A DNA stretch of 35,140 nt. It comes from Plantactinospora alkalitolerans (GTDB lineage: Bacteria > Actinomycetota > Actinomycetes > Mycobacteriales > Micromonosporaceae). Where the stretch lies: NCBI RefSeq assembly GCF_015690345.1, contig NZ_JADPUN010000262.1, positions 1 to 35,140 of the forward strand, written 5' to 3'. The stretch's first letter is position 1. Each line of letters opens with the position of its first letter. A program made the position numbers and the translations under genes. The notes beneath the pieces are model-generated. The model was not told the DNA's origin and made no database searches. It saw only the letters and a program-made list of their open reading frames with translations. This document shows positions 1 to 35,140 of the stretch, in pieces.

Positions 1-96
1 CTGGTACCCCCGTGGCTCCGCCCGGCCACCGCTCGCGGCAGCGCCGTGCCGAGCCAGCCCCTCCGCCCGCTCATTCCCCTGCCCCGCTCCGTCCGG
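1..96. other. Window edge, no assignable gene
   Basis: These 96 bases lie downstream of the RpiR gene. On the minus strand an ATG at 74 follows a purine-rich AGGGGA stretch and is open to the window edge (about 24 codons), so the 5' end of another minus-strand gene is possible. The peptide is too short to recognise. An ATG at 100 overlaps the RpiR stop but closes after nine codons. Confidence 0.2.
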
Positions 97-1005
97 TCAT
101 GACCGCCGCCCCTTGACCCGGTGCGGCTGCACCGCCTCGGCGGTGACTTCGAGTGCCTTCTTCGCCCTGGCCCGGTTGCGGGCCGCGACCCCGACGAAGA
201 GGACGTCGACGACCGTCAGTTGGGCGAGGCGGCTGGCCATCGCGCCGGACCGGTACGTCGTCTCCCGGGCCGCCGTGGTGAGCACGAAGTCCGCGACCTC
301 GGTGATCGGGGAACGTGGGAAGTTGGTCAGCGCGACCGTGGTCGCCCCGCGCGCCCGCGCCTGCTCCAGCACCTCGACGGCGTCCAGGGTCGTGCCGGTG
401 TGCGAGATGCCCACCGCGACGTCGCCCTTGCCGAGCAGGGCCGCCGAGGTCAGCGCGACGTGCACGTCCGGGAAGTAGAACGCGGTCCGGCCGATCCGGT
501 GCAGTTTCTGCTGGAAGTCGGAGGCGACGAAGCCACTCGCCGCGGCACCGTAGATGTCGATCCGGCTGGCCCCGTTGATCGCCTCGACCACCTGCTCGCA
601 GACGGCGGGATCGAGCTGCTCGGCCGTCTCCTCGACCGCCCGCGCGTCGCTGAACGCGATCGTCGCGATGATCTGTGCCAGGTCGGCGCCGGGTGGGATG
701 TCACCGCCCACGACCCGGGCGTCCGGCGGCTCGACCCGGCGGGCGGCCTCGGCCGCGAGCCGGATGCGCAGTTGGGGATAGCCGTCCATGCCGACCGAAC
801 GGCAGAACCGGATGACGGTGGCCTCGGACGTCTCCGCCGCCGTCGCCAGATCCGTGATGGTACGGCGAGCGGCATCGGCGGGATCCGCCACGACGAGTCT
901 CGCCACCCGTTGTTCGGCGGGCGACAACGACGGCAGCAGGCCGCTGATATGGACAATCAGCCCAGCCGTCTCGTGACTCGCAGAAACCTTCGCAGTCTTC
1001 ACCAC
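97..1005 (-). CDS. MurR/RpiR family transcriptional regulator
   Basis: This 302-residue protein has the two-part RpiR layout. Residues about 20-95 form the RpiR-type helix-turn-helix, visible in the segment TSEATVIRFCRSVGMDGYP. Residues about 130-270 form a SIS (sugar isomerase) domain that in this family binds a phosphosugar; GISHTGTTLDAVEVLEQAR is the typical phosphate-binding loop and helix. The start is GTG at 1005, followed directly by a second GTG. No good Shine-Dalgarno sequence is visible. A perfect TGAAA-N5-TTTCA palindrome ends four bases upstream, which suggests autoregulation. The family controls sugar-phosphate, amino-sugar or N-acetylmuramate catabolism. The target cannot be told from this window, since the neighbours downstream are outside it. 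Confidence 0.9.
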   Translation of the reverse strand: MVKTAKVSASHETAGLIVHISGLLPSLSPAEQRVARLVVADPADAARRTITDLATAAETSEATVIRFCRSVGMDGYPQLRIRLAAEAARRVEPPDARVVGGDIPPGADLAQIIATIAFSDARAVEETAEQLDPAVCEQVVEAINGASRIDIYGAAASGFVASDFQQKLHRIGRTAFYFPDVHVALTSAALLGKGDVAVGISHTGTTLDAVEVLEQARARGATTVALTNFPRSPITEVADFVLTTAARETTYRSGAMASRLAQLTVVDVLFVGVAARNRARAKKALEVTAEAVQPHRVKGRRS

Positions 1006-1008
1006 GGA

Positions 1009-1023
1009 TGAAACTTACTTTCA
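1009..1023. promoter_or_regulatory. Palindromic operator candidate before the rpiR gene
   Basis: TGAAA-CTTAC-TTTCA is a perfect inverted repeat with 5-bp arms and a 5-bp spacer, ending four bases before the GTG start of the RpiR gene. RpiR proteins bind palindromes as dimers through their SIS domains, so this is a reasonable autoregulatory site. A related TACTTTCRC-like half site lies in the opposite orientation at 1059-1068. Confidence 0.45.
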
Positions 1024-1034
1024 CGAAGGCGGGA

Positions 1035-1050
1035 GCGTCAACCGTGACGC
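1035..1050. repeat. Short perfect inverted repeat
   Basis: GCGTCA-ACCG-TGACGC is a 6-bp inverted repeat with a 4-base loop in the rpiR upstream region. It could be a second operator or a small hairpin at the 5' end of the transcript. No function can be assigned from sequence alone. Confidence 0.3.
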
Positions 1051-1184
1051 GCTACACCTGCGAAAGTACGCCCAACCGGTGGGATATTGCGGCCAGTCAG
1101 CCCAGCCGGACGTGCCATTCCCGCGACACGTTCGTCTTGGCGGAGGCGCCGAGACGCCGGATCGGACGGCGAGCGGGCGAATCG

Positions 1185-1967
1185 TCACCCATCGATAGAT
1201 CCGTCCCGGCCGACTTTACCACCGCCCCCGACGGCGCCGAGCCGGTCGCCCGGACCGGCCGCGTCCGGCCGGCTGGCAGCGGCACACCGGTCCGGCGCGG
1301 GGTCCGGCGCGGGGTCCGGCGGGACGTCCTCGGCCGGCAACCAGTCCCGCAGTCCTCTCTGGATCGCCCGGGTGACCTCGTCCGGGCTGCGGTTGGCGTC
1401 GACGACCACGAACCCGGCGAACTCCGGCAGCGAGCGGTACGCCGCCACCCCGGCGGCCAGGAAGTCGATGTTCTCGTGGTCGGTGCCCCGGGCCTCGATC
1501 CGCCGGTACGCCTCACCCGGCTCCACCGCGAGCAGAAACGTGACATCGGGTGGAGGAAAGAGCCGGTAGAGCACCCGGGCCAGCCCCTCCCAGCGCCGCC
1601 CGCCGCCGTGCGCGCGAATGCTGGCGTACTGGCAGACGGCGTACCGGTCCATCACGGCGACCCGCGAACGCAGCCGGGAGCGGAGCAGGGCCCGCGCGAT
1701 GGCCAACCAGCGCAGCGCCGACTCGGCGAAGAGCATCCCGTCGCGTCCCAACAGGCGCTGCGCGTCCCGTCGGCCCAGCTTGCGGGCCAACCGGCTGAAC
1801 CAGCGTCGACCGCCGGCATTCTGCCAGTACGTGGCCGGTACGCCGGCCGAGGTCAGCGCGTCCGCCAACCGGTGTGCCTGAGTGGTCTTGCCCGAACCGT
1901 CGATTCCGACCAGGGCCACGGACCGCAGCCGTCCCCCGCCGTGCCGCTCCTGCAGAGTTGGGGCCAC
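1185..1967 (-). CDS. Thymidylate kinase-like P-loop protein
   Basis: The protein is about 260 residues and resembles dTMP kinases, which phosphorylate dTMP to dTDP. Visible motifs are the P-loop GIDGSGKTTQ near the N-terminus, the substrate-site VMDRYAV (DR[YH] motif), and LLAVEPGEAYRRIEARGTDHEN in the position of the lid region. The frame is open much further upstream, but that part is arginine-rich and unlike the family. GTG at 1967 was taken as the start, and GTG at 1919 is an alternative almost on top of the P-loop. Neither has a strong ribosome binding site. The last 45 or so residues are low-complexity and include a PDPA repeat made by a 12-bp DNA repeat. Such divergent kinases often lie outside the main tmk locus, so the true nucleotide substrate is uncertain. 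Confidence 0.75.
   Translation of the reverse strand: MAPTLQERHGGGRLRSVALVGIDGSGKTTQAHRLADALTSAGVPATYWQNAGGRRWFSRLARKLGRRDAQRLLGRDGMLFAESALRWLAIARALLRSRLRSRVAVMDRYAVCQYASIRAHGGGRRWEGLARVLYRLFPPPDVTFLLAVEPGEAYRRIEARGTDHENIDFLAAGVAAYRSLPEFAGFVVVDANRSPDEVTRAIQRGLRDWLPAEDVPPDPAPDPAPDRCAAASRPDAAGPGDRLGAVGGGGKVGRDGSIDG
1289..1320. repeat. 12-bp tandem repeat in the kinase C-terminal tail
   Basis: The unit GGTCCGGCGCGG occurs about 2.7 times. It keeps the reading frame and encodes the PDPA repeat in the C-terminal tail of the kinase-like protein. Confidence 0.7.
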
Positions 1968-2206
1968 GCTCAGCAACGGTACCCGGCGGGCGCATCCCGC
2001 CGGCCCCACAGCGCGCGCCGCACGCCCCTTTCCGCCCGCCCGCCGCCGCCTTCGCCTAGCTGTGCCGTCGAGCGGGAAGTGCCCCGATGTCCGGTTCCGC
2101 CCGTGGCCCCGGGCCCTGGGCAGGTGTGAACGAACGAAGTGCCGGGTACCGGTAAATCTGCACCCCACCGACCAGATGCCCGATAACCACCGACACGGGA
2201 GAACCG

Positions 2207-2836
2207 ATGGATGACCGAGGCGACGAGACCCTCCTTGCCACCCTCAAACGGGTCGCCGCCGTCCTCAAGCAGTCCGAGATTCCGTTCGCGCTGGGCGGCA
2301 GCTTCGCCGTCTACGCCCACGGCGGCCACTCCAGCGACCACGACGTGGACTTCCTCATCCGGGAGCAGGACACCGAGCGCGCCCTGGAAGCGTTGGTCGA
2401 GGCCGGCTTCACCGCCGAGCGGCCGCCGGAGGACTGGCTCGTCAAGGTCTGGGACCACGACCGGTTGGTGGACCTGATCCACCGGCCGATCGAGACGCCG
2501 GTGACCGACGAGACCTTCCGGGACACGGTTGTCCGGCCGGTCGACGCCATCCACATGCCGGTGCTCTCCGCCACCCACCTGATGGTGCACAAGTTGCTGA
2601 GCTTCTCGCAGCACTACTGCGACTTCGCCCGGGGGCTGCCACTCGCCCGGTCGCTGCGCGAACAGATCGATTGGGACCGCGTACGCAAGGAGACGGCGCA
2701 CTCCCCCTATGCCGAGGCCTTTCTGGTGCTGCTTGACCGGCTGGACGTCGTGCCCTACGGCCCGGCCGGCGAGGAGAAGGAGGTAATGCCCGTGACGACG
2801 GCGAGTGCGGCGAGGAGTCCACATGGCCAAGCGTGA
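2207..2836 (+). CDS. Nucleotidyltransferase-fold protein
   Basis: This 209-residue protein carries the polymerase-beta-type nucleotidyltransferase signature. Residues 30-32 are GGS, followed about 13 residues later by SDHDVDFLI, which supplies the first two metal-binding aspartates. A third carboxylate is likely in LVDLIHRP. The architecture matches small MNT-like or DUF-type nucleotidyltransferases that transfer NMP to a protein or small molecule. No partner HEPN toxin is visible. The start ATG at 2207 follows GGGAGA at 2197-2202. It opens a plus-strand operon, and the next gene starts inside its last codons (14-bp overlap). The substrate is unknown. Confidence 0.8.
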   Translation: MDDRGDETLLATLKRVAAVLKQSEIPFALGGSFAVYAHGGHSSDHDVDFLIREQDTERALEALVEAGFTAERPPEDWLVKVWDHDRLVDLIHRPIETPVTDETFRDTVVRPVDAIHMPVLSATHLMVHKLLSFSQHYCDFARGLPLARSLREQIDWDRVRKETAHSPYAEAFLVLLDRLDVVPYGPAGEEKEVMPVTTASAARSPHGQA

Positions 2837-3101
2837 CGCCGAAGCCGGCGCCGAGCCGCCGGACGACTATCTGGAGGCGGCGATCCAGCGGCTGCTCACC
2901 GAGAACACCGAGATCGCGGAACAGGGCATCACGGTGACCCGCCGGGACCATTCGGTGGTGCTCTGCGGCGAGGTGGAGAGTGCACAACGACGCGAGGAGA
3001 TCCTCCGGTTGGTCCTGGAGCGCTTCCCGCAGGTGCCGGTGACGGTCGACATCGGACTGATCCGTACCCAGGCACCGACCGAGGTGGAGGAGTTGCGGTG
3101 A
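2823..3101 (+). CDS. BON-like small protein
   Basis: This is a 92-residue protein with the look of a single BON domain: a helix (YLEAAIQRLLTE), a strand with ITVTRRDHSVVLCGEVES, a helix (AQRREEILRLVLERFP) and a final strand (VPVTVDIGLI). BON domains are small alpha-beta modules found in OsmY and other stress or envelope proteins. Here there is no signal peptide, so it is probably cytosolic. The start ATG at 2823 follows GAGGAG at 2812-2817 and overlaps the end of the nucleotidyltransferase gene, implying coupled translation. The assignment rests on pattern only. Confidence 0.7.
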   Translation: MAKRDAEAGAEPPDDYLEAAIQRLLTENTEIAEQGITVTRRDHSVVLCGEVESAQRREEILRLVLERFPQVPVTVDIGLIRTQAPTEVEELR

Positions 3102-3111
3102 AGGGGACGAC

Positions 3112-3885
3112 ATGGTGATCCGGATCGCGGCCGTCGGGGACGTGCACCTGGACCAGGATGTGGTCGGGCGGTTCCGGCCGGCTCTGGAAGAGTTGCCGGA
3201 CACCGCCGACGTGCTGCTGCTGGCCGGTGACCTGACCCGGCACGGTACCGAGTCCGAGGCCCGGTGCGTGGCGACCGAGTTCGGTGGCCTGGGTGTGCCG
3301 GTGGTGGCGGTGCTGGGCAACCACGACTACCACTGCGACGAGGTGCCGGCGGTGATCCGGGTCCTGGAGGATGCCGGGATCGTGGTGCTGGAGGGCACGA
3401 ACGTCGTGCTGGACTGTACGGGCGTACGGCTGGGGATCGCCGGTGCCAAGGGGTTCGGCGGCGGCTTCGCCGGACGCTGCGCCAGCGAGTTCGGCGAGCC
3501 GGAGATGAAGGACTTCGTCCGGACCACCAGCGCCATCTCCGAACAGCTCGGCGTGGCGCTGCGGGAGATGGACTGTGACGTACGGGTGGCGCTGACGCAC
3601 TACGCGCCCGTGCCGGACACCCTGGCCGGCGAGCCGCCGGAGATCTATCCGTTCCTCGGGTCGTACCTGCTCGGCCAGGCCATCGACTCGGCGCCCACCG
3701 AACTGGCCCTGCACGGGCACGCGCACGCCGGCAGCGAGCGGGGCACCACTCCGGGCGGGGTCCGGGTACGCAACGTCGCCCATCCGGTGATCAAGCAGGC
3801 GTACAGCGTGTTCCACCTGCACCCGCCGTACGCGGGGGCCACCGCGGGGAAGGTTTCCGCCGTCAGCGCCTCGGGTATTTCCTGA
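3112..3885 (+). CDS. Metallophosphoesterase
   Basis: The 257-residue protein has all five calcineurin-like metallophosphoesterase motifs in order: GDVHLD (D10, H12), AGDLTR (D40), GNHDYH (N70, H71), LTHYAP and GHAHAG. These place two metal ions that hydrolyse phosphoester bonds. No signal peptide is present, so it acts in the cytosol. It starts ten bases after the BON-like gene, with AAGGGGA just upstream of ATG 3112. The substrate could be a nucleotide, a cyclic nucleotide or a phosphoprotein, and the sequence does not say which. The shared operon with a nucleotidyltransferase raises the possibility of a modify-and-reverse pair, which is speculation. Confidence 0.9.
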   Translation: MVIRIAAVGDVHLDQDVVGRFRPALEELPDTADVLLLAGDLTRHGTESEARCVATEFGGLGVPVVAVLGNHDYHCDEVPAVIRVLEDAGIVVLEGTNVVLDCTGVRLGIAGAKGFGGGFAGRCASEFGEPEMKDFVRTTSAISEQLGVALREMDCDVRVALTHYAPVPDTLAGEPPEIYPFLGSYLLGQAIDSAPTELALHGHAHAGSERGTTPGGVRVRNVAHPVIKQAYSVFHLHPPYAGATAGKVSAVSASGIS

Positions 3886-3888
3886 GAC

Positions 3889-4026
3889 ATGGAATTCTTG
3901 CTCTGGATTCTCGCAGTAGTACTCGTGGTCGCCGGCGTGTTCGCACTGTTCCGGCGGCAGATCCTCTGGGGTGTCGTGCTCATCGTCGTGGGCCTGATCG
4001 TCGGCCCCGGCGTCGGCATCTTCTAG
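3889..4026 (+). CDS. GPGG-type small membrane protein
   Basis: This 45-residue gene begins three bases after the metallophosphoesterase stop. Its protein has one hydrophobic helix (LLWILAVVLVVAGVFALF), a short basic turn (RRQ), a second helix (ILWGVVLIVVGLIV) and the end GPGVGIF. This is the pattern of the actinobacterial GPGG-motif small membrane proteins, with GPGV in place of GPGG. The two helices form a hairpin in the membrane and the function of the family is unknown. The gene is followed by a very long hairpin terminator. No strong Shine-Dalgarno sequence is visible, so translational coupling to the upstream gene is likely. Confidence 0.8.
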   Translation: MEFLLWILAVVLVVAGVFALFRRQILWGVVLIVVGLIVGPGVGIF

Positions 4027-4084
4027 GCCGGCCCGCCCGCACCAGCGCTCAGAGAACCAACCCAACCTCTCCCAGTATCAGCTC

Positions 4085-4149
4085 GCCGGGGTCGTCGGAC
4101 CCGGGTCTTCGTCCTTCCCCCCAGAAGACCCGGGTCCGGCGGCCCCGGC
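4085..4149. terminator. Long bidirectional hairpin terminator
   Basis: The arms 4085-4110 and 4124-4149 pair over 26 base pairs with only two G-T wobbles (4092-4142 and 4095-4139). The inner 14 bp (4097-4110 with 4124-4137) are perfect, and the loop is 13 bases. It lies between the convergent small membrane protein gene and the M23 peptidase gene, so it can end transcription from both sides. Confidence 0.85.
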
Positions 4150-4183
4150 TACGTGTCTGCGCCGACCTACCGGCCGGGCCCGG

Positions 4184-4963
4184 TCAACAGCGCGGTACGC
4201 CGGGAATGAAGCCGTCGTAGCCGGTCAGGACGTACGCGTCGGAGATGAACCGGCCGGTGCCGATCCGATCCCAGATGTTGCTGGTGCCGTACGTGCCGGT
4301 CACGGTCGTACCGGTGGTCTGGCAGTAGATGGTCACGCCGGCTCCGTCGGCCACCGTGCCGACCGAGGCGTAGCCGGTGCCGGGGCCGGAGCGGACGGTC
4401 AGCGCGGTCCCCGCGGTGTTCACCGTGCCCGCGCCGGTGCCGCTGCCGGAGCAGGCGTTGTCGCTGGTGTAGGTCCGGGTGCCCCAGTAGAGCGCCAGGG
4501 TGCCGTTGAACCGCACCTGGACCGCGCTGCCGCCGGACCGCTGCTCGTAGTGCAGGTGCGGGCCGGTGGAGCCGCCGGTCGTGCCGACGTACCCGATGAC
4601 GGTGCCGTAGCCGACGGTCCGGCCGACCGCGGTGTTGAAGCTGTTCAGGTGGGCGTAGTAGGTCGTGTAGCCGCCGCCGTGGTTGATCCGGACGTACTTG
4701 CCGTAGCTGGTGCCGCCGAGATCGGCGACCACGTCGACGGTGCCCGGCGCGCTGGCCACCACCGGGTCGCCCTGGTCGTCGGTCCGGTTGAAGTCGACGG
4801 CGTTCGCCGGGCTGTGGTTGGTCCGGGTCTGGCCGGACCAGGACTGGCCGCAGGGGAACGGAACCTTGAAGGTCGGCGCGGCGGCGGCCGGCGAGGCCGG
4901 CACCAGCACCGCGGCGGCCAGGAGCAGGCCGCTTCCGACGAGGGCGAACAGGCGTGAGCGCAT
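4184..4963 (-). CDS. Secreted M23 peptidase with C-terminal SH3-like domain
   Basis: The 259-residue precursor starts with a Sec signal peptide (residues 1-29, ending SPAAAA). The M23 (LytM/lysostaphin type) zinc peptidase follows, with ligands H50 and D57 in NHSPANAVDF, H105 in YYAHL, and the HxH pair H136 and H138 in GPHLHYE. These enzymes cut peptidoglycan cross-bridges. Residues about 168-225 (ALTVRSGPGTGYASVGTV) look like a bacterial SH3 domain for cell-wall binding, joined by a Gly/Ser/Thr-rich linker. The order, catalytic domain first and SH3 last, suits an actinomycete autolysin or a lytic enzyme against competitors. ATG 4963 has a perfect AAGGAGGT site at 4970-4977. Confidence 0.9.
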   Translation of the reverse strand: MRSRLFALVGSGLLLAAAVLVPASPAAAAPTFKVPFPCGQSWSGQTRTNHSPANAVDFNRTDDQGDPVVASAPGTVDVVADLGGTSYGKYVRINHGGGYTTYYAHLNSFNTAVGRTVGYGTVIGYVGTTGGSTGPHLHYEQRSGGSAVQVRFNGTLALYWGTRTYTSDNACSGSGTGAGTVNTAGTALTVRSGPGTGYASVGTVADGAGVTIYCQTTGTTVTGTYGTSNIWDRIGTGRFISDAYVLTGYDGFIPGVPRC

Positions 4964-5091
4964 TCACGGACCTCCTTGGCGAAAGTTTTCCATGTGTCGA
5001 TCAATCGTGGCAGAAAACTTCAGGCATGGGAAGGGCGCGTCCCGGCGGCGCGGAACCCCCCGGTCGGGACGATCCGGTATACCTGGACGTC

Positions 5092-5847
5092 ATGGCCTCG
5101 CCGACGTACCTGATGACAATGCCGTTGCACGCCGTGACCGAGGTGTACGGCGAAGCCGGCCTGCGGGACCGGTTCGGACTGGAGACGGCGCGCTTCGATC
5201 CGGCGGAGCGGGACCGCCTGACGGCAGCCCTGGACCTGGCCGGCACGCTGCACCGCGACGACCGCCGGGTACGCGAGCCCTACGTCAACCACCTGCTCCG
5301 GGTCGCGATCCGGATCATCTGCTACTACCACGTCACCGACGTGGACGTGATCGTCGCGGCACTGCTGCACGACGCGGTGGAGGACCATCCGGCGGAACTG
5401 GCCGGACTGCCCGCCGACACGCCCCGCCCGGTCACCACCCCGGCCGCGCTGGCCGCCGTCGCGCAGCGGTTCAACCCCCGGGTCGCCGGGCTCGTCGCGG
5501 CGGTCACCAATCCGGAGTACGACCCCGACCGTGACCGGAACGAGCAGTACCGGGAGCATCTCGCGGAGAGCCTCGACCGGGAGCCGTGGGCTCGGGTGAT
5601 CAAGATTTCCGACTTCACCGACAACGGCGTCGGAGTCATCCACACCACGGGCGACAAGGTGCACCGCTCGGCCCGGAAGTACCGGCCCCTGGTGCCGCTC
5701 TTCCGCGACCTGGTCTGCCGGCCGGACACGCCGCTGTCGGCCGAGGTGCGGACGCACATCCTCGGCCAACTGGACCTCGCCGAGCAGCGCTTCGCGGCCA
5801 TTCTCGACGACCCCCGGGACGTGCCGGCGAGCCGGCCGGTCGGCTGA
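5092..5847 (+). CDS. HD-domain hydrolase, (p)ppGpp-hydrolase-like
   Basis: The protein is about 251 residues and contains an HD metal-dependent phosphohydrolase domain. H54 lies in TLHRDD and H67 in VNHLLRV, H93-D94 in LLHDAVEDH, and the later segment is KISDFTDN. The order H...HD...D with VEDH and the downstream TGDKVHRSARKY is like the hydrolase half of RelA/SpoT proteins and small alarmone hydrolases. No synthetase, TGS or ACT domain is present. Hydrolysis of (p)ppGpp is likely but unproven. The frame is open back to 4954. ATG 5092 (MASPTYL) was chosen because the preceding residues are low-complexity. ATG 5026 and 5113 are alternatives, and none has a strong ribosome binding site. Confidence 0.75.
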   Translation: MASPTYLMTMPLHAVTEVYGEAGLRDRFGLETARFDPAERDRLTAALDLAGTLHRDDRRVREPYVNHLLRVAIRIICYYHVTDVDVIVAALLHDAVEDHPAELAGLPADTPRPVTTPAALAAVAQRFNPRVAGLVAAVTNPEYDPDRDRNEQYREHLAESLDREPWARVIKISDFTDNGVGVIHTTGDKVHRSARKYRPLVPLFRDLVCRPDTPLSAEVRTHILGQLDLAEQRFAAILDDPRDVPASRPVG

Positions 5848-5946
5848 CCGAGCGAACCTCCGGCGGGGCCGCGTCCGACGACCACCCACTGCCAGGTTTC
5901 CGAATCGTTACGGCCTCGTGGCTCTCCGGGTCTGGACGCCCTCCGT

Positions 5947-5960
5947 TGCAAGCGCTTACA
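5947..5960. promoter_or_regulatory. LacI-family operator upstream of the sugar operon
   Basis: TGCAAGC-GCTTACA is a 14-bp palindrome with a single mismatch (A at 5958 instead of G) around the central CG typical of LacI/GalR operators. It lies 70 bases before the start of the sugar-binding protein gene. The LacI-type regulator encoded at the 3' end of the same gene cluster is the obvious ligand. Repression relieved by a glucoside is the expected mode. Confidence 0.7.
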
Positions 5961-6030
5961 TGTGGTGACGCCCACAGTCCGGCACGGAAGCCCGCAGGCG
6001 ACCGGCTCGCCGGCTCGAAAGGAGGACGGC

Positions 6031-7374
6031 ATGGCGGTCAAGTCCAGACCACGCCAGGCCCTCGTGATTGCCAGCGTGTTGACCCTGGCACTCGGCGCCA
6101 CCGCCTGTTCCGGCGATAGCGACAGCGGGCTCGACCCGGACTCTCCGGAGTGTGCCCCGTACACGAACTACCAGGGTCACGACGGTGAGTCGGTCTCCAT
6201 CTACGCGTCGATCCGTGACAAGGAGGCCGACCTGCTCCGGGAGTCCTGGAAGCAGTTCGAGGAGTGCACCGGCATCGAGATCGACTACGACGGCAGCGGC
6301 GAGTTCGAGGCGCAGCTCCAGGTCAAGGTCGACGGCGGCAACCCGCCCGACCTGGCCTTCATCCCCCAGCCGGGGCTGCTGGCCCGGTTCGCCGAGGCGA
6401 ACAAGCTGAAGCCGATGACGCCGGAGCTGAAGACCATCGCCGACGGCAACTACCCGGCGGACTGGCTCAAGTACGCCACCGCGGGCGGGCAGCTCTACGG
6501 CACGCCGCTCGGCGCCAACGTGAAGTCCTTCGTCTGGTACTCGCCGAAGACGTTCGCCGAGAAGGGCTACCAGGTGCCGACCACCTGGCAGGACCTGATG
6601 GCGCTCAGCGACAAGATCGTCGCCACGAAGCAGAAGCCCTGGTGCGTGGGGCTGGAGTCGGGCGAGGCCACCGGTTGGCCCGCGACCGACTGGATCGAGG
6701 ACCTGATGCTGCGTACGCAGACGCCGGAGGTCTACGACCAGTGGACCACCCACGCAATCCCGTTCAACGACCCCCGGGTGGCCCAGGCGGTCGACCAGGT
6801 CGGCTCGGTGCTGAAGAACCCCAAGTACGTCAACGGCGGCTACGGCGACGTGAAGAGCCTGACCACCACCCCGTTCCAGGAGGGTGGCCTGCCGATCCTG
6901 CAGGGCCAGTGCTCGCTGCACCGGCAGGCGAACTTCTACGCCAACTACCTGCCGGAAGGCACCAAGGTCGGCCCGGACGGCGACATCTACGCCTTCTACT
7001 TCCCGGCCGTCGACCCGAGCAAGGGCAAGCCGGTACTGGGCGGTGGCGAGTTCACCGTGGCGTTCACCGACACGGAGGCGACCCAGGCGGTCCGCACCTA
7101 CCTCGCCTCCGGTGAGTACGCCAACTCCCGGGCCAAGCTCGGCAACTGGATCACGCCGAACAACAAGCTCGACGTGAGCAACGTGCAGCAGGAGGTCGAC
7201 AAGCTCGCGATGCAGGTCCTGCTCGACAAGAGCGCGGTCTTCCGGTTCGACGGTTCCGACCTGATGCCCGCCGCCGTCGGCTCGGGCACCCTGTGGAAGG
7301 GCATGATCGACTGGGTCAACGGCAAGGACACCAAGAGCACCCTCGACTTCATCGAAGGCTCCTGGCCGAAGTAG
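6031..7374 (+). CDS. aglE: Alpha-glucoside ABC transporter substrate-binding lipoprotein
   Basis: This 447-residue family 1 extracellular solute-binding protein delivers oligosaccharides to an ABC importer. The N-terminus is a lipoprotein signal (basic MAVKSRPRQ, hydrophobic core, GATAC with Cys as the lipidated residue). The mature part has the two-lobed binding-protein layout with the family motif NPPDLAFIPQPGLL and later PLGANVKSFVWYSPKTF. The start ATG 6031 sits behind an excellent AAAGGAGGA site (6018-6026). Two permeases and a GH13 glucosidase follow in the order of the rhizobial aglEFGA genes, so alpha-glucosides such as maltose, sucrose or trehalose are likely ligands. The symbol is by homology of layout; the ligand is inferred. 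Confidence 0.85.
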   Translation: MAVKSRPRQALVIASVLTLALGATACSGDSDSGLDPDSPECAPYTNYQGHDGESVSIYASIRDKEADLLRESWKQFEECTGIEIDYDGSGEFEAQLQVKVDGGNPPDLAFIPQPGLLARFAEANKLKPMTPELKTIADGNYPADWLKYATAGGQLYGTPLGANVKSFVWYSPKTFAEKGYQVPTTWQDLMALSDKIVATKQKPWCVGLESGEATGWPATDWIEDLMLRTQTPEVYDQWTTHAIPFNDPRVAQAVDQVGSVLKNPKYVNGGYGDVKSLTTTPFQEGGLPILQGQCSLHRQANFYANYLPEGTKVGPDGDIYAFYFPAVDPSKGKPVLGGGEFTVAFTDTEATQAVRTYLASGEYANSRAKLGNWITPNNKLDVSNVQQEVDKLAMQVLLDKSAVFRFDGSDLMPAAVGSGTLWKGMIDWVNGKDTKSTLDFIEGSWPK

Positions 7375-7380
7375 TACGTT

Positions 7381-7416
7381 CCGGCGGTCCGGCCCGTACC
7401 AGGGCCGGGCCGCCGG
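7381..7416 (+). terminator. Intra-operon hairpin after the binding-protein gene
   Basis: The arms 7381-7395 and 7402-7416 form a 15-bp stem with one G-T wobble and a 6-base loop, seven bases after the aglE stop. In sugar ABC operons a hairpin here usually stabilises or attenuates the transcript, so that the binding protein is made in excess over the permeases. No T-run follows, so partial read-through is expected. Confidence 0.75.
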
Positions 7417-7445
7417 CTTCCGCCCTCATGGCGTAGGAGGCGCTG

Positions 7446-8516
7446 ATGGAGTTCTCCGACGAGGCACCGAAACTGATGATGCTGCTGTACGGCCTGGTCG
7501 CGTTCGCGGTCGTGGTCGGCGGCCTGCTGGTGCTGCTGGACGTCGTACCCGCGTGGTTCGCCCGACGCCGCGAGGCGGCCCTGCTCGCGGCGGCCTCGGC
7601 CGGCGCGGTGCGGACCGGGGCGGCACCGCCGTCGCGCCGCCGCTCGGTGGCCAACCGCCGGGAGGGCGGCCTCGGGCTGTTCTTCCTGCTGCCGACGCTG
7701 CTGTTGCTGGTCGTCGGACTGATCGTCCCGGCCGTCCGGACCACCCTGCTGTCCTTCATGGACGGAAACAGCCGGAACTGGGTCGGGCTGAAGAACTACA
7801 CCTGGATGTTCGCCCAGGACGAGATCTTCAGCGTGCTGACCAACACCCTCATCTGGGTCATCCTGGTCCCGCTGGTGGCCACCGCCGTCGGCCTGGTCTA
7901 CGCCGTCCTGGTCGACCGGGCCCGGTTCGAGTCGGCGGCCAAGGCCCTGATCTTCATGCCGATGGCGATCTCGTTCGTCGGTGCCAGCATCATCTGGAAG
8001 TTCGTCTACGCCTACCGGTCCGGCGAGTACGCCCAGATCGGCCTGCTCAACCACGTCTGGAAGATGCTCGGCGGCGAGCCGCAGCAGTGGCTCTCCAACC
8101 CGCCGCTGAACACCCTGCTGCTGATCGTGATCATGATCTGGATCCAGGCCGGCTTCGCCATGGTGGTGCTCTCGGCCGCGATCAAGGCCATCCCGGCCGA
8201 GATCATCGAGGCGGCCCGGCTCGACGGCGTCAGTCCGTGGCAGATGTTCTGGCAGATCACGATGCCGAGCATCCGGTCGGCCCTGATCGTCGTCGTGGTC
8301 ACCGTCTCGATCGCCACGCTCAAGGTCTTCGACATCGTCCGGACCACGACCAACGGCAACTACGACACGGGTGTGATCGCGAACGAGATGTACAACCAGG
8401 CCTTCCGGTTCGGCCAGACCGGACAGGGCTCGGCACTGGCCGTGTTCCTCTTCGTGCTGGTGATCCCGATCGTGATCTACCAGGTCCGCAACCTGCGCAA
8501 GCAGCGGGAGGTATGA
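7446..8516 (+). CDS. aglF: Sugar ABC transporter permease, AglF-like
   Basis: This 356-residue inner-membrane permease is of the MalF/AglF kind. An extra N-terminal membrane helix (about residues 12-34) is followed by a basic cytosolic stretch, then the permease core. The coupling motif is EIIEAARLDGVSPWQMFWQITMP, the EAA loop that docks on the ATPase. ATG 7446 has TAGGAGG at 7434-7440. It forms a heterodimer with the next gene product. The extended N-terminus with a helix followed by an Ala/Arg-rich linker is characteristic of AglF compared with MalF of other systems. The end abuts the next gene, with one base between stop and start. Confidence 0.88.
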   Translation: MEFSDEAPKLMMLLYGLVAFAVVVGGLLVLLDVVPAWFARRREAALLAAASAGAVRTGAAPPSRRRSVANRREGGLGLFFLLPTLLLLVVGLIVPAVRTTLLSFMDGNSRNWVGLKNYTWMFAQDEIFSVLTNTLIWVILVPLVATAVGLVYAVLVDRARFESAAKALIFMPMAISFVGASIIWKFVYAYRSGEYAQIGLLNHVWKMLGGEPQQWLSNPPLNTLLLIVIMIWIQAGFAMVVLSAAIKAIPAEIIEAARLDGVSPWQMFWQITMPSIRSALIVVVVTVSIATLKVFDIVRTTTNGNYDTGVIANEMYNQAFRFGQTGQGSALAVFLFVLVIPIVIYQVRNLRKQREV

Positions 8517-8517
8517 G

Positions 8518-9486
8518 ATGACCACCACGACCCCGCCCGCGCTGCTCACCCCACCCACCAGGCCGACCGGACCGGAGACCCGGGCCGCCCGGGTACGCCG
8601 GCGCCTCAACAACCCGGTCGCCACCGGCATCTCGATCGTCATCGCGGTGATCTGGACGATCCCCACCTTCGGCCTCTTCGTCTCCTCGTTCCGACCCGAG
8701 GACGAGATCAAGACCACCGGCTGGTGGACGGCGTTCACCGACCCGCAGTTCACCCTCCAGAACTATCAGGAGGTGCTGTTCGGCCGGTCGTCGTCGTCCG
8801 GGCAGCTCGCCGGCTACTTCATCAACTCGATGGTGATCACCATCCCGTCGGTGCTGTTCCCGCTGGCCTTCGCCGCGCTCGCCGCGTACGCGCTGTCCTG
8901 GATCAACTTCCGGGGCCGGGACTGGATCTACATCGGCATCTTCGCGCTCCAGATCGTGCCGCTCCAGATGGCCCTGGTGCCCCTGCTCAGCTTCTTCTCC
9001 GAGGGGGCGAGCGTGTTCGGTATCCCGCTCACCCCGGCGTGGAACCTGGAGGACGAGGGGAAGTTCATCCAGGTCTGGTTCGCGCACACCTGCTTCGCGC
9101 TGCCGTGTGCCGTCTTCCTGCTGCACAACTTCGTGTCCCAGCTACCGAAGGACCTGATGGAGGCGGCCCGGGTCGACGGCGCCAGCCACCCGAAGATCTT
9201 CCGGTCCATCGTGCTGCCGCTGATCGTGCCGGCGCTGGCCGCGTTCGGCATCTTCCAGTTCCTCTGGGTCTGGAACGACCTGCTGGTGGCGCTGATCTTC
9301 GCCGGCGGCGGCAACGAGACCGCGCCGCTGACCGTACGCCTCGCCGAGTTGGCCGGTACCCGGGCCAACGAGTGGCAGCGGCTGACCTCCGGCGCGTTCA
9401 TCTCGATCGTCGTACCGCTGATCGTGTTCCTGTCCCTGCAGCGTTACTTCGTGCGTGGCCTGCTGGCCGGCGGCGTCAAGGGCTGA
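8518..9486 (+). CDS. aglG: Sugar ABC transporter permease, AglG-like
   Basis: This 322-residue MalG/AglG-type permease pairs with the upstream permease. It has about six hydrophobic helices and the EAA coupling loop LMEAARVDGASHPKIFRSIVLP, and it ends with the family pattern QRYFVRGLLAGGVKG. ATG 8518 follows GGGAGGT and begins one base after the upstream stop, so the two subunits are translationally coupled. No ATP-binding subunit is encoded in this cluster. In actinobacteria many sugar importers share one genomic ATPase (MsiK), and that is the likely partner here. Confidence 0.88.
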   Translation: MTTTTPPALLTPPTRPTGPETRAARVRRRLNNPVATGISIVIAVIWTIPTFGLFVSSFRPEDEIKTTGWWTAFTDPQFTLQNYQEVLFGRSSSSGQLAGYFINSMVITIPSVLFPLAFAALAAYALSWINFRGRDWIYIGIFALQIVPLQMALVPLLSFFSEGASVFGIPLTPAWNLEDEGKFIQVWFAHTCFALPCAVFLLHNFVSQLPKDLMEAARVDGASHPKIFRSIVLPLIVPALAAFGIFQFLWVWNDLLVALIFAGGGNETAPLTVRLAELAGTRANEWQRLTSGAFISIVVPLIVFLSLQRYFVRGLLAGGVKG

Positions 9487-9558
9487 CCGGGCCCGGCACC
9501 AGGTCCCGCCCGGCGTCCGGCGCCTCCGCCGGTGGGTACGTCCGGAACGGATGGCACC

Positions 9559-12360
9559 GTGACCAGAATCGAGGACGTCGCCCGGTTGGCGGGGGTCTCC
9601 ACCGCCACCGTCTCCCGGGCGCTGCGGGGACTTCCGACGGTCTCCGAGACGACCCGGCGCCGGGTGCTGCTCGCCGCCGAGCAACTCGACTACAGCGCGT
9701 CGCCGAGCGCGTCGCGGCTGGCCGGCGGCAAGACCGGCACGGTCGCGGTGATCGTTCCCAGGATCACGCCCTGGTTCGTCGGTGCGGTGGTCGAGGCCGC
9801 CGAGGAGGTGCTGCACCGCGCCGGGTACGAGTTGCTGCTCTACAACATCGGTGGTCGGGAACATGCCCGGCACCGCCTGCTGCACCGGGCGAACCTGCCC
9901 AAGCGGGTCGACGCGGTGATGCTGGTCGCCACGCCGCTGGGTACCGACGACCTGGCGACCATTGCCAGCCTGGCGCTGCCGGGCGTCACCGTCAGCTCGG
10001 GCACGGTGGTACCGGGCTGGCCGAGCATCCGGATCGACGACCTGGCCGCCGGCCGGACCGCCACCGAACACCTGCTGGGCCTCGGCCACCGCCGGATCGC
10101 CTGCATCTCGGGCGATCCCGCCGACGAGTACGCCCACCCCGCCCATCTGGAGCGGCGACGCGGCTACCAGGAGGCGCTGCACGGGCGCGGGATGCTCCCC
10201 GAGCCACGGCTCAGCGTCGAGAACCGGGCCGACGCCGAGGGTGGCCGCCTGGCGACCGAGGAACTGCTCGCCCGGGGCGACAGGCCGACCGCGATCTTCG
10301 CCAGTTGCGACGAGATGGCGATGGGCGCCGTCAACGCGCTGCGGACCGCCGGCGTACGGGTGCCACAGGAGATCAGCGTGGTCGGCATCGACAACCACGA
10401 CCTGGCCGGCGCGTTCGGGTTGAGCACCGTCGCCCAGCCCGCCGCCGAGCAGGGCCGGCTCGCCGCAGGTACGTTGCTGGGACCACTGGCCGGCCGGTCC
10501 CGGACCGACGGCGAGCCGACCCCGGTGATTCTGCCCACCTGGCTCGTCCCACGTGACTCGACCGGTCCACCGGGGAAGACTGAAGGCCAACCGGTCCGAG
10601 CCCGACGGGAGAGCATCCTGAACACGCCCGACACGATGTCCGAGTCCCACCTTCCCGCCACCGCGTCCACCGGCACCGAGCCGGACGTCGCCCGCCGGCC
10701 CGACCCGGCGGGTCCGTGGTGGCGGCACGCGGTCATCTACCAGATCTATCCCCGCTCGTTCGCGGACTCCGACGGCGACGGCATCGGTGACCTGCCCGGG
10801 ATCATCGCCCGGCTGGACCACCTCGTCGAACTCGGGGTCGACGCGGTCTGGCTGTCGCCGTTCTATCCGTCGCCGCAGGCGGACGCGGGCTACGACGTGG
10901 CCGACTACCGCGACGTGGACCCGATCTTCGGTCGGTTGGCGGACGCCGACCAGCTCCTGGCCGCCGCCCGGTCGCGCGGGCTGCGGGTTCTCGTCGACCT
11001 GGTCCCCAACCACACCTCCTCGGCCCATCCGTGGTTCGGCGCGGCGCTGGCCGCCGGTCCCGACGGCCAGGAGCGGGCCCGCTACGTCTTCCGGGACGGC
11101 CGTGGCCCGGACGGCGCGGAACCGCCGAACGACTGGCAGAGCGTCTTCGGCGGGCCGGCGTGGACCCGGGTGACCGAACCGGACGGCCGACCGGGCCAGT
11201 GGTACCTGCACCTGTTCGACACCGGCCAGCCGGACCTCAACTGGGACCGTCCCGAGGTACGCGCCGAGTTCGTCGACATCCTGCGGTACTGGCTCGACCG
11301 GGGCGTGGACGGCTTCCGGGTCGACGTCGCGCACGGCCTGGTCAAGCAGGCCGACCTGGCCGACTGGCGGCCGCAGGACGAACCCGTCTCCGGCCCCGGC
11401 ACCGAGGGACCCCGCCCGCCGATGTGGGACCAGGACGGCGTACACGAGATCTATCGGGACTGGCGGCGGGTGCTCGACTCGTATCCGGGCGAGCGGATCC
11501 TGGTCGCCGAGGCGTGGGTGCAGCCGGCCGAGCGGCTGGCCGCGTACGTCCGGCCGGACGAGATGCACCAGGCGTTCAACTTCGAGTACCTGGAGGCGTC
11601 CTGGAGCGCTCCGGCCCAGTACGCGGTGATCACCCGCTCGTTGGCCGCCTCCGCCGCGGTCGGCGCCCCCACCACCTGGGTGCTGTCCAACCACGACGTT
11701 CTCCGGCACGCGACCCGGCTGGCGCTGCCGGTCGGCACTCCCCGGCCGCGTGGCATCGGCGTCGACGATCCGCAGCCGGACCCCGTGCTGGGGCTTCGCC
11801 GGGCCCGTGCCGCCACCCTGCTGATGCTCTCGCTGCCCGGGTCGGCCTATCTCTACCAGGGCGAGGAACTGGGCCTGCCGGAGCACACCACGCTGCCCGA
11901 CGAGTCCCGGCAGGACCCGACCTGGGCGCGCAGCGGCCACGCCGAGCGGGGTCGGGACGGTTGCCGGGTGCCGATCCCGTGGGAGGCGGACGCGCCGTCG
12001 TACGGCTTCGGCCCGGGAGACGCGAGCTGGCTGCCCCAGCCGACCCTCTGGGCCGAGTACGCCCTGGACCGGCAGCGCGGGGTGCCCGGCTCGACGTACG
12101 AGGTGTACCGGACCGGCCTGCGGCTGCGCCGCGAGCTGCGACTCGGCACCGGCAGCGTCTACTGGTTGGAGAGCCCGGACGGGGTGCTGTACTTCCGCAA
12201 CGGCGCGCTGCGGGTGCTGACCAACTTCGGCGCCGACCCGGTGGAGCTGCCGGCGGGCGCCGAACTGGTACACGCCAGCGGGCCGCTGGACCCGGACGGC
12301 CGGGTACCGACCGACGTCACCGTGTGGCTGCGGCCGGGCGACGAACCCGGCGAGGCCTGA
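9559..12360 (+). CDS. LacI-family regulator fused in frame to GH13 alpha-glucosidase
   Basis: One open frame of 933 codons (942 if GTG 9532 is the start) encodes two complete proteins. Residues 1-335 or so are a LacI regulator: helix-turn-helix TRIEDVARLAGVSTATVSRAL, then the periplasmic-binding-like sensor with TVAVIVPRITPWFV, and VVGIDNHDLAGAF near its end. Residues about 375-933 are a GH13 glucosidase. Between them lies a linker of about 30 residues without a stop. Elsewhere these are separate genes, as in rhizobial aglR and aglA. GTG 9559 was chosen because GGAACGG lies eight bases upstream and the protein then begins MTRIEDV. A TGA at 10581 is out of frame, so a small frameshift or point change could have removed the regulator's stop. 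A true fusion, two in-frame cistrons and a sequencing error all remain possible. Confidence 0.75.
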   Translation: MTRIEDVARLAGVSTATVSRALRGLPTVSETTRRRVLLAAEQLDYSASPSASRLAGGKTGTVAVIVPRITPWFVGAVVEAAEEVLHRAGYELLLYNIGGREHARHRLLHRANLPKRVDAVMLVATPLGTDDLATIASLALPGVTVSSGTVVPGWPSIRIDDLAAGRTATEHLLGLGHRRIACISGDPADEYAHPAHLERRRGYQEALHGRGMLPEPRLSVENRADAEGGRLATEELLARGDRPTAIFASCDEMAMGAVNALRTAGVRVPQEISVVGIDNHDLAGAFGLSTVAQPAAEQGRLAAGTLLGPLAGRSRTDGEPTPVILPTWLVPRDSTGPPGKTEGQPVRARRESILNTPDTMSESHLPATASTGTEPDVARRPDPAGPWWRHAVIYQIYPRSFADSDGDGIGDLPGIIARLDHLVELGVDAVWLSPFYPSPQADAGYDVADYRDVDPIFGRLADADQLLAAARSRGLRVLVDLVPNHTSSAHPWFGAALAAGPDGQERARYVFRDGRGPDGAEPPNDWQSVFGGPAWTRVTEPDGRPGQWYLHLFDTGQPDLNWDRPEVRAEFVDILRYWLDRGVDGFRVDVAHGLVKQADLADWRPQDEPVSGPGTEGPRPPMWDQDGVHEIYRDWRRVLDSYPGERILVAEAWVQPAERLAAYVRPDEMHQAFNFEYLEASWSAPAQYAVITRSLAASAAVGAPTTWVLSNHDVLRHATRLALPVGTPRPRGIGVDDPQPDPVLGLRRARAATLLMLSLPGSAYLYQGEELGLPEHTTLPDESRQDPTWARSGHAERGRDGCRVPIPWEADAPSYGFGPGDASWLPQPTLWAEYALDRQRGVPGSTYEVYRTGLRLRRELRLGTGSVYWLESPDGVLYFRNGALRVLTNFGADPVELPAGAELVHASGPLDPDGRVPTDVTVWLRPGDEPGEA
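10636..12360 (+). other. aglA: GH13 alpha-glucosidase module, possible internal start
   Basis: This is the hydrolase half of the fused frame and could be made alone from ATG 10636 (MSESHLPATAS, 574 residues). A closer match to a ribosome binding site is GGGAGAG at 10607-10613, four bases before a CTG at 10618. The alpha-amylase barrel opens with VIYQIYPRSFADSDGDGIGD. All four conserved regions are present: DLVPNH, GFRVDVAHG (nucleophile aspartate, codon 11323), LVAEAW (acid/base glutamate, codon 11509) and SNHDV (aspartate, codon 11695). The sequence matches oligosaccharide-cleaving alpha-glucosidases rather than long-chain amylases. No signal peptide is present, so it cleaves imported sugar in the cytosol. 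Confidence 0.7.
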
Positions 12361-12392
12361 ACCGGCGGAGGTGACCGGCGCGACTCGCGGCC

Positions 12393-12986
12393 CTACCGAC
12401 ATCCCAGTTCCGCCAGGTGGGCGGTGACGATCGCCGAGGCCCGGCCGCCGTGGGCCGGTTCCCCGTGCAGGACGCCGTGCAGGATGAGGCCGTCGGTCAG
12501 GACGTACAGGCGATCGGCTTCGAGCTGACGGTCGAGGCCGGCCCGGATCAGGCCGGCCTCGGCCAACCGGTCGACGAGGTTGGTGAAGACCTGGGTCAGC
12601 AGGTGGTGGGTCTGCTCCCGCAGCGGGCGTAGTGCGGGGTCCACGAGGGACCGCGCGGAGAAGGCGAGCCACACCTCGCACTCCGTCCGCCGCTCGGCGT
12701 CCAGCGGCAGCATTTCGGCGATTATCCGGCGTACGAACTCGGCCGGGTCGCCGGTCGGGTCGACGGCGTCCAGCCGGATCCGGATCCGCTCGCCGACCAG
12801 CCGCATCGCGAACACCATCAGGTCGGACTGGGACGCGAACGAGTTCCGCAGCGATCCCGCCGACAGGCCGGCCTCCTGGGCGACGTTGCGTACCGACGCC
12901 TGTTGCAGGCCGTCGCGCCGGACGACCCGCCACACCGCCTCGGCGAGCTGGGTACGACGGATCTCCTCGTCGACGATTTTTGGCAT
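12393..12986 (-). CDS. TetR/AcrR family transcriptional regulator
   Basis: This 197-residue protein has the TetR fold. The helix-turn-helix is at residues about 15-60 (LAEAVWRVVRRDGLQQASVRNVAQEAGLSAGSLRNSFASQSDL in part), and a variable ligand domain follows. The frame is open upstream, but ATG 12986 gives the normal TetR length and N-terminus (MPKIVDEEIRR). The gene diverges from a membrane protein gene at 13023, with only 36 bases between. A 10-bp inverted repeat in that gap and the start of the neighbour is the likely binding site, so it probably represses both genes. The ligand is unknown. The gene converges with the GH13 gene, 32 bases away. Confidence 0.9.
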   Translation of the reverse strand: MPKIVDEEIRRTQLAEAVWRVVRRDGLQQASVRNVAQEAGLSAGSLRNSFASQSDLMVFAMRLVGERIRIRLDAVDPTGDPAEFVRRIIAEMLPLDAERRTECEVWLAFSARSLVDPALRPLREQTHHLLTQVFTNLVDRLAEAGLIRAGLDRQLEADRLYVLTDGLILHGVLHGEPAHGGRASAIVTAHLAELGCR

Positions 12987-12999
12987 GCCTCTTTTTAGC

Positions 13000-13035
13000 A
13001 CGACTGTGTTAGCGTTCGGGTTATGACACAGTCGT
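13000..13035. promoter_or_regulatory. Inverted-repeat operator between tetR and membrane protein gene
   Basis: ACGACTGTGT at 13000-13009 and ACACAGTCGT at 13026-13035 form a perfect 10-bp inverted repeat with a 16-base spacer. The right arm lies in codons 2-5 of the membrane protein gene, so binding of the TetR dimer would block transcription start on both sides. Confidence 0.7.
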
Positions 13036-13997
13036 ATCAAAAAACCGTGGCCTACGGGCTGCTCGGCTGGTGCGCCGTCAACCTGGCCGCCATCGCACTT
13101 GCCCCGCACGGTGCCCCGTTCGACTGGCCCGGCCAGCACCGCCCGCCGTCCGGCCCCACGCAGGTCCTCGACGCCCACCTCGTACTGGCCGAGGTGACCG
13201 TGCTCGCCCTGCTCGCCTGGCTGCTGACCCGCCGCTCCGCCCCCGCCCTGCCGGCACGGACGCCGGCCGCCCGGACGGAGGTGCTCGGCCTGCTGGGATA
13301 CGGCCTGATGGTGCAACTGCTCGGCGCCGCGCTCGGGGTGACCCTCGGCTGGCACCCGATCAGCTTCCACCTGGCCGGCTCGGTCGTCGGCACGCACGAC
13401 GCGGTGAGCCCGACCGAGGCCTGGGTCTGGGCCGGCTACAACTGCGTCGCCTACGCCGTCATCCCGCTGGTCTGGTTCCGCCGGCGCTACTCGGCCCGGT
13501 CGCTCTGGCTACGCTCGCAGAACCGGCGGCGGGACGCCCGGGTGATCGTCGTCGTGCTGGCGGTCGAGGCGACCATCCAACTCCTGGTTCTCGGCGCGGC
13601 CATCGTCAAACTGGACGGATCCCAACTGCTGCTCGGGATGCCGCTGACGTTCCTGCTCTACCTGCTGGGCACCGGGCTGCCGACCCTGGTCTTCGTCCAG
13701 GCCATCCTGGTTCCCCGGTACGCCCAACTGACCGGCTCCACCCCAGCCACCGTCCTGCTCGGCGGACTGACCTACGCCGCGCTGCACGCCGGCGACGCGT
13801 GGACGATGTTCGGCAGCGTCCGCGAGGTCGCCACCTCCCTGGTGTTCGTCCTGCTGCTCTACGCCGTGCCCGGGATGTTCAAGACGTTCCTCACGCTGCG
13901 CACCGGCAACGCCTGGGTGCACCTGTGGGCCTACCACGCCATCGCGCCGCACACCCTGCTCGACACCCCGCTCGTCGTACGCATCTTCCGGCTGTAG
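13023..13997 (+). CDS. Multi-pass membrane protein, possible degenerate CPBP fold
   Basis: The 324-residue protein has about eight hydrophobic helices and no signal peptide. Its C-terminal part (LVFVQAILVPRYAQLTG, then LTYAALHAGDAW, then WAYHAIAPHT) follows the spacing of CPBP intramembrane proteases, including the His of motifs 2 and 3. The paired glutamates of motif 1 are absent, so proteolysis is unlikely. ATG 13023 was chosen because upstream codons are noncoding. There is no ribosome binding site, and the mRNA may be nearly leaderless. It is controlled, by position, by the divergent TetR regulator. Membrane proteins paired this way with TetR often take part in stress or drug response, but nothing here fixes the role. 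Confidence 0.7.
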   Translation: MTQSYQKTVAYGLLGWCAVNLAAIALAPHGAPFDWPGQHRPPSGPTQVLDAHLVLAEVTVLALLAWLLTRRSAPALPARTPAARTEVLGLLGYGLMVQLLGAALGVTLGWHPISFHLAGSVVGTHDAVSPTEAWVWAGYNCVAYAVIPLVWFRRRYSARSLWLRSQNRRRDARVIVVVLAVEATIQLLVLGAAIVKLDGSQLLLGMPLTFLLYLLGTGLPTLVFVQAILVPRYAQLTGSTPATVLLGGLTYAALHAGDAWTMFGSVREVATSLVFVLLLYAVPGMFKTFLTLRTGNAWVHLWAYHAIAPHTLLDTPLVVRIFRL

Positions 13998-14000
13998 GGC

Positions 14001-15470
14001 TCAGCCTCGAGGCTCGCCCCGCTCGTCCGTCACCTCGGCGACCCGCTCGACCGCCACCTCGTCGGCGCGTTCGCTGAGCAGTTCGTGGACCTGGCGGATG
14101 TCGCGGGGTGCGGTCCGGGAGGCGAGCCAGTACATGATGCCGGTGGGGATGAAGAAGAGCTGGAAGGCGGCCAGTCCGACGGCGAAGTTCAACGGCGGCG
14201 GGAAGGCCGACCGCAACGCCTGGGCGGCCACCCCGATCAGCCCGTTGCCGGTCGCCCGGCCCACCCCGTTGACCAGGTTGCCGAGGCTGTAGACCGTGCC
14301 CCGGTGCTCGGGCGGGTTGACGTCGGCGATCAACGCGAACCAGTTCGGCGAGTTCGCCGACGTCAGGCCGAGCGCGATCAACGCGGTCAGCAGGCTGAGC
14401 CCGACCGTCGGCTCGGAGAACACGCTGCCCAGCACGGCCGAGGCCACCGCACCGGCGCCGGCACCGTCCGGCACGTCGATCCGGATCGGCACGAAGAACA
14501 GCACCGCGTAGAACGGCACCGCGGCCAGGATCCCGATCGCCGCGACCAGGGCCCGACCCCGGGGCGTACGTCGCTGTGCCGCGTCGCCGACCAGTCCACC
14601 GACTATGGAGAGCACCCCGCCGAGCTGGAACAGGACCGCGAAGATGCTGCCCACGACGGTGGCGGTGGCCGAGGAGTACCCCTGGGCCTCGGCGCGTTCC
14701 CGAAACAGTGCCGGTAGCCAGACCAGCGATCCGAACGCCACCTGCGCGGTAAGTCCCTGGAGGACGAGCCAGCGGTTCGTCCGGCGGTGCAGGATCGCCG
14801 GCAGGTCGTTCCGGCTGATCCGGTAGTCGTAGTCCCCGCCGGCCGCGATGGCGCCCCTCAGTTCGGGCTCGCTCTGCCCCCGCCGGATGTCGTATGTCAG
14901 CAGGTACGCCAGGGTCGCGACCAGGCCGACGACACTGAGCAGCAGGAACGGGCGGCGCCAGTCGTTCGCGCCGAGAACTCCGCCGACCAGGGTGCCGGCG
15001 AGGGTGCCGATTCCCTGGGAGAGTCCCCAGAAGCTCAGCACCACCCCCCGACGGCGGGGCGTGACGAGGTCGGTGACCACCGAGAAGCCGACCGAACCCA
15101 CCGCCCCCAGCCCGATCGCGGCCAGCAGTTGCGCACCGAAGAACGCCAGGTACGTCGAGGCGAACGCGCTGCCGGCGGTGCCGGCGGCCCAGAGCAGTGT
15201 GCCGATCATGAGCAGCGGTTTGCGGTTGGTCCGGTCCCCGAAGTACGCCCAGCCGACCGCGGCGACCGCGCTGATCAGGAAACTGGTCGCGGTGACCGCG
15301 CCGATCGCTCCGCGGCCGACGTCAAGGGCCGGCGCGATGGAGTCGTAGAGCGGCGGCACCAGCCCGATCGCCACGTTGTCGAGCGAGGCGAGGACGACGA
15401 AGACCGCGACGCTGTAGAACCGGTGGACCGGTCCCCCACCTCGGGCGACTCGCGCACCACCGATCGTCAT
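14001..15470 (-). CDS. MFS transporter
   Basis: The protein is about 489 residues with roughly twelve membrane helices. The segment GWAYFGDRTNRKPLLMIG is the loop 2-3 signature of the major facilitator superfamily. ADVNPPEHRGTVYSLGNL in the second half is like sugar-phosphate or metabolite antiporters. The charged C-terminal tail (VHELLSERADEVAVERV) is cytosolic. ATG 15470 was chosen; GTG 15479 is an in-frame alternative three codons earlier. Neither has a clear ribosome binding site. The gene ends three bases from the convergent membrane protein gene and diverges from the ABC exporter gene. The substrate is unknown. Confidence 0.88.
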   Translation of the reverse strand: MTIGGARVARGGGPVHRFYSVAVFVVLASLDNVAIGLVPPLYDSIAPALDVGRGAIGAVTATSFLISAVAAVGWAYFGDRTNRKPLLMIGTLLWAAGTAGSAFASTYLAFFGAQLLAAIGLGAVGSVGFSVVTDLVTPRRRGVVLSFWGLSQGIGTLAGTLVGGVLGANDWRRPFLLLSVVGLVATLAYLLTYDIRRGQSEPELRGAIAAGGDYDYRISRNDLPAILHRRTNRWLVLQGLTAQVAFGSLVWLPALFRERAEAQGYSSATATVVGSIFAVLFQLGGVLSIVGGLVGDAAQRRTPRGRALVAAIGILAAVPFYAVLFFVPIRIDVPDGAGAGAVASAVLGSVFSEPTVGLSLLTALIALGLTSANSPNWFALIADVNPPEHRGTVYSLGNLVNGVGRATGNGLIGVAAQALRSAFPPPLNFAVGLAAFQLFFIPTGIMYWLASRTAPRDIRQVHELLSERADEVAVERVAEVTDERGEPRG

Positions 15471-15668
15471 GTCCGGCACTCAACCAGGATCAGGTAACGC
15501 TGGGATGACGGTTTGTCCGGGTCCCGTCCCGGCCCGCGTCCCGGTTGGTGGGATCCGACCCCTTGGGGTTGTCGGCACCGAACCGTAGTGTGCACGCAAC
15601 CGTCCGTAATGGCGAAGGAAGCCGGGCCGGACGGGACTCGAAGCCGATTCGGACTCGGTGGAGGTGCG

Positions 15669-17678
15669 GTGGAACCGACACGAACGGGCGTACGCCAGCG
15701 GGCGGCCGGCGCGGCAGACGACTCCGCCGAGCCGGTCCCGGGCGACGATCCCGGCGGGGAACAGCCCGACCGGCCGACAACCGCCGAGCGGGACGATCCG
15801 ACCGCCAGGCAGGACGATCCGGCGGCACTGCCGGAGTTGGCCGACCCCGGCTGGTTCCACCACGGGGCCACCTTCGCCGAGACGAGCTTCTGGTCGGTGG
15901 CGCGGCGGCTGCCGGCGATCATCCGGGAGGCGGTGGCCCTGGCCTGGGGGGTGAGCCGGACCGACACCCTGGCCGCGATCGGGCTCAACATCCTCGCCGG
16001 CATCATGATCACATTCGGGCTGCTGGCGACCAGTACGGTGCTGCGCGAACTCTTCGCCTCCGGCCCGACCCCCGACCGGGTACGGTCGGCCGCACCCGGC
16101 CTGGCCGTGGCGGCGCTGGCGGTGATGGCCAAGGGCGGCCTGACGATCGCCGCCGGCTGGGCGCAGGCACGGCTGGCCCCGCAGATCAACTACCGGGTCG
16201 AGTTACGGCTGTTCGAGGCGACGACCTCGGTGGACCTGGCCGCGTTCGACGACGCCGGCTTCGCCGAGGAGATGGACCGGGCCCGGGACCGGGGGATGAC
16301 CGAGGCGGCGTCGATCGTCGACGACACCGTCAACCTGATCACCGGCGTGGTCGGGGTGATCGCCACCGCCGCCGCCGTCACTGTCATCCAGCCGCTGCTC
16401 CTGCCGTGCCTCCTCGTCGCGGCGGTTCCGTCGGCGGTCACCGCGATCCGGATCGCCCGCCGGGAGTACGTCGCACTGCTCGCCCGGATCACCCGCCGAC
16501 GTCGGATGTGGATGCTGGCCACCCTGATGGCGAACCGGCTCACCGCGGTCGAGGTGCGGACGTACCAGATGCGCGGGTTCCTGCTCGGCGAGTACCGCCG
16601 GGTGATGACCATGGAGACCGCCGCGCAACTCCGGCTGGTGCGGTCCCAGACGTCGACCCGGGTCGGCGGCGGCTCGATCGCCGGACTGGCGACGTTCGCC
16701 GTCTACGCCGTACTCGGTTGGTTGCTGCTGGCCGGCGTGGTGCCGTTGGCGGCGGCCGCGACGGCGATGCTGGCCCTCCAGGCCGCCCGGACCAGCCTGG
16801 GCAACACCATCCACGCCACCAACTCGCTGTACGAGGACGCGCTGTACTACCGCGACTTCCTGACCTTTCTCGACCGGGCCGACTCGCGCACCCGGAGCAG
16901 CGGTGGCGATCCGGTCGCCGGCTTCGAGGAGATCCGGGTCGAGGAGGTCAGCCTGAGCTACCCGGACACCGACGAGCCGGCCGTGGACCAGGTCAGCCTG
17001 ACCGTCCGCCGAGGTGAGGTGATCGCCCTCGTCGGCGAGAACGGCTCCGGGAAGACGACCCTGGCCAAGCTCCTGGCCGGGCTGTACCAACCCACCGGCG
17101 GCACGATCCGGTGGGACGGGGTCGACGTCGCGACGCTCGACGCCGGAAGCCTCGGAGCGAACGTCGCGGTCCTGAGCCAGGACTGGTGGCGCTTTCCGTT
17201 CACGGCCCGACAGAACATCACCATCGGCCGGTACGACCGGACCGACGAGGCCGGACCGACGGTCGTGGACGCCGCGAAGGCCGCCACCGCACACGAGATG
17301 GTCACCGGGCTGCCGCACGGCTACGACACCCTGCTCGACCGCAGCTTCAAGGACGGCCACGACCTGTCCGGCGGCCAGTGGCAGCGCCTGGTGGCCGCCC
17401 GTGGCCTCTACCGCCACGGGCAGCTGCTGATCTGCGACGAACCCTCCGCCGCGCTCGACGCCCGCGCCGAACACGCCCTCTTCCAACGCCTGCGCCGGCA
17501 GCCCGACCGGGCGGTCGTGCTCATCACGCACCGGCTGGCAAACGTCCGGCACGCGGACCGGATCTACGTGCTGCGGGACGGAAAACTGATCGAGGAAGGC
17601 ACCCATGATCAGCTCGTCGAGACCGGCGGCCTCTACCGGGAACTCTTCGAACTCCAGGCCAGCGGCTACGCCGAATGA
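15669..17678 (+). CDS. ABC exporter, fused membrane and ATPase domains
   Basis: This 669-residue half-transporter has an Asp/Pro-rich N-terminal stretch, then an exporter-type membrane domain (residues about 90-390) and a C-terminal ATPase. Motifs are Walker A GENGSGKTT (from about 456), Q-loop LSQDWW, signature LSGGQ (about 566), Walker B LLICDEPSAALD and the switch histidine in LITHR. It would act as a homodimer to export a peptide, lipid or drug. The frame is open upstream to 15513, but GTG 15669 was chosen because GGAGG at 15660-15664 is correctly spaced. ATG 15609 is an alternative. It carries a TTA leucine codon at 16203, a rare codon read by the bldA tRNA in Streptomyces. Confidence 0.88.
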   Translation: MEPTRTGVRQRAAGAADDSAEPVPGDDPGGEQPDRPTTAERDDPTARQDDPAALPELADPGWFHHGATFAETSFWSVARRLPAIIREAVALAWGVSRTDTLAAIGLNILAGIMITFGLLATSTVLRELFASGPTPDRVRSAAPGLAVAALAVMAKGGLTIAAGWAQARLAPQINYRVELRLFEATTSVDLAAFDDAGFAEEMDRARDRGMTEAASIVDDTVNLITGVVGVIATAAAVTVIQPLLLPCLLVAAVPSAVTAIRIARREYVALLARITRRRRMWMLATLMANRLTAVEVRTYQMRGFLLGEYRRVMTMETAAQLRLVRSQTSTRVGGGSIAGLATFAVYAVLGWLLLAGVVPLAAAATAMLALQAARTSLGNTIHATNSLYEDALYYRDFLTFLDRADSRTRSSGGDPVAGFEEIRVEEVSLSYPDTDEPAVDQVSLTVRRGEVIALVGENGSGKTTLAKLLAGLYQPTGGTIRWDGVDVATLDAGSLGANVAVLSQDWWRFPFTARQNITIGRYDRTDEAGPTVVDAAKAATAHEMVTGLPHGYDTLLDRSFKDGHDLSGGQWQRLVAARGLYRHGQLLICDEPSAALDARAEHALFQRLRRQPDRAVVLITHRLANVRHADRIYVLRDGKLIEEGTHDQLVETGGLYRELFELQASGYAE

Positions 17679-17697
17679 CGGCTCACTGGACGCGCTC

Positions 17698-19320
17698 CTA
17701 CGGTGCGCAACTCGGATCGCGCTCGCCGAAGTCGGCACACCGGAACAGTGAAGGGTTCACCTGCGACGGCGGGCGCCACTTCAGCGAGGCCTGCTCGTAG
17801 TCGTACGCCAGGGCCAGCAGTCGGGCCTCGGTGTAGGCGGTGCCGAGGAAGGACATCCCGACCGGGCGCCCGTTCGCCGGGTCGTACCCGATCGGTACCG
17901 CGACCGACGGATACTGGGCGCGGGCGCCGATCCCGGCGGACCCGCTGCCGACGAAGACGATCGCGTCCAGGTTCTCAGCGGTCAGTACGGAGTCGATCCG
18001 CTCCCGCGCCCCGGCGATCCCGGTGTCCCGGTTGGTCTCGTACTCCGCCCTGGCGGCCGGGTCGGTCAGGTCGACGTCGTTCGAGGCCGTGAGCTGGGTC
18101 TGGCCGAACTTGATCGTTCCCTCGTCGACGTGCGCGAGGTTGTAGCGCACCACGTCGTCCAGGGTGTCGATCGGCGCGCTGCGCGGCAGCCGGGCCAGGT
18201 ACGCGTTCAGGTCCCGCTTGAACTCGTACGTCAGGATGCTCGGCGGCAGCCCGCCGGTGTTCACGGTGACCGGGACGACCGTGGCGCCCCGGGCCCGGAG
18301 CACGTCCAGCGCCTCGGTGAACAGCACCCCCTGGTTGCCGGTCGGGCTGCTGGCAACCCCGATCCGCCTGCCCTGCAACGCGGTGTCGGAGAGCACCCTG
18401 GTGTAGTCGGTGCCGACCACGCCCGAGCTGGTACCGGTGGCCGGGTCCTCCGGGTCGATCCCGGTCAGCGCGGTGAGCAGCGCGGCGGCGTCGTAGACGG
18501 TCCGGGTCATCGGGCCGGCGGTGTCCTGGCTGGCCGCGATCGGCACCACACCGGTCCGGCTGACCAGCCCAACGGTCGGCTTCACCCCGACCAGGGAGTT
18601 CGCCGCCGCTGGGCTGAGGATCGAGCCGGACGTCTCGGTGCCGATGGTGACCGTGGCGAGCGCCGCCGCGGCGGCCGATCCGGAACCGGAGCTGGACCCG
18701 CTCGGGGTCTGGCTGACGTCGTACGGGTTGAGCACCTGACCGCCGAGTCCGCTGTAGCCCGACGGCATTCCGTTGGTGGTGAAGTTGGCGAACTCGGTCA
18801 GGTTGGTCTTGCCGAGGATGATCGCGCCGGCCGCCTTCAGCCGGGTCACCAGGAAGGCGTCCCTCGCCGGGTACGAGTGCGCCAGTGCCAGCGCCCCGGC
18901 GGTGGTCGGCAGGCCCTGAAGGTCGATGTTGTCCTTGATCAGCACCGGGATGCCGTGCATCGGCCCCCGGACGCGGCCCTTGCGGCGGTCCTGGTCGGCC
19001 CGCCTGGCCTGGGCGACGGCATCCCGGGTGACCACCCGGACCGCGTTCAGCCCCGGCCCGTTGGTGTTCAGTGTCCGGATCCGCTCCAGGTACGCCTCGA
19101 CGAGTTCCTCGGAGGTGATCCGCCGGGCGGCCAACGCCTCCCGGATCTGCGGGATGCCGGCGCGCTCCAGGTCGAGCGGGAACGGCCGGTGCCGCCCGGT
19201 CGCCTCGGAGGGGGCGCCGAGGGTGGTGGCGACGAGCGCGGCGACGCCGAGCAGGACGGTGGCGAGTACGACGATCCGGAACGCGGAACGCGGCCGGGAT
19301 GGCACAACGGGATGATGCAC
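17698..19320 (-). CDS. Secreted amidase, amidase-signature family
   Basis: This 540-residue protein belongs to the amidase-signature family of C-N hydrolases. The catalytic triad is visible: Lys129 in PVLIKDN, cis-Ser209 in the TPSGSSSGSGSA stretch, and the nucleophile Ser233 in GTETSGSI. A hydrophobic segment near residues 14-37 (IVVLATVLLGVAALVATTLGA) is a signal peptide or membrane anchor, so the enzyme is exported. GTG 19320 was chosen because GGAAGGG lies eight bases upstream; the frame continues to 19392 without another good site. Relatives hydrolyse amides or peptides of varied structure, and the substrate is not predictable. It ends convergent with the ABC exporter gene, 19 bases apart. 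Confidence 0.88.
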   Translation of the reverse strand: MHHPVVPSRPRSAFRIVVLATVLLGVAALVATTLGAPSEATGRHRPFPLDLERAGIPQIREALAARRITSEELVEAYLERIRTLNTNGPGLNAVRVVTRDAVAQARRADQDRRKGRVRGPMHGIPVLIKDNIDLQGLPTTAGALALAHSYPARDAFLVTRLKAAGAIILGKTNLTEFANFTTNGMPSGYSGLGGQVLNPYDVSQTPSGSSSGSGSAAAAALATVTIGTETSGSILSPAAANSLVGVKPTVGLVSRTGVVPIAASQDTAGPMTRTVYDAAALLTALTGIDPEDPATGTSSGVVGTDYTRVLSDTALQGRRIGVASSPTGNQGVLFTEALDVLRARGATVVPVTVNTGGLPPSILTYEFKRDLNAYLARLPRSAPIDTLDDVVRYNLAHVDEGTIKFGQTQLTASNDVDLTDPAARAEYETNRDTGIAGARERIDSVLTAENLDAIVFVGSGSAGIGARAQYPSVAVPIGYDPANGRPVGMSFLGTAYTEARLLALAYDYEQASLKWRPPSQVNPSLFRCADFGERDPSCAP

Positions 19321-19462
19321 CTGAACGCCCTTCCAGAAGGCCACGTACGGGCGCACGGACACCCGGACGCGGAGGGGATGTCGGAAGCACACGACTCAGG
19401 TGTTGACATTACGATGCGGACCGATTTCAGCCGAGTAAAACGATCTTCGTAGCGGGGCGTCG

Positions 19463-19494
19463 CCGTCTCGGGTGCGCCGGTGCACCCGAGACGG
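19463..19494. repeat. Strong hairpin between divergent genes
   Basis: A perfect 13-bp stem (19463-19475 with 19482-19494) with a 6-base loop lies in the divergent gap between the amidase and CPBP protease genes, about 70 bases before the latter. Its position upstream of both genes argues against an ordinary terminator for either. A further CTCGGGT copy occurs at about 19507-19513. Confidence 0.7.
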
Positions 19495-19561
19495 GTGACC
19501 GTAGCTCTCGGGTATGACCGCGCATTTGGCGCCCCGGTGTGACGACGTCCGACGTGGACCG

Positions 19562-20401
19562 ATGGTTGCCTTCCGGGTCATGAGATCCAAGGGTGTACTC
19601 AGCTATCTCCTCATCGCTTTCGGACTGGCGTGGGCGGCCGTCTTCGTCGCGCACGCGGTGCTCGGCTGGTCGATGGCCGACCCGGTGACCCAGCTGACCA
19701 TGGCGCTCCCGATGGCGTTCGGACCGGCGATCGCGGCCGTCGTCGTACGCCGCTGGATCACCAGGGAAGGCTTCGCCGACGCCGGCCTGGCGCCGCGCCT
19801 GCGGGCCGCGAAACGCTACTACCTGATCGCCTGGCTCGGCCCCGTGCTGGTGCTGGCCGTGACCGTCGGCCTGGCCGCCGCCCTCGGGCTGTACGAGCCG
19901 GACCTGGCCGACCTCCCCGGCCCCGCCGCGCTGCTGGTGCTCGTGGCCCCCGTCGTCCTGACCCCGGTGTTCTGGGGTGAGGAGTTCGGCTGGCGGAGCT
20001 ACCTCCAACAGCGGGTCGGTCGCAGCCCCGCCCGCGCCGCGCTCATCACCGGTCTCGTCTGGGCCGCCTGGCACTACCCGTTGGTCCTCACCGACTACGC
20101 CAGTTATGCGAGCCCGCTGCTCGGGATCGTCACCTGGACTTCCCTGATCGTCGCCCAGGCCGTGATCCTGGCCTGGCTGTTCCTGCGCTCCGGCAGCGTC
20201 TGGGTCCCCTGCCTCGCCCACGCCGGCAACAACATGGTCATCGGGACGCTCTCCGCCGCCCTGCTGACCGACGCCGGCGGCCTCGACCCGGCAGCCGCCG
20301 ACCTGCTGGGCCTCGTCCCGCTCGCGGCCATCTGCGCCTGGATCCTGCTCACCGGCCGGTTGGCGCCATCCACTCGGGAGTCTGCTGAGGCGAAATGTTG
20401 A
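19562..20401 (+). CDS. CPBP family intramembrane metalloprotease
   Basis: The protein is 279 residues with about eight membrane helices. All CPBP (Rce1/Abi) motifs are present: GEEFGWRSYL with the paired glutamates and arginine, WAAWHYPL with the histidine, and CLAHAGNN with the final His/Asn. Such enzymes cleave proteins inside the membrane; in bacteria they act in peptide maturation, immunity or stress. ATG 19562 was chosen, and ATG 19580 (MRSKGVLSYL) is nearly as good; ribosome binding sites are weak for both. The stop lies inside the left 26-bp direct repeat, so the original C-terminal residues may have been altered when the downstream segment arrived. Confidence 0.88.
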   Translation: MVAFRVMRSKGVLSYLLIAFGLAWAAVFVAHAVLGWSMADPVTQLTMALPMAFGPAIAAVVVRRWITREGFADAGLAPRLRAAKRYYLIAWLGPVLVLAVTVGLAAALGLYEPDLADLPGPAALLVLVAPVVLTPVFWGEEFGWRSYLQQRVGRSPARAALITGLVWAAWHYPLVLTDYASYASPLLGIVTWTSLIVAQAVILAWLFLRSGSVWVPCLAHAGNNMVIGTLSAALLTDAGGLDPAAADLLGLVPLAAICAWILLTGRLAPSTRESAEAKC

Positions 20402-20420
20402 ACCCGTGACCCTTGTCGTC
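20395..20420. repeat. Left 26-bp direct repeat
   Basis: This copy matches 21420-21445 at 25 of 26 positions (T at 20399, C at 21424). The two copies, 1,025 bp apart start to start, bracket the truncated tetR and the SDR gene. The left copy contains the stop codon of the CPBP gene. Confidence 0.9.
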
Positions 20421-20600
20421 CCCGGTAGCGCGGGAGAGATCGTCGACCGAGGTGCCGTGGCGGCCGGTTTCCTTGAACTGCCGGCGCGCAGTGGCCAGGA
20501 CGTCTGGCTCGCCGAATTCCGTGGCCGCCCACGCCTCCGTGGTACGCCGTTCTGAACCATCGATCCAAAAGGTTTTGGGCGTTTTGTCAGAATCTGTCAT
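20421..20600 (-). pseudogene. Truncated TetR regulator, N-terminal fragment
   Basis: From ATG 20600 the minus-strand frame encodes an opening segment and then EFGEPDVLATARRQFKETG and HGTSVDDLSRATG. This is the helix-turn-helix of a TetR regulator of the type usually divergent from SDR genes. The match stops exactly after ATG of the motif, where intact relatives continue with LGKGSLYGAF. The next codons are the direct repeat, and the frame then runs antisense through the CPBP gene to a stop at 20349. The ligand domain is gone, so it cannot be a working regulator. Confidence 0.75.
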
Positions 20601-20610
20601 AGTGAACCGT

Positions 20611-21783
20611 ATGTTCAGAACCAGCACTTCGCTCGACACCACTGAGTTCGCAGGAAAGCGCGCGATCGTCACGGGAGGCTCTCGCGGGATCGGCGCGGCC
20701 ATCGTGCAGCGACTGCTCGACGGCGGCGCGACCGTCGTCACCACGGCGCGTAACGCCTCCGACGAGACGCCGAAGGCCGCCACCTTCATTCAGGGCGACA
20801 TCGGCACGCTCGCGGGTGTGCAGGCGTTCACTGCGGCAGCGCTCGACGAACTCGGCGGCGTCGACATCGTGGTCAACAACGCGGCGGCGGCACGCGCCCA
20901 CATCGGGGGCATCTCATCCATCCCCGATGAGGAGTGGATCGACGCACTCGACCTCAACTACCTGTCCGCCGTGAGGGTCAACAACGCGCTGCTGCCGGCG
21001 CTGCGCGAGGCCGGGTCGGGCAGCGTGATCGTCAACATCTCATCGGGAGCGGCCCTCACGCCGGCCCCGCCACTGGCTCACTACGGTGCCGCCAAGGCCG
21101 CCCTCAACACCTACAGCAAAGCGCTCGCTTCCGAGCTCGCGCCTGCCGGAATCCGCGTCACCACGATCATCCCTGGCAACGTGCTCACCCCGGGCGCCGA
21201 CGCGATCCGCCAGAACTTCGCCGACGCGATGGACGTCCCGCTTGCCGCCACCACAGCCGGCATCCCTCTGGGTCGTCCCGGAGACCCGCGCGACATCGCC
21301 GAGGCCGTCGCCTACCTCGCATCGGACCGGGCTCAGTGGGTCACCGGAGTAAGCCTGACAGTCGACGGCGGTGAACTCTCCCCGTCATCTGACGCCAAGT
21401 TCGGTCAACCGCGTGAACGATGTCGAACCCGTGACCCTTGTCGTCTGAGCGATCCGATCCGATCCGACCCGATCCGGTCCGATCCGTCGGATGAACCGCC
21501 TCAGCGGTTCAAGGTACGGGTCAGCCCGGCGACTACCGCCGTGGTCAGCACCCAGCCGACGACCACCAGCAGTGCGGCGACGTACTCCGTCAAGCCGGAC
21601 GGTTTCCAGGCGTTGTCGTGGCCGAGGTTGACGATCGGGAGCAGCAGGTCGAGTGCCTGGAGCGCCGCGTTCCGGGCCGGCGCCTCGGCCGGGTTCCGGG
21701 GTACGGAGGGTTGCAGGACGAAGCTGACCGTCCCCAGTGCCCAGAACGCCACCAGCCAGATGCCGGCCAACCATGCCCGGTAG
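20611..21783 (+). CDS. SDR family oxidoreductase with run-on C-terminus
   Basis: Residues 1-255 are a complete short-chain dehydrogenase/reductase: TGGSRGIG (21-28) for NAD(P) binding, NNAA (89-92), Ser144/145, and the catalytic pair Tyr158 and Lys162. They end in VTGVSLTVDGGEL, where the family normally stops within a few residues. Here the stop is missing. The frame runs through the right direct repeat, the CCGAT repeat and then 94 codons antisense to the next gene, ending at 21783. The last 130 or so residues are therefore probably meaningless and may destabilise the protein. The start ATG 20611 is ten bases from the divergent tetR fragment. Base composition looks less GC-rich than the neighbours, which fits a foreign origin. 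Confidence 0.8.
   Translation: MFRTSTSLDTTEFAGKRAIVTGGSRGIGAAIVQRLLDGGATVVTTARNASDETPKAATFIQGDIGTLAGVQAFTAAALDELGGVDIVVNNAAAARAHIGGISSIPDEEWIDALDLNYLSAVRVNNALLPALREAGSGSVIVNISSGAALTPAPPLAHYGAAKAALNTYSKALASELAPAGIRVTTIIPGNVLTPGADAIRQNFADAMDVPLAATTAGIPLGRPGDPRDIAEAVAYLASDRAQWVTGVSLTVDGGELSPSSDAKFGQPRERCRTRDPCRLSDPIRSDPIRSDPSDEPPQRFKVRVSPATTAVVSTQPTTTSSAATYSVKPDGFQALSWPRLTIGSSRSSAWSAAFRAGASAGFRGTEGCRTKLTVPSAQNATSQMPANHAR
21420..21445. repeat. Right 26-bp direct repeat
   Basis: This is the second copy of the repeat at 20395-20420, in the same orientation with one mismatch. It lies within the run-on part of the SDR frame (residues 270-278) and is followed five bases later by a pentanucleotide tandem repeat. 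Confidence 0.9.
21451..21485. repeat. GATCC pentanucleotide tandem repeat
   Basis: Seven 5-bp units follow the pattern GATCC, two of them with one change (GACCC and GGTCC). They sit next to the right direct repeat and just outside the 3' end of the minus-strand gene at 21501. Confidence 0.85.
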
Positions 21784-23099
21784 CCATACCCGACCAGCCC
21801 GTCCACCAGGTAGCCGAGCAGTCGTCCCGGAAGGCGGAGCGTCGCCCGCCGCCGACGCTGTCGCTCCAGCAGCACCCGGCGGGCCTCCACGTCCTGCCCA
21901 CCGCGCCGATACTGCTCGGCGAGCTGCTCGTACGGCTGCGGGGTGTAACCCTCGGGACTGCGGCGCAACCAGTCCAGCCGCTGCCGGACGGTGACCGGTG
22001 CCGGCGGGGACGGCTGGCGCGGTTCGGCCGGCCCCCGGGCGATCAGCAGCCGGTACGTGCAGCCGACCAGTTCGAGTTCCGTCGGCCAGGTTCCCGGATT
22101 GTCGAAGATCGAATCGGCCTGCAAACCGGAGAGGCGGATGCCCCCGGTCGGCCTGGTGGCGAAGGTCAGCCACAGGCTGCCGACCCGCGCCCCACCCAGA
22201 TGCAGGGCGTACGGCCTCGTCGCGCGGAGTTCGGAGTTGTTGAAGTTGAGCTGGCTGCCGATCCGCGCGTGGATGAGGAGCACCCCGCCGTCGGCCACGA
22301 ACCCGTGCCGGGCGGTCAGGCTGCCGCCCACCGCCAGCCGATCCGCACTCAACGCCGCGCCGGTGGTGTGGCGCAGGCTGGCTCCGTCGAGGTTGACGTT
22401 GCCGCCGATGTTCGCACCGCCGAGCCAGACCTGCCCCCCGGCGGTGAACCCCTGCCGGGCGTGCAGGTTCCCGATCACCGTCATCCGGGCCGCCGCCAAC
22501 GCCGTACCGGGCTCCAACGCCGTACCGGGCTCCAGCGCCGTACCGGGCTCCAGCGTCGTACCCGTTTCCGGTGCCGTACCCGTTTCCGGTGCCGTTCCCG
22601 GTTCCGGGGTTGCGGCGATGGGTTTGCTGGTCGCCTCGATCGGATTGACGATGCGGGAGCCGTCCAGGGTGACCGTGCCGCCGACCCGGGCGTCGCACAG
22701 GTCGACCGGCCCGGCGACCGCACATCCGACGAGGGCCAGGTCGCCACGGAGTTCCAGCAACCGGGCCCGCAGCCCCGGCAGGACGCAGTCGGTGAGCAGC
22801 AGGTTCACCGCCCTGGCCTCGGTCAGATCCGGTACGTCGGTGAAGGTCGACGCACTGATCTCCACCGGGGCGGTGACCTCGGCGTGCCGCAGGTCGAGCC
22901 GGCCGACGATCTCGGCGGACCGTAGCCGCAGCGCGGCCCGGGGAGCCGTAGCCCGGTCGGCCGGGCCGGCCAGCAGTTCCGCCAGCACCGACGCGCGGAC
23001 CGGATGCGACATGCCGCTCAGGTCGACCTCGGCGCCTCGCTGGAACGCCGCCTGGACGTGCCGCTCGGCCGTGTTCCACCGCGAAGAGGTTTTCCACAC
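21501..23099 (-). CDS. Repeat-rich protein with C-terminal membrane helices
   Basis: The protein has 532 residues. Residues about 55-360 are irregular repeats of short strands with Leu, Val and Gly at regular spacing (for example GGANIGGNVNLDGASL and ALHLGGARVGSLWL), which suggests a parallel beta-helix similar to pentapeptide-type folds. Residues 380-430 are basic and helical, and two or three membrane helices lie at about 440-525. Relatives in actinomycetes are sometimes called membrane-associated oxidoreductase, but no redox motif is visible. A hexapeptide repeat made by an 18-bp minisatellite interrupts the beta-helix at about residues 163-200. GTG 23099 was taken as the start; it has no ribosome binding site, and ATG 23012 is possible. 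Confidence 0.75.
   Translation of the reverse strand: MWKTSSRWNTAERHVQAAFQRGAEVDLSGMSHPVRASVLAELLAGPADRATAPRAALRLRSAEIVGRLDLRHAEVTAPVEISASTFTDVPDLTEARAVNLLLTDCVLPGLRARLLELRGDLALVGCAVAGPVDLCDARVGGTVTLDGSRIVNPIEATSKPIAATPEPGTAPETGTAPETGTTLEPGTALEPGTALEPGTALAAARMTVIGNLHARQGFTAGGQVWLGGANIGGNVNLDGASLRHTTGAALSADRLAVGGSLTARHGFVADGGVLLIHARIGSQLNFNNSELRATRPYALHLGGARVGSLWLTFATRPTGGIRLSGLQADSIFDNPGTWPTELELVGCTYRLLIARGPAEPRQPSPPAPVTVRQRLDWLRRSPEGYTPQPYEQLAEQYRRGGQDVEARRVLLERQRRRRATLRLPGRLLGYLVDGLVGYGYRAWLAGIWLVAFWALGTVSFVLQPSVPRNPAEAPARNAALQALDLLLPIVNLGHDNAWKPSGLTEYVAALLVVVGWVLTTAVVAGLTRTLNR
22501..22608. repeat. 18-bp minisatellite, six units
   Basis: Six consecutive 18-bp units encode variants of a Gly-Thr-Ala-Leu/Pro-Glu-Pro hexapeptide (read on the minus strand). 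The first three are nearly identical. The last three share a second variant with CCCGTTTCCGG, so two sub-families expanded one after the other. The frame is kept. Confidence 0.9.
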
Positions 23100-23290
23100 G
23101 ACAGGGAGGATCGCAGAGGAGCACCGCCGTGGCTAACGGGCTGCCCCGGTGAGCCGGGCCCGCACCCGGTGCCGGTCCGGCGATTCGATCCGCTCCAGCA
23201 GGGTGAGTGCCCGGATCCGGTACACCCGTCGGATCGTCTGGTGGCGCCGTCCACCACCGGACGATCCGACGGGCGCCAACTGGCGCGTCA

Positions 23291-23330
23291 CCGCCAGTGG
23301 CCGGTCCTGGCCGCCAGTGGCCGGTCCTGG
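23291..23330. repeat. 20-bp perfect tandem duplication
   Basis: The 20 bases at 23291-23310 are repeated exactly at 23311-23330. They lie in the 255-bp gap between the start of the repeat-rich protein gene and the 3' end of the FtsX permease gene. I see no gene in that gap. Confidence 0.9.
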
Positions 23331-23354
23331 CCGATGGCGTGGGACGGAGTTGCG

Positions 23355-25868
23355 CTATTCCGAGCTGATCGCTCCCAGTGGGTCGGTTCGGGCGGCTCGG
23401 CGGGCCGGCCATTCTGCCGCGAGCGCTCCGGCGATGGCCATGGCCACGAGCAGTCCGGCGATCTGTGGCAGCGGGAGCGCGGCCTGCCAGGCGGGTCTGG
23501 TGAGAACGCCGTGCTGGAACATCGCGCCGAGCAGTATGCCGACGGTAACCCCGAGCACGCCGCCGGCAATGGTGATGAGGATCGACTCCAGCCGGATCAT
23601 CGCCCGGACCTTGCGGCGCGACATGCCGATGGCCCGTAGCAGGCCGACCTCGCGGGTGCGTTCCAGGACCGAGAGCGCCAGGGTGTTGACGATGCCGAGG
23701 GCGGCGATGAGCACCGACAGACCGAGCAGCGCGATCGACACCCAGATGAATGTCGAGAGTTGGCTGGCTTCCGCGGTGATGTACTGCTCGGCGGTGTACA
23801 TGCGGACGTCCGGGCGGTCTGCGGTGGTCTCCGCCAGCTTCCGCTGGAAGGTCTCCCCGTCGCTGTCGGCGCCGATCAGCACCGTGTCGCCATTGCCCGG
23901 CCGGAAGTGCCGGTCGGCGAACTCGTCCGGCAGCAACAGCCCGGCGCCGACCAGTGCGGCGTCGGCGTAGACGCCGGTGATGGCGACTGGCACCGACTGG
24001 CCGTTGATCATGATCTGGACCGTGTCGCCTCGGGACCAGCCGCGCTCCGCCGCCAGTGCCTTGTGCACGAACGCGCCGCGGGCCAGGTCGGACGGTTCGC
24101 CCGTGCGTAGGTCCAGGTGGAGCAGGGAGCCGATGGCGGCCGGCTCGATTGCGGCGACCGGGGTCGCCTGGGCGCCGCTTCCGGCGGTGTCGCGCCGGAT
24201 CGCGCTCACCGACGTGACACCCGGCACCGCCTCGATCCGGGTCAGGATCTCGTTGCTGACCTGGCCGCCGCCGATACTCACGGCCACGAACGGCGCCCGG
24301 AGGCTGTGTTCGATGGCGGCCCGGTCGGCGTGGGTGGCGCTGGCCCCGAAGACGGCGATGCCGGTGGCCAGCGCGACCCCGACCAGCAGTGCCGCGACGG
24401 TCGCGCCGGTGCGACGGGGGTTACGGAGGGCGTTTTCGGCGGCCAGCCTGGCCAGCCAACTGGACCGGATCGGTGCGACCATCACCCGGATCAGTGGGCG
24501 GGCCAGCCGCGCGGCGAGCAGCACCGCGGCGATGAGCATGCCGAATCCGCCGGCGACGCCGGCCACGGTGAACGGCGGATGGTTGCCGAGCAGCCCCAGC
24601 AGGCAGAAGAGCACGGCTATCGCGGCCAGCGTCAGCCCGATCGCGCTTCGCCGCCGCACGGCCGTGACGGCCAGGACGAGGTCTCCCTGCAGGGCCACCA
24701 CGGGTGGCGCGGCGGCTGCCCGCCGGGCCGGCAGCCAGGCCGCCAGCATGGTGACCGCGATGCCGACGAACAGGCTCCACAGCACGGCGGTGGGCGTGAT
24801 GCGCAGGGTGTCGCCGAGGATCGGATCCTGTGCGGTGGCGAAGTCGATCATCGGGAGGGCGAGACCGAATCCGGTCGGCACGCCGACGGCGGCGGCAAGG
24901 ATGCCGATCCCGGCCGCCTCGGCCAGGACCATCACCTCGATCTGACGCCGGCTGGCGCCGACGGCACGCAGCAGGCCGAACTGCCGGGTACGTTGCCCGA
25001 CCAGCATCGCGAACGTGTTGGTGATCAGGGTGATGCCCACCAGCAGCGCGATCAGGGTGAACGTGAGGAGAATCTGGGCGGTGGTCGCCGCGTCGCCCTC
25101 CTCCTGTTCCCGTGACCGCTGGGCGAGCACGTCGCCGTCGTACGCCTCGATCCCGACGGGCAACGAGGCGGCCACGGCCTCCCGCAACTGCTGGTTGGAT
25201 ACGCCCGGCCCGGCGGTGATCTCCACCGATGTGAAGGTGCCGGGTGTCTGGAGCGCCCGGTGCGCGGTGGCGGTGTCGAAGGCGAGGGCTGGCGCGCGGC
25301 CGGGGCCGTCGCGGAGGACGGGATGATAGGAGTAGATCCCCACCACGGTGACCGTCTCCGTACCGGACTGGTGCAGTGCCTCTGTCCGGGTGCCCACCGT
25401 CAGTTCGCCGTTGCGGGCGGCCGCCTGCTCGACGGCGATCTCGCCGGGTCCCTGGGGTGCCCGCCCCTCCCTCAGCCGCAGCCGGGGCCCGTCGGTCCAG
25501 TTCGTGCCGATCAGGTCGTCGGCGAATCCGGCGGGCCGGGCGACCTTGCCGTCCTTGCCGACCACGGCCGCGTAACCGTCCACGACGCCGTCAGCCCTGG
25601 CCACGCCGGGCAGCGCCGCCAGCCGCTGCCGATCCTGTTCCGGCAGCAGGACGGGACGGAAGTCGTATCCGCCCCCGTTCTCCTGGCCGGAGGGCGCCAC
25701 CAACACCGCCACGTCGGTACGGACAGCGCCGGGACCGGGGTTGATGCTGTCGGCGAAGACGAGGGTGCCGGAGACGAACGCGACGCCGAGCACGACGGTC
25801 ACGAAGGTCATCGCCAGCCGGCCCCGGTTCGCGAAGAGGTTGCGCAACCCGATACGCCACATGTTCAT
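23355..25868 (-). CDS. FtsX/MacB-type ABC transporter permease
   Basis: This 837-residue permease has two FtsX domains, each preceded by an extracytoplasmic MacB-type domain. The first membrane helix is near residues 14-34 (LAMTFVTVVLGVAFVSGTL). Membrane helices with the family phrases VGQRTRQFGLLRAVGASRRQI and LERTREVGLLRAIGMSRRKVRAMIRLES mark the two FtsX cores. Such permeases with MacB-like ATPases move lipoproteins, peptides or antibiotics mechanically, without a classical channel. ATG 25868 overlaps the ATPase stop by four bases (ATGA), so translation is coupled. ATG 25862, six bases after GCGAGG, is an alternative. The divergent two-component pair 2 kb away is a likely regulator. Confidence 0.9.
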   Translation of the reverse strand: MNMWRIGLRNLFANRGRLAMTFVTVVLGVAFVSGTLVFADSINPGPGAVRTDVAVLVAPSGQENGGGYDFRPVLLPEQDRQRLAALPGVARADGVVDGYAAVVGKDGKVARPAGFADDLIGTNWTDGPRLRLREGRAPQGPGEIAVEQAAARNGELTVGTRTEALHQSGTETVTVVGIYSYHPVLRDGPGRAPALAFDTATAHRALQTPGTFTSVEITAGPGVSNQQLREAVAASLPVGIEAYDGDVLAQRSREQEEGDAATTAQILLTFTLIALLVGITLITNTFAMLVGQRTRQFGLLRAVGASRRQIEVMVLAEAAGIGILAAAVGVPTGFGLALPMIDFATAQDPILGDTLRITPTAVLWSLFVGIAVTMLAAWLPARRAAAAPPVVALQGDLVLAVTAVRRRSAIGLTLAAIAVLFCLLGLLGNHPPFTVAGVAGGFGMLIAAVLLAARLARPLIRVMVAPIRSSWLARLAAENALRNPRRTGATVAALLVGVALATGIAVFGASATHADRAAIEHSLRAPFVAVSIGGGQVSNEILTRIEAVPGVTSVSAIRRDTAGSGAQATPVAAIEPAAIGSLLHLDLRTGEPSDLARGAFVHKALAAERGWSRGDTVQIMINGQSVPVAITGVYADAALVGAGLLLPDEFADRHFRPGNGDTVLIGADSDGETFQRKLAETTADRPDVRMYTAEQYITAEASQLSTFIWVSIALLGLSVLIAALGIVNTLALSVLERTREVGLLRAIGMSRRKVRAMIRLESILITIAGGVLGVTVGILLGAMFQHGVLTRPAWQAALPLPQIAGLLVAMAIAGALAAEWPARRAARTDPLGAISSE

Positions 25869-26638
25869 CCTCGCGTCCGATCGAGCTTGGCCAGCCGGTG
25901 CAGCACCTGGTCCACCGTGGGCTCGGAAAACTGGTCCACCAGCCGGCCATCGGCGAGGACCAGGACCTGGTCCGCTACAGCGGCCGCCACGGGATCGTGG
26001 GTCACCATCACCACGGTCCGGCCGAACTCGTCCACCGATCGGCGCATCAGACCGAGCAGCCGGCCGCCGGTGCGGGAGTCCAGGTTTCCGGTCGGCTCGT
26101 CGGCGAAGACGATCTGCGGCTGGGTCACCAGCGCCCGAGCCAGCGCGACCCGCTGCTGCTGCCCGCCGGAGAGTTCTGCCGGCCGGTGTCCGAGCCGGCC
26201 GGCCAGGTCGAGCGCCGCCACGATGGACTCCAGCAGGGCGGCATCGGGGCGTTGCCCACCGATGGTCAGGGGCAGGATGATGTTCTCCGCGGCGGTGAGC
26301 GTCGGGACCAGGTTGAACGACTGGAACACGAACCCGATCTCGCGTCGACGCAGGTCGGTCAGTTGCCCGTCGGAGAGCGTGTCCAGGGCGGTGGCGCCGA
26401 GGTAGACCGAGCCGCCGGACGGACGGTCCAGCCCCGCCAGGCAGTGCATCAGGGTGGACTTTCCCGACCCCGAGGGCCCCATCACGGCCGTGAACCGGCC
26501 GGCGGGGATGTCGACGTCGACCGCGTCGAGCGCCACGACGCGAGCAGACCCGGTGCCGTAGACCTTGTTCAGGCCGACGGCGCGGGCGGCCGGCGGCGGC
26601 CCCTGCGGAGCCGGTACAGCTGTGGCCGAACTGATCAT
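25865..26638 (-). CDS. MacB-type ABC transporter ATPase
   Basis: This 257-residue ATPase drives the FtsX permease encoded next to it. Motifs: Walker A GPSGSGKST (54-62), Q-loop Q106 in FVFQSFNLVPTLTAAENI, signature ELSGGQQQRVALARAL (from about 155), Walker B IVFADEPTGNLD and switch His in VTHDP. The phrase FNLVPTLTAAENI is typical of the LolD/MacB/FtsE class. ATG 26638 has GGAAGG six bases upstream. The frame continues upstream, but that part is not conserved in type. Confidence 0.93.
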   Translation of the reverse strand: MISSATAVPAPQGPPPAARAVGLNKVYGTGSARVVALDAVDVDIPAGRFTAVMGPSGSGKSTLMHCLAGLDRPSGGSVYLGATALDTLSDGQLTDLRRREIGFVFQSFNLVPTLTAAENIILPLTIGGQRPDAALLESIVAALDLAGRLGHRPAELSGGQQQRVALARALVTQPQIVFADEPTGNLDSRTGGRLLGLMRRSVDEFGRTVVMVTHDPVAAAVADQVLVLADGRLVDQFSEPTVDQVLHRLAKLDRTRG

Positions 26639-26706
26639 CGTTCGCCTTCCGTTTCGAGATGCGGGGTGCCGGGGTCCGGCTGGTGGGAGGTGGGCGCGAC
26701 ACCGCT

Positions 26707-26760
26707 CCTTCGGGATGACCGGGATCCGGCACGAGCCGGCACGTCCACCGATCCCGAAGG
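26707..26760 (-). terminator. Inverted repeat, probable terminator
   Basis: CCTTCGGGAT at 26707-26716 pairs with ATCCCGAAGG at 26751-26760. A smaller CCGGC-ACGA-GCCGG hairpin (26726-26739) lies in the loop. It lies just after the stop of the minus-strand membrane protein gene at 26779 and before the ATPase start, so it likely ends or attenuates that transcript. Confidence 0.55.
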
Positions 26761-26778
26761 CACAGCGGCGATCGGAGT

Positions 26779-27690
26779 TCAACCGATGGCGGTGGGCTCG
26801 GGAACGTGCTCGACCCGTCGGCGGCGCTGTTGCCGTTCCCGCGCGTCGGCGGCGCGGCCCCAGCGGGTCCGGCTCCACGGCTTCACCACGGACAGGATGG
26901 TGGCGACCCACAGGGCGACGGTGAACGTGGCCAGGCAGGCCGTCAGGGCGAGGGCGGTCCCACCCGGCTCGCCGGCCGGGTCGACCGTACGCAGGGCGAG
27001 TTCGTCCGCCAGCGCGCTTTCGAGGGTGCCGGCCAACAGCGGGATGCTGACCGAGATGGCGAACTTGACGATCACCCACCGGTACCGGACGAGGCCCCAC
27101 TTCGTGCCGAGTGACACGACGAGGCCGGTGATGATCGACAGGAACATCGACGGGATCGCGGCCGTGAAGTCGACGACGTGCAGCAGCTCGTACGCACCGT
27201 GTCGCATCGTGTGGGAGGCGGTGGCCGAGCCGATGATCGCCAGCACGGTCATGGTGAGCGCCACACCGAGCCATCCGACGCTGAACCCGACGTGCAGGAC
27301 GAGCCAGATCTTGCGGGTCCGGGGCGACATCCGGGGAAACTGTGGCCGGCTCCGCGCCAGGATCGCAATCGACAGGGGGATGCCGAGGAGGGCGATCAGG
27401 ACCGGGATGCTGAACACGAACTGAAGCACCGCCATGGCCAGGTGCAGGACGATCGTGACCCGGCGGCTGCGCTCCGGTCCGCGCAGCGCGGCCGACACCG
27501 ACAACCCGGCCGCCAGCGAGTAGCCGACGAGGGCTGCCGTCCGGAGCACGACGAGGCCGGAGCCGTTCAGCAGCAGCACCACGTTCAACAGGGCGAAGCA
27601 GGCGAAGGCCCAGTGCAACATCGTGAGCGCCCGAGGCGTGGCCTCATGGCCGGTCGGGTTGCCGGAACCAGGTGGCATGTCGGGATCCAT
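26779..27690 (-). CDS. Multi-pass membrane protein, DUF2269-like
   Basis: The protein has about 303 residues and roughly eight hydrophobic helices. The stretch IWLVLHVGFSVGWLGVALTMTVL and the later ELLHVVDFTAAIPSMFLSIITGL resemble the DUF2269 family of small integral membrane proteins; this is a pattern impression only. The C-terminus is highly basic and cytosolic. ATG 27690 was chosen, ATG 27678 and 27726 are alternatives, and none has a strong ribosome binding site. It lies between the ABC transporter and the histidine kinase gene and may belong to the same response unit. The function is unknown. Confidence 0.65.
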   Translation of the reverse strand: MDPDMPPGSGNPTGHEATPRALTMLHWAFACFALLNVVLLLNGSGLVVLRTAALVGYSLAAGLSVSAALRGPERSRRVTIVLHLAMAVLQFVFSIPVLIALLGIPLSIAILARSRPQFPRMSPRTRKIWLVLHVGFSVGWLGVALTMTVLAIIGSATASHTMRHGAYELLHVVDFTAAIPSMFLSIITGLVVSLGTKWGLVRYRWVIVKFAISVSIPLLAGTLESALADELALRTVDPAGEPGGTALALTACLATFTVALWVATILSVVKPWSRTRWGRAADARERQQRRRRVEHVPEPTAIG

Positions 27691-27841
27691 GTTTGAAAAA
27701 CTAGGTTCGCCCGAGCTGGGTGGCATCGCTCGATGTGACCCGGATCGGTGGTCGATGGTCGGCGGATCCGGCGACGGACGCTACTTTCGATTGAATCCGA
27801 CGGTGGAGGCGCGGTGCCGCCGACCTCAGTAGTCTTCCGGT

Positions 27842-28969
27842 ATGGGGCCTGGGCAGCGTCGCGTTGTCGACGTGCTACTCGCCGCGGTCTGCGTACTGGC
27901 CGGTGCCTGGGATGGTCTCCAGTCCGGCCTCTTCAACGGCTCCCCGCTCGTCAACGAGCGGGCGCCGCTGGCGGTCAACGTGGTACTGGGGATCCTCACC
28001 GGACTCGCCGTCCTGGTTCGGCGCAGTCGTCCGATGCTGCTGTACGGCTCCGCTCTGCTGTGCTGGGGTGTCGTGAGCGCGTACCCGGCCCTGCTGATGG
28101 CGCAGTTCTCCCTCGGCGCCCATGTCCGCTCCGCCTGGCACCGGGTCGTCCTCACCGCCACCATGCTGGCCCTCGTGACCGGGCCGTTGTGGCGGGCGGG
28201 CGGTGGTGACTCGGCCGTACCGATCAGCTTCGCGCTCTGTATCGGGCCCGTGCTGGTCGGTCTCTATCTGACGTCCCGTCGGGAGGTGTTGGCCAGTCTG
28301 GAGGAGCGCGCCCTGCGCAACGAGCGCGAGGAGCGGCTGCGGATCGACCAGGCCCGTGCCGAGGAGCGGGCCCAGATCGCCCGGGACATGCACGATGTGG
28401 TCACCCATCGGGTGTCCCTCATGGTGCTGCACGCCACGGCGCTGGAGTCGGCGCAGGGGCGGGACGCGGTGGCGATCGCGAGCCAGATCCAGGGCATTGG
28501 TCGCGCCGCGCTGAACGAGCTTCGTACGCTGGTCGGGGTGTTACGCGACGGCGCCGCCGCGCCGCTGCGACCGCAGCCGGGGGTTAACGACCTTGAGGAA
28601 CTGGTCGCCTCGTCGGTGGCGCTCGGCCTGGCGGTCGAGTTGAGGGTCGAGGACGGGCTGCGGGCGCCGGCCCTGGTGGAGCACGCGGTCTACCGGGTGG
28701 TCCAGGAGGCTCTCACGAACGTGCACAAGCACGCCAGCGACGCCCGGACCACGGTCACCGTCGGTACGGACGGCGACGGCGTGCTGCTGGTCGTCCGCGA
28801 CAGCGGCAGCGCCCCGATGCTGGACGTGGCTCCCGGCGGTGGGCACGGGCTGCTCGGAATCTCCGAACGCGTCCGGTTGGTCGGGGGCACGCTCCGCACC
28901 CGACGGCTACCCGGAGGCGGGTTCGAGGTGCTGGCCAGGATGCCGATGGTGAGCGAGGTGCTGCGATGA
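27842..28969 (+). CDS. NarL-type sensor histidine kinase
   Basis: This 375-residue kinase has five membrane helices (residues about 8-25, 45-61, 66-90, 102-117, 127-145). A coiled coil (150-178) and the HisKA_3 dimerisation helix with the phosphorylated His184 in ARDMHDVVTHR follow. The ATP-binding domain has Asn293 in QEALTNVHKHA and the G-box GGHGLLGISERV. The small extracellular loops suggest intramembrane sensing, as in kinases that watch antibiotic or lipid damage. It overlaps its response regulator by four bases (ATGA). A TTA leucine codon lies at 28541. The ribosome binding site is weak. Confidence 0.92.
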   Translation: MGPGQRRVVDVLLAAVCVLAGAWDGLQSGLFNGSPLVNERAPLAVNVVLGILTGLAVLVRRSRPMLLYGSALLCWGVVSAYPALLMAQFSLGAHVRSAWHRVVLTATMLALVTGPLWRAGGGDSAVPISFALCIGPVLVGLYLTSRREVLASLEERALRNEREERLRIDQARAEERAQIARDMHDVVTHRVSLMVLHATALESAQGRDAVAIASQIQGIGRAALNELRTLVGVLRDGAAAPLRPQPGVNDLEELVASSVALGLAVELRVEDGLRAPALVEHAVYRVVQEALTNVHKHASDARTTVTVGTDGDGVLLVVRDSGSAPMLDVAPGGGHGLLGISERVRLVGGTLRTRRLPGGGFEVLARMPMVSEVLR

Positions 28970-29616
28970 TCCGGCTGTTGATCGTCGACGACGAGTGGAT
29001 GGTCCGCGCCATGCTCCGCACGATCATGGAGGCCTACGACGACATCGACATCGTGGGTGAGGCCGGGAACGGCGACGAGGCGGTGCGGCAGTCGCACGCC
29101 CTGCGCCCCGACGTCGTGTTGATGGACATCCGGATGCCCCGCGCCGACGGCCTCACCGCGACCGCGGCACTGTCCCGGTTCGCGGTACCGCCGAAAGTCG
29201 TCGTCCTGACCACGTTCGACCTCGACGAGTACGTCCAGACGGCGCTGCGGCACGGCGCGGTCGGCTTCCTGCTCAAGGACGCCACCGCCGACCAGATGGC
29301 CGCCGCCGTGCGCAGCGCCGCCGCCGGGGACGCCATGCTCTCCCCACAGGTCACCCGCAAGCTGCTGCACCGGTTCGCCGAGCCGGTCAGCCCGCGCCGC
29401 GAGGCGGCCGTCCGCCAGTTGAGGGTGCTCACGGACAAGGAGCGGGAGGTACTGGTGGCCGTCGGTGAAGGACTGACCAACAGCGACATCGGTCGGCGCC
29501 TGCACCTGAGCGAGGCCACCGTGAAGAGCCATGTCAGCCGGCTCCTCGCCAAGCTGCAACTGACCAACCGGGTGCAGGCGGCGATCCTCGCGTACCACGC
29601 CGGCCTGGTCAGCTGA
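28966..29616 (+). CDS. NarL/FixJ family response regulator
   Basis: This 216-residue regulator has a receiver domain with phosphoacceptor Asp54 in VVLMDIRMPRADG, plus acidic pocket residues in IVDDE near the N-terminus. The LuxR-type DNA-binding domain (about 148-210) reads LTDKEREVLVAVGEGLTNSDIGRRL and so on. The ATG overlaps the kinase stop, so both are made from one mRNA. The likely target is the FtsX/MacB transporter and membrane protein genes on the other strand, inferred from position. Confidence 0.94.
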   Translation: MIRLLIVDDEWMVRAMLRTIMEAYDDIDIVGEAGNGDEAVRQSHALRPDVVLMDIRMPRADGLTATAALSRFAVPPKVVVLTTFDLDEYVQTALRHGAVGFLLKDATADQMAAAVRSAAAGDAMLSPQVTRKLLHRFAEPVSPRREAAVRQLRVLTDKEREVLVAVGEGLTNSDIGRRLHLSEATVKSHVSRLLAKLQLTNRVQAAILAYHAGLVS

Positions 29617-29640
29617 GCGCCGCCCGCGCCTCAGGCCGGG

Positions 29641-30147
29641 TCAGAAGGTGCTGATGTCGAACCGCGTCGCCCTGGTGCTGACGGGGCCACGACTGAGCTC
29701 GTTGCCGTCGATGTCGAGCGCCCGGAACGTGCCATCGCTGGTCAGCCTGTCGCCGTCCACCCGGGCGTGGTGCAGGGCCCGAACCTCGCCGTTGTAGCGG
29801 TGTGGCAACCCTCTCAGGTCGTCCGGCAGCACCTGCCACAGCGTGAAGGTGACCGTACGCCGTCCGGTGGCCTCCCACCGTCCGGTGGCGATGTGGATGC
29901 CCTGCGCGAACGACAGGAAGAAGCCGCCCGGCAGGAAGGTGAACAGGGCGACCTCCTCCTCGTGCGGCAGGGTGACCACACCGCGCCAGGTGCCCAGCAC
30001 CGGGCTGCTGGACCCTCCGTGGCCGGTCGGGGAGGCCTCGGCCATCTCACTCGTGCTCAGCGCGGCGCCGACCGCCAGTGCGCCGACCGCAGCGCCCGTA
30101 CCGGCGGCGCGCCCGAGAAACCGCCTGCGGTCCACGTGACCTGTCAT
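29641..30147 (-). CDS. Tat-exported beta-rich protein of unknown function
   Basis: The 168-residue precursor begins MTGHVDRRRFLGRAAG, a twin-arginine signal with a hydrophobic part and an alanine-rich end near SEMAEAS. The mature part of about 130 residues is rich in short strands (LGTWRGVVTLPHEEEVALFTF and ATGRWEATGRRTVTFTLWQ) and looks like a small lipocalin-type barrel, but I cannot name the family. ATG 30147 was chosen because GAGGTG lies seven bases upstream; the longer frame to 30219 is unlikely. It converges with the response regulator gene, 24 bases apart. Confidence 0.8.
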   Translation of the reverse strand: MTGHVDRRRFLGRAAGTGAAVGALAVGAALSTSEMAEASPTGHGGSSSPVLGTWRGVVTLPHEEEVALFTFLPGGFFLSFAQGIHIATGRWEATGRRTVTFTLWQVLPDDLRGLPHRYNGEVRALHHARVDGDRLTSDGTFRALDIDGNELSRGPVSTRATRFDISTF

Positions 30148-30459
30148 GGGAAACACCTCACAAAGATCTCGTACGGATTGGACCGACCGACCGTACGGCG
30201 GCGGCCCGCCCGTCCACATCGATCGTTGGAGTGCGAATCCACAGGTCCCGCCCCACCCTTTGGCTGAGCCGGTCGGCCGAACCCCGGCCTTCCGCGCTGA
30301 CAGCGGATGATCAGGGCGTTTCTGATTGGGTGATCGTCTAGGTGCGGATGATCTGGATTTGTGAACGAGACGATGATCCGTACCTGGGCGCCGGACGATC
30401 TGTGGAAGGTTGCGGCGTCGGTCGCTCTAGGTATTGGTCTTTTCGCGTCGTCACTCCGT
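30148..30459. other. 312-bp intergenic region
   Basis: This gap separates the Tat protein gene from the 3' end of the TPR-like gene. The part at about 30300-30450 is less GC-rich than its surroundings and holds one possible transposase fragment. No RNA gene or convincing terminator is visible. Confidence 0.5.
30361..30414 (+). pseudogene. Possible remnant of a transposase N-terminus
   Basis: GTG 30361 is followed by codons reading MIRTWAPDDLWKVAA after three residues. The xWxPDDLWxxA pattern is like the first residues of IS5-type transposases in actinomycetes. The following codons lose any likeness. If real, this is the left scrap of an insertion sequence. A chance match is quite possible over so few residues. 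Confidence 0.25.
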
Positions 30460-31524
30460 TCACTCGGAATTGCGGATGGTCGGCCACTCCGTCGGGATGA
30501 AGTCGTCGGGCGCGTTCAAAACGTTGATCATCCGCTGGCGGATGCTCTCGTGCATCAACGGTCCCCAGGGGAACTTCGTCGGGTACTGCACGATGTTCGC
30601 GAAGACGTTCGCCGGCCCGTCGTTCTGCTCCAGGTACTGGATGGCGGCCTGGGTACAGACATAGTCGGCGTACGCCAGCGCCTGGTGGGCGGTGGTCATC
30701 AGGGCCTCGGTGCCGGGCTGGTGGCGCAGGTACGGCTCGAACCACGGCAGGTCGACCCCGGGCATCGGGGTGGGTTGGAACTGAAGATCGTTGGAGAGCA
30801 CGATCGGCAGCGGGTCGTCCTTGATCCCGTTGGCCTGGGCGAGCATCTGGGCACCGGCCAGGACGCCGCCGGGCTCGGCCAGGTCGAGCAACCGCTGCCG
30901 GCCGATGACCACGTGCTGATTCTTCTGCATGTACCTGTCGAGACCCAGTGGATCGTCCGGGAAGTCGAACGCGATCTCGGCCAGCGCCTCGACCCGATCC
31001 TTCCGGCCACGGTTGTTGTAGTAGGTGATCATCCAGCTCATCGCCTTCGGGGCGTACTGCGGGTCGCTGGTGGCCCGTGCCTGGGCCATCGCGTCGCGGG
31101 CCTTGTCATGGTCGCCCGCCCGCTCGTGGTTCAGGGCGATGTGGAACCAGGCGACCGCGCTGTAGCCGAGCCGGTACGGCTCCAGGAGCGCATGCCACAA
31201 CTCCGTCGCCCGCTCGTAGTTCTCCATCCGGGTCCAGTGGCCGGCGAGCAGCAGCTTCGCCGCAGGCGTGTAGATTGGATGGTCACCCTCGGCGGCGATC
31301 CGTAACCCGTCCACACTGCTCGCGAGCTGTCGGTGCGTGTACGGGACCGCCTTCGCCAAGGCGAGAAGGAACGCCGCCTCGATCCGGTAGGGAGCACCCG
31401 GGGCAGCCTCCGCGAGCCCTTTGAGCTGGCCGACGGCCGACTCCGGCTCGCCGGTCAACAACAACTCGAATGCGTCCCGGCACACCGCCGCGCGGCGGAG
31501 ACGTTCGGCATTGGTCTGGTCCAT
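30460..31524 (-). CDS. TPR-like helical repeat protein, unknown function
   Basis: The protein is 354 residues. The first 200 residues are paired helices with TPR-like spacing (AAKLLLAGHWTRMENYERATELWHALLEPY, in two parts, then WFHIALNHERAGDHDKARDAMAQA). The C-terminal 150 residues (including QAANG-type loops and FANIVQYPTKFPWGPLMHESI) are unlike any family I know. No signal peptide is present, so it is cytosolic. ATG 31524 has GAGGAGG six bases upstream; the open frame further upstream is not coding. A TTA codon for Leu74 lies at 31303-31305. It diverges from the acylase gene. Confidence 0.75.
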   Translation of the reverse strand: MDQTNAERLRRAAVCRDAFELLLTGEPESAVGQLKGLAEAAPGAPYRIEAAFLLALAKAVPYTHRQLASSVDGLRIAAEGDHPIYTPAAKLLLAGHWTRMENYERATELWHALLEPYRLGYSAVAWFHIALNHERAGDHDKARDAMAQARATSDPQYAPKAMSWMITYYNNRGRKDRVEALAEIAFDFPDDPLGLDRYMQKNQHVVIGRQRLLDLAEPGGVLAGAQMLAQANGIKDDPLPIVLSNDLQFQPTPMPGVDLPWFEPYLRHQPGTEALMTTAHQALAYADYVCTQAAIQYLEQNDGPANVFANIVQYPTKFPWGPLMHESIRQRMINVLNAPDDFIPTEWPTIRNSE

Positions 31525-31755
31525 GGGTCCCTCCTCGGCAGTCAGAGCAGCCGTAAGGAAGCTACACCGTGCCGCGACTCGACTACATAACGTATCTTCC
31601 GCTGTCTTGCGCCGCGGACGCCGGAACGTCACGGAACTCGCCCGTTCCGGCCCGCCCATGCCCTGGTTCCACCTGGCCGACCGGCGCCATACATCCACGG
31701 GATGACAACTATCGGGCGATGCCCCATGGGTGGCACCGCACCTAGCTTTCTTGAC

Positions 31756-34380
31756 ATGACAGGTGAAGACAGCGCAGGGCACGCCGTCGTCCGGCGGGAC
31801 GACGTGCACCGGAGACAGCTCACCCGCATCGGCGGCGCCACGATTGCCGCCGTCCTACTCATCGTCGGGTTCGTGCCGGGAGTCGCACCGGCAGCCGACG
31901 CGACGACCACGACGAGTCACGGGTACTCGGCGCAGATCCGGCGCGCGTCGTACGGGGTGCCGCACATTACCGCCGCCAACTTCGCCAGCCTGGGCTTCGG
32001 CGCGGGCAACGTACAGGCCGAGGACAACATCTGCCTGATCGCCGAGCAGGTGGTCACCGTCGACGCCAGCCGGTCACGGCACTTCGGTGCCGACGAGCCG
32101 AACGTGCGCAGCGACCTGTTCTTCCAGAAGGCGAAGGAGGACAGGGTCGTCGAGCGGATGCTCGCCGGCACCCCGAATGGGGTGGACGCACCGTCGCGGC
32201 AGGCCCGTGACCTCGTTCGTGGCTTCGCCGCCGGCTACAACAACCACCTCCGCAAGACCGGGGCGGCGAACCTGACGGACCCGCAGTGTCGCGCGAAGCC
32301 ATGGGTCCGGCAGATCAGCGCCCTCGACCTGTGGCGGACCACCTGGGCCAACATGATCCGATCCGGCTCCCTCGGCGCGCGCGACTGGATCGTCGAGGCG
32401 ACGCCACCGGCAGCGGGCGCGGCTCGGAGCACGACGCCGAGCACCACGGACATCGCCACGGCGCTGTCGCGGGTGATCCGGCCAGCGGGCGCGGGCCGTG
32501 ACGAGGCCGCCGGTGGCGGTGACGAGGCCGCCGGTGGCGGTGACGAGGCCGGCGGTGGCGATGATGGTGGCGATGGCGCACCGGGCGATACCGGCTCCGC
32601 GCTGGGCAGCAACGCCTACGGGCTGGGTGGCGAGGCGACGACGAGCGGCGCCGGGATGCTACTTGCCAACCCACACTTTCCGTGGGACGGACCCGACCGG
32701 TTCTACCGGATGCACCTGAAGATCCCAGGCGGGTACGACGTGGAAGGGGCGGCGCTGATCGGCAGCCCGATCGTCCAGATCGGCCACAACGCCACGGTGG
32801 GCTGGAGCCACACCGTCTCCACCGCCGCGCGGTCCGTGCTGCACGAACTGACGCTCGTACCCGGTGACCCGACGTCGTACCTCTACGACGGCCGACCCCG
32901 GAAGATGACCCGACGCACCGTGACGGTCCAGGTACCGACGCCGGGCGGCGGCACCGAACCGGTGACCCGGACCCTGTACGACACGTTGTACGGGCCGGTG
33001 GTCTCCCTCCCCGACGCGCTGGCGTGGACGACCACGACGGCGTACGCGATGACCGACGTCAACGCCGACAACGGCCGCGCGATCGACGGCTGGCTCCAGA
33101 TGGGCCGGGCCCGGACGGTACGCGAGCTGAAGAAGGTCCTCGACCGGTACCAGTTCCTGCCCTGGGTCAACGTCATCGCCGCAGACGCCACCGGCGAGGC
33201 GATGTACGGCGACCACTCGGTCATCCCACGGGTCACCGACGAACTCGCCGCGACCTGCATCCCGGACCGGTTCAAGGAGGAGTACGCGTCCAGCGGTGAC
33301 GCGGTGCTCGACGGCTCGACCTCGGCGTGCGGGCTGGGCACCGACCCCGACGCCGCCGTGCCCGGGATCCTCGGCCCGGCACACCTGCCGGTGCTGTTCC
33401 GAACCGACTATGTCACGAACTCCAACGACAGCCACTGGCTGACCAACCCGGAACAGCCGTTGACCGGTTACCCGCGAATCATCGGCCCCGAGCAGAGGCC
33501 ACGCAGCCTGCGTACCCGGCTTGGCCTGCTCCAGGTGCAGCAGCGGATCGCCGGCACCGACGGCCTGCCGGGCACCAGGTTCAGCGTCGAGAAGCTCTGG
33601 CAGGTCCAGTTCGGCAACCGGGTCTACGGCGGTGAGCTGTTCAGGGACGACCTCGTCGCGCTCTGTACGGCGACGCCGCGCGCCACGGCGTCGAACGGCG
33701 CCACCGTCGACCTCACCGCCGCCTGCGCGGCACTGCGCGGCTGGGACCTGCGCGTCGACCTGGACAGCCGGGGCAGCCACCTGTTCACCGAGTTCGTGCG
33801 GAGCGGCCCCATCCCGTTCCAGGACCGGTTCGTGGTGACCGATCCGGTCAACACTCCCCGGATCCTCGCCACCGATGATCCGAGGATCCTGACCACCCTC
33901 GCCAACGCCGTACAGAAGCTGGCCGGCATTCCACTGGACGCCCCGCTCAGCGCCGTGCAGACCGAACCGCGCGGCAGCGAGCAGGTACCGATCCACGGCG
34001 GCCCCGGTGGCGCCGGCATCTTCAACGCCATCAGCGCCTCGTTCACGCCCGGTGTCGGTTACCCGAAGATCATGCACGGCTCGTCGTTCGTCATGGCCGT
34101 CGAGTTCGGCCGGAACGGACCGTCGGGGCGGCAGATTCTCTCGTACTCACAGTCGGCGAACCCGAACTCGCCGTACTACGCCGACCAGACCCGGCTCTAC
34201 TCCCGCAAGGGCTGGGACACCATCAAGTACACCGAGGCGCAGATCGCGGCCGACCCGAATCTGCGCACGTACCGGGTCCGGGAAGACGAACGCGACTGCG
34301 TGAACGGCGGATGGCGAGCATTCGCGCAACCGGCGTTCAGATCGCAGGGAGCGTGCATCGCGTACTTCCGGCGGGCCTAG
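31756..34380 (+). CDS. Penicillin acylase family N-terminal-serine hydrolase
   Basis: This 874-residue precursor resembles aculeacin A acylase and AHL acylases (PvdQ type), which remove acyl chains from lipopeptides or homoserine lactones. A hydrophobic export signal lies at about residues 25-50. The alpha part starts GYSAQIRRASYGVPHITA. Self-cleavage is expected before Ser285 in LGSNAYGLGG, leaving that serine as the nucleophile. Other active-site patterns are NPHFPWDG, GHNATVGWSHT and TNSNDSHWL. The spacer before Ser285 is enlarged by about 60-70 residues, including a 21-bp DNA repeat. ATG 31756 is one of several weak starts (31702, 31726, 31804). It ends at a strong terminator facing xylB. 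Confidence 0.85.
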   Translation: MTGEDSAGHAVVRRDDVHRRQLTRIGGATIAAVLLIVGFVPGVAPAADATTTTSHGYSAQIRRASYGVPHITAANFASLGFGAGNVQAEDNICLIAEQVVTVDASRSRHFGADEPNVRSDLFFQKAKEDRVVERMLAGTPNGVDAPSRQARDLVRGFAAGYNNHLRKTGAANLTDPQCRAKPWVRQISALDLWRTTWANMIRSGSLGARDWIVEATPPAAGAARSTTPSTTDIATALSRVIRPAGAGRDEAAGGGDEAAGGGDEAGGGDDGGDGAPGDTGSALGSNAYGLGGEATTSGAGMLLANPHFPWDGPDRFYRMHLKIPGGYDVEGAALIGSPIVQIGHNATVGWSHTVSTAARSVLHELTLVPGDPTSYLYDGRPRKMTRRTVTVQVPTPGGGTEPVTRTLYDTLYGPVVSLPDALAWTTTTAYAMTDVNADNGRAIDGWLQMGRARTVRELKKVLDRYQFLPWVNVIAADATGEAMYGDHSVIPRVTDELAATCIPDRFKEEYASSGDAVLDGSTSACGLGTDPDAAVPGILGPAHLPVLFRTDYVTNSNDSHWLTNPEQPLTGYPRIIGPEQRPRSLRTRLGLLQVQQRIAGTDGLPGTRFSVEKLWQVQFGNRVYGGELFRDDLVALCTATPRATASNGATVDLTAACAALRGWDLRVDLDSRGSHLFTEFVRSGPIPFQDRFVVTDPVNTPRILATDDPRILTTLANAVQKLAGIPLDAPLSAVQTEPRGSEQVPIHGGPGGAGIFNAISASFTPGVGYPKIMHGSSFVMAVEFGRNGPSGRQILSYSQSANPNSPYYADQTRLYSRKGWDTIKYTEAQIAADPNLRTYRVREDERDCVNGGWRAFAQPAFRSQGACIAYFRRA
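32500..32562. repeat. 21-bp tandem repeat in the acylase spacer
   Basis: Three 21-bp units, the first two identical and the third with a few changes, encode DEAAGGG repeats. The frame is kept. They lie about 15 residues before the expected self-cleavage serine of the acylase. Confidence 0.9.
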
Positions 34381-34397
34381 CCGATCCCGAGGACGAC

Positions 34398-34448
34398 AAC
34401 CGCCCGACCGCCCGGCCGTGCCAGACGAGCTGGCGCGGTCGGGCGGTT
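34398..34448. terminator. Two-tier bidirectional hairpin terminator
   Basis: A perfect 14-bp stem (34398-34411 with 34435-34448) encloses a second stem GCCAG-N5-CTGGC (34420-34434). It sits between the convergent acylase and xylulokinase genes and can end both transcripts. Confidence 0.88.
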
Positions 34449-34463
34449 CGGCGAACGTCACAC

Positions 34464-35140
34464 TCAGCCGGTCTGGCGGTCCAGGACCAGGTCGCGGGCC
34501 CTGGCGTACTGCTCGCGGATCTGCGGGACGGCCGTGCCGGCGTACTCCTCGGGCTGGCTGGCGGACCACGTGGGTGGCTGCGACCCACCCTGGATGACCC
34601 AGGCGGCCTGCCGGGCGGCCCCGTCCGCGACGTACTCCCCCGGCTCGGGCACCAGTACGGGACAGCCGAAGACCTCCGGCGCGATCCGGCGCACCGCCTC
34701 GGACCGGGCCCCGCCGCCGACCAGGATGACCCGGTTCGCGGTCGCGCCCTGGGCGAGCAGCGCGTCCAGCCCGTCGGCGAGCGCGCAGAGCATCCCCTCC
34801 ACCGCCGCCCTGGCAAGGTGAGCCGGCGTGGACGTACGCAGCGTCAGGCCGTGCACCGCGCCCGTCGCCTGCGGACGGTTGGGCGTCCGCTCCCCCTCCA
34901 GATAGGGGACCATCACCAGCCCACCGGCCCCGGCCGGCGCCGACAACGCCAGTTTCGCCAACTCGTCGAGCCCGACACCCAGCAGCGACGCCGCGGCATC
35001 CAGCACCCGGGCCGCGTTCAACGTCGCGACCAGCGGCAGGAACCGCCCGGTCGCGTCCGCGAACCCGGCCACCGCGCCGGAGGAGTCGGCCGCCGGAGCA
35101 TCCGCCACGCTGAACACGGTCCCCGAGGTCCCGATCGAGA
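34464..35140 (-). CDS. xylB: Xylulokinase, C-terminal part (runs off the window)
   Basis: The visible part is about 225 residues of a FGGY-family sugar kinase that phosphorylates D-xylulose. At the window edge the frame reads [11 protein letters not shown], the ADP/sugar-binding signature of the family. [13 protein letters not shown], which follows in the C-terminal domain, is typical of xylulokinases, as is [25 protein letters not shown] (adenosine-binding region). The start and N-terminal domain lie beyond base 35140. No xylose isomerase is in the window, so the pathway cannot be completed here. Confidence 0.88.

Follow-up and report, generated by a model that had tools for sequence, protein, structure and literature searches.

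The closest described arrangement is the amlR-amlE gene pair of Actinoplanes sp. SE50/110, in which AmlR represses the maltase gene amlE and, in the passages of the source that describe the locus, a LacI/PurR-type gene lies directly upstream of a GH13 maltase gene in one operon; arrangements of a LacI/PurR-type repressor with a maltase gene are likewise reported there in Micromonosporaceae (PMC6828939). The locus analysed here, carried on a contig of Plantactinospora alkalitolerans, has the same order, with a LacI-family gene immediately 5' of a GH13 glucosidase gene on the same strand, a likeness that holds by description and not by alignment with the AmlE and AmlR sequences. Unlike amlR-amlE, as described in the same passages (PMC6828939), it has transporter genes upstream of the repressor, and where the aml operon has a downstream GGDEF-EAL gene, a TetR-type gene is found on the other strand. 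The junction differs as well: amlR and amlE are two separate genes (PMC6828939, same passages), as are their counterparts in 54 of 54 relative loci, whereas in the window (the whole stretch analysed, one contig of 35,140 bases from a draft of 441 contigs) the two are joined as sequenced.

The best match of the GH13 half among solved structures is to 8yif and 8yie, likewise GH13 and entered as alpha-glucosidases (residues 34-572 counted from the CTG codon discussed below, E 3.8e-159); the matched chains, of 575 and 550 residues, are without a repressor domain, unlike the frame in the window. A repressor and a glycosidase joined in one frame by mutation are known from the laboratory lacI-lacZ fusions. 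Those fusions were made and selected in the laboratory, whereas the one considered here is known from the sequence of one genome. A search of open-licence papers, mostly at the level of titles and weak for that purpose, brought up no natural LacI-GH13 fusion and no CTG start in this gene family that we could recognise.

The initial annotation had described a LacI-family regulator and a GH13 glucosidase in one unbroken frame with neither half decayed, and this description holds. The frame at 9559-12360 (+) translates into 933 codons without an internal stop and encodes a complete LacI-family repressor followed by a complete GH13 catalytic domain, with three Pfam domains in frame: a LacI helix-turn-helix (residues 4-46), Peripla_BP_3 (170-335) and the alpha-amylase catalytic domain (395-859). 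Both halves look intact in the translation, and the glucosidase part contains the motifs DGFRVDVAHG, LVAEAW and LSNHD, which we take to have catalytic roles in the GH13 half. With NCBIfam, no listed family reached its cut-off for either half (for the glucosidase, 25 of 31 families were listed). An open frame alone is nevertheless weak evidence for a fusion, because the opposite strand of this G+C-rich stretch holds a 1263-codon ORF (9142-12933, -), which illustrates how open frames arise by chance at high G+C content, and because in 50 of the 54 relative loci the GH13 frame extends without interruption upstream to the LacI stop or beyond it.

The locus has the appearance of a sugar operon, which would comprise a binding protein (SBP_bac_1, 5962-7374, +, start approximate), two ABC transporter permeases (7446-8516 and 8518-9486, both +), the LacI-family repressor and the GH13 alpha-glucosidase. 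Ahead of the transporter genes, where an operator had been proposed at 5947, a LacI-type operator-like palindrome is indeed found at 5946-5961 (+), with 2 mismatches to TTGCAAGCGCTTGCAA; it is the single match to this pattern against 0.06 expected, and at least one match was obtained in 6 of 100 shuffled sequences. A scan of 9400-12500 for promoters and terminators found nothing. Convergent to the operon, a gene at 12393-13397 (-) matches TetR_C_6 and has a long N-terminal part without a Pfam match. Elsewhere in the window, 2207-2836 (+) encodes a nucleotidyltransferase-like protein (NTP_transf_5, with a weaker Aminoglyc_resit match).

Comparative analysis of the gene pair was performed on two sets of sequences. 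In a sample of 200 genomes of the family, the listed matches that cover both halves number at least 36, of which 35 contain one or more stops and that of the window alone contains none; same-frame pairs are over-represented in the list of the best 30 such matches, because the search joins in-frame pieces. Separately, 128 loci were considered, of which 55, the window included, were kept and 73 left out, the rule being a GH13 gene with a LacI gene within 600 nt upstream at an identity of at least 60%. The repressor-glucosidase pair is present in all seven genomes of the genus that were compared (7/7), and the LacI stop precedes GH13 in all 54 relative loci, being absent only in the window. An evolved, tethered repressor-enzyme fusion, as the initial annotation had proposed, is therefore not supported: the joined frame is seen in none of the 54 relative loci and in none of the 35 other listed spanning matches. 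In one of these relatives (L020, G037) the LacI match is itself split near residue 241 between two frames, a possible frameshift or error. As to the reading frames, the GH13 frame extends upstream beyond the LacI stop in 20 of the 22 relative loci with the genes in different frames; of the 32 same-frame loci, 30 have a GH13 frame closed only by the LacI stop itself. One lesion could thus join the two genes, and since the GH13 frame is mostly open past the LacI stop, the entry of LacI into it is unsurprising.

Such a lesion is seen at 10572. The nearest relative (G004), whose LacI and GH13 halves are 93% and 96% identical to those of the window, has a LacI gene ending in TGA and the GH13 gene in another frame. 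The alignment places a one-base gap in the window relative to G004 behind position 10572 (10572-10573, +), 8 bases ahead of the position of the G004 LacI stop. The TGA itself is retained in the window at 10581-10583, out of the LacI frame; since a base is missing relative to G004, the repressor frame passes over this stop and continues into that of the glucosidase. The LacI-family gene would accordingly be delimited as 9559-10583 (+), with its Pfam-aligned part extending to codon 335 and the stop position of the relatives as its end. The initial annotation had named beforehand, as evidence against a fusion, a stop of close relatives in the vicinity of 10581; such a stop is found at the homologous place in G004, and the loss of one base, which the annotation had offered as an alternative, agrees with the alignment. 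Taken together, these data make it very probable that two ordinary genes were merged by one base, in the cell or in the assembly, and that the second of them has a start codon, CTG, which is rare and yet widely shared in the family.

The missing base could be a draft-assembly error, in which case the strain would have two ordinary genes like its relatives, and we consider this explanation nearly as apt to be right as wrong. It is in agreement with a draft of 441 contigs, with the position of the lesion inside a G-rich run, and with a fused frame found in no relative, whether among the 54 loci or among the other listed spanning matches. The quality of the assembly speaks in the other direction. 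The window and 20 other stretches of the same genome were compared with 25 stretches of G004 over about 86 kb of alignment, and frameshift screens flagged 3 of 59 pieces when the genome's own ORFs were used (about 66 kb of coding sequence) and 4 of 60 with those of G004. Among all flags in the aligned sample, we judged that at 10572 to be the only shift inside a gene. Those at 26377 and 1643 on the G004 side fall at the end of the alignment or at the stop of the ORF; those at 31396 in the window and at 5852 in L181 lie ahead of a likely start, ATG and Met respectively; and those at 5168 and 7479 in L195 probably lie close to where an ORF begins or represent small shifts that are compensated. 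A gap near 19373, a one-base length difference upstream in an amidase gene (17698-19392, -), was also checked, and the amidase reads intact both in this genome and in G004. The sampled assembly is therefore not frameshift-rich, a point slightly in favor of a real mutation; on balance, we regard a base truly lost from the strain and one lost only in assembly as about equally probable.

Alternatively, the deletion is real and the sequence has been caught soon after the joining, the repressor existing only as a LacI-glucosidase chimera and free glucosidase being made from the CTG that the family shares, a reading that is plausible and somewhat on the doubtful side. Under a real deletion, ribosomes finishing the repressor would continue into the enzyme and yield a chimeric protein of roughly 100 kDa, and initiation at the CTG by other ribosomes would give free glucosidase. 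The repressor half should still fold, because its Pfam-aligned part ends before the altered position. LacI with C-terminal additions works in the laboratory, and since such additions are tolerated, regulation may be little changed.

With or without the lesion, the glucosidase is probably translated from its own signals, at a rate that would be modest. Between the LacI stop and the WW..A(V/I)IYQ motif of the enzyme, a block is conserved that consists of GGGAG, about 6 bases and CTG AAC A. In the window it corresponds to a Shine-Dalgarno-like GGGAGAG at 10607-10613 (+) and a CTG at 10618-10620 (+), both present, as the initial annotation had stated, together with an ATG at 10636-10638 (+) in the same frame as the CTG. 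After removal of 3 near-duplicates from the 55 loci, 52 distinct ones remained, the window included, and an in-frame CTG behind a Shine-Dalgarno-like site is found in 42 of these, 41 by pattern and one (L150) by eye, its next codon, AAT, being unmatched by the pattern. The other ten comprise 6 loci with GTG at the position of the CTG, 3 that use an ATG elsewhere (L020, L025 and L077) and one (L065, Micromonospora sp. ATA32) in which the block is out of frame with GH13 through a change in start-to-enzyme length in a draft; this last was excluded from the codon-conservation and tree counts. The open frame ahead of the motif is devoid of ATG, GTG and TTG in 28 of the 52 distinct loci; the window has its ATG at 10636. 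In one relative (L021, G012), the LacI stop and the glucosidase CTG share bases in the sequence CTGA, an overlap seen in no other of the 49 relative loci whose start was found by pattern.

The base composition around this codon is in agreement with a start. When 47 loci (41 CTG, 6 GTG) are pooled, the G+C content at codon positions 1, 2 and 3 is 0.632, 0.650 and 0.903 behind the start (2283 nt) and 0.706, 0.713 and 0.738 before the Shine-Dalgarno-like site (2256 nt), so that the coding signature, as seen at the third position (0.903 vs 0.738), begins at the start. Of the 47 peptides listed, 40 have Asn as the second residue, followed by Thr or Ser as the third. Since the block is conserved in the relatives, we strongly infer that the glucosidase gene (10618-12360, +) starts at CTG 10618 behind its own ribosome-binding-like site, which favors the separate cistron that the initial annotation had listed among its alternatives. 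With a start of its own, the glucosidase would be independent of the fusion. Initiation at ATG 10636 instead is unlikely: this codon is in frame in both the window and G004, but no Shine-Dalgarno-like site precedes it, the conserved block with its CTG-AAC is kept in both genomes, and the 28 loci mentioned above have no canonical start at all.

CTG is described as a weak and rare bacterial start codon (PMC11497404, PMC5622118). In the parts of these sources that concern CUG, its complexes with initiator tRNA are said to be less stable (PMC11497404), and switches to it were counted in only 2 of 61,358 AUG, 1 of 5,080 GUG and 1 of 2,468 UUG ancestral starts (PMC5622118). These published CUG starts are few and the switches very rare, whereas here one gene seems to share its CTG across dozens of species. 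To place the start codons on a phylogeny, a tree of 51 GH13 proteins was used. The CTG is distributed over most of its branches and the start codon changes 5 times, compared with a median of 9 changes at fourfold sites, of which 23 out of 83 show at most 5 changes. Because these 23 sites change as rarely, we make no claim of selection for CTG as such, and the conservation of the codon is not exceptional by this count. When only the 42 loci with CTG are taken, no variation is seen in 1 of 97 fourfold columns and in 2 of 30 Leu columns, but the selection of these loci by that very codon makes the comparison circular.

A deletion that is real and has produced a functional, selected fusion, with enzyme turnover coupled to sugar sensing on the operator, would fit two intact-looking halves in an open frame, but it is very improbable, the joined frame being found in 1 of 55 loci and 1 of 36 listed spanning matches, and the loss of the downstream gene's own translation start, a hallmark of fusion, not being seen here, where the Shine-Dalgarno-like site and CTG are retained at 10607-10620.

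Were the strain to carry the chimera, it would parallel in nature the lacI-lacZ fusions made in the laboratory. Most likely, however, the fusion, as a one-base event or an error in one genome, teaches little beyond the ease with which neighbouring high-GC genes come to read as one. The more useful by-product is the start codon, the CTG being the only plausible start of the glucosidase in many species. Gene callers restricted to ATG, GTG and TTG would miss or shift this start, and the glucosidase gene may serve as a natural example with which to study why CUG starts are retained in bacteria.
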